From positions 52,010 through 91,337 of the forward strand of contig NVWO01000006.1 of the NCBI GenBank assembly GCA_002746255.1: 39,328 nt of DNA. The letters are read 5' to 3'. Numbering within the stretch: position 1 is the first letter of the stretch; each line of letters starts with the position of its first letter. This stretch comes from Rhodospirillaceae bacterium (GTDB lineage Bacteria; Pseudomonadota; Alphaproteobacteria; GCA-2746255). Position numbers and translations under genes: made by a program. A model generated the notes under the pieces. That model worked only from the letters and a program-made list of their open reading frames with translations, did not search any database and was not told the DNA's origin. Shown piece after piece: positions 1-39,328 of the stretch.

Positions 1-1193
1 CCATTTACGCGGATTTCATAATGCACGTGAGGACCGGTGCTGCGGCCCGTGCTGCCCATCAAGCCAATCCGTTCGCGAAACCCGACACGCTGGCCTACCT
101 TGACATTTATCCTATGCAGATGCCCATACCGCGTATGAATCCCACGCCCATGGTCGATTTCAATCATCTTTCCGTATTTGCCATTACGAGCGGCGAAAAC
201 AACGACACCGGATGCCGTGCTTAGAATCGGAGATTTGCGCACGCCGGCAAGGTCGACCCCATAATGAACGGCGGCGCGGCGATTGAACGGGTCCTTGCGG
301 CGCCCATAGCTGCTTGCCATATAGAACGCGTCCGATGGCGTCACCAGCGGCAGCGTTCGCAACAACTGCTGCACACCGTCCCAACGATCAATGTCCATGT
401 CCAGCCTGGCAAGGTCCGTGCGAAAGGCATCTTCCGGCGTACGATCCGTCCGCAGGGCCAGGAACGGACCACCCTGGCCAAGTTTGGCCGTAACCTCTTC
501 CGAAAGGACGCGTTCGACATTGGGCCCAAGCCCGGCAATCAGCGTCTTCGTTTTTCCAAGACTCTTGCGAACCCGACTGGTCAATACGCGCACGACATCA
601 TGCTGCGAAATCTGAATTTCCGCCATCCAGATTTTAAGCTGTTTGTTCGCTTTGAGAATCCCCTCAAGACCGACCTTGTGCGTTTCCTCGCCGGAATCGG
701 CCAGCGTCCGCTTGTCTTCGGTTTTGGCAGAGTCCTGCGGTGCAACGATGCCGAGAAGGTAGCTGTGATTCGCCTCCAGATTGGCGGCCGCCGAAGCGAA
801 TCTTTGCTGGGAATCCGCATATTGATTTAGAAGATCGCGGTACGCAAAAAGGGCTTCGGCAATCCGTTCGTTCTTTTCCGCAAGAATGCGATCCTTGGCA
901 AAAAAGGCGTGGGTCGAATAGCCACCCCAGCCGACCAGCGTCGAGACAACAATCAAGATAACAAACTGTACGCCGTGAGAAAGGCTTACGAAGCGCACGC
1001 GACCGTTCGAACGCAAGATGATTTGCCGCTCTGGAAAGAGCCAATGGTGAAGGGTGAACAATTTCAGACGGGCCCATTGCAGCACGCGCACCAGCAACGG
1101 CGTTCGGTGTGAAACGGCCTTTGTGCAAAACACCCACAACCGGTGCATGCGCCCGCGACCAACCTCCCAAAAAATCTGAACGTGTTTCCCCAT
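1..1193 (-). CDS. M23 family (LytM-type) peptidoglycan endopeptidase, membrane-anchored, partial
   Basis: Zinc endopeptidase expected to cut peptidoglycan cross-bridges in the periplasm. Translation from ATG at 1193 gives about 397 residues before the window edge, so the C terminus is missing. A basic, aromatic N-terminal region is followed by one membrane segment at about residues 74-97, a probable coiled coil (about 98-160), and an M23 domain from about 290. The zinc-site motifs are visible: HYGVD (H310, D314) and HVH (H389, H391), with GHLH between them. Coiled coil plus LytM domain is the layout of EnvC/NlpD- and MepM-like proteins, so it could be either a hydrolase or a regulator, but the zinc ligands are intact, which favours an active enzyme. 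It reads leftward from a promoter-like site in the 216-base gap to the decarboxylase gene. Confidence 0.9.
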   Translation of the reverse strand, partial: MGKHVQIFWEVGRGRMHRLWVFCTKAVSHRTPLLVRVLQWARLKLFTLHHWLFPERQIILRSNGRVRFVSLSHGVQFVILIVVSTLVGWGGYSTHAFFAKDRILAEKNERIAEALFAYRDLLNQYADSQQRFASAAANLEANHSYLLGIVAPQDSAKTEDKRTLADSGEETHKVGLEGILKANKQLKIWMAEIQISQHDVVRVLTSRVRKSLGKTKTLIAGLGPNVERVLSEEVTAKLGQGGPFLALRTDRTPEDAFRTDLARLDMDIDRWDGVQQLLRTLPLVTPSDAFYMASSYGRRKDPFNRRAAVHYGVDLAGVRKSPILSTASGVVVFAARNGKYGKMIEIDHGRGIHTRYGHLHRINVKVGQRVGFRERIGLMGSTGRSTGPHVHYEIRVN

Positions 1194-1292
1194 CGCTCCC
1201 AATGCCCTGCTTTTACGCAACCCAATTTTCAAAGGCGCGATAAAAAGCTAAGCCCTTAAAGTTGATGCCTTCTTTATACAAAGGCTCGCCAA

Positions 1293-1321
1293 AAAGTACC
1301 CGCAGGCGGGGCACCGTTCAA
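1293..1321 (-). promoter_or_regulatory. Candidate sigma70-type promoter for the M23 peptidase gene
   Basis: On the minus strand there is a -35 TTGAAC (1316-1321), a 17-base spacer and a -10 TACTTT (1293-1298). This would give a leader of about 90 bases. The spacer contains the palindrome CCCGC-AG-GCGGG (1299-1310), a possible operator. Because T's follow it, the same sequence might instead act as a weak terminator for the decarboxylase gene. The rest of the gap 1194-1409 shows nothing I can assign. Confidence 0.4.
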
Positions 1322-1409
1322 GGCCCAACTCGACCGCCGCGCATTAACGAATGAGTAATAAAATCGCTATTTTTTCGATAAAACCAAGGAATCTCAGGGT
1401 CTAACAGGC

Positions 1410-2891
1410 TTAACGACTGTGTTTGGTGATGGCGTCCGGCGAACCGGCCGCGTTGCGGCTTGCTGCCTGAAAGGCGTCGATATGCTCAAAAATCTTCACA
1501 ATCGTGTCTTCCCCAAAATAGGGGTTGAGCAGAATCGCGCGCAACCATCGCCGACCACGGAACCGCGGAATCGAAAAAAAGGTGTCGTTCTCTTTCAGCA
1601 AAGAAACCTGCAACGCCTCGTTCCAGGCGTCCCATCCTTCAGAAGGCACCCATTGGGGCGTGCCGCGAAAACAAAGAACGTTGAGCTCCGGCCGGATGGC
1701 AAGCTCAAGAAAAGGCCGCGCGTCGATTTCTTGTACGAAGCGTTCCGTCAGACGGTAAGCCTCGTCGATAAGATGGGCATATCCTTGGCGACCAATATGC
1801 TGAAACGACAGCCAAAGCTTCAAAACATCCGGATAGCGGGTACCCTGAATGCTGATTTCACCAAGGTTCAGCATGTCATCCGGGTCCCGCATATAGGGCG
1901 CTTGAATGCGAAAGCTGTCCTGCAAGTGCCGAACGTCCCGAAACAGAGCCATGGCGCAGGTTTTCGAAACGTACAGCCATTTCTGCGGATTGAAGGAAAG
2001 TGAATCGGCGTGCTCGATCCCTTTTAAACGGCCACACTGCGTCGTTGAAAGGGCGAGTGCCCCACCAAAAACCGCGTCCACGTGGAACCAGAGTCCGTGC
2101 GCCTTGGCGATATCGTGAATGTCGGAAAGGGGATCGATGCTACCGACCACCGTGGTGCCGGCCGTCGCCACCACGCAAAACGGCGCTTGGCCTTCCCTCT
2201 TCGCCTGTCGGATTGCCCGCTCAAGATCGTCGGTATCCATTTTTGCGTCAGCCGTCATGGCAATGGGAATGACAGCTGACGTCCCAAGCCCCAGCAACAT
2301 GGCCGCTTTTTGAATCGACGTGTGCGCCGCCTCGGACGCGAACAGAACCGGTTGCCGTTCCAAGACGGCGACGCCCTTGCCATGGGCATCGAAAGCCAGA
2401 TTGCGTGCAACCGCCAATGCCTGAAGATTGGCCAGGCTGCCTCCGCCAAGCAACACCCCACCGGCATGCGTGCCAAGGCCGAAGAGCTCTGCAATCTCTT
2501 TCAGCAGCAACGGTTCCATGCGGGAAAAGATGGGTGACATTTCAACGCTCAGCATGTTGTTGTTCAGCGTCGAAGCGACAAAATCGGCAAGAACGGACAT
2601 CGTCGTCGGCATCGTGTCCATATGGCCGATATAGCCTGGATGCGCCGCGTTCATCGAACCTGCGACAATCATCCGTAGCGATTCCATTAAGCGTTCTTTC
2701 GGAGCAGGCATCTCCGGAATGGCGACCATTGCCGGCAAATCTGCCTTTTCCGGCAATGGCGAACGGCTAAGCGCATCCGTCGCATGGGAAAGCACCAGAT
2801 CCAGCACTTCTTGCGCCAAGGCATCGATTTCCGCACGGTTGTTACCATGGGGGTCAATGAAGGCAGAGCTGGGAAGCTTCAATCGATCCAA
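1410..2891 (-). CDS. Group II pyridoxal-phosphate-dependent amino acid decarboxylase
   Basis: Fold-type I PLP enzyme of the aromatic-amino-acid/glutamate/diaminobutyrate decarboxylase group (Pyridoxal_deC family), which releases CO2 from an amino acid to give an amine. With the TTG start at 2891 it has 493 residues, a normal length. Visible features are a glycine loop GGGSLAN (about 149-155), the cofactor-stacking His in AAHTS (about 190), HVDA with the cofactor-binding Asp (about 272), and SFNPQKW with the Schiff-base Lys (about 304). I chose the TTG because GGAGGG lies 6 bases before it. A longer in-frame TTG at 2948 would sit inside the probable promoter. The sequence after HVDA reads VFGG rather than the usual AYGG or AWGG. 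The substrate cannot be told from sequence. Confidence 0.88.
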
Positions 2892-2924
2892 AACGGACCC
2901 TCCATCCAAACGGATAAGCGGGGC

Positions 2925-2952
2925 GGAATATGCCCCTATGCACACCAATCAA
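2925..2952 (-). promoter_or_regulatory. Candidate promoter for the PLP decarboxylase gene
   Basis: Minus-strand TTGATT (2947-2952), a 16-base spacer and TATTCC (2925-2930). The predicted transcript starts about 27 bases before the TTG at 2891, which agrees with the Shine-Dalgarno-based choice of start. The -10 is a weak match. Confidence 0.33.
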
Positions 2953-3018
2953 CAAGCAGGAATTTTGCCGTGTCGAAGAAAAAAGCCAAGGATTTCTACC
3001 ATTTTTATTGGAAATAAA

Positions 3019-3047
3019 ATGACAGCCCTCGGCGCGACGCCTATTCT
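3019..3047 (+). promoter_or_regulatory. Candidate promoter for the PaaY-like gene
   Basis: ATGACA (3019-3024), a 17-base spacer and TATTCT (3042-3047). Transcription would start near 3054, just before the GGAGA ribosome binding site at 3066-3070. It lies back to back with the decarboxylase promoter in the same divergent gap. Confidence 0.4.
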
Positions 3048-3076
3048 TACCTGTAAAGGCAAACTGGAGAACGCCC

Positions 3077-3736
3077 TTGGCAACCCCCAGCCACGATCAA
3101 AGCGAGGACCAAAGGCACAATCCGCGACCGATTGTTTACAGCTTTGCGGGCCTTGTTCCCGTTGTCCATCCTGAAAGCTTCATCCATCCAACGGCCGTCC
3201 TGATCGGCGACGTTATCGTTGGGCGCGGCTGCTATATTGGACCGGGGGCCTCTTTACGTGGCGATTTCGGCCGCCTCACCATCGGCGATGGCGCAAATGT
3301 TCAAGACAATTGCGTCCTCCATTGTTTCCCAGGCAAAGACACCCTTATCGAAACGGACGGCCATATCGGCCATGGCGCCATCCTGCACGGATGCACCATT
3401 CGCAAAAATGCGCTTGTCGGAATGAGCGCCGTCATCATGGATGGTGCCGAAATCGGCGAAAGCAGCTTCGTTGCTGCCATGTCCTTCGTGCCATCGGCAT
3501 TTTGCGTGCCGCCGCGCACCCTTGTAGCGGGCATTCCTGCCAGAATTCGCCGTGAACTTACGGATGAAGACATTGCCTGGAAATGCCAGGGGACCAGGGA
3601 ATATCAAAACCTTGCCGTTCGCTCGCTTGCGACCTGCCGGGCCGTACCCGCCCTCTCCGCACCCGAACCCAATCGCCCGCGATTGCCGGAAACCGACACA
3701 AAACCGTTGCAGAAAGCCCGTCGTAAAAAAAGCTAG
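3077..3736 (+). CDS. PaaY/CaiE-type gamma-carbonic-anhydrase-like hexapeptide repeat protein
   Basis: Left-handed beta-helix protein of 219 residues built from hexapeptide repeats. The family includes gamma carbonic anhydrases, CaiE and PaaY, a thioesterase of phenylacetate catabolism. The metal site looks complete: H82 (in VLHCFPG) with H99 and H104 (HxxxxH in GHGAILHGC), plus the R61-G-D63 signature. The stretch from SLRGDFGRL to QGTREYQ closely resembles PaaY as I remember it, including a C-terminal helix region after the beta-helix. The start is a TTG with GGAGA 6 bases upstream. There is a basic, Pro-rich tail of about 40 residues. No other paa gene is in the window, so the role here is open: carbonic anhydrase, thioesterase or both. 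It runs convergently towards the diacylglycerol kinase gene with a 9-base gap. Confidence 0.85.
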   Translation: MATPSHDQSEDQRHNPRPIVYSFAGLVPVVHPESFIHPTAVLIGDVIVGRGCYIGPGASLRGDFGRLTIGDGANVQDNCVLHCFPGKDTLIETDGHIGHGAILHGCTIRKNALVGMSAVIMDGAEIGESSFVAAMSFVPSAFCVPPRTLVAGIPARIRRELTDEDIAWKCQGTREYQNLAVRSLATCRAVPALSAPEPNRPRLPETDTKPLQKARRKKS

Positions 3737-3745
3737 CGTCGGACG

Positions 3746-4648
3746 TCAGGCCGGCACCAACAGATCGATCGTTTTTTCAGAAATTCGAATCTCCAACGGC
3801 AAACAGGCGATCAAATCGCCATCGCCTTGCACCGGGTCCCCCGGGGGGCCTTCAATCAACAGGCGATCCGTTTCAACAAGCGTCACATTTGCCATCCCGG
3901 AAATTTTTCCCCGTAAAATTCCCAGAATATTCAGCATGGTTGTCCAGGGTGCGCCGCCTTTAAACAGACAGACTTGAAAACTTGCCCGATCAAGGCGCGC
4001 ATCCGGCGTGCAAATATACCGCCCACCGTAGAAATGCCCCTTTCCAATCACGACGGACGCAGCAGAAAATGTGCGCCCTGCCAATGTCACCTGATAGCGA
4101 TTGGCGGTGTGACAAAACAGCTCTCGAAGAGTCGCCCAAGCATAAGCCCCCTTGCCGATCCATTTTTTCAACCTTGGGGAAATATTTTTCACCACATGGG
4201 CATCAAGCCCAACCCCTGCCATCATCGTAAAAAGACGCCCATTCGCCAGGCCAAGATGGCAGTGAAGCCTGTCCCCTTCCGCGATGACGGCGGCGATGGC
4301 CCGGGGGCGAAAAGGAAGAAGAATTTCAGCGGCCAGCACATTTGCCGTGCCAAGGGGAATGATGCCAAGGGGCAGGTTTCGGCCAAGCAGCCCGTTCACG
4401 ACCTCACTGACGGTGCCATCCCCACCCGCGGCAACAACGGCATCCAAGAGGTCCCGGGAGGCCTCCCGGGCAAAGGCCTCGGCATCGCCTCGCCGGGTCG
4501 TCGCCTTGACGGTAAGCTCACAGCCCAGACGTTCCAATTCGCCCTTAACCTTTAGAAAACGGCCCCGGCAACACCGCCCTGCCGTTGGATTGTGGATAAT
4601 CAGAATCCGTTTTGGGCGCTGCCCTTCAAGGGGGTGAGACTTGACCAT
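3746..4648 (-). CDS. Diacylglycerol kinase family lipid kinase (YegS/DgkB-like)
   Basis: Cytosolic lipid kinase of the DAGK catalytic family that phosphorylates diacylglycerol or a similar lipid using ATP. It has 300 residues, the usual family size. Key features are the N-terminal nucleotide-binding segment IIHNPTAG and the GGDGT motif at residues 75-79, followed by PLGTANVLA, typical of the YegS/BmrU/DgkB group. It starts 21 bases after the stop of the LtaS-like gene, so the two are probably cotranscribed. That context fits recycling of the diacylglycerol left when phosphoglycerol is taken from phosphatidylglycerol. The substrate is inferred. Sphingosine-kinase-like and PG-kinase activities also exist in this family. 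Confidence 0.85.
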   Translation of the reverse strand: MVKSHPLEGQRPKRILIIHNPTAGRCCRGRFLKVKGELERLGCELTVKATTRRGDAEAFAREASRDLLDAVVAAGGDGTVSEVVNGLLGRNLPLGIIPLGTANVLAAEILLPFRPRAIAAVIAEGDRLHCHLGLANGRLFTMMAGVGLDAHVVKNISPRLKKWIGKGAYAWATLRELFCHTANRYQVTLAGRTFSAASVVIGKGHFYGGRYICTPDARLDRASFQVCLFKGGAPWTTMLNILGILRGKISGMANVTLVETDRLLIEGPPGDPVQGDGDLIACLPLEIRISEKTIDLLVPA

Positions 4649-4669
4649 GAATCCCGTCAGCGAAGGTCG

Positions 4670-6583
4670 TTAGCGATCATCCGGATCGTCAACTTTCTTC
4701 AATTGGCCTGAATGGAAATAGAGGCTTGCGGATTGATACCAGGAGATTGCCTCTTTGATTAACTGTGGGTCCGTCAGGGAACCGGGGCCGCCCTGGTTTG
4801 CGGGCAAACCATCGGTGACGGTCGGATCCCGGTTGACGTCCAGCACAACCAATCGACTGTCTTTCAGATAACCAAGTTTTTGATAGGTGCTGATAAAGGC
4901 CCGTTCGCGGCCTGTCTCTAGGCTAAAGATGTCATATCCGAAAAAGCGGCTTGAATAACTCAGCCCCAGCCACCCCAAAAGTGTTGGCCCAATATCAATC
5001 TGGCTCATCAGCCGCCCCATCACGCCGGGTTCGATCAACCCGGGCGCATACCAGATCATGGGAATATGGTAACGCGATGGTGGAAGGTCGGTCTTGCCCG
5101 CCGCCTTCGCCGTATGATCGGCAACAATAATGAACAGGGTGTTGTCGAACCATGGCTTTTCGGCGCTACGTCGAATGAAATCACCAATCGCCCAGTCCGT
5201 ATATTTGACGACGCCTTCCCGATTTCCCTGCGGCAAGTCGATACGGTTTTCCGGAAACGTATAGGGACGATGGTTGGAGGTTGTCATGACGTGGGCGAAG
5301 AAACGATTGCCCTGCGCGTGTTCGCGATCCAGCTTGGCAAGGGTCAGTGAAAAAAGATCTTCGTCGGCAATGCCCCAGATGTTTTCGGCGTGAATGGTCA
5401 CGCCTTCCTTCTCCGCATCGGTGCGGTCAATAACGGTGTAGCCATTGCCTCCAAAATAGGCATTCATGTTGTCAAAGAAGCCATAACCGCCATAAATCCA
5501 GTAGGGTATCCAGCCACCCTCTTTCATTTCCGAACCAAGAGTCGCCAGCCCTCCATTTTTCGGGCGCCGGACAATGCTTTGGCCTGGAATCGGCGGCGTC
5601 CCGACAGACAAGGCCTCCAATCCACGAACGGTTCGGGTGCCGGTTGCATACAGATTGGTGAACAACAGCCCCTGACCGGCCAGCTTGTCCAGTTCCGGCG
5701 TGAGGCCAAGTTTGTTTCCAAAAATGCCAAGGTATTCCGCCGAAAGGCTCTCAACAAAAACAAGAACAACGTTTACGTTTTTTGCGGGACTATGGGCCTG
5801 AACGTTTCGTTCAATCCCTTGAGCCTCAGTGAAGTTTGAACTCGGCTGATGGACGAGTGCGCGAATCTCTGAATTCAGATCGGCCGCCTTCAGCATCGGA
5901 TAATATTTGTCATAGTCCAGCTGGTTGTTCCGGTAGGCATGGGCAAACGCGTAAAGGCCATTCGTCGACAGCTGCTGGACATAGGCGTTTGATTTTGTAT
6001 CGGCAATCCCCTGATCCACAACGCCAACGCCCAGCGCAATGGCAACCCCCACGACAACGGGACGGCGCCAGCGAACCATCCGGGTTGACCGGGCATCGTT
6101 TCTGCCACGCGGCCAACTGAACCAGGAAACGACCGAACAAATGCCAAGGATGATCGCCATCCATAACGCGATCGGATAACTCTCGCGTATATTTCCAATT
6201 ACCTCATGGGTATAGACGAGGTAATCGACTGCGATGAAGTCAAACCTGCCCCCGAACTCTTCCCAAAACGCGAACTCGGCAGCGGCGACGACGATAAAGA
6301 GGGCTAGGAACAGAGTCCCCCAAACGGCAGACCAGCGATTTTCCCACCTACCAAATGTGTGATGCTCGGAAAACTCGGGCAAAAACGCGTCATACACCGC
6401 CCACGCAAACAGAAACCACGGCAGAACGGCGAGGTCAAAAATAAGACCAACGCCCATAAAACGCGCCCATTCGGAAGGGGCAAACCCTTCGCCAGTGAAG
6501 AAGGCAAGACCGACCCGTGTTAAAATGGAAACGATCAAAAAACTTGCGGCGATCCAAGCCAGTCGCCTTGCGCCTCGGGTCAT
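4670..6583 (-). CDS. LtaS-like phosphoglycerol transferase/sulfatase-family membrane protein
   Basis: Protein of 637 residues in the alkaline-phosphatase/sulfatase superfamily. About five hydrophobic segments occupy the first 195 residues (near 10-30, 43-65, 88-106, 136-155 and 175-192), followed by a large periplasmic catalytic domain from about 268. Likely metal and active-site residues are E278 (VESLSAEYLG), T318 as the nucleophile (GTRTVRG), H438 (TSNHRPY) and D489-H490 (ADH). This matches LTA synthase and the OpgB-like enzymes, which transfer glycerol phosphate from phosphatidylglycerol and release diacylglycerol. In a Gram-negative the acceptor could be a periplasmic glucan, another polysaccharide or a protein. 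GAGG precedes the ATG. The 136-base gap before it holds no convincing promoter. It is followed by a diacylglycerol kinase. Confidence 0.85.
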   Translation of the reverse strand: MTRGARRLAWIAASFLIVSILTRVGLAFFTGEGFAPSEWARFMGVGLIFDLAVLPWFLFAWAVYDAFLPEFSEHHTFGRWENRWSAVWGTLFLALFIVVAAAEFAFWEEFGGRFDFIAVDYLVYTHEVIGNIRESYPIALWMAIILGICSVVSWFSWPRGRNDARSTRMVRWRRPVVVGVAIALGVGVVDQGIADTKSNAYVQQLSTNGLYAFAHAYRNNQLDYDKYYPMLKAADLNSEIRALVHQPSSNFTEAQGIERNVQAHSPAKNVNVVLVFVESLSAEYLGIFGNKLGLTPELDKLAGQGLLFTNLYATGTRTVRGLEALSVGTPPIPGQSIVRRPKNGGLATLGSEMKEGGWIPYWIYGGYGFFDNMNAYFGGNGYTVIDRTDAEKEGVTIHAENIWGIADEDLFSLTLAKLDREHAQGNRFFAHVMTTSNHRPYTFPENRIDLPQGNREGVVKYTDWAIGDFIRRSAEKPWFDNTLFIIVADHTAKAAGKTDLPPSRYHIPMIWYAPGLIEPGVMGRLMSQIDIGPTLLGWLGLSYSSRFFGYDIFSLETGRERAFISTYQKLGYLKDSRLVVLDVNRDPTVTDGLPANQGGPGSLTDPQLIKEAISWYQSASLYFHSGQLKKVDDPDDR

Positions 6584-6719
6584 ACCCGCCTCATTTCATT
6601 CATTTTTTTCATATCCACCTGGAATATCGGGAACGGATTGCTCTACAGCATATGTAACGGAAAGCAAAGAAAACAAGCCTTCGAATATGTGAGAGGCCGC
6701 CAGCGCCCATTCCTTCTTC

Positions 6720-7769
6720 TTATTTCTTCATTTCCGGGCGCAGTGGTTTGCCCGCCGCCTGTTTTTGTTCGATTTCCTCAACCGTCTTTTCAAGCGCGAG
6801 GAAACGTTCCGGCGTCGAGGGATGGGATGCCAGGAAACCGCCCTCTCGAATGGCTTGCGGATGCGCCGCCGCCATCCGCCGCCAGAAATACGCCGCCCCT
6901 TTAATTTCCAGCCCGCTCAACGCCATGATGTAGAGACCAACGTAATCCGCCTCCGCCTCAAAGGCCTGGCTATGCATCCTCCCCGCCAGACGGGAAAAGG
7001 TTCCCTGCGTGTTGACCCCACCGACCGATGCCAGAATATCCGCAAGGAGTCCCAGCATCGCGTTGCCCTGCTTTGCGGAAATATGTTCCATCGCGTTATG
7101 GGCAAGCTCATGGGCAATGACCGTTCCCAATTCGGTGTCGCTCTCCGCAAACCGAACCATGCCGCGCATGATGACAATGCGTTCTCCGTCGGCAAACGCA
7201 TTTAGGGAATCATCACTGGCCAGCAGGACCGGGTAATCGCATCCCATTTCCGGCATAAGCGTCAGGCGTATTTCTTCCTCGCCGCGACGAACATCAAGGG
7301 TGAAGCTTTGTTTCCCTTTTGCGGCTTCGCCATAAAGCTTGGCAAAACCCTTGGGAGCGCCCTTGCCTTTCGGCACCGGCTTGTTATTGATCCGCAGCAG
7401 CAGATCGTGCTCGCGAAGGCCGGCCTTATCGGCAGGCGTCCCCGGAGCAACCCAAGCAATCTGCAATTGCTCGCTATCGCCAAAGACCGTCTTGGCGGCG
7501 CTGTGAAACTCTTCCGGAAAGTGATAAATGCTTGAAACACTTGCCCCGACCAGGGGAGTGACCCTGTCCCCACAAAAGGACAACCCGCCAACAAGAATGG
7601 GATAGGAAATCACAAACAAACGTCGATTGTTTTTCCGGGATTCCGTAAGCGCAATTTCGCGCTGCTTCTCCGCTTCCTTCGCAGCAAGAACCGGGTCGAT
7701 CACGACGCGTTGCGTCGTCGGCGCACAGGCCCCCAGAAGAAAAAACAGCACCGCAAAGAGGGAAATCAT
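6720..7769 (-). CDS. M48 family metallopeptidase lipoprotein with PDZ-like domain
   Basis: Predicted lipoprotein of 349 residues. The signal peptide starts MISLFAVLFFLLGAC, with lipobox Cys15. A PDZ-like segment follows at about 100-170, with QIAWVAPGTPADKAGL resembling a carboxylate-binding PDZ core. The M48 zinc-protease domain has HELAH (H220, E221, H224) and a distal EAEAD (271-275) that supplies the third ligand. BepA/LoiP-type M48 lipoproteins handle misfolded outer-membrane proteins, so an envelope quality-control role is likely. I chose ATG 7769 because it gives a clean signal peptide. GTG at 7775 is an alternative closer to AGGA, and a longer frame to 7880 would run into the preceding DUF1489 gene. 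Confidence 0.87.
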   Translation of the reverse strand: MISLFAVLFFLLGACAPTTQRVVIDPVLAAKEAEKQREIALTESRKNNRRLFVISYPILVGGLSFCGDRVTPLVGASVSSIYHFPEEFHSAAKTVFGDSEQLQIAWVAPGTPADKAGLREHDLLLRINNKPVPKGKGAPKGFAKLYGEAAKGKQSFTLDVRRGEEEIRLTLMPEMGCDYPVLLASDDSLNAFADGERIVIMRGMVRFAESDTELGTVIAHELAHNAMEHISAKQGNAMLGLLADILASVGGVNTQGTFSRLAGRMHSQAFEAEADYVGLYIMALSGLEIKGAAYFWRRMAAAHPQAIREGGFLASHPSTPERFLALEKTVEEIEQKQAAGKPLRPEMKK

Positions 7770-7815
7770 GCGCACGGCCAGTGGAGTCCTTTCCTGTTTT
7801 TTGGCAAAACCCGGT

Positions 7816-8235
7816 TCAAAGCAGTCCAAGTTCGCGAAGTTCTGCCGCCATCTCTGGCGGCAGGCTCGCGTCCATATCACCTGAGCTTAAGTCTCCAGGC
7901 GCGCCCGCCTCTTCGAGGTAGCGCCATCCCTGCTGCGGCTTTCTGGGAATAAGCTGGGTCTTCACCAGTTCCCGGTCAAGGCGAATTTCGCAATAGCTGC
8001 GCCCTTCCGCATCCGTTTTCCGGTCGAGGCCGAGAATGCGCTGGCGGGCGCGGATATAGCCTTTGATGACCCAATAGATGGAGCCACCATCAAGGATAGC
8101 ATCGGCACGCCGTGGCATATTGCGCGTACGCACATGAAGCGGCTTCCCATCTACAGGCATGCGCCTGCTCTGAACAGCGGCGAGGTGGTCGATGCTCTTC
8201 ACACCGACCGCCATCTTCACAAGATGAAGGGTCAT
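7816..8235 (-). CDS. DUF1489 family protein
   Basis: Small soluble protein of 139 residues that I recognise as DUF1489, a family found mainly in alphaproteobacteria and with no established function. The start MTLHLVKMAVGVKSID matches the usual family N terminus. The middle carries RTRNMPRRADAILDGGSIYWVIKG, and the C terminus has QQGWRYL. It contains no signal peptide or membrane segment. The M48 lipoprotein gene follows after 46 bases, so they may be cotranscribed, although DUF1489 is not known to work with proteases. Confidence 0.82.
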   Translation of the reverse strand: MTLHLVKMAVGVKSIDHLAAVQSRRMPVDGKPLHVRTRNMPRRADAILDGGSIYWVIKGYIRARQRILGLDRKTDAEGRSYCEIRLDRELVKTQLIPRKPQQGWRYLEEAGAPGDLSSGDMDASLPPEMAAELRELGLL

Positions 8236-8326
8236 GGCCGTATTTTAGAGGAAACCCAACAGAGAAGGCCAGCGCCCATAGGGGAGACCTGCGGGAAAGC
8301 CCGTCACAGGGAGCAGGCCAAAAAAA

Positions 8327-8824
8327 TCAGCCGATGCGCACGCCGATGGCGCAAAGTTCCGATAGGACCTTTTTGGCAAGCGGGTCCTCTGCGTCCTGAA
8401 GCCGATCCCGTATCACAACCTGCATCGCCTGAATATGCGCTTTGATCAGGGAAAAAGCCGCATCGTCCATTTCTTTCATCCCGCGCAAAAAACCACAAAG
8501 CGACTGGCCAATGTCGGTCATCAGCGGATAGCTGAAACTAACGCCCTGGCCTTTAATGTTGTGCGCAATATCAAAAAGCTCTCGCAAGGCATTTGCCTCG
8601 GCCTTGCCAGAAAGACCCTGGGCATCTTTCAAGAGCATTTCCATTCGATCCACATCCGGGCCAACCCATTCCGGGTAGGATTCCTGAAGTTGCGCAACCG
8701 CCTCTTCCGCGCGGCGAAGCGCCTCCATATCCATTTCGGCCTGCATGTTCCCAATCAAGCCAAGTTTCGAGCGCAGATGGTTTGACGGCGGAATGACCTC
8801 AACCTCTTCAGATTTGCTCCCCAT
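8327..8824 (-). CDS. Hpt domain phosphotransfer protein
   Basis: Helical protein of 165 residues with an Hpt-type motif HNIKG, placing the phosphorylatable His at about residue 88, in FDIAHNIKGQG followed by a helical segment. Hpt proteins relay phosphate between receiver domains of hybrid kinases and response regulators. The N-terminal 50 residues are a separate charged, helical region. A strong Shine-Dalgarno AAGGAGGGAGA precedes the ATG. It sits 18 bases after the stop of the response regulator gene and is almost surely in the same operon. No histidine kinase is nearby, so the phosphate donor must be encoded elsewhere. The stop codon runs straight into seven T's, but I could not draw a convincing terminator stem before them. 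Confidence 0.8.
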   Translation of the reverse strand: MGSKSEEVEVIPPSNHLRSKLGLIGNMQAEMDMEALRRAEEAVAQLQESYPEWVGPDVDRMEMLLKDAQGLSGKAEANALRELFDIAHNIKGQGVSFSYPLMTDIGQSLCGFLRGMKEMDDAAFSLIKAHIQAMQVVIRDRLQDAEDPLAKKVLSELCAIGVRIG

Positions 8825-8842
8825 GCCAATCTCCCTCCTTCC

Positions 8843-9391
8843 TTATCCTGCTAGAAGTTTATCGATATCACCCTCAGACAAATTATCGTCTGAAGCCTCC
8901 GTAATAATTTGCGCCCTTTGAAGGCTGCCTTTCAGGCGGTCTATCTGGAATCGCTGACGGTCCGGTCCGAAATAGCTTTTCTCACGAACAAACGCCGGCG
9001 GATTGTGAATAACGCCCATAATGCGTTGATAAATTGCTTTTGCCGAAACCGGTTTTGCCAGAAAATCCGTGACCCCGGCATTGACCGCCGCGCGTAAACG
9101 TCCAAATTCCGTGTGCCCGGTCAACATGATGATATGGACGTAAGGGTTCGGACTGTCCTTGGCGTTACGGACGAGGAGCGTAAACTCCAACCCATCAAGC
9201 GGCGACATGGCAAGATCCGTAAACACAATATCTGCCGGAAAATTACGAAGCTCCGTGAAGGCGTCTGCGCCGTCCATGGCTTCGCGCGTATTTCGCACAC
9301 CAAGCGAATGCAAGATTGTCTTGATCAGATTAACCATGTGCTTGTTATCATCGACAATCAGCACATTCAGCCGCTCGAGATCGACGTTCAT
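8843..9391 (-). CDS. CheY-like response regulator with FliM-like C-terminal peptide
   Basis: Single receiver domain of about 125 residues with the full acidic pocket and switch set: D14 and D15, phospho-acceptor D59 (IVFTDLAM), T91 and K113 (LAKPVS). A C-terminal extension of about 55 residues follows, with no DNA-binding domain. It contains a SYFGPDR motif (139-145) of the kind seen in alphaproteobacterial stand-alone receivers. It ends LSEGDIDKLLAG, which resembles the CheY-binding N terminus of FliM (LSQ-EIDALL). Phosphorylation is likely exchanged with the Hpt protein encoded 18 bases downstream. A sigma70-type promoter lies about 110 bases upstream. The output partner is unknown. Confidence 0.88.
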   Translation of the reverse strand: MNVDLERLNVLIVDDNKHMVNLIKTILHSLGVRNTREAMDGADAFTELRNFPADIVFTDLAMSPLDGLEFTLLVRNAKDSPNPYVHIIMLTGHTEFGRLRAAVNAGVTDFLAKPVSAKAIYQRIMGVIHNPPAFVREKSYFGPDRQRFQIDRLKGSLQRAQIITEASDDNLSEGDIDKLLAG

Positions 9392-9500
9392 CCTTTTTCA
9401 CCCCGTCCAGACGTTGCCAGCGACTTCCGGCCAGCCTTACGTTCTCAACAGAAAGGATAAAAAACACACGTTTATATTTAGTAAATGCTGCCTTCAATCA

Positions 9501-9529
9501 ACTATAGCGTGTTAACGGCGGCAAATCAA
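9501..9529 (-). promoter_or_regulatory. Sigma70-type promoter for the response regulator-Hpt operon
   Basis: Minus-strand TTGATT (9524-9529), a 17-base spacer and TATAGT (9501-9506). Both boxes are good matches and the spacing is ideal. The -35 overlaps the stop codon region of the HMG-CoA lyase gene. It gives a leader of roughly 100 bases before the ATG at 9391. Confidence 0.6.
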
Positions 9530-10431
9530 CTCCGCTTCCGCAGGATGGCAAGGCCTGCCCGGGAGCCGATGTCACGACCAAGGGCGTCGGAGATAAACTT
9601 GCTGACATCGACAAGGCAATCCAGGTCGATCCCGGTTTCGATGCCAAGACCGTTCAGCATATAGAGAACGTCCTCGGTGGCGACGTTACCGGTAGCCCCT
9701 TTTGCGTAAGGGCACCCGCCCAGGCCGGAAATGGAGCTGTCAACAACCGCAACCCCCTCTTCAAGGACCGCGTAGAGATTGGAAAGAGCCTGGCCGTAGG
9801 TGTCGTGAAAATGCGCCGCCAGATTTTCAACCGGCACATATCTGGCAACCGCCTCAACCATCCTTTTTGCCTTTAACGGCGTGCCGGTGCCGATCGTATC
9901 GCCAAGGGCAATTTCATAGCAGCCCATCTGGTAGAGCTTTGCCGCAACATCGGCGATGACATCGACGGAGATTTCCCCTTCATACGGACAGCCTAGAACG
10001 CAGGAAACGGCACCACGCACACGGATGTTGTTGGCTTTCGCAGCCTCGCAAACCGGCTCGAAACGATCAAAACTTTCCGCAATCGAACAGTTGATATTCT
10101 TTTGCGAAAAACTCTCGGACGCCGCCCCGAAAATCAGGATATTCTTCACGCCAGCGGCAAGGGCGCGTTCAAATCCTCGCAAGTTCGGCACCAGGGCTTC
10201 GTATTGCACGCCCGGCGTCTGTGCAATGCCCGTAAGAACCTCGGCACTGTCGGCCATCTGGGGAATGACCTTTGGAGAGACGAAGGCGCCAAATTCGATC
10301 CGCTTCAGACCTGTTTTTGAAAGACGGTCGATGAAATCGACCTTCACGGCGGTAGCAATCGTCCCGGGTTCATTCTGAAGCCCGTCACGCGCACCAACTT
10401 CCAGAATTTCAACCGATTTTGGAAACGCCAC
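9526..10431 (-). CDS. mvaB: Hydroxymethylglutaryl-CoA lyase
   Basis: Splits 3-hydroxy-3-methylglutaryl-CoA into acetyl-CoA and acetoacetate, the last step of leucine breakdown. It has 301 residues, the normal bacterial length. Family features are EVGARDGLQNE near the N terminus (R15, D16), metal ligands H207 and H209 in AAHFHDTYG, and the catalytic Cys240 loop GLGGCPYAKGATGN. The start is GTG at 10431, with AAGGG about 10 bases upstream. It lies 61 bases downstream of the HCCA-isomerase-like gene and two genes downstream of a thiolase that could use the acetoacetyl-CoA made from its product. The other leucine-pathway genes (liuABC) are not in the window. Confidence 0.95.
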   Translation of the reverse strand: MAFPKSVEILEVGARDGLQNEPGTIATAVKVDFIDRLSKTGLKRIEFGAFVSPKVIPQMADSAEVLTGIAQTPGVQYEALVPNLRGFERALAAGVKNILIFGAASESFSQKNINCSIAESFDRFEPVCEAAKANNIRVRGAVSCVLGCPYEGEISVDVIADVAAKLYQMGCYEIALGDTIGTGTPLKAKRMVEAVARYVPVENLAAHFHDTYGQALSNLYAVLEEGVAVVDSSISGLGGCPYAKGATGNVATEDVLYMLNGLGIETGIDLDCLVDVSKFISDALGRDIGSRAGLAILRKRS

Positions 10432-10492
10432 GCTTCTTATCCCTTACGTCATCATCTCCGGCAAGTTTACCCGAAGACGTCGAGAAGCGGTA

Positions 10493-11107
10493 TCACCAAC
10501 CACCCGTCTCCAGCCAACGATCAACCTGGTCCAATCGATCCATGCCCCAAAAACCCTCGCCATCGACAAGAAAGAAGGGCGAACCAAAGACACCCTTGGC
10601 GATAGCGGCTGTCACCTCCTCGCGGAGCCGGCCCTTAACGGGGGCCGTCGCAATCGCTGCCAGCAGCGCCGGGCTGTCTATTCCCTCGGACGCCGCCACC
10701 TCTGCCACCGCTTGCGCCGAAGAAAGGTCCCGCCCCTCGCCCCATATAGCATCAAAAACGGCGTTGGCGAAAGCCTTCGCAAGGACCGGATCCTGATCAA
10801 ACAACCAATAATATGCCCGGCTTGCCACTAGGGAATGGACCGGCAATTTTGGCGGCACCCGCAGTGGCACCTCCTGCAGCCTTGCAAAGCGCTGCATATC
10901 GTGGACCGTGTAATCACCACGCAGCGGTTGTTCAAAAAGCGAGGCCGACCCGGTCACCTTCACGGCCGCACCAACCAGAAAGGCCCGCCACGCAACAACA
11001 CGCCCATGACGGGCCGCGATCGCATCGACGCGCTTGGCAGCCAGATACCCGTAAGGAGAAGCAAAATCGAAGTAGAACCAGACCGGTTCCATCGAACCGG
11101 CTTTCAT
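10493..11107 (-). CDS. 2-hydroxychromene-2-carboxylate isomerase-like protein (kappa-GST/DsbA fold)
   Basis: Thioredoxin-fold protein of 204 residues in the HCCA isomerase/kappa-class glutathione transferase family. The N-terminal FYFDFASPYGYLA holds the active-site Ser17, and FGSPFFLVDGEGFWGMDR is the typical C-terminal signature. Characterised members isomerise an intermediate of naphthalene degradation with glutathione, but many paralogues have no link to aromatics and nothing else here suggests naphthalene use. The ATG at 11107 overlaps the thiolase stop as TAATG, so translation is coupled. A second ATG at 11092 is also possible. Confidence 0.85.
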   Translation of the reverse strand: MKAGSMEPVWFYFDFASPYGYLAAKRVDAIAARHGRVVAWRAFLVGAAVKVTGSASLFEQPLRGDYTVHDMQRFARLQEVPLRVPPKLPVHSLVASRAYYWLFDQDPVLAKAFANAVFDAIWGEGRDLSSAQAVAEVAASEGIDSPALLAAIATAPVKGRLREEVTAAIAKGVFGSPFFLVDGEGFWGMDRLDQVDRWLETGGW

Positions 11108-12297
11108 TACTGCATCCGTTCGACCGCGACCGCTGTTGCCTCGCCACCGCCGATGCAAAGCGACGCCACGCCACGATTAAGATCGTACTTTTCAAGTGCG
11201 TCCAGCAACGTAACGAGAATACGACAGCCCGACGCGCCAATGGGATGCCCCATGGCACAGGCCCCGCCATGCACGTTGACTTTGTCTTGCGGCAGGTCGA
11301 GATCCCGCATGGCCGCCATCGTCACGACAGCAAAAGCCTCGTTGATCTCATACAGGCCAACGTCCTTTGCACCCCACTTTACCTTATCAAGCAGTTTCTG
11401 GATGGCAAAGACGGGCGCCGTCGTAAACCACGCCGGGTCCTGGGAATGGGTCACATGCGCAAGAATTTTCGCCACGGGCTTTAACCCCCGCTTCTCGGCT
11501 TCGGAAAGCCGCATCATGACAACGGCGGCGGCCCCATCCGAGATCGAACTTGAATTCGCGGGCGTCACCGTTCCGTTCTTGCGAAAAGCTGGCTTCAGGG
11601 TTGGGATCTTGTCCAGATTCGCCGTCTGCGGCTGCTCATCGCGCGTGACGACCGTCTCGCCCTTGCGCGATTTAATCGTTACCGGCACCACCTCGCCATC
11701 AAAACTTCCGTCATCGGCAGCACGCTTCGCGCGTTTCAGCGATTCAATCGCAAACGCGTCCTGGGCCTCACGGGTAAACTGATATTTTTCCGCCGTATTC
11801 TCGGCAAAAACGCCCATCAGATCATCACCGCCCTTGAAGGGGTCCTGAAGACCATCCAAAAACATGTGGTCATAAATTTCGCCATGCCCCATGCGATAGC
11901 CACCTCGCCCCTTCATAAGAAGGTAGGGTGCATTCGTCATGCTTTCCATGCCGCCGGCAACCATCACGTCATTTGTTCCTGCACGAAGCAGATCGTTCGC
12001 AAGCATGACCGCCTTCATACCGGAACCGCAGGCCTTGTTGATGGTCGTGCTGCCAGCCGCTTCGGAGATGCCCGCGCCCAGCGAAGCCTGCCTGGCCGGC
12101 ACTTGCCCACACCCGGCGGACAATACACAGCCCATGATGACTTCTTCGACGCACTCCGGCGAGATGCCCGCGCGCGCAAGCGCGCCCTTGATGGCAATGG
12201 CACCGAGTTCAGGAGAGGTTACCTTCCCCAACTCGCCCTGAAAGCCGCCCATCGGGGTTCGCGCCCCTCCTACGATAACGATTGGATCGCCAGACAT
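11107..12297 (-). CDS. Acetyl-CoA C-acetyltransferase (thiolase)
   Basis: Biosynthetic-type thiolase that interconverts two acetyl-CoA with acetoacetyl-CoA. The 396-residue protein has the nucleophile C90 in INKACGSGMKAV, H351 in CAMGHPIGASGC and C381 in CIGGGEA, all at standard positions. AGGAGAT lies just before the ATG. It heads a probable three-gene unit with the HCCA-isomerase-like gene and mvaB. With HMG-CoA lyase nearby, a role in acetoacetyl-CoA cleavage during leucine or ketone-body catabolism fits. A role in polyhydroxybutyrate synthesis cannot be excluded. Confidence 0.94.
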   Translation of the reverse strand: MSGDPIVIVGGARTPMGGFQGELGKVTSPELGAIAIKGALARAGISPECVEEVIMGCVLSAGCGQVPARQASLGAGISEAAGSTTINKACGSGMKAVMLANDLLRAGTNDVMVAGGMESMTNAPYLLMKGRGGYRMGHGEIYDHMFLDGLQDPFKGGDDLMGVFAENTAEKYQFTREAQDAFAIESLKRAKRAADDGSFDGEVVPVTIKSRKGETVVTRDEQPQTANLDKIPTLKPAFRKNGTVTPANSSSISDGAAAVVMMRLSEAEKRGLKPVAKILAHVTHSQDPAWFTTAPVFAIQKLLDKVKWGAKDVGLYEINEAFAVVTMAAMRDLDLPQDKVNVHGGACAMGHPIGASGCRILVTLLDALEKYDLNRGVASLCIGGGEATAVAVERMQ

Positions 12298-12336
12298 CTT
12301 CGCTTTATCTCCTTTTGTTTCCCCAACATCGAATGT

Positions 12337-12350
12337 TCTATCCGAATAGA
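12337..12350. promoter_or_regulatory. Imperfect palindrome upstream of the thiolase gene, possible operator
   Basis: TCTATCCGAATAGA has five-base arms (TCTAT/ATAGA) and a central CG, 40 bases before the thiolase ATG. A regulator of the acyl-CoA cluster could bind here. I see no good -35/-10 pair beside it, so this is a weak call. Confidence 0.25.
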
Positions 12351-12435
12351 TATGCCTTTGCCGTCACAATTTCTGCAACAAGATTCCGAGGCAAGATATT
12401 ATCTTTGTTTTTCAATGGCTAGCCACACCCCCCCG

Positions 12436-13827
12436 CTAAAGAAGCAGGATGCTGGCCAGGCCAAGAAAGGAAAAGAATCCGACGACATCTGTCACGGTAG
12501 TCAGAAAAACACCCGACGCGACCGCCGGATCCACCCCGGCCCGCGCCAAGCCGATAGGAATCATCGCGCCAGCGACCCCCGCAATGACGAGATTCACAAT
12601 CATCGCCAGCCCCAACACGGCACCGAGAAGCGGGTCTTCAAACCAAAACCAGGCGACGCTTCCGGCAAGCGCGGCAAAAAGGACGCCGTTAAAACCGCCA
12701 ACCAGCGTTTCCTTGCCAATAATTCGCCACGCATTCGTTATGGTAAGCTCACGCATGGCCAACGCACGAACGGCCACGGTCAGCGTCTGGGTCCCGGCAT
12801 TGCCGCCCATCGAAGCAACAATCGGCATGAGGACCGCCAACGCCACAAGCTTGTCGATTTCCGCATCAAAAAAGGCGATGACGGTGGATGCGAGAATGGC
12901 GGTAAACAAATTTACGAACAGCCAGGAAAAACGCGACCGCGTCGTGTCAAGAACGGCGCTGTAAATATCCGTTTCCTGAACGCCACCAAGTTTCATGATG
13001 TCTTCTTCTGCCTCTTCGTCGATGACATCGACAACATCATCCACGGTGATGACGCCAACAATCCGGCCGACCGCATCAATGACCGGCACCGAAACCAGGC
13101 CATATTGCCGAAACAGATACGCCACCTCTTCCTGATCCGTTGTTGCCGACACGGGGCGCGGTGCCTGAAGCATGATTTTCGCAACGGGCACCGGTCGCCG
13201 CGTCCGCAAGAGACGGCTTAAAGGGATTTTTCCGACCGGCTTATGGGATGGATCGACGACAAAAATGTCGTAGAAATCCTTTGGCAGAGAATCGGTTTCG
13301 CGCATGAAGTCGATTGTCTCACCAACCGTCCAATAGGCAGGCACGACGACCATCTCCCGTTGCATGAGACGGCCAGCGCTTTCCTCCGGATAGGTAAGTC
13401 CCTCTTCAAGGATGGCGCGCTCTTGTGGTGGAACGGCCTGAAGAACTTCCTGCTGTTCCTCGCGATCAAGTTCCTGAATGACCTCTACCGCGTCATCGCT
13501 TTCCAGTTCGGCGACGGCGGCAGCAACCTCTTCCGGCCCGAGATATTCAATGATTTCTTCACGGACCGTCTCGTCAAGCTGCGCCAGCAGCTCGGCATCC
13601 AGGGTCGGACGCAAAATCTCGAAAAGGAATTTCCGGTGATCTGCCGTCAGATGTTCGAGCAGATCGGCGACATCGGCCACATGCAGCGGGGCAACCAACG
13701 CACGAACGCCGGACACATCCTCTGCCTCCAGGGTGGCAGCAACGGCGCGCTCAAGGTCAGGCGCCAGCCCATAGCCTTCCTTGGGATGACCTTCCCGTCC
13801 CTCTCTCTCCAGCTCTTCCGAGGCCAT
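12436..13827 (-). CDS. mgtE: Magnesium transporter MgtE
   Basis: Mg2+ channel/transporter of the inner membrane, 463 residues. It has a helical MgtE N domain (about 30-140), a tandem CBS pair (about 150-275) that senses cytosolic Mg2+, and five C-terminal membrane helices (about 298-463). The hallmark PIVASMGGNAGTQ lies at 335-347 and the conserved Asp of the last helix in TDVVGF. I chose ATG 13827 because AAGGGG precedes it by about 5 bases. A longer reading would run backwards through the tRNA gene. It lies 59 bases downstream of tRNA-Leu on the same strand, so it may be partly transcribed with it. I found no M-box-like leader. Confidence 0.95.
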   Translation of the reverse strand: MASEELEREGREGHPKEGYGLAPDLERAVAATLEAEDVSGVRALVAPLHVADVADLLEHLTADHRKFLFEILRPTLDAELLAQLDETVREEIIEYLGPEEVAAAVAELESDDAVEVIQELDREEQQEVLQAVPPQERAILEEGLTYPEESAGRLMQREMVVVPAYWTVGETIDFMRETDSLPKDFYDIFVVDPSHKPVGKIPLSRLLRTRRPVPVAKIMLQAPRPVSATTDQEEVAYLFRQYGLVSVPVIDAVGRIVGVITVDDVVDVIDEEAEEDIMKLGGVQETDIYSAVLDTTRSRFSWLFVNLFTAILASTVIAFFDAEIDKLVALAVLMPIVASMGGNAGTQTLTVAVRALAMRELTITNAWRIIGKETLVGGFNGVLFAALAGSVAWFWFEDPLLGAVLGLAMIVNLVIAGVAGAMIPIGLARAGVDPAVASGVFLTTVTDVVGFFSFLGLASILLL

Positions 13828-13886
13828 GGCTACCCCTTGCAATCCGAATTTGCACAGTGAATGGGAGCACGTGTTTCGATTGATAA

Positions 13887-13972
13887 TGGTGCGGTCGAGA
13901 AGACTCGAACTTCCACGGGGTCTCCCCCACAGCGACCTCAACGCTGCGCGTCTACCATTCCGCCACGACCGC
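13887..13972 (-). tRNA. tRNA-Leu (anticodon GAG)
   Basis: The 86-base minus-strand sequence folds as a class II tRNA. The acceptor is GCGGTCG/CGACCGC with discriminator A and an encoded CCA. The D arm is closed by GCG/CGC. The anticodon stem CAGCG/CGCTG encloses TTGAGGT, giving anticodon GAG. A long variable arm is closed by GGGG/CCCC, and the T arm is GGAAG-TTCGAGT-CTTCT. It reads CUC and CUU leucine codons. Confidence 0.95.
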
Positions 13973-14008
13973 ACATTCGCGCATGGCACTTGCCATCCGC
14001 CCACAGGG

Positions 14009-14037
14009 GGAATACCAAATCAAAAAATTCTTCGCAA
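14009..14037 (-). promoter_or_regulatory. Weak candidate promoter for tRNA-Leu
   Basis: Minus-strand TTGCGA (14032-14037), a 17-base spacer and TATTCC (14009-14014), placed about 37 bases before the mature tRNA 5' end. The spacing is right but the -10 is poor. Confidence 0.22.
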
Positions 14038-14066
14038 GGACGCTCTAACCTGAAGGCTGCTGGTTT

Positions 14067-14717
14067 TTGCAAAAAACAGAAATCGAATGGCGATTTAGCG
14101 ATGCGCCCATCCCCTATTCCGAGGCCGTTGAGGTCATGGAAGCGCGCGTTGCCGCCATCCACGACCAGAATGCACCGGAAATGGTGTGGCTTTTGGAACA
14201 CCCGCCGATTTATACGGCCGGCACCAGTGCCAAGCAGGAAGAACTGCTGGATCCAGACCGATTTCCGGTCCACCAGACGGGTCGTGGCGGCAAATACACC
14301 TATCACGGGCCGGGACAGCGGGTTGGTTATGTGCTTCTCGACCTGAAACGGCGGGACGCCGATCTGCGCGCCTATGTTCGAAATCTTGAGGAATGGGCCA
14401 TCCGCACCCTTGCCCGCTTTGATGTGCGCGGGGAACGCAGGGAGGGACGCATCGGCATCTGGGTTGATCGCGGCAACGGTCGGGAAGACAAAATCGCCGC
14501 GACCGGCGTACGCATCCGACGCTGGGTCACCTATCACGGCATTTCCCTGAACGTCGACCCACGTCTTGAACATTTTCAGGGCATCGTTCCCTGCGGGATC
14601 GCGAACGCGAATTACGGCGTCACATCCCTTGCCGATCTTGGCGTATCGGCGACGACAGCGGAAGTCGATGCCGCCCTGCAAGTGGCATTCATGAACGTTT
14701 TCGGCGAAACCCGTTAA
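14067..14717 (+). CDS. lipB: Octanoyltransferase LipB
   Basis: Moves the octanoyl group from acyl carrier protein to lipoyl domains, the first step of lipoate cofactor synthesis, in the cytoplasm. The 216-residue protein has [12 protein letters not shown] (73-84), the catalytic Lys142 in [12 protein letters not shown], and the thioester Cys176 in GIVPCGI. The start is TTG, with AAGG about 10 bases upstream. Its stop codon shares a TTAA with the stop of the convergent acylphosphatase gene. It is divergent from tRNA-Leu and stands alone on the plus strand. Confidence 0.95.
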
Positions 14718-14998
14718 GGCGCGTGTTGCACCGAAGGACGCGTTTCAAAAGCGTCACCGATTTCCGCGTTGACCAGCGTCACCTCAATTTCCACGACATT
14801 TGCCGCCGACGGCCCAAGCCTGCATGCCGCGATCATATCGGTAACCTTGTCCTTCGCACCGGCAAGAAGGACTTCGACCGTGCCGTCCTGGTGATTCCGG
14901 ACCCAGCCCTTGAGCCCCCGCCGTCGGGCTTCCTCCATCGTCCAGATCCGGTAACACACACCCTGCACACGGCCATGGATGCGCAACAGGGCTTTCAT
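14714..14998 (-). CDS. acyP: Acylphosphatase
   Basis: Small alpha/beta enzyme of 94 residues that hydrolyses acyl phosphates. The phosphate loop [10 protein letters not shown] with catalytic Arg17 and the second catalytic residue Asn35 in [13 protein letters not shown] are both present. The ATG at 14998 overlaps the stop of the upstream membrane-protein gene as ATGA, fixing the start. A much longer frame upstream on the same strand is not coding. It is the last gene of the pccB-pccA unit. A link between acyl phosphates and propionyl-CoA metabolism is possible but not established. Confidence 0.92.
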
Positions 14999-15420
14999 GA
15001 GGCTGTTTTTTTCCACATCAAGTGATAGGCGACCGCCGCAACCACGCCCCAAACCAGATTGACGAAAACAACGACCAGTGGTGTCATCTCGCCAAGGGCA
15101 AGCCCCGCCATCCCCTTTTCCGCCTTGTAGGGAAAGACGATCAAAAGCTGCACGCAGGCAGGCCCAAGACCGAAAAGAAGCCCTCGCTTCAAAGGAGCAC
15201 AGGAAAGCAGCGGCAACAGCAGAAGCCCGCCCCAAAGGCCGCCCCAAACCAGCCGTGGATAAAGCCAGGCGGGCGTTATCTCCGGTGCGATGGCAACGCC
15301 CAGCGCCGCCGTAATGCCAACTGCCCCCAGAAACCAGACAACCAGACCGTTCGCCAGACCACCAAGGGCACCGGCACTAAACGCAAAGGCAAAATTTTTT
15401 AAAAAAGAACGCGGGCTCAT
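14995..15420 (-). CDS. Small four-helix membrane protein of unknown function
   Basis: I do not recognise the family. The 141-residue protein is very hydrophobic, with about four membrane segments (near 12-38, 55-75, 80-98 and 112-136) and a basic start (MSPRSFLKNF) and end (MWKKTAS). It has no cysteine cluster, charged pair or transport motif I can identify. It is rich in Gly, Leu, Val and Trp. It begins 15 bases after the pccA stop and its stop overlaps the acylphosphatase start as ATGA, so it is translated as part of the propionyl-CoA carboxylase unit. Its frame continues cleanly between two real genes, which supports it as a true gene. Confidence 0.75.
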   Translation of the reverse strand: MSPRSFLKNFAFAFSAGALGGLANGLVVWFLGAVGITAALGVAIAPEITPAWLYPRLVWGGLWGGLLLLPLLSCAPLKRGLLFGLGPACVQLLIVFPYKAEKGMAGLALGEMTPLVVVFVNLVWGVVAAVAYHLMWKKTAS

Positions 15421-15435
15421 TTTACACCGCAGCGA

Positions 15436-17421
15436 TTATGCTTCAAATTCGATGATCACCTGATCGACCGCCAGACTGTCGCCTGCTTTTGCGAAAATCT
15501 TTGAAACCGTACAATCCTGTTCAGCCCGGAGAACGTTCTCCATCTTCATTGCCTCAACGACGGCCAGTTCCTCCCCCGCCTGTACGCTCTGCCCCTCCGC
15601 AACAGCCACAGCAACAAGCAGCCCCGGCATCGGCGACAGCAGAAAACGCGAAAGATCCGGCGGCATCTTAACCAGCATCAAAGCCGCAAGCTCCGCCCCG
15701 CGCGTTGTCACAACCAGTACATTATGCTTGGCGCCACCATGGGTAAGGCGAAAGCCGATTCCGTTACGGTCGATCTGAACGGTAATAGGACGCGCGTTAA
15801 CGGTGCCATGAAAAATGGGCGAGCCAAGAGCCCATTGGCTGCGAACGGCATAGGTGGCCTTGCCAATCATCACATCAAAGCCATCAAGCTCTGGCTTGAT
15901 CTGGACCGGATGGGACTGACCATCAAGAAGGACAGCCCATTCCATCCCGGCTTCAGCCTCGTGATGGGGCATCTGGCCATCGATGCTGGCCGTACGCTCG
16001 GTGAAACGTTGGTGAAGCATCGCCGCGACAGCAATCAGCCCTGCGGCATCATCTTTTGGGAGGTCCGCACCGCTGAACCCATCTGGAAATTCCTCGGCAA
16101 TGAAATTCGTCGTCAACCTGCCGTCGAGAAAGCGGGGCTTTGCCATCACGGCAGCGAGAAAGGCGATGTTTTGCTCAATCCCACGAATGTAATACGCGTC
16201 CAGGGCCATGCGCATCCGTGCGATGGCCTCGCCGCGATCGACGCCATAGGTGCATAATTTAGAAATCATCGGATCGTAATAAACGCTGATCTCGCTGCCT
16301 TCCACCACCCCACTATCGACACGAACGCCCTCGCCGACCGGCTCGCGGTAACGGGCAAGACGACCGATGGAAGGAAGGAACTTGCGCAACGGATCTTCCG
16401 CGTAAATACGCGCCTCCATCGCCCAACCCGTCCACGTGACGTCTTCCTGGCGGATGCCAAGCTTTTCGCCGGCAGCCACGCGAATCATCTGCTCGACCAA
16501 ATCGATGCCGGTCACAAGCTCTGTCACCGGATGTTCGACCTGAAGGCGCGTGTTCATCTCGAGAAAATAGAAGTCGCCATTTGCACCAAGAACAAATTCG
16601 ACGGTGCCAGCCGAACAATAATCAACTTTTTTTGCAAGGGCCACGGCCTCTGCCCCCATGGCGTCACGGGTCTTGGTGTCGATTGCCGGGCTTGGCGATT
16701 CCTCAATAACTTTTTGATGGCGTCGCTGGATCGAACATTCCCGTTCGCCAAGGTGAATGATATTACCGTGAGAATCCGCCAACACCTGGATTTCGATATG
16801 GCGAGGGTTTTCGATGTATTTTTCGAGGAAAATCCGATCGTCGCCAAAGCTGGATTTTGCCTCGTTCTGTGCCGAGCGAAACCCGTCGCGGACTTCGGCA
16901 TCGTTCCGCGCAATCCGCATGCCCTTGCCGCCACCGCCAGCCGAGGCTTTGACCATGACCGGGTAGCCTATTTCCTTCGCGATTTTTAGCGCCGCGTCGG
17001 CATCCTTCAGGATGCCGATATGCCCTGGAATCACGCTTACGCCTGCGGCCTTCGCAATCTTTTTCGATTCAACCTTGTCCCCCATGGCCGCGATTGCGCT
17101 TGCCGATGGCCCAATAAAGGTGATTTTCTCCTTGGCCAGCGCCTTGGCAAAAGCACCGTTTTCAGACAGAAAGCCATAGCCGGGATGGACGGCGTCCGCG
17201 CCCGTATCCTTCGCGGCCTTCACGACTTTTTTGATGTCCAGATAACTCTCAGCCGCGGGTGCGGGGCCAAGAAAAACCGCCTCATCCGCCATCCGCACAT
17301 GGGGCGCATCCTGATCCGCCTCGGAATAGATGGCGACGGTGCGAAGGTTCATCTTCCGTGCCGTACGAATAATCCGGCAGGCAATCTCACCGCGATTGGC
17401 AATCAGAATTTTTTTAATCAT
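15436..17421 (-). CDS. pccA: Propionyl-CoA carboxylase alpha subunit (biotin carboxylase and biotin carrier)
   Basis: Carries out ATP-dependent carboxylation of its own biotin, which the beta subunit then transfers to propionyl-CoA to make methylmalonyl-CoA. The 661 residues contain an N-terminal biotin carboxylase domain starting MIKKILIANRGEIA, the ATP-grasp glycine loop ASAGGGGKGMR, EMNTRLQVEHPVTE in the active site, a middle BT-type linker, and a C-terminal biotinyl domain with EAMKMEN (Lys626 biotinylated). The start at 17421 is set by the family N terminus. The BT domain and the adjacent pccB favour propionyl-CoA over acetyl-CoA or methylcrotonyl-CoA. A 72-base gap separates it from pccB. 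Confidence 0.93.
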   Translation of the reverse strand: MIKKILIANRGEIACRIIRTARKMNLRTVAIYSEADQDAPHVRMADEAVFLGPAPAAESYLDIKKVVKAAKDTGADAVHPGYGFLSENGAFAKALAKEKITFIGPSASAIAAMGDKVESKKIAKAAGVSVIPGHIGILKDADAALKIAKEIGYPVMVKASAGGGGKGMRIARNDAEVRDGFRSAQNEAKSSFGDDRIFLEKYIENPRHIEIQVLADSHGNIIHLGERECSIQRRHQKVIEESPSPAIDTKTRDAMGAEAVALAKKVDYCSAGTVEFVLGANGDFYFLEMNTRLQVEHPVTELVTGIDLVEQMIRVAAGEKLGIRQEDVTWTGWAMEARIYAEDPLRKFLPSIGRLARYREPVGEGVRVDSGVVEGSEISVYYDPMISKLCTYGVDRGEAIARMRMALDAYYIRGIEQNIAFLAAVMAKPRFLDGRLTTNFIAEEFPDGFSGADLPKDDAAGLIAVAAMLHQRFTERTASIDGQMPHHEAEAGMEWAVLLDGQSHPVQIKPELDGFDVMIGKATYAVRSQWALGSPIFHGTVNARPITVQIDRNGIGFRLTHGGAKHNVLVVTTRGAELAALMLVKMPPDLSRFLLSPMPGLLVAVAVAEGQSVQAGEELAVVEAMKMENVLRAEQDCTVSKIFAKAGDSLAVDQVIIEFEA

Positions 17422-17493
17422 CTCAGTCGGTTTTCCCAGCGTATTTTTCACACCCCCGGCGAGCTCTCCTGACAGGCAGGGTGGGCGCAACCC

Positions 17494-19026
17494 CTAAAGC
17501 GGGATGTTCGAATGCTTTCTCCAAAGGCCTTTAACTTGTTTGTTCTTCAGCATCGCAAGAGAACGGCTGATCCGCCGCCGCGTACTGTGAGGCATGATGA
17601 CGTCGTCGATAAAACCGCGATGGCCGGCGATAAAAGGATTGGCAAATTTCTTGCGGTATTCCTCGGTCCGTTTTTCAAGCTTCTCCGGATCGTCCACATC
17701 CCCCCGGAAAATGATCTCGACAGCCCCTTTCGGCCCCATGACAGCAATTTCCGCTGTCGGCCACGCATAATTAACGTCGCCGCGAAGATGCCTTGAACTC
17801 ATGACATCATAGGCCCCCCCATAGGCCTTGCGCGTAATGACCGTCACTTTCGGGACCGTCGCCTCAGCAAACGCAAAAAGCAATTTTGCACCATGTTTGA
17901 TAATGCCGCCATATTCCTGGCTGGTTCCGGGCAGGAAGCCAGGCACATCCACAAAGGTCACAATCGGGATACCAAAACAATCGCAGAAGCGAACAAAGCG
18001 GGCGGCCTTTTTGGACGAATCAATGTCCAGGCAGCCGGCCAGAACCAGCGGCTGATTGGCAACAAAACCGACGGTTTCCCCATCAATACGCCCAAATCCG
18101 ATCAGGATGTTCTTGGCATATTCCGGCTGTATCTCAAAAAAATCGCCTTCGTCGGCGACCTTCAGGATCAGCTCCTTCATGTCATAGGGCTTGTTTGGAT
18201 TGGCCGGCACAAGCGTGTCCAGGGATTCCTCAATCCGGTCCGAAACATCCGATGTCGGATAAACCGGCGATGCAACGCGGTTCGACGATGGCAGAAAATC
18301 CATAAAACGGCGAAGTTGCAGCAAGGCTTCGACATCGTTTTCGAAAGCCAGATCGGCAACGCCCGAACGTGTCGTATGGGTAACCGCCCCACCAAGCTCT
18401 TCGTGGGTTACTTCTTCATGGGTTACCGTTTTAACGACATTCGGCCCGGTGACGAACATGTAAGAAGCGTCTTTCACCATAAAGATGAAGTCCGTCATCG
18501 CCGGCGAATAAACGGCACCCCCGGCGCAAGGCCCCATAATGAGTGAAATTTGCGGAACAACGCCCGAAGCGTTGACGTTGCGCTGAAAAACCTCGCCATA
18601 GGCGGCAAGGGAAGAGACGCCTTCCTGAATGCGCGCCCCGCCCGAATCGTTCAAACCAATGACCGGCGCGCCCACCTTGGTGGCCTGGTCCATAATTTTG
18701 CAGATTTTTTCGGCATGGGTCTCGCTGAGAGAGCCACCGAAAACCGTGAAATCCTGGCTAAACACGAAAACCAGCCGACCATTGATGGTGCCGTGACCCG
18801 TGACAACACCATCGCCGGGTACTTTCTGCGCGTCCATGCCGAAATCGTTGCAACGATGTTCGACAAACATGTCGTATTCTTCAAAGGAATTCGGATCGAG
18901 AAGAAGCTCAATACGCTCACGCGCGGTCAGCTTTCCTTTCCGATGCTGGGCCGCGACTCGCTTTTCACCGCCGCCGGCACGCGCCGCAACGCGTTTGCGT
19001 TCAAGTTCTTCAAGAATGTCCTTCAT
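17494..19026 (-). CDS. pccB: Propionyl-CoA carboxylase beta subunit (carboxyltransferase)
   Basis: Transfers the carboxyl group from biotin to propionyl-CoA. It has 510 residues, the standard PccB length, with N- and C-terminal crotonase-like carboxyltransferase halves. Family stretches include [26 protein letters not shown], the oxyanion-hole GGARIQEGV and [13 protein letters not shown], then [13 protein letters not shown] and [12 protein letters not shown] chose ATG 19026 ([12 protein letters not shown]). It is the first gene of the operon and has its own promoter and a leader of about 80 bases. Confidence 0.95.
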
Positions 19027-19058
19027 ACGTTCGCGTTCCTGCCTGCAAGGCCATAATT

Positions 19059-19071
19059 CCGGCTTTGCCGG
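19059..19071 (-). promoter_or_regulatory. Short stem-loop in the pccB leader
   Basis: CCGGC-TTT-GCCGG (plus-strand reading) can form a five-base-pair stem with a three-base loop, 32 bases before the pccB ATG. It is too short to be a terminator. Confidence 0.25.
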
Positions 19072-19084
19072 GGTGGTTTCCACG

Positions 19085-19097
19085 ATTATTGAATAAT
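19085..19097. promoter_or_regulatory. Perfect palindrome downstream of the pccB promoter, possible operator
   Basis: ATTATT-G-AATAAT is a perfect 13-base palindrome lying about +11 to +23 from the predicted start of the pcc transcript. That position suits a repressor. It does not match the TTTGCAAA-type site I know for PccR. Confidence 0.35.
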
Positions 19098-19114
19098 TTG
19101 AAGGTGTTGTGAAA

Positions 19115-19143
19115 AAAATACCTGACGCGCAACGACCCGTCAA
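19115..19143 (-). promoter_or_regulatory. Sigma70-type promoter for the pccB-pccA operon
   Basis: Minus-strand TTGACG (19138-19143), a 17-base spacer and TATTTT (19115-19120). A strong -35 and ideal spacing sit in the 167-base gap between the ATP12 stop and the pccB start. Confidence 0.62.
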
Positions 19144-19193
19144 CCGCCTAGCAAGACACAAAAGCCAAAGCCTTAAAATGGCCTGGCGGCGTG

Positions 19194-19886
19194 CTACCCA
19201 AGCAGCGAAAGGAAGCGTTCCACGGCATCCAAACTTGCGCGCAAGGCGGCGCGTTGTTCCGTTGCCTCTTCATCCTCGCCCCATCTTTCGATCTGAAAAT
19301 CCTCATCAAGCTGGGAAAGCTTCCACGCCGCCTCGGCGTCGATCCTGCCCTCGGTCAATGCCAGGCCAAGAATCAAGGAACGGCATATGCCCGTGCAACC
19401 GCGCAACCCCGTTAACCGGAGGTCGTCCAGATCGGAAATCGCCGCCTCAAGCGCGGCAAGGGAGGCCGTCGGCTGGGGCGTTGCGGCAAGTTCCACGGTT
19501 ACGGCAAGGGGCGCCCCAAAGCGACTTGCCGCCCAGTCCACAAGGGGCTGCCACGCCAGAGCCTGGCGTTCGGCCAGATCGGCGGGCTCCACAACGCGAT
19601 AGCAAAGAAGATCCGTCTTCGCATATTCCAGCATCGACGCCACAACCGCATCGCGCTCCGGCGCGACGTAATCCAGGGCCGCCACCGCAAGCCGCATAAG
19701 CGGCATCCCATGCAGATCGACTTTCTCTCCCTGGGCCTGCCATTCCTGCGCAATCGCCTCAGCCAGCGCGCGCGAAGAAAGCGCCATGGCCGTGCCGGCA
19801 AATGTGCGAACCACCTTCCCGTCCAGGGTGACAGCAAAGCCGGAATCGCTTTTGGCAGTGCCGGCCTTCTTATAAAAACGCCGCAA
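19194..19886 (-). CDS. ATP12 family F1-ATPase assembly chaperone
   Basis: Alphaproteobacterial homologue of mitochondrial ATP12, which protects the F1 alpha subunit during ATP synthase assembly. The protein has 230 residues. Typical stretches are the N-terminal [39 protein letters not shown] and [24 protein letters not shown]. The start is TTG at 19886, with GAGGG 7 bases upstream. It is followed after 167 bases by the pccB start, which has its own promoter, and is divergent from an SLC13 permease gene. Confidence 0.9.
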
Positions 19887-19955
19887 AAGAAAACCCTCTA
19901 TAAATTAAAAACACTATTTATTTCAATTTCTTACAATCAATTTCTAATGTTTTGC

Positions 19956-19983
19956 TTGATAGGAAAATCAGAAAATCTATTTT
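19956..19983 (+). promoter_or_regulatory. Candidate promoter for the SLC13 permease gene
   Basis: TTGATA (19956-19961), a 16-base spacer and TATTTT (19978-19983) lie in the AT-rich divergent gap 19887-20076. This gives a leader of about 85 bases. No clear minus-strand promoter for the ATP12 gene could be singled out in the same AT-rich stretch. Confidence 0.4.
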
Positions 19984-20076
19984 TCCTGCGACATTTCCTA
20001 TGATAGCGAATGCCGCTTCTTTACAACGAAGCACCGGTCTTTTTCTATCCCCCTCCTATCACACGCAGCACACAAG

Positions 20077-21588
20077 ATGAATAAAGCCGCTTCGAACACC
20101 ACCTCGCGACGACGTCTCATCGGACTGGCCCTTGGTGGCATCACCTTTGCGGGCCTGCTTGCCCTGCCACCGCCCGATGCCCTTTCGTCCGACGCGTGGC
20201 GCGTTGTCGCCATCGCCCTGTTGATGGCCATTTGGTGGGCAACGGAAGCGCTGCCTCTTTCCGCCACGGCCCTTGTGCCCATTTGCTTGTTTCCGTTTTT
20301 CGGGATCGCCTCCATCACAGAAACAACAGCCCCTTACGCACACCCGGTTCTCTTCCTGCTTCTTGGCGGTTTCATCATCGCCCTGGCAATGGAGCGATGG
20401 AATCTGCACCGGCGGATCGCGCTTTCTATTCTTAACCTTGTCGGCACACGCCCCGCCTATTTGATCGGCGGTTTTATGGCAACGACTGCGGCGTTAAGCA
20501 TGTGGATCAGCAACACGGCGACGACAGCGATGATGCTGCCGATCACCCTTTCCGTCATTGCGACGCTGCGCGAAGAAACCGCCGAGGGCGACACCCTTGA
20601 TGATCATTTTGTTATCGCCCTTCTTCTTGGCATTGCCTATAGCGCCAATATCGGCGGCCTCGGCACGTTGATCGGAACGGCACCAAACGCAATTTTTGCA
20701 GCCTTTTTGTTGCAAAACTATGGCGTTGAAATTGGTTTTGCGACCTGGATGACGGTCGGCATCCCCCTGGCTACGATCCTCCTGGTCCTGACCTGGCTAA
20801 TTTTAACGCGGGTTGCCTTTCGCATCGGCGATACCCCGATTGCCGGCGCGGATAGGCTAATCCGAGAGGAAATTCAATCCCTTGGCACCATGAGCCGGGG
20901 GGAAAAGCTTACCACTGGCGTTTTTCTGATCGTCGTGATGCTTTGGATTTTCCGCCCCGCCATCAATTCGTACCTGCCATCCCTTTCGCTGACGGATGCC
21001 GGCATTGCGATTTTCGGCGCGCTTCTTCTTTTTCTTCTTCCCGTCAATTTACGAAAAAGCGAATTTGTCCTTGATGTCACATGGGTAAAACGCATTCCCT
21101 GGGGCGTATTGCTGCTGTTCGGTGGCGGGCTATCACTTGCCGCCGCCATCAATCACACAGGCCTTGCCACCGCCATCGGCGAGGCAATGTCCGGGATCGA
21201 AAAACTCCCCACCCTTCTCGTCATCGCTGGCGTTGTCACCGTTATAATTTTTCTAACCGAGCTCACCAGCAACACGGCAACGACGGTGACGTTTCTGCCG
21301 GTTCTTGCCGGCCTCGCCATCGGTATTAGCGAAAACCCCATTCTTCTTGCCTTTCCCGCCACGGTGGCGGCAAGCTGCGCCTTCATGATGCCGGTCGCAA
21401 CCCCGCCGAATGCCATTGTGTTTGGAAGCGGCATGTTGACGGTGCCGCAAATGGCACGCACCGGCTTTCTTCTTAATCTGATCGGTATCGTTCTGTTGAC
21501 GCTTTTTTCCTACACCGTAATGGGGCCGCTTCTTGGCGTGGAAATCGGCATCCTTCCGGAATGGGCCATCACAAAGACCGCCGGTTAA
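20077..21588 (+). CDS. SLC13/DASS family anion or dicarboxylate transporter
   Basis: Inner-membrane transporter of 503 residues with many membrane helices. It carries the two SNT signature loops of Na+-coupled dicarboxylate transporters such as VcINDY: SNTATTAM at 145-152 and SNTATTVT at 398-405. GTAPNAIF (about 200-207) and VATPPNAIVFGSG near the C terminus are also typical. The substrate is probably a C4 dicarboxylate or a related anion, but sulfate is possible for the family. The ribosome binding site is weak. It lies divergent from ATP12 and convergent with rluC, sharing TTAA as both stop codons. Its position between genes usually found together suggests insertion. Confidence 0.9.
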   Translation: MNKAASNTTSRRRLIGLALGGITFAGLLALPPPDALSSDAWRVVAIALLMAIWWATEALPLSATALVPICLFPFFGIASITETTAPYAHPVLFLLLGGFIIALAMERWNLHRRIALSILNLVGTRPAYLIGGFMATTAALSMWISNTATTAMMLPITLSVIATLREETAEGDTLDDHFVIALLLGIAYSANIGGLGTLIGTAPNAIFAAFLLQNYGVEIGFATWMTVGIPLATILLVLTWLILTRVAFRIGDTPIAGADRLIREEIQSLGTMSRGEKLTTGVFLIVVMLWIFRPAINSYLPSLSLTDAGIAIFGALLLFLLPVNLRKSEFVLDVTWVKRIPWGVLLLFGGGLSLAAAINHTGLATAIGEAMSGIEKLPTLLVIAGVVTVIIFLTELTSNTATTVTFLPVLAGLAIGISENPILLAFPATVAASCAFMMPVATPPNAIVFGSGMLTVPQMARTGFLLNLIGIVLLTLFSYTVMGPLLGVEIGILPEWAITKTAG

Positions 21589-22559
21589 AAGGCATCCAGA
21601 TTGCCGGCCTTTAGGTCGAAACCGAAGGCCTCCCAACTCGCTCGCAAATCCTCCGGCAAAGGCGCAACAACCCGGATTTTTCCCTTTCGGGGGTGCATGA
21701 ATTCAATCTCGTAGGCATGCAGGTGCAACCGCCCGGCAATGCCCTTGCCATCGAACCTCGCCTCCGGCCCACCATATTTGAAGTCCCCCAGGATCGGCAC
21801 CTCCTTCGCGGCACAATGCACCCGCAATTGATGCGTGCGGCCCGTCAACGGCATCAAGGCCAGCCACGCCACCTTGCGCCCGGCCTTATCCAGCACCGCA
21901 TATTGGGTTTTGGCCGCCTTTCCCCCGGCGGCATCGGCCACGACCTGCTCGCCCTTGCCTACGGGGCGTTTCGCAAGGGCCATTGTCATTTCCCCCGTCT
22001 CCGGCCTTGGCACACCGCCAACCAGCGCCCAGTAAATCTTCCGGACGGTCTTTTCGCGAAAAGCCTTCGTAAGCCAGGCGGCCGCGGCAGGCGTCCGCGC
22101 AAGCACGAGGACGCCGCTGGTATCCCGGTCGAGCCGGTGGACGAGACGCGGGCGGTCTTCTTTTTCAAAGCGAAGCACCTCCAGCATGCCATCAAGATGC
22201 CGCAGGGTTTTCGTCCCCCCATGAACGGCGAGGCCCGCCGGCTTGTTCAGGACAAGCACGTCCTCGTCCTGATACAGGATGCTTTCACGAAGCCGTTTTG
22301 CATCACCAGCCGACACCGGCAGTGTTTTTCGAACGGGTCGCCGATGGGCATTCACCTGAAAAGGCGGCACCCGTATTTTTTGCCCTTCTTCCAGGCGCAA
22401 TCCCGCTTTTGCACGCTGCCCATCGACGCGGACCTGCCCCTTGCGAAGCAACTTCTCCAAAAGCGTGTGCGAAAGCTCTGGAAAGTACCGCCGGAACCAG
22501 CGATCAAGGCGAAGCGCCTTTTCGTCCGCCTCTACGATGAGGAAACGAACCTCGCTCAT
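21585..22559 (-). CDS. rluC: RluA/RluC family 23S rRNA pseudouridine synthase
   Basis: Converts specific uridines of 23S rRNA to pseudouridine. The 324-residue protein has an N-terminal S4-like RNA-binding domain (about 17-65), a synthase domain with catalytic Asp144 in HRLDRDTSGVLVLAR, then PLTGRTHQLRVH and LHLHAYEIEFMHP near the C terminus. The ATG at 22559 overlaps the crcB stop as ATGA. RluC (positions 955/2504/2580 in E. coli) is the likely type, but RluD-like specificity cannot be ruled out by eye. Confidence 0.88.
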   Translation of the reverse strand: MSEVRFLIVEADEKALRLDRWFRRYFPELSHTLLEKLLRKGQVRVDGQRAKAGLRLEEGQKIRVPPFQVNAHRRPVRKTLPVSAGDAKRLRESILYQDEDVLVLNKPAGLAVHGGTKTLRHLDGMLEVLRFEKEDRPRLVHRLDRDTSGVLVLARTPAAAAWLTKAFREKTVRKIYWALVGGVPRPETGEMTMALAKRPVGKGEQVVADAAGGKAAKTQYAVLDKAGRKVAWLALMPLTGRTHQLRVHCAAKEVPILGDFKYGGPEARFDGKGIAGRLHLHAYEIEFMHPRKGKIRVVAPLPEDLRASWEAFGFDLKAGNLDAF

Positions 22560-22933
22560 GCGACCTGACGCATCAGATACATGCCCGCGCCAAAGGCGAG
22601 GACGGCAAGCGCAACGGAAAGCACCGCATAAAGAAACGCCAGCCAGAGCTGGCCACGTTCAAACAAATAGACGACATCAAGGGAAAAGGTCGAAAAGGTC
22701 GTGAAACTGCCCAGCACGCCAATGACGAGAAAGGCGCGCAACGTTGCATCCACCTGCCAGGCGAGGGCCATGCCCTCAATCAACAGGCCAAGAAGAAAAG
22801 AGCCCACCACGTTCACGAAAAGCGTCGCATAGGGAAACCCCATGCCCAGAAATTGGGTGACGACGCCCATGGCCAGATAACGGCCAATTGCCCCGACGGC
22901 GCCCCCAAGGCCGATGGAAAGGATCATCTGCAT
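22556..22933 (-). CDS. crcB: Fluoride ion exporter CrcB (Fluc)
   Basis: Small dual-topology fluoride channel, 125 residues and four membrane helices. The signature GGAVGAIGRYL near the N terminus, the pore Asn in TLFVNVVGSFLLG (N41) and GVLGSFTTFSTFS are all present. I chose ATG 22933 with GAGGAAAAGA just before it. ATG at 22927 is an alternative. It begins 11 bases after the rarA stop and overlaps rluC by ATGA. No fluoride riboswitch precedes it, since the upstream bases are rarA coding sequence. Confidence 0.93.
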   Translation of the reverse strand: MQMILSIGLGGAVGAIGRYLAMGVVTQFLGMGFPYATLFVNVVGSFLLGLLIEGMALAWQVDATLRAFLVIGVLGSFTTFSTFSLDVVYLFERGQLWLAFLYAVLSVALAVLAFGAGMYLMRQVA

Positions 22934-22944
22934 CTTCTTTTCCT

Positions 22945-24243
22945 CTATTTCCCTTCCCGTGCCACCCGCTCGCGCAGGGCCTGCCATTGCGCCAGGCGCT
23001 CTTGCAATTTGCCCTCATAGCCACGATCAAAGGGGCGGTAGAAATTCTTGCGTTCCATGCCGTCTGGAAAATAGTTCTGCCCGGAAAGCCCTTCCACCGT
23101 GTCGTGATCATAGACATAGCCCTTGCCATAACCCAGATCCTTCATCAAACGGCTGGACGCGTTCAGGATATGGGCGGGTGGCATGAGGGAGCCGGTTTCT
23201 TTTGCAGCGCCTGTGGCCTCTCCAAAAGCCTTGTAGGCAGCATTCGATTTCGGCGCGGTTGCGAGATAAATGACGGCCTGGGCAATGGCCAGTTCTCCCT
23301 CCGGGGAACCCAGAAAATCATAGGCATCCTTTGCCGCCAATGCCTGATGGACGGCGGCTGGCGCAGCAAGGCCGATGTCCTCGACAGCAAAGCGAACAAG
23401 GCGACGAACGATGTAAAGAGGGTCCTCACCACCCGCCAGCATCCGCGCCAGCCAATAAAGGGCCGCATCCGCGTCGGATCCGCGAAGCGATTTATGAAGG
23501 GCGCTGATCAGGTTGAAATGGCCTTCCTGGCCCTTGTCATAAATTGGGGCACGGCGGGCAATGGCGCCAAGAAGCCCTGCGGTGTCAAGAATGGGAGATG
23601 GCGGCAAAAGAAAGAGGTCCTCGGCAAGGTTAAGCAGATAACGCCCATCGCCATCCGCCATCGCCAACAGCGTGATGCGCGCCTCCGCATCGATGGGAAG
23701 CATCTTGCCTTCTACTGCCTCCGCGCGCTTGAGCAGGGTTTGAAGCGCGGCCTCATCCAGGCGCTTTAAGACAAGCACCTGACAGCGGGAAAGCAATGGT
23801 GCGTTTAGCTCAAAAGATGGGTTCTCCGTCGTCGCGCCGACAAGCGTAACCGTGCCGTCCTCGACATAAGGTAAAAACCCGTCCTGCTGCGCCCGGTTAA
23901 ATCGGTGAATTTCATCGATAAACAGAAGCGTTCCCGTCCCCATCGCGCGACGTTCTTTTGCTTCCTGAAAGACGCGCCGAAGGTCCGCCACGCCGGAGAA
24001 AACCGCAGAAAGGGCGACGAAAGCCAGCGACGTATGATCCGCAAGAAGCCGTGCAATCGTCGTCTTGCCACAGCCAGGCGGCCCCCAAAGCACCATAGAA
24101 ATCAAATGGCCCGAAGCCAGCATACGACCAAGCGGCGCCGATGGGCCTAACAGATGATCCTGTCCGACCACTTCCTCAAGTCGTGTGGGGCGAAGACGCG
24201 CCGCCAGAGGCTGCGGGGCCTGGGATTCAAAAAGGGTCGTCAC
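22945..24243 (-). CDS. rarA: Replication-associated recombination protein A
   Basis: AAA+ ATPase of the clamp-loader-like RarA/MgsA/WRNIP1 family, acting at stalled replication forks. From the GTG at 24243 it has 432 residues. The Walker A motif GPPGCGKTT is at 54-62 and Walker B LLFIDEIHRFN has D110-E111. ATTENPSFELN is the sensor region, and the C-terminal tetramerisation part has GSDADAALYWLARML and PEGELAIAQA. The GTG overlaps the htrA stop as GTGA, which fixes the start. A longer frame would run into htrA. Confidence 0.93.
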   Translation of the reverse strand: MTTLFESQAPQPLAARLRPTRLEEVVGQDHLLGPSAPLGRMLASGHLISMVLWGPPGCGKTTIARLLADHTSLAFVALSAVFSGVADLRRVFQEAKERRAMGTGTLLFIDEIHRFNRAQQDGFLPYVEDGTVTLVGATTENPSFELNAPLLSRCQVLVLKRLDEAALQTLLKRAEAVEGKMLPIDAEARITLLAMADGDGRYLLNLAEDLFLLPPSPILDTAGLLGAIARRAPIYDKGQEGHFNLISALHKSLRGSDADAALYWLARMLAGGEDPLYIVRRLVRFAVEDIGLAAPAAVHQALAAKDAYDFLGSPEGELAIAQAVIYLATAPKSNAAYKAFGEATGAAKETGSLMPPAHILNASSRLMKDLGYGKGYVYDHDTVEGLSGQNYFPDGMERKNFYRPFDRGYEGKLQERLAQWQALRERVAREGK

Positions 24244-25667
24244 CTGCGAAACACCGTTGTAAGGGTTTGCTCTCCCCGCCGGATCGATACTTTCCACTCG
24301 CTGGCGGACGTGGAAAGTTCCGCCGTTACATGCCTGACAAGCATTATATCCCTGGAATTCAGCCGAAGAAGCACGTCCCCGGTGCGAAAGCCGGCCCGAT
24401 CCGCCGAGCTTCCCTGTGCAATGTCGAGAACAATCACCCCCGGTCGCATGCTGCCGACACCAAGCTCCTCGCCAAGGGCCGGTGAAAGGTTGGCAATTTG
24501 CGCGCCGCTAAAGGGGTGGGGTCCGCTCAAATCCATCTTGTTTCGTAGTGGCACCTCTGGCGGCGGCGTTAGCACCAGCCGAAGCGTTTGCGTCTGGTTT
24601 TTGCGAACAATCGAAATCTTTGCCTGTGCATTCAACGTCTGCGTGGCCACGCGGTATTGCAGCGCGTCTGGATCGTTCACCTCATGGCTGCCGATCCCGG
24701 TAATGACGTCGCCGACCTGAATGCCGGCCCGATCCGCCGGACCGCCCGGATAGATTGCATTCACCACGACGCCGCCAGGCCGGGAAAGGCCAAAAGACGG
24801 CGCCAGTTCAGCCGTCACCGCCTGGCCCTGCGCGCCAAGCCATGGCCGGATCAGGCGACCGCCACCCTCCGCCGCATGAACGACCGTGCGCGCCATGTTC
24901 GCCGGCACGGCAAAGCCGATCCCGATCGAACCGCCCCCCCCTTTCGAATAGATCGCGGAATTAATGCCGATCAGCCGCCCGTCCAATGTCACCAGCGCCC
25001 CCCCGGAATTCCCCGGGTTGATTGCCGCATCCGTCTGGATGAAGAAACGAAAATCCGTTACACCGACACGGGTACGCGCAAGGGCCGAAACGATGCCGCT
25101 TGTCACCGTTTGGCCAAAACCAAAGGGATTGCCGATGGCGAGCACGAGGTCACCAACCTCAAGACCATCCGAATCCCCCATCTCCAGATAGGGAAACGCG
25201 CCATCGCCAGTTGTGATTTTGAGAATGGCAAGGTCCGTCCGTTTATCCGCCAGAACAATTTCCACGGGAAATTCCCGACGATCGGCAAGCGCGACAGTGA
25301 TTTCCTCGGCCCCGGCAATCACATGATTGTTGGTCACGATCAGCCCATCGGGCCGCACGATGACGCCCGAGCCGAGAGGAGTCTTCTCGACTTCCCGCTT
25401 GCGCCCAAATCCCTTGCCGAAGAAGCGCCTGAAAAACGGGTCGTTAAAAAGCGACGGGGTTTTTTCCCTGGAGACGGCGTGCTTGCCGCTAATGTTGACA
25501 ACAGCGGGAACCACTTTCTTGACAGTCGGGGCGAAGGAAAGCTGAATTTGTTCCTGAGACTGTGGCGAAGTACGCGTTTGCGCCAAAACCTCCGGGCTTA
25601 GACAAAACCCGACAAGCAAGGCGGCCAGCCCAGCACCGCAAACATTCCGCAAAGACTGCCTCTTCAT
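24240..25667 (-). CDS. degP: DegP/HtrA (Do) family periplasmic serine endopeptidase
   Basis: Periplasmic protease/chaperone of 475 residues. The signal peptide is at 1-29 (cleavage after VLA). A trypsin-like domain has the triad H115 (TNNHVIAG), D145 (RTDLAIL) and S221 (NPGNSGGAL). PDZ1 lies at about 265-360 and a divergent PDZ2 at about 380-470. A linker rich in Phe, Lys and Arg (FNDPFFRRFFGKGFGRKRE) precedes the protease domain, similar to the LA loop. I chose ATG 25667, with GGAG about 10 bases upstream. It follows the rplQ terminator by 57 bases with no obvious promoter between and leads a four-gene coupled set. Confidence 0.94.
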   Translation of the reverse strand: MKRQSLRNVCGAGLAALLVGFCLSPEVLAQTRTSPQSQEQIQLSFAPTVKKVVPAVVNISGKHAVSREKTPSLFNDPFFRRFFGKGFGRKREVEKTPLGSGVIVRPDGLIVTNNHVIAGAEEITVALADRREFPVEIVLADKRTDLAILKITTGDGAFPYLEMGDSDGLEVGDLVLAIGNPFGFGQTVTSGIVSALARTRVGVTDFRFFIQTDAAINPGNSGGALVTLDGRLIGINSAIYSKGGGGSIGIGFAVPANMARTVVHAAEGGGRLIRPWLGAQGQAVTAELAPSFGLSRPGGVVVNAIYPGGPADRAGIQVGDVITGIGSHEVNDPDALQYRVATQTLNAQAKISIVRKNQTQTLRLVLTPPPEVPLRNKMDLSGPHPFSGAQIANLSPALGEELGVGSMRPGVIVLDIAQGSSADRAGFRTGDVLLRLNSRDIMLVRHVTAELSTSASEWKVSIRRGEQTLTTVFRR

Positions 25668-25724
25668 CGTTGCATCGCTCCTATCCACAACCCTGCCCTT
25701 CAATGCCAGGCATGGGGCCGGGCC

Positions 25725-25758
25725 AAAAGAAAAAAGGGGCAGTCCATCCGACCACCCC
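25725..25758 (-). terminator. Intrinsic terminator after rplQ
   Basis: On the minus strand GGGGTGGTC pairs with GACTGCCCC (nine pairs, two of them G-U) around a five-base loop, followed directly by TTTTTTCTTTT. It lies 26 bases after the rplQ stop and closes the ribosomal protein transcript. Confidence 0.85.
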
Positions 25759-25784
25759 TCTAAGCATCTTCCATGGAGGAAGGC

Positions 25785-26213
25785 TTACGCTTCCGCGCTT
25801 TCCGTTTCCTCCTGCACTGTCAGCACGGGGCCAGAATCCTTCCCCTTTGCTTCCAGGTCCCGATCGACAAGCTCGATCACGGCCATATCGGCGGCATCGC
25901 CATAACGAAAGCCTGCCCGCAAAACCCGCGTATAGCCGCCTGGCCGCGAGGCATAGCGTTCCGCAAAGGTCGAGAAAAGCTTGTTCGTGATTTTCTCATC
26001 CTGGAGAACCGCCAATACCTGGCGTCGGGCATGCAAGCCGCCGCGCTTTCCAAGCGTGATCAATTTCTCGACGACAGGACGTAAGTCCTTTGCTTTGGGA
26101 AGCGTCGTCTTGATCTGCTCGTGCTTGAGAAGTGCAACCGCCATGTTTGCAAACATCGCCTTGCGATGGCTGCTGGTACGATTGAGTTTCCGTCCTTTTA
26201 AGCGATGTCGCAT
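25785..26213 (-). CDS. rplQ: Large ribosomal subunit protein bL17
   Basis: Structural protein near the peptide exit tunnel of the 50S subunit. It has 142 residues. The core from [20 protein letters not shown] to [16 protein letters not shown] is standard. A C-terminal acidic extension ([20 protein letters not shown]) makes it about 15 residues longer than in E. coli, as is common in alphaproteobacteria. It starts 4 bases after the rpoA stop. Confidence 0.97.
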
Positions 26214-26217
26214 GGGA

Positions 26218-27234
26218 TTAGTACGGCTCCTCCAAACGCTTTGTCAGCTCTTCGATGTTCTCCGGCGGCCAGTCTTCGATTTCCATACCAAGGTGCAGCC
26301 CCATATGGGAAAGCACTTCCTTGATCTCGTTAAGCGATTTGCGGCCAAAATTCGGCGTTCGCAACATTTCGCCTTCCGTTTTTCGAACCAGATCCCCAAT
26401 GTAGAGGATGTCGTCGTTCTTCAGACAGTTTGCGGAGCGAACCGAAAGTTCGAGTTCATCCACTTTGCGAAGAAGGCTGCGATTAAACGCCGGCTCTTCC
26501 TCTTCCTCGACCGATGGCTGTTCAGCCGGATCTTCAAAATTGATAAAGGGATTAAGCTGGTCCTGAAGAATACGCGCGGCAAAGGCCACCGCATCGTCCG
26601 GCTTCACGGTACCATCCGTCTCGATATGAAGGGTAAGCTTGTCATAGTCCGTGATCTGACCAACACGCGCATTTTCGACCTTAAAGGTGACCTGCCGCAC
26701 GGGACTGTACAACGCATCCACCGGAATAAGGCCAATCGGCGCGTCCTCTGGCCGGTTTTGCACGGCCGGGACGTAGCCCTTGCCGCTATCAACGGTGAAC
26801 TCCATGTTCACGGAAGCGTCCTTATCAAGGGTGAAGAGGACAAGGTCCGGGTTCATAATTTCGATCCCGTGACCTGCATCGATCTGCCCTGCCGTGACTT
26901 CGCCCGGACCCGTCGCTTTCAGCTCCATTCGCTTCGGCCCCTCGCCATGCAGGCTGAGAGCCAGCGACTTGATGTTCAGAACAATGTCCGTCACGTCCTC
27001 GCGGACCCCCGAGATCGACGAGAACTCATGGAGAACGCCATCAAACTGAATCGACGTTACCGCCGCACCTTGCAAGGAAGACAGCAAAATGCGCCGCAGA
27101 GCATTTCCAAGGGTAAGCCCAAATCCACGCTCTAGCGGCTCGACGACGATCGAAGCCATCACCTTGGCATCCGCGCCTTCCTGAACGTTGATCTTGCTCG
27201 GCTTGATTAGGTCTTTCCAATTCTTCTGGATCAC
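26218..27234 (-). CDS. rpoA: DNA-directed RNA polymerase subunit alpha
   Basis: Alpha subunit of RNA polymerase, 338 residues, the usual alphaproteobacterial length. The N-terminal assembly domain includes [17 protein letters not shown] and [16 protein letters not shown] flexible linker rich in Glu ([11 protein letters not shown]) leads to the C-terminal domain, with [20 protein letters not shown] and [12 protein letters not shown], which bind UP elements and activators. The start is GTG at 27234, preceded by GAGG. It lies after an unusually long 105-base gap from rpsK that contains a hairpin. Confidence 0.98.
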
Positions 27235-27300
27235 GTGCGGAACCTCTAACGACGGAACGTTTTTCGTAAAAATCTGGTCATCAAAGCAATGATTGCCAAA

Positions 27301-27320
27301 GGGGACGTTCCTCGAACCCC
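27301..27320 (-). promoter_or_regulatory. Hairpin between rpsK and rpoA
   Basis: On the minus strand GGGGTTC-GAG-GAAC-GT-CCCC can fold into a seven- to eight-pair stem with a two-base bulge, about 20 bases after the rpsK stop. There is no U-tract, so it looks like a processing or mRNA-stability element rather than a terminator. A wider inverted repeat (GGAACGT at 27254-27260 and ACGTTCC at 27305-27311) overlaps it. Confidence 0.35.
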
Positions 27321-27339
27321 GTGCAATCTTGTCGCGCCG

Positions 27340-27732
27340 CTAAACCCGCCGACGCTTGCGTGGACGGCAACCGTTATGGGGAATTGCTGTCACATCCCGA
27401 ATGGCTGTGATCGTGAAACCAACCGCCTGAAGGGCCCGCAGGGCCGATTCACGCCCGGACCCAGGGCCTTTTATCTCAATCTCAAGCGTGTGCATGCCAT
27501 GTTCTTTCGCGCGCTTGCCAGCGGCCTCTGCAGCCATCTGGGCGGCAAAGGGCGTCGATTTCCGCGACCCTTTAAATCCTTCGCTGCCTGCCGACGCCCA
27601 GGCAATCGCATTGCCCTGAGCATCTGTAATCGTAATCTTTGTGTTATTAAAGCTGGCGCTCACATGCGCAACACCGGAAGCAATGTTCTTCCGTTCGCGG
27701 CGACGTGGACGCTGCACTGTGGCTTTAGCCAT
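27340..27732 (-). CDS. rpsK: Small ribosomal subunit protein uS11
   Basis: Platform protein of the 30S subunit near the mRNA exit, 130 residues. The conserved [19 protein letters not shown] and the C-terminal [17 protein letters not shown] are present, with a basic N-terminal tail. It starts 18 bases after the rpsM stop. An rpsD gene, which sits next to it in enterics, is absent, as is normal for alphaproteobacteria. Confidence 0.98.
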
Positions 27733-27750
27733 ATTTGCTTTCGTCCTTAC

Positions 27751-28119
27751 TTATTTTTTCCTGCCGGCGATTGCTTTTGCCGGACCCTTCCTCGTACGGG
27801 CGTTCGTATGCGTGCGCTGCCCACGAACCGGAAGTCCCTTCCGATGCCGCAGACCGCGATAACAGCCAAGATCCATCAGCCGCTTGATATTCATGCTGAT
27901 TTCCCGACGCAAATCGCCTTCAACCAGATGATCCCGATCAATCGCCTCGCGGATTCGGACGACCTCGTCCTCCGACAACTGATTAATGCGCGCGGTGAGC
28001 GGAACCTGTACTTTCTGGCAAATTTTAACAGCCTGCGATCGACCAATGCCGTGAATATAGGTCAACGCGATAGGCACCCGTTTGTTTGTGGGGATATTTA
28101 CCCCTGCAATTCGAGCCAA
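27751..28119 (-). CDS. rpsM: Small ribosomal subunit protein uS13
   Basis: 30S head protein that contacts the P-site tRNA and the 50S subunit. It has 122 residues, with [23 protein letters not shown] at the N terminus and [19 protein letters not shown] near the basic C terminus. The start is a TTG at 28119, with a strong AAGGAGAA 6 bases upstream. It is the first gene of a transcription unit with a near-consensus promoter, separate from adk upstream. Confidence 0.97.
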
Positions 28120-28149
28120 GCTTAATTCTCCTTCATCCCCACAGGGAAA

Positions 28150-28167
28150 CCATCGCCAAACCGATGG
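28150..28167 (-). promoter_or_regulatory. Stem-loop in the rpsM leader
   Basis: CCATCG-CCAAAC-CGATGG (plus-strand reading) can form a six-base-pair stem with a six-base loop in the roughly 80-base leader, ending about 30 bases before the start codon. It could be a target for ribosomal-protein feedback, which is an inference only. Confidence 0.35.
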
Positions 28168-28203
28168 CAGTCAAGAACAACAGATCATCTGGAAAGGTGC
28201 GCG

Positions 28204-28231
28204 ATTATAGGAATTCTGTTCCTTAAGTCAA
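28204..28231 (-). promoter_or_regulatory. Strong sigma70-type promoter for rpsM-rpsK-rpoA-rplQ
   Basis: Minus-strand TTGACT (28226-28231), a 16-base spacer and a perfect TATAAT (28204-28209). It lies in the 131-base gap between adk and rpsM, so the alpha operon has its own start in addition to any read-through from the spc operon. Confidence 0.82.
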
Positions 28232-28250
28232 CAAACCTGCCCATTCTTTG

Positions 28251-28895
28251 CTATCTCAGGGCCACTTCGATCGCCGCCGTCACCGCATCGAAATCTTTCA
28301 TGCCGTCAACGGTCGTCAAGACCCCCTTTTCGCGGTAGTATGGTAGTATAGGTGCGGTTTGTTCATGGTAAGCCAAAAGCCGGGCCTTCACCGTTTCCGG
28401 ATTGTCGTCCTTGCGGCGACTGAACGCCTTACCGCCACAGCTATCACAAACGCCATCCACTGCGGGCCGTTTGAATTCGTCGTGGTACCCGGCACCACAG
28501 TCTGCACAGCTGAACCGCCCGGAAATTCGCTTCACCAAAGCGGCATCCTCGACCCCAAGCTCGATCACGTGATCGAGCTTGATCTCCTTGCGCACCAGCA
28601 TCTCATCAAGGGCCTCCGCCTGGGCCACGGTCCGGGGAAATCCATCCAGGATAAAGCCATTGCTGCAATCTTGCGCCGCAATACGTTCCTCAATCATTTG
28701 AATGATGATCGCATCCGATACCAAGGCACCTTTCTCGACGATGTCCTTCACCTGCTTGCCCAAATCCGAGCCGGAAGCAATCGCTGCACGCAGCATGTCG
28801 CCCGTCGAAAGATGGACAATCCCGTGTTTCGCTTCGATGGACTTCGCCTGGGTGCCCTTTCCGGCTCCTGGTGGTCCCAGTAAAATTAATTTCAT
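28251..28895 (-). CDS. adk: Adenylate kinase, zinc-LID type
   Basis: Catalyses the interconversion of ATP plus AMP with two ADP in the cytoplasm. The 214-residue long form has the P-loop GPPGAGKGTQ (7-16), STGDMLRAA, and GFPRTVAQAEAL. The LID carries four cysteines in CADC (C130, C133) and CDSC (C150, C153), expected to bind structural zinc, unlike the cysteine-free LID of E. coli. The ATG overlaps the secY stop as ATGA. Its place after secY is usual in this group. Confidence 0.97.
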   Translation of the reverse strand: MKLILLGPPGAGKGTQAKSIEAKHGIVHLSTGDMLRAAIASGSDLGKQVKDIVEKGALVSDAIIIQMIEERIAAQDCSNGFILDGFPRTVAQAEALDEMLVRKEIKLDHVIELGVEDAALVKRISGRFSCADCGAGYHDEFKRPAVDGVCDSCGGKAFSRRKDDNPETVKARLLAYHEQTAPILPYYREKGVLTTVDGMKDFDAVTAAIEVALR

Positions 28896-30244
28896 CGTTT
28901 GCGTCCCTTAAGCCGAGACTTTTTGATCAAACCTTCATATTGATGGGCAATCAAATGAGATTGAATTTGGCCAACCGTATCCAAGGTAACGGTGACAACA
29001 ATCAAAAGGCTTGTGCCGCCAAAATAGAACGGCACGGAATAATTGGAGATTAATATCTCCGGCAGAATGCAGACGGCTGCAAGATAGAGCGCCCCAACCG
29101 CCGTTAAACGGGTCAACACGTAATCGAGATAAACCGCCGTGTTCTTGCCAGGACGAATGCCAGGAATAAAACCACCATATTTCTTTAGATTGTCCGCCGT
29201 ATCCTCTGGGTTGAAGACAATGGCCGTGTAAAAGAAGGCAAAGAAAATAACCAGCGAGGAAAAAACCAGCAGATAGAGAGGTTGCCCGCGCCCGAGAAAG
29301 GCGGCCATCATCGCCATCCAGTCGCCGCCACCGGTATCTGCTCCTACCGAGAAGCCAGCAAGCGTGGCTGGCATCAAAAGAAGCGAACTCGCGAAAATGG
29401 GCGGAATAACGCCCGCAGTGTTCAATTTCAAAGGCATATGGGAGGCCTCGCCACCATACATCTTATTTCCCGCCTGCCGCTTCGGATATTGAATGACGAT
29501 GCGCCGTTGCGCCCGTTCCATAAAGATGATGAAGGCAATAACGCCAACGATCATCACCGCAAGCACGAGAATAAAGATGGTCGAGAGCGCACCTGTACGC
29601 CCAAGTTCCATCGTCCCCGCCAGGGCGGACGGCAAATTGGCGACAATGCCGGCGAAGATAATCAGGGAAATGCCGTTCCCCACCCCGCGTGCCGTAATCT
29701 GCTCGCCAAGCCACATCAGGAACATCGTGCCACCGACCAACGTAATGACCGTTGTCGCCCGGAAAAATACGCCCGCATCAATCACGGCGGACCCTTGCGA
29801 GCCGGCCATTCCTTCAAGGCCGACGGCAATCCCGTATCCCTGGACGGCGGCAAGCAGCACGGTGCCGTAACGCGTGTACTGATTGATTTTCTTGCGCCCT
29901 GATTCCCCTTCTTTCTTCAACTGTGCGAAGTAAGGCGAAACCGCCGTCATCAACTGAATAATAATCGACGCGGAAATGTAGGGCATGATGTTGAGCGCGA
30001 AGATGGTCATGCGCCCTAATGCGCCGCCGGCAAACATATCGAACATGCCAAGAATACCGCCTGCATTCTGGCGGAAAAGTTCGGAAAGAATCGTCGGGTC
30101 AATCCCCGGAAGCGGGATGTAGGTCCCAAGCCGATAAACGATCAGCGCACCCAGCGTAAACCAAATACGCTGACGAAGCTCCGTCGCCTTGGCAAAAGAA
30201 CTAAAATTCAGATTTGCGGCCAGTTGCTCCGCAGCAGAGGCCAT
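28892..30244 (-). CDS. secY: Protein translocase subunit SecY
   Basis: Central pore of the Sec translocon in the inner membrane, 450 residues with ten membrane helices. RLGTYIPLPGIDP in the first loop, GNGISLIIFAGI in the middle helices and RRIVIQYPKRQAGNKMYGG in a cytoplasmic loop are typical. I chose ATG 30244, which overlaps the rplO stop as TGATG. An in-frame TTG directly before it is possible. Confidence 0.97.
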   Translation of the reverse strand: MASAAEQLAANLNFSSFAKATELRQRIWFTLGALIVYRLGTYIPLPGIDPTILSELFRQNAGGILGMFDMFAGGALGRMTIFALNIMPYISASIIIQLMTAVSPYFAQLKKEGESGRKKINQYTRYGTVLLAAVQGYGIAVGLEGMAGSQGSAVIDAGVFFRATTVITLVGGTMFLMWLGEQITARGVGNGISLIIFAGIVANLPSALAGTMELGRTGALSTIFILVLAVMIVGVIAFIIFMERAQRRIVIQYPKRQAGNKMYGGEASHMPLKLNTAGVIPPIFASSLLLMPATLAGFSVGADTGGGDWMAMMAAFLGRGQPLYLLVFSSLVIFFAFFYTAIVFNPEDTADNLKKYGGFIPGIRPGKNTAVYLDYVLTRLTAVGALYLAAVCILPEILISNYSVPFYFGGTSLLIVVTVTLDTVGQIQSHLIAHQYEGLIKKSRLKGRKR

Positions 30245-30765
30245 CAACCCTCTCCAGAATCTACGGCTTTTTTACCGGTTTTGGCCTTCGCCTGCCTGTC
30301 AACGACAACCGCCGTCACGATCACCTTGCCGCCTGTCTTTTCAACGGCCGTGATTGCCGCCTTCGAAGCTCCGGTAACCTCAATGGTCAGCTGCGCGGTG
30401 ATCTCGCCTTTGGCGAGCAAACGAACCCCATCCTGGATACGCCCAACCAAGCCAGCCGCGTAAAGGACCGCCTCAGTGATCGGTTTTTTACTATCCAGCT
30501 TGCCGGCATCGATCGCCTGCTGAAGCCGACCCAAATTCACAAGTTGATAGTGCTTGCGCCCTGGATTCCAGAAACCCCGACGAGGCAATCGCCGATAAAT
30601 CGGCATTTGGCCACCCTCAAAGGCATGCAAGGCCACACCGGTACGCGCCTTCTGGCCTTTATGGCCACGCCCCGACGTTTTGCCGGTGCCGGACCCGATT
30701 CCCCTGCCAACGCGCTTGCGCGCATGGCAGGCACCGGGACGATTGGAAATTTCATTCAGCTTCAT
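30244..30765 (-). CDS. rplO: Large ribosomal subunit protein uL15
   Basis: 50S protein that binds 23S rRNA late in assembly, 173 residues. The Gly/Arg-rich N terminus ([20 protein letters not shown]) and [17 protein letters not shown] are conserved. The C-terminal tail after VIVTAVV is Lys-rich and somewhat long compared with E. coli (144 residues). It is translationally coupled to secY. Confidence 0.97.
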
Positions 30766-30789
30766 AGTATCCGCTCAACTATCAAGGAG

Positions 30790-30984
30790 TTACGATTCGT
30801 CAACCCGTACCAGATGGGCAACCTTCCGGATCATGCCTCGAACCGCCGGCGTATCCTCAAGATCGCGCGAACGACGGATCCGGTTCAAGCCAAGGCCTAC
30901 CAAGGTACTGCGTTGATCCTTCGGCCGCCCGATCGGACTAGCGATCTGGGTAACGCGAAGGCGTTTCTTTATATTCCCCGCCAT
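30790..30984 (-). CDS. rpmD: Large ribosomal subunit protein uL30
   Basis: Small 50S protein of 64 residues, with the conserved [20 protein letters not shown] and the C-terminal [14 protein letters not shown] chose ATG 30984 ([11 protein letters not shown]), 13 bases after the rpsE stop. A longer frame would overlap rpsE. Confidence 0.95.
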
Positions 30985-30997
30985 AATCTTCTCTCTT

Positions 30998-31576
30998 TTA
31001 CGCGTTGTCCCGGTGACCAACAATTTCATTCACTTTTTTACCGCGCCGGCTAGCAACGCCGCGCGGGGAAGATTCTTTCCCAAGGGCATTGAACGTCGCT
31101 CGGATCATATTGTGGGGATTCGAGGAACCAATGGATTTTGCAACGATGTCCTGAATCCCAAGCGCTTCAAACACGGCCCGCATCGGGCCTCCGGCAATAA
31201 TCCCGGTACCGGGCTGTGCCGAACGCAGCACAACCAACCCGGCGCCATAGCGTCCCTGAATGTCGTGGTGAAGGGTGCGCCCATCACGAAGCGGCACCTG
31301 TACCAAGGCCCGTTTTGCCCGCTCCGTTGCCTTGCGAATGGCCTCAGGCACTTCGCGCGCCTTGCCAGTCCCAAACCCAACACGCCCTTTTTGGTCGCCG
31401 GCGATAACCAGAGCTGCAAATCCGAAGCGACGGCCACCCTTGACGACTTTGGCCACACGATTAATCGCCACCAAGCGTTCGACGATGTCTGATTCTGCCC
31501 GATTGGAACGATTGCCCCGCTGGTTCCCCCCCCCGCGTGACTTCGTCATGGTTTTCGATGTGCCGTCTGTTGCCAT
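30998..31576 (-). CDS. rpsE: Small ribosomal subunit protein uS5
   Basis: 30S protein at the mRNA entry tunnel, important for decoding accuracy. It has 192 residues. The double-stranded-RNA-binding-like N domain has [22 protein letters not shown], and the C domain has [19 protein letters not shown]. An N-terminal extension of about 25 residues rich in Gly, Asn and Arg precedes it. I chose ATG 31576 because GGAG lies 8 bases upstream. Confidence 0.96.
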
Positions 31577-31600
31577 TCTCAATTCTCCGCGCGACCTAGG

Positions 31601-31960
31601 TTAGAAAGACAACCCGCTTTCACGAGCCGCTTCGGCCAGCGCTTTCACACGACCATGATAGAGATAACCACCGCGATCAAAATAGACATTCGAAACGCCA
31701 GCAGCCTTTGCCCGAACTGAAAGAAGCTTGCCCACTTCACGGGCAGCATCGACTCCAGCACCGGTTTTGAGCTTTCCCTGAAGCTCTTTATCAAGGCTCG
31801 ACGCGGAAGCGACGGTGGTGCCCTTCGTGTCATCGATAACCTGTGCATAAATATGCTGAGACGACCGAAAGACCGAAAGCCGCAAGCGTCCACGGCTCTT
31901 GCTGCGGAGCTTTGCACGCACACGACGACGGCGTAAAAATAGGCTTTTCATGCGCTTCAT
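31601..31960 (-). CDS. rplR: Large ribosomal subunit protein uL18
   Basis: Binds 5S rRNA in the central protuberance. It has 119 residues with an Arg-rich N terminus ([14 protein letters not shown]), then [18 protein letters not shown] and the C-terminal [20 protein letters not shown], all typical. It begins 11 bases after the rplF stop. Confidence 0.97.
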
Positions 31961-31971
31961 CAGTTCTGCCC

Positions 31972-32505
31972 TTACTTCTTCTTGCCTTCTTTGCGAACAA
32001 TAATTTCATTTTCGTATCTCACGCCCTTGCCCTTGTAGGGTTCTGGCGGACGAAAGGCGCGAATTTCCGATGCAACCTGGCCGACCCGCTGTTTGTCAGT
32101 TCCAGAAACCTCGATCAGGGTTGGCTTCTTACATTTTACCGTGACGCCTTCCGCGATGGGGTGGCGAACTTCGTGGCTATAGCCGAGCTGCAACACAAGA
32201 TCCTTGCCCTCCATCTTCGCGCGATAGCCCACGCCGTTGATTTCAAGGCGCACCAAGAACCCTTCCGAAACACCGATCACGAGACTCTGGATCAGGCTTT
32301 TCGCCGTCCCCCACATCTGACGCGCGCTTTTTGTCTTGCCATTTGGGCGCACCCATATCTTGTCATCTTCTTTCGAAAGCAAAACAAGATCCGCAAGCGT
32401 TACATCAAGCTGGCCGAGTTTTCCTTTGACCGTCACACACTGCCCATCGATCGTCACGTCGACGCCGCTTGGCACAATTACAGGGTTTTTTCCGATACGT
32501 GACAT
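31972..32505 (-). CDS. rplF: Large ribosomal subunit protein uL6
   Basis: 50S protein near the sarcin-ricin loop, 177 residues made of two similar domains. [15 protein letters not shown] starts it, with [10 protein letters not shown] in the middle and [19 protein letters not shown] near the end, matching the family. The gap to rpsH is 9 bases. Confidence 0.97.
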
Positions 32506-32514
32506 AGCTTTTCT

Positions 32515-32913
32515 CTAAAATACCCTACACAAGACTTCGCCACCCACATGGGCAACACGGGCCTGGTGATCCGACATAACCCCCTTTGGGGTGGAGAGGA
32601 TCGAAATGCCAAGGCCCCCATAAACTTTCGCGAGATCCTGGATGCCGGAATAAACGCGACAACCCGGTTTCGAGATGCGCCGGATTTCACGAATAACCGG
32701 GTCACCCTCGTGATATTTAAGTTCGATTTCAATTGCGCTAATGCCCGTCCGCACCTCGCGCCGACTATAGCCGCGAATGAAGCCCTCCACCTGAAGGACA
32801 TCCAGCACGCTTGCCAATAGTTTCGACGCGGGACTTGAGACAATATCCAAATGCGCCCGTTGGCCATTGCGGATACGCGTTAACATATCGCTGAGAGGAT
32901 CGCTAATCGACAT
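32515..32913 (-). CDS. rpsH: Small ribosomal subunit protein uS8
   Basis: Primary 16S-binding protein of the 30S central domain, 132 residues. [14 protein letters not shown] at the start and [20 protein letters not shown] near the end are the conserved segments. In E. coli S8 represses the spc operon at rplE. I did not identify the corresponding site here. Confidence 0.97.
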
Positions 32914-32934
32914 GACGTTGCCCTTGTATCCCTT

Positions 32935-33240
32935 CTACCAGCTTGATTTTAACATGCCGGGAATTTGCCCTTTCAAGGCAAGCTCCCGAAGCGCGATGCG
33001 AGACAAATTAAACTTCCTGTACACACCATGCGAACGACCCGTGAGACGGCAGCGATTGTGCAGACGCACCCCGGAAGAATTTTTTGGAAGAGCTGCAAGT
33101 TTCAGTTGCGCGTTAAACCGCTCTTCCGGCGAAAGTGACAGGTCTCGGGTGGACAGCTTTAACTTAGCGCGTTTCTCCGCATAACGAGCCACGATTTTCT
33201 TACGATTTTCGTTGCGCGCGATGGCGCTTTTCTTTGCCAT
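32935..33240 (-). CDS. rpsN: Small ribosomal subunit protein uS14, zinc-free form
   Basis: 30S head protein of 101 residues, the long form without the zinc-binding CxxC pairs of the short type. [35 protein letters not shown] and the C-terminal [11 protein letters not shown] are standard. Confidence 0.97.
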
Positions 33241-33255
33241 ACGTTCCTCTACCCG

Positions 33256-33795
33256 TCAATTAGAAAACGGCACATTGAAACCTTTGAGAAGCGCCTTCGC
33301 CTCCTCGTCGGTCTTGGCCGTTGTTACAATCGTAATATCCATTCCACGAACCTGGTCGATCTTATCGTATTCAATTTCCGGAAAGACAATCTGCTCGCGC
33401 AAACCGATTGAAAAATTACCATGCCCATCAAAACTTTTCTGCGAGAGACCCCGGAAATCGCGAACCCGCGGCAACGCAATCGAAACGAGCCTGTCGATAA
33501 ATTCGTACATACGTCGCCGCCGCAGCGTTACCTTGCAGCCAATTGGCATGCCCTCGCGAAGCTTGAAAGCGGCGATAGACTTCTTGGCGCGCGTCGTGAC
33601 CGGCTTTTGTCCGGTAATGGCCGTAAGCTCCGCCAGCGCTGAGCTAATTTTCTTGCTGTCCTGAACGGCTTCGCCAACGCCCATATTGACGATAATCTTT
33701 TCCAGCTTCGGAACCTGCATGATGTTTGCGTAGGCAAACTCCGACTGCAGACCCGGCCGGATCTCGGTTTCATATTTTTCCTGTAGCCGCGCCAT
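33256..33795 (-). CDS. rplE: Large ribosomal subunit protein uL5
   Basis: 5S rRNA-binding protein of the central protuberance, 179 residues. Conserved parts are [31 protein letters not shown] and [18 protein letters not shown] chose ATG 33795 (MARLQEKYE), with GAGG 7 bases upstream, over an in-frame TTG two codons earlier. Confidence 0.97.
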
Positions 33796-33806
33796 TTCCA
33801 AACCTC

Positions 33807-34130
33807 TTAACTATCAATCATTTCGCCGGACTTCTTGGCGAAACGAACCTTCCTGCCGTCATCGAGATGCTTGTAGCCAATCCGCGTTGCGCCACCGCTC
33901 TTTGGATCAATAAGAGCCAGATTTGACGCATGGATGGGAAGCTCTTTCTCTTGAATCCCTCCGGGACTGTCCGCAGACGGCGATTGATGACGTTTCACGA
34001 CGTTTATGCCCCGAACGACAACACGATTTTCCTCAGGCAAAGAACGAATAATTTCGCCCTTCTTTCCCTTGTCCCGTCCGGTCAACACGATAACAGAGTC
34101 ACCTTTGCGAATTTTCATACGCCGACCCAT
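33807..34130 (-). CDS. rplX: Large ribosomal subunit protein uL24
   Basis: Assembly-initiating 50S protein with a KOW motif ([20 protein letters not shown]), 107 residues. The ATG at 34130 overlaps the rplN stop as TGATG. A GTG one codon earlier would give a four-base overlap instead. Confidence 0.96.
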
Positions 34131-34498
34131 CACAGAACCTCAGGCGCTAGGGAAATAATCTTCATGAACTTTTTTGACCGCAGCTCCCGCGTCACTGGGC
34201 CAAAAATGCGCGTACCAATCGGCTCGCCCTGTTTTGAAATCAACACGGCCGCGTTCTTGTCAAAGCGGATCGTCGAACCATCGGCGCGGCGAATTCCGTG
34301 TGCCGTACGCACAATAACCGCACGGTGAATTTCACCTTTCTTCACCTTTGCGCGTGGAATCGCATCCTTCACCGAGACAACAATAATGTCACCTAGGCTA
34401 GCCGTCTTGCGCTTCGAGCCACCAAGAACCTTGATGCACTGAACGCGCTTGGCACCGGAGTTATCCGCGACTTCCAGATTTGATTGCATCTGAATCAT
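34130..34498 (-). CDS. rplN: Large ribosomal subunit protein uL14
   Basis: 50S interface protein of 122 residues, also the docking site of silencing factor Rsf[32 protein letters not shown] and [13 protein letters not shown] are the conserved segments. It follows rpsQ after a 28-base gap. Confidence 0.98.
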
Positions 34499-34526
34499 GT
34501 TTTACGTCTTTCCCTTCGCCCTTGCT

Positions 34527-34763
34527 TTAAGCGGATTCCGAAAGAATAATCCACCGCTTACGCTTTGAAATTGGGCGGCATTCCTGAATTCGTACCGACT
34601 CGCCTATTTTGCAGCGATTTTCTTCATCGTGAACGGCATATTTCTTTGACCGCCGAATAAACTTTTTATAGAGCGGATGGCGAAACTGGCGCTCAACGCT
34701 GACAACCACAGTCTTGTCCGCCGCATCGCTCACAACCGTTCCTTGAAGAGTCCGCTTAGGCAT
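34527..34763 (-). CDS. rpsQ: Small ribosomal subunit protein uS17
   Basis: OB-fold 16S-binding protein, 78 residues. [20 protein letters not shown] and [13 protein letters not shown] are typical. Its ATG lies inside the end of rpmC, an eight-base overlap, so translation is coupled. Confidence 0.97.
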
Positions 34764-34965
34764 TCAATTCCTCCGCCGCCTGCTTTTTAGCGCTTAAGAT
34801 CGTCTTGATTCGGGCAATGTCGCGTCGTGCATGGCGGACGCGCGCCGTGCCCTCAAGCTGGCCGCTTGCCCGTTGGAAGCGCAGGTTTAAAAGCTCCTTC
34901 CGCAAGGAGAGGAGAGTATCCCCCAGCTCATCAAGCGATTTTGTGCGCAGGTCCTCGGCCTTCAT
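34756..34965 (-). CDS. rpmC: Large ribosomal subunit protein uL29
   Basis: Small helical-hairpin protein at the exit tunnel, where trigger factor and SRP dock. It has 69 residues, with [20 protein letters not shown] and [11 protein letters not shown]. It begins 2 bases after the rplP stop. Confidence 0.96.
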
Positions 34966-34967
34966 TC

Positions 34968-35384
34968 CTATACTCCCTCGATCCGGCTAATAAACCGGGT
35001 GCGAACGGAAAGCTTCGACGCGCCAAGCTCAAGAGCCCGGCGGGCAATCTCCACAGGGACGCCGTCCACTTCAAAAATAATCCGCCCTGGATGAACACGG
35101 GCCATCCAATATTCCGGCGTGCCCTTCCCCTTACCCATCCGTACTTCCGTCGGCTTTTTCGAAACCGGCACATCTGGAAAGATGCGAATCCAGAGACGCC
35201 CGGCACGCTTCATGTGACGCGTGACCGCACGCCTGGCGGCCTCGATCTCGCGCGCGTTGACCCGCCCAGGCGTAACCGCCTTTAGGCCAAACGCTCCGAA
35301 ATTCAGAGCCGTGCCGCCTTTTGCCAGGCCATGGACCCGGCCTTTGTGCTGCTTGCGGTATTTTGTGCGTTTTGGGCTCAACAT
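34968..35384 (-). CDS. rplP: Large ribosomal subunit protein uL16
   Basis: 50S protein at the A-site region needed for peptidyl transfer and late assembly, 138 residues. [36 protein letters not shown] and [14 protein letters not shown] are conserved. Confidence 0.98.
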
Positions 35385-35399
35385 GGGTTCAACAATCCA

Positions 35400-36083
35400 T
35401 TAATGCTTGTGGCCGGGCTGTTGCTCCGCCAGACGCTTGTCCTGCGCCATGGGGTCGCGTTCCAGAATTTCACCCTTGTAAATCCACACCTTGATTCCAC
35501 AGGTGCCATAGGTCGTAAAGGCGGTCGACGTCGCATAATCCACATCGGCGCGCAGCGTATGCAATGGCACCTGTCCCTCTCGGTACCATTCCGTGCGCGC
35601 GATCTCAGCACCGCCAAGGCGACCCGCGCAATTGATCCGAATCCCCTTCGCACCCAAGCGCATGGCCGATTGCACGGACCGCTTCATTGTCCGACGAAAG
35701 GCAACGCGGCGCTCCAACTGCTGGGCAATGTTGTCGGCCACAAGCTGCGCGTCCAGTTCCGGCTTGCGAATCTCGATAATGTTGATGTGAACCTCGCCAT
35801 TCGTCATTTTTGCAAGATCCGCCTGCAACTTTTCGATGTCGGAACCGCGCTTTCCGATCACGACGCCAGGCCGCGCCGTATGGATCGAAATCCGCGCCTT
35901 CTTGGCCGGACGTTCAATCACGACCTTGCTGAGGCCCGCCTGGGATAGACGTTTTTCCAGGAACCGGCGAATTTTCAGATCTTCATGAAGAAGATCACCA
36001 TAGCCCTTTTCGGCATACCAGCGCGAATCCCATGTCCGATTAATGCCGAGCCGAAACCCGATCGGATTTACTTTTTGCCCCAT
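35400..36083 (-). CDS. rpsC: Small ribosomal subunit protein uS3
   Basis: Forms the mRNA entry site with S4 and S5. It has 227 residues, with [14 protein letters not shown] at the start, a KH domain with the [10 protein letters not shown] loop in the middle, and a C-terminal domain containing [20 protein letters not shown]. The short tail is basic. Confidence 0.98.
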
Positions 36084-36086
36084 TTG

Positions 36087-36461
36087 TTACTCCCCGCGCT
36101 CACGTACGATAATCGTAAGGTGGCTAAATGGCTTTTTGATAGTTGCGGCGCGACCGCGCGCACGCGCGCGCCAGCGCTTCATGACCATGCCCTTCCCGAC
36201 GCTCGCCTCTGCAACGTACAGCCGGTCAACATCAAGCTGGTGGTTGTTTTCAGCATTTGCAATCGCCGACTGCACCGCCTTGCGCACAGCGCCCGCAATG
36301 CGCCGTTTAGAGAAAGAAAGGATGGCCAGCGCAGACGCCGCACTTTTGCCGCGGATGGTTGCCGCAACAAGATTCAGTTTCTGCGGACTCGTCCGTAGTT
36401 TCCGGGCGATCGCTTTCGCCTCGGTTTCAGCCAATGCCCGTGGAGCAGCTTTCTTGCCCAT
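36087..36461 (-). CDS. rplV: Large ribosomal subunit protein uL22
   Basis: Its long hairpin lines the exit tunnel. It has 124 residues, with [40 protein letters not shown] and the tunnel loop [17 protein letters not shown]. Confidence 0.97.
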
Positions 36462-36463
36462 AT

Positions 36464-36742
36464 CTAAACTCGCTTTGCCTTCTTGTCCGCGATGTGACCA
36501 CGGAAGGTCCGCGTCGGGGAAAATTCACCAAATTTATGACCGATCATATCTTCCGTAACCAACACCGGAATAAATTTATGACCGTTGTAAACGCCAAAGG
36601 TCAGGCTCACAAACTGCGGCAGAATCGTCGAACGGCGCGACCACGTCTTGATCACGTCATTGCGACTGGACGCACGCGCGATTTCTGCCTTTTTCAGCAG
36701 ATACCCGTCTACGAAAGGGCCTTTCCAAACTGAACGTGCCAC
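36464..36742 (-). CDS. rpsS: Small ribosomal subunit protein uS19
   Basis: 30S head protein of 92 residues. [40 protein letters not shown] and [16 protein letters not shown] match the family. The start is a GTG at 36742. It lies 15 bases after the rplB stop. Confidence 0.98.
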
Positions 36743-36757
36743 GAGAAACCTCTCTCC

Positions 36758-37588
36758 TTACTTCTTCTTGTGTCGGCGGCGAAGAATCATCGAATCCGTC
36801 GACTTGTTGCTGCGCGTCTTCATACCCTTTGTCGATTTTCCCCAAGGAGTAACGGGATGTCGGCCACCGGATGTCCGTCCCTCACCGCCGCCATGGGGAT
36901 GATCGATCGGGTTCATCGCCACACCACGAACCGACGGGCGCTTGCCTAACCAGCGTTTCCGGCCCGCCTTGCCGTATTTGATGTTTTTCTGATCCGGGTT
37001 CGAAACGGCGCCGATTGTCGCCATGCCCTCGGCGCGAACCATCCGCACCTCGCCGGAGGCCAGGCGAAGCAACGCCTTCCCTGCGTCTTTGCCAACAAGC
37101 TGCGCATAAGCGCCCGCCGCACGCGCAATCTGCGCACCCTTTCCCGGCTTCATTTCAATGTTGTGGATAATCGTACCCACGGGAATGTTCTTCAGAGGCA
37201 ATGCGTTTCCCGGCACGATGTCCACGTTTTCACCGGCAAGAATCTTGTCACCAACCTTCACCCGCTGCGGCGCGATAATGTAGGACAATTCATCATCTTC
37301 GTAACGCAAAAGCGCAATAAAAGCACTTCGGTTCGGGTCGTATTCGATCCGCTCAATGACCGCCGGCATATCAAATTTGCGGCGCTTGAAATCAATAATC
37401 CGGTAGCGCTGCTTATGGCCACCGCCCCGATGCCGGCACGTCACCCGCCCATGATTGTTACGACCGCCCTTCTCCGAAAGGCCTTCCGTAAGCTTCTTGA
37501 CCGGCTTGCCCTTCCACAAATTCGAGCGATCCGTAATGACGAGCTGCCGCTGAGAAGGCGTCGTCGGCCTGAATGTTTTCAACGCCAT
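36758..37588 (-). CDS. rplB: Large ribosomal subunit protein uL2
   Basis: Core 50S protein required for subunit joining and the peptidyl transferase centre, 276 residues. The RNA-binding N domain has [18 protein letters not shown]. The C-terminal loop [18 protein letters not shown] carries the conserved His (about 230). The tail is strongly basic. Confidence 0.98.
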
Positions 37589-37591
37589 CCC

Positions 37592-37924
37592 TTAGATCCC
37601 CGTCGTAACGTCAAGCGTGTGGCCCTCGGCAAGGGTCACCATCGCTTTTTTATAATCAACGCGCCGTCCCAACTGGCCCTTAAACTGTTTAACTTTGCCT
37701 TTTTGACGCAGGGTGTTTACAGCCAACACTTTGACATCAAACAATTTTTCCACCGCCTCCTTGATTTCCGGCTTCGTCGCAGACAGAGCCACGCGGAACG
37801 TGACCTGGCGGTGCTCGGAACCAAGGGTTGCCTTCTCCGTAATCACCGGCGAAAGCAGGATGTTGTACATCGCCTCGGTAATCTTCTTGGAGTCCTTCGC
37901 CTTATTTTCCCTGCGCTTTCTCAT
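37592..37924 (-). CDS. rplW: Large ribosomal subunit protein uL23
   Basis: Exit-tunnel rim protein where trigger factor and SRP dock, 110 residues. [13 protein letters not shown] and [18 protein letters not shown] are typical. The ATG overlaps the rplD stop as ATGA, which supports the basic N-terminal extension of about 18 residues. Confidence 0.97.
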
Positions 37925-38541
37925 TTCAGACGCGCCTCCAGGTACGCAATTGCGTCTTTCGTCAAGACAAGCAGGTCGCGACGAAGAATGTCGTAAACGT
38001 TTGTGCCTTGCTGAGGCAGAACATCGACACCCGGCAAATTATGTGCCGCCCGCCCGAAATTCGCATCCACCTCCTGGCCATCGATGACCAGCACCGAGGA
38101 CCAGCCAAGCTTGCCAAAGCGCGCCTTCAGCTCTTGTGTCTTGACGCTGCTTAATTTTGTGGAATCGAGAATCACAATCTTGCCTGCGGCCTGCTTTGCA
38201 GAAAGCGCCGCCTTCAGAGCAAGCCTGCGTACTTTTTTCGGCAGCTGAAACGCGTGGGAACGCGGGGTTGGGCCAAAAATCACAGCACCACCACGAAACT
38301 GCGGCGAACGGAGAGAACCCGCCCGCGCCCGACCGCCGCCTTTTTGCGCCCAAGGCTTGCGGCCCGTCCCCCGAACATCGCTGATGCCCTTTGTCTTATG
38401 GGTGCCAGCGCGGCGCTTTGCCAACTGCCAGGTAACCATGCGCTGCAAAATATCCGGTCGCGGCGGAATGGAAAATATTTCGTCTGCAAGGTCTATCTCG
38501 CCGACATCTTTCGCATCCAAATTTATAATTTTGCACTTCAT
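37921..38541 (-). CDS. rplD: Large ribosomal subunit protein uL4
   Basis: 50S protein whose loop ([18 protein letters not shown]) reaches the exit tunnel. It represses the S10 operon in E. coli. It has 206 residues. I chose ATG 38541 ([16 protein letters not shown]), 7 bases after rplC. A longer frame upstream only overlaps rplC. Confidence 0.97.
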
Positions 38542-38548
38542 TGCAAAG

Positions 38549-39325
38549 CTATTCCTTCTTCCCGGATTCTTCCGGGGATTTACTCGCTTCCGAAACATCC
38601 TCGCCCGCGGGCTCGGCTGCGACGTCCGTTTCACTCACCTCGGCGTTGCCTGCCCCGCGAAGAGCCGCCGGAAAAGGTGCTGCCTCAGGGCGCGCCTTCT
38701 TCACGGCATCGCGGATCATCACGTACCCCCCTTGCGACCCCGGCACGGCACCGCGCACGAAAAGAAGGCCAGCCGCCACATCCGTCGATACGATTCTTAG
38801 GTTCTGCGTCGTCACCCGCTCGGCACCCATGTGACCCGCCATCTTCTTGCCCTTGAAAACCCGCCCCGGGTCTTGGCATTGGCCCGTCGAACCATGGGAA
38901 CGATGAGAAACCGAAATGCCGTGACTGGCCTCGAGGCCACTAAAATTATGACGTTTCATAGCGCCAGCGAATCCCTTACCGATCGACGTGCCGCTAACAT
39001 CGACATATTGCCCCGAGACAAAATGATCAACAGTAATCTCGACACCAATTTCCAAAAGCGCATCCGCACTTACCCGAAATTCAGCAAGCTTACGCTTCGG
39101 CTCAACCTTCGCCTTCGCATAATGTCCACGAACCGCCTTCGTGACGTTCTTTACCTTCGCCTTTCCAATCCCAATCTGCACGGCTGAATAGCCGTCCCTT
39201 TCCTTGGTTTTTGTGGCGATCACCTCACACCTGTCCACCTTCAGAACGGTAACAGGGATGTGCTCACCCCCTTCCGTCAAAAGGCGGGTCATGCCGAGTT
39301 TTTCTGCAAGAAGGCCCGTTCGCAT
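38549..39325 (-). CDS. rplC: Large ribosomal subunit protein uL3 with acidic C-terminal tail
   Basis: Early-assembly 50S protein near the peptidyl transferase centre. It has 258 residues. The first 208 or so form a normal L3 core, starting [15 protein letters not shown], with [20 protein letters not shown] in the middle. The last 50 or so residues are a low-complexity Ala/Glu/Ser/Lys tail. The ATG is 3 bases from the window edge, after AGG. rpsJ is expected next, outside the window. Confidence 0.97.
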
Positions 39326-39328
39326 CCT

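Follow-up and report, generated by a model that had tools for sequence, protein, structure and literature searches.

A transferase–lipid kinase gene pair as a probable envelope-decoration and lipid-recycling unit in an alphaproteobacterium

A gene for an LtaS/OpgB-fold transferase and, downstream of it, a gene for a DAGK_cat/YegS-type lipid kinase probably form a two-gene unit for envelope decoration and lipid recycling; its reaction, donor, kinase substrate and acceptor are what we infer from the comparisons below. The two proteins very probably form a functional unit, and the recycling of diacylglycerol (DAG) by the pair is well supported. The pairing of such a transferase with a DAG kinase is already known; what is new is a soluble DAGK_cat kinase in the place where other bacteria use DgkA.

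The pair lies in a 39,328-nucleotide stretch of DNA, hereafter the window, from a 2.1 Mb alphaproteobacterial genome that is 99.8% complete (Table 1). Both open reading frames and the short gap between them are as the sequence-only reading, an earlier annotation of this DNA, had described, and the close same-strand spacing is consistent with transcription of both genes on one transcript. A promoter scan found no sigma-70-like promoter, against two expected in shuffles. The transferase matches PF00884 (Sulfatase) at 4.4e-37 in Pfam, and the kinase matches DAGK_cat (PF00781) at 3.2e-27 and YegS_C (PF19279) at 3.7e-13. Family searches of the source genome recovered PF00884 in the transferase only and PF00781 in the kinase only.

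Table 1. Features of the transferase–kinase locus, in window coordinates
Feature	Position	Strand	Details
Two-gene indel	3737-6719	.	2983 bases between paaY and M48 stop codons
DAGK_cat/YegS-type lipid kinase gene	3746-4648	-	300 aa; basis PF00781 + PF19279
Intergenic gap, transferase/kinase	4649-4669	-	exactly 21 bases, same strand
LtaS/OpgB-fold transferase gene	4670-6583	-	637 aa; basis PF00884

Hydropathy analysis places five transmembrane helices at the N-terminus of the transferase. Searching its AlphaFold2 model (pLDDT 88, built on 43 homologues) with Foldseek returned VP1736 (PDB 3lxq) as the closest structure, followed by LtaP, PbgA/YejM and LtaS. With a TM score of 0.91 over the target and 390 bits by profile, 3lxq is the closest solved relative in both sequence and fold. 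Alignment with solved LtaS predicts an active site composed of E278, T318 (the nucleophile), H438, D489 and H490. All five residues are invariant across the 43 homologues, and E278, T318, D489 and H490 line up with catalytic and metal residues of LtaS and OpgB. The transferase thus shares with the LtaS/OpgB group the five-helix transmembrane bundle, the extracytoplasmic sulfatase/alkaline-phosphatase fold, the catalytic threonine and the metal-binding E/D/H residues, whereas the glycerol-phosphate contacts of LtaS are not conserved in it and its scores do not reach the equivalog cut-offs for LtaS and OpgB.

The LtaS segment HGD..FWNR, which we take to be its glycerol-phosphate contact residues, reads YGG..FDNM in the VP1736-type family, with the conserved histidine (H438) kept. 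Phosphoglycerol transferases account for all of the best curated-family matches, but each score lies far short of its cut-off (NCBIfam scores: PRK12363, 48.2 against 572; LtaS, 37.9 against 970; OpgB, 33.4 against 574). Given this distance from the LtaS and OpgB cut-offs, the transferase belongs, by its sequence, to the VP1736-type branch, and it plausibly works like OpgB/LtaS. Publications on LtaS homologues at work in Gram-negative bacteria were also sought, with nothing directly relevant found. The fold families that the sequence-only reading had assigned to both proteins are borne out by the Pfam, profile and fold matches. The phosphoglycerol donor that it named stands as an assumption only, given the altered contact segment, and the self-contained pathway that it suggested is likewise conjectural, as the analysis turned up no gene for an acceptor.

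The kinase scores 127.5 bits against TIGR00147 (YegS/Rv2252/BmrU lipid kinases), above the curated cut-off of 118.65, and carries a GGDGT motif at residues 75-79. Its structure model (pLDDT 93) is closest in fold to DgkB, SphK1 and YegS, and it is 27% identical in sequence to YegS. Both the family score and the DgkB-like fold agree with its earlier description as a soluble DgkB/YegS-type enzyme. Two motifs differ. In place of the GT.ND of DgkB and YegS, the kinase has GTANVL. It also lacks the 'DG' Asp of DgkB, BmrU and YegS, which would follow the PDA.LD segment; the kinase reads PDARLDRA here. Since this Asp is missing, DAG activity is not assured. The same residue is absent throughout an alphaproteobacterial GTANVL clade of DAGK_cat proteins (L018-L034 and the window kinase), for which we know of no biochemical characterisation. 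Judging by its pairing with the transferase and its replacement by DgkA elsewhere, the kinase is probably a soluble diacylglycerol kinase. It is the sole candidate for such an enzyme in the source genome, where a search for DgkA was negative and no further candidate was found.

Comparison with the other three genomes in the genus (L151, L152 and L153) reveals that the flanking genes are syntenic in all of them, and that the M48 protease gene directly adjoins paaY with no trace of transferase or kinase (spacing of 32 and 14 bases where measured). As the site is empty in all three congeners, the transferase and kinase genes constitute a single clean two-gene indel. Neither DAGK_cat nor DgkA was found in the three congener genomes. 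The simplest reading is one gain of the pair in the window's lineage, because the nearest congener (G003) also lacks it; independent losses in the congeners are conceivable as well. In base composition the two-gene cassette does not stand out clearly from the DNA around it, so the gain is read solely from presence and absence. The neighbouring gene at 6720-7880 of the window, kept in all congeners, encodes an M48 metalloprotease that also carries a PDZ domain, a combination that stands beside the architecture usual for BepA/LoiP.

In a second alphaproteobacterium (L048), the same kinase gene lies directly downstream of the transferase gene between different flanks, and the two kinases are sisters in the tree with support of 100/100. 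The transferase tree places both transferases inside an eight-row group at 86/81; it does not by itself prove that they form one clade. DgkA is an integral-membrane diacylglycerol kinase that is non-homologous to the DAGK_cat kinase. Its gene adjoins the transferase gene on the same strand in L059, L095 and L136, and lies next to it in divergent orientation in L123. Altogether, kinase adjacency occurs at 6 of about 96 transferase loci, only two of which have the DAGK_cat/YegS type; at some 90% of the homologous loci the transferase gene stands without a kinase gene beside it, and no DAG kinase of either family was seen in the other loci within the stretches examined. The relatives were gathered by scanning the GTDB genome collection, which yielded 148; the best 80 were kept. 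The conservation that the sequence-only reading had proposed to check holds in part: the pair recurs in L048 but is rare. Uniqueness to one genome, which that reading had named as counting against it, is contradicted by L048 and by the lineages in which DgkA replaces the kinase.

No gene neighbour that might hint at the acceptor recurs across 16 close transferase loci. In L060 (6001-9511), a PAP2 gene comes after the transferase gene, and after it a gene for an MscS-type channel, an order that echoes the mcr-1-pap2 cassette; the PAP2 protein is related to lipid A phosphatases and to the PAP2 near mcr-1. Downstream of the second pair (L048, 8957-12910) lies a gene for a 1317-aa protein with alpha/beta hydrolase and AMP-binding acyl-activating domains. 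Transferase relatives of 45-46% identity occur in L072 (Pedobacter), L080 (a Planctomycetia MAG) and L087 (an Anaeromyxobacter MAG), records labelled Bacteroidota, Planctomycetota and Myxococcota, which suggests either wide horizontal spread or mislabelled bins. A record titled as a Klebsiella pneumoniae MAG (L125) holds a homologue of about 42% identity that lies near betaproteobacterial ones, and is probably a mislabelled bin.

Across 289 alphaproteobacterial genomes, the transferase was found in 16, DAGK_cat above cut-off in 133 and DgkA in 39. One or other kinase is present in all 16 transferase-positive genomes (DAGK_cat only in 11, DgkA only in 3, both in 2), compared with 163 of the 289 overall (hypergeometric 7e-5, phylogeny ignored). 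For genomes of at most 2.5 Mb the corresponding figures are 6/6 and 8/30 (p=0.0015, phylogeny ignored); this baseline is drawn from genomes with listed sizes. Genome size is accounted for only in part. With phylogeny left out of both tests and the small-genome baseline tied to listed sizes, we treat co-occurrence as supporting evidence only.

We propose that the five-helix transferase would strip a glycerophospholipid of its phospho-head group, by way of a threonine intermediate at its metal site. The head group would most likely be glycerol phosphate, with phosphatidylglycerol as donor, and would be passed to an acceptor in the periplasm or outer membrane other than the OpgGH glucan or the NdvB cyclic glucan. 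Diacylglycerol would be left in the inner membrane, where the soluble kinase could phosphorylate it to phosphatidic acid for return to phospholipid synthesis. A transferase that releases DAG would best account for the two unrelated DAG kinases recruited next to this one family. The sequence-only reading had suggested a search for periplasmic glucan genes. Family searches of the source genome found neither OpgG (PF04349) nor an NdvB-type GH94 (PF17167), in keeping with an acceptor outside the known periplasmic glucans. Serine palmitoyltransferase was likewise not recognisable, the only two alpha-oxoamine synthases being ALAS and a BioF-like protein. With OpgG, NdvB-type GH94 and DgkA all absent and no serine palmitoyltransferase recognised, the known glucan acceptors (OPG, cyclic glucan) and a ceramide kinase are both unlikely. 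LPS or another surface glycan is a possible acceptor. More tentatively, the pair could be a portable unit that places glycerol phosphate on an undescribed, non-glucan alphaproteobacterial acceptor and brings its own soluble DAG kinase to a host otherwise without one.

Three other explanations of the locus deserve weighing. The recycling unit might draw on phosphatidylethanolamine, the transferase then adding phosphoethanolamine to lipid A, core or another glycan, comparable to mcr-3-dgkA. The DgkA neighbours (L136, L059, L095 and L123) and the PAP2 gene of L060 do mirror mcr neighbourhoods, and the LtaS glycerol-phosphate contacts are not conserved. We nevertheless regard this donor as unlikely: the hhalign probability is 99.3% for E. 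coli OpgB but a mere 8% for EptA (E 0.0043), the best curated matches are all to phosphoglycerol transferases, if far below cut-off, and no EptA/MCR fold appears among the 50 best structural matches of the model. An EptA-type identity of the transferase was set aside on these profile and fold comparisons. It is quite unlikely, too, that the kinase acts on another lipid, either phosphatidylglycerol as YegS does or a sphingoid or ceramide as CpgB does, with an indirect coupling to the transferase. Such a role would agree with the two places, 'DG' Asp and GT.ND motif, where the kinase departs from DgkB, with the identity to YegS and with the closeness of SphK1 in fold, whereas the unrelated, DAG-directed DgkA in the same position in other lineages speaks against it, as does the lack of a recognisable serine palmitoyltransferase in the source genome, on which a CpgB-like ceramide kinase was set aside.

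Finally, the two genes might be chance neighbours, independently useful to the envelope and gained together with no functional link. Most transferase homologues indeed lack an adjacent kinase, and there is no conserved neighbourhood. Such a coincidence is nonetheless very improbable, given the recurrence in L048 between other flanks, the convergent pairing with DgkA, the presence of a DAG kinase in all surveyed genomes that have the transferase, and six adjacencies in about 96 loci where about 0.1 would be expected (rough Poisson estimate for 2,500-3,500 assumed genes). The clean indel relative to three congeners, the L048 pair and the non-homologous DgkA in four lineages take the pairing beyond chance, and they support the functional coupling and DAG-recycling logic that the sequence-only reading had put forward.

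A functional unit of transferase and DAG kinase extends a known principle and creates none anew. Two non-homologous DAG kinases beside VP1736-type transferases provide comparative-genomic, annotation-independent evidence that these enzymes release diacylglycerol, and the pair offers a candidate function for the alphaproteobacterial GTANVL lipid kinase clade. If the proposed unit is real, it would point to an envelope component that bears phosphoglycerol, or a similar modification, in bacteria without known periplasmic glucan genes; if it is also portable in the sense outlined above, the GTANVL clade would consist of genuine diacylglycerol kinases able to replace DgkA.

Among known systems, the closest solved relative of the transferase is VP1736 of Vibrio parahaemolyticus, whose PDB record describes it as uncharacterised. 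The Gram-positive LtaS/LtaP and DgkB enzymes share the transferase fold and catalytic residues and the DgkB-type kinase fold. However, the contact segment differs, there is no sign of polymer synthesis in the window pair, the kinase lacks the 'DG' Asp of DgkB, and the pair scores below the LtaS and DgkB curated cut-offs. The E. coli OpgB (MdoB)/DgkA system likewise couples a transferase of the OpgB fold, matched here by hhalign, to a kinase that recycles its DAG product, and there a mutation in mdoB was recovered that suppresses the build-up of DAG in a dgkA mutant (PMC8027125). In E. coli K-12, opgB and dgkA are not neighbours and the kinase, DgkA, is of another family, whereas the source genome of our pair lacks OpgG. 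The overall arrangement is also reminiscent of loci in which a DAG kinase or PAP2 gene lies beside a DAG-releasing envelope transferase gene, namely the dgkA-eptA-mdoB operon of V. vulnificus (PMC10433830), the mcr-3-dgkA cassette (PMC7559476, PMC10285318) and the mcr-1-pap2 cassette (PMC10285318). The kinase of these systems, unlike that of the window, is DgkA. Their mcr/eptA transferases handle phosphoethanolamine and belong to another branch.
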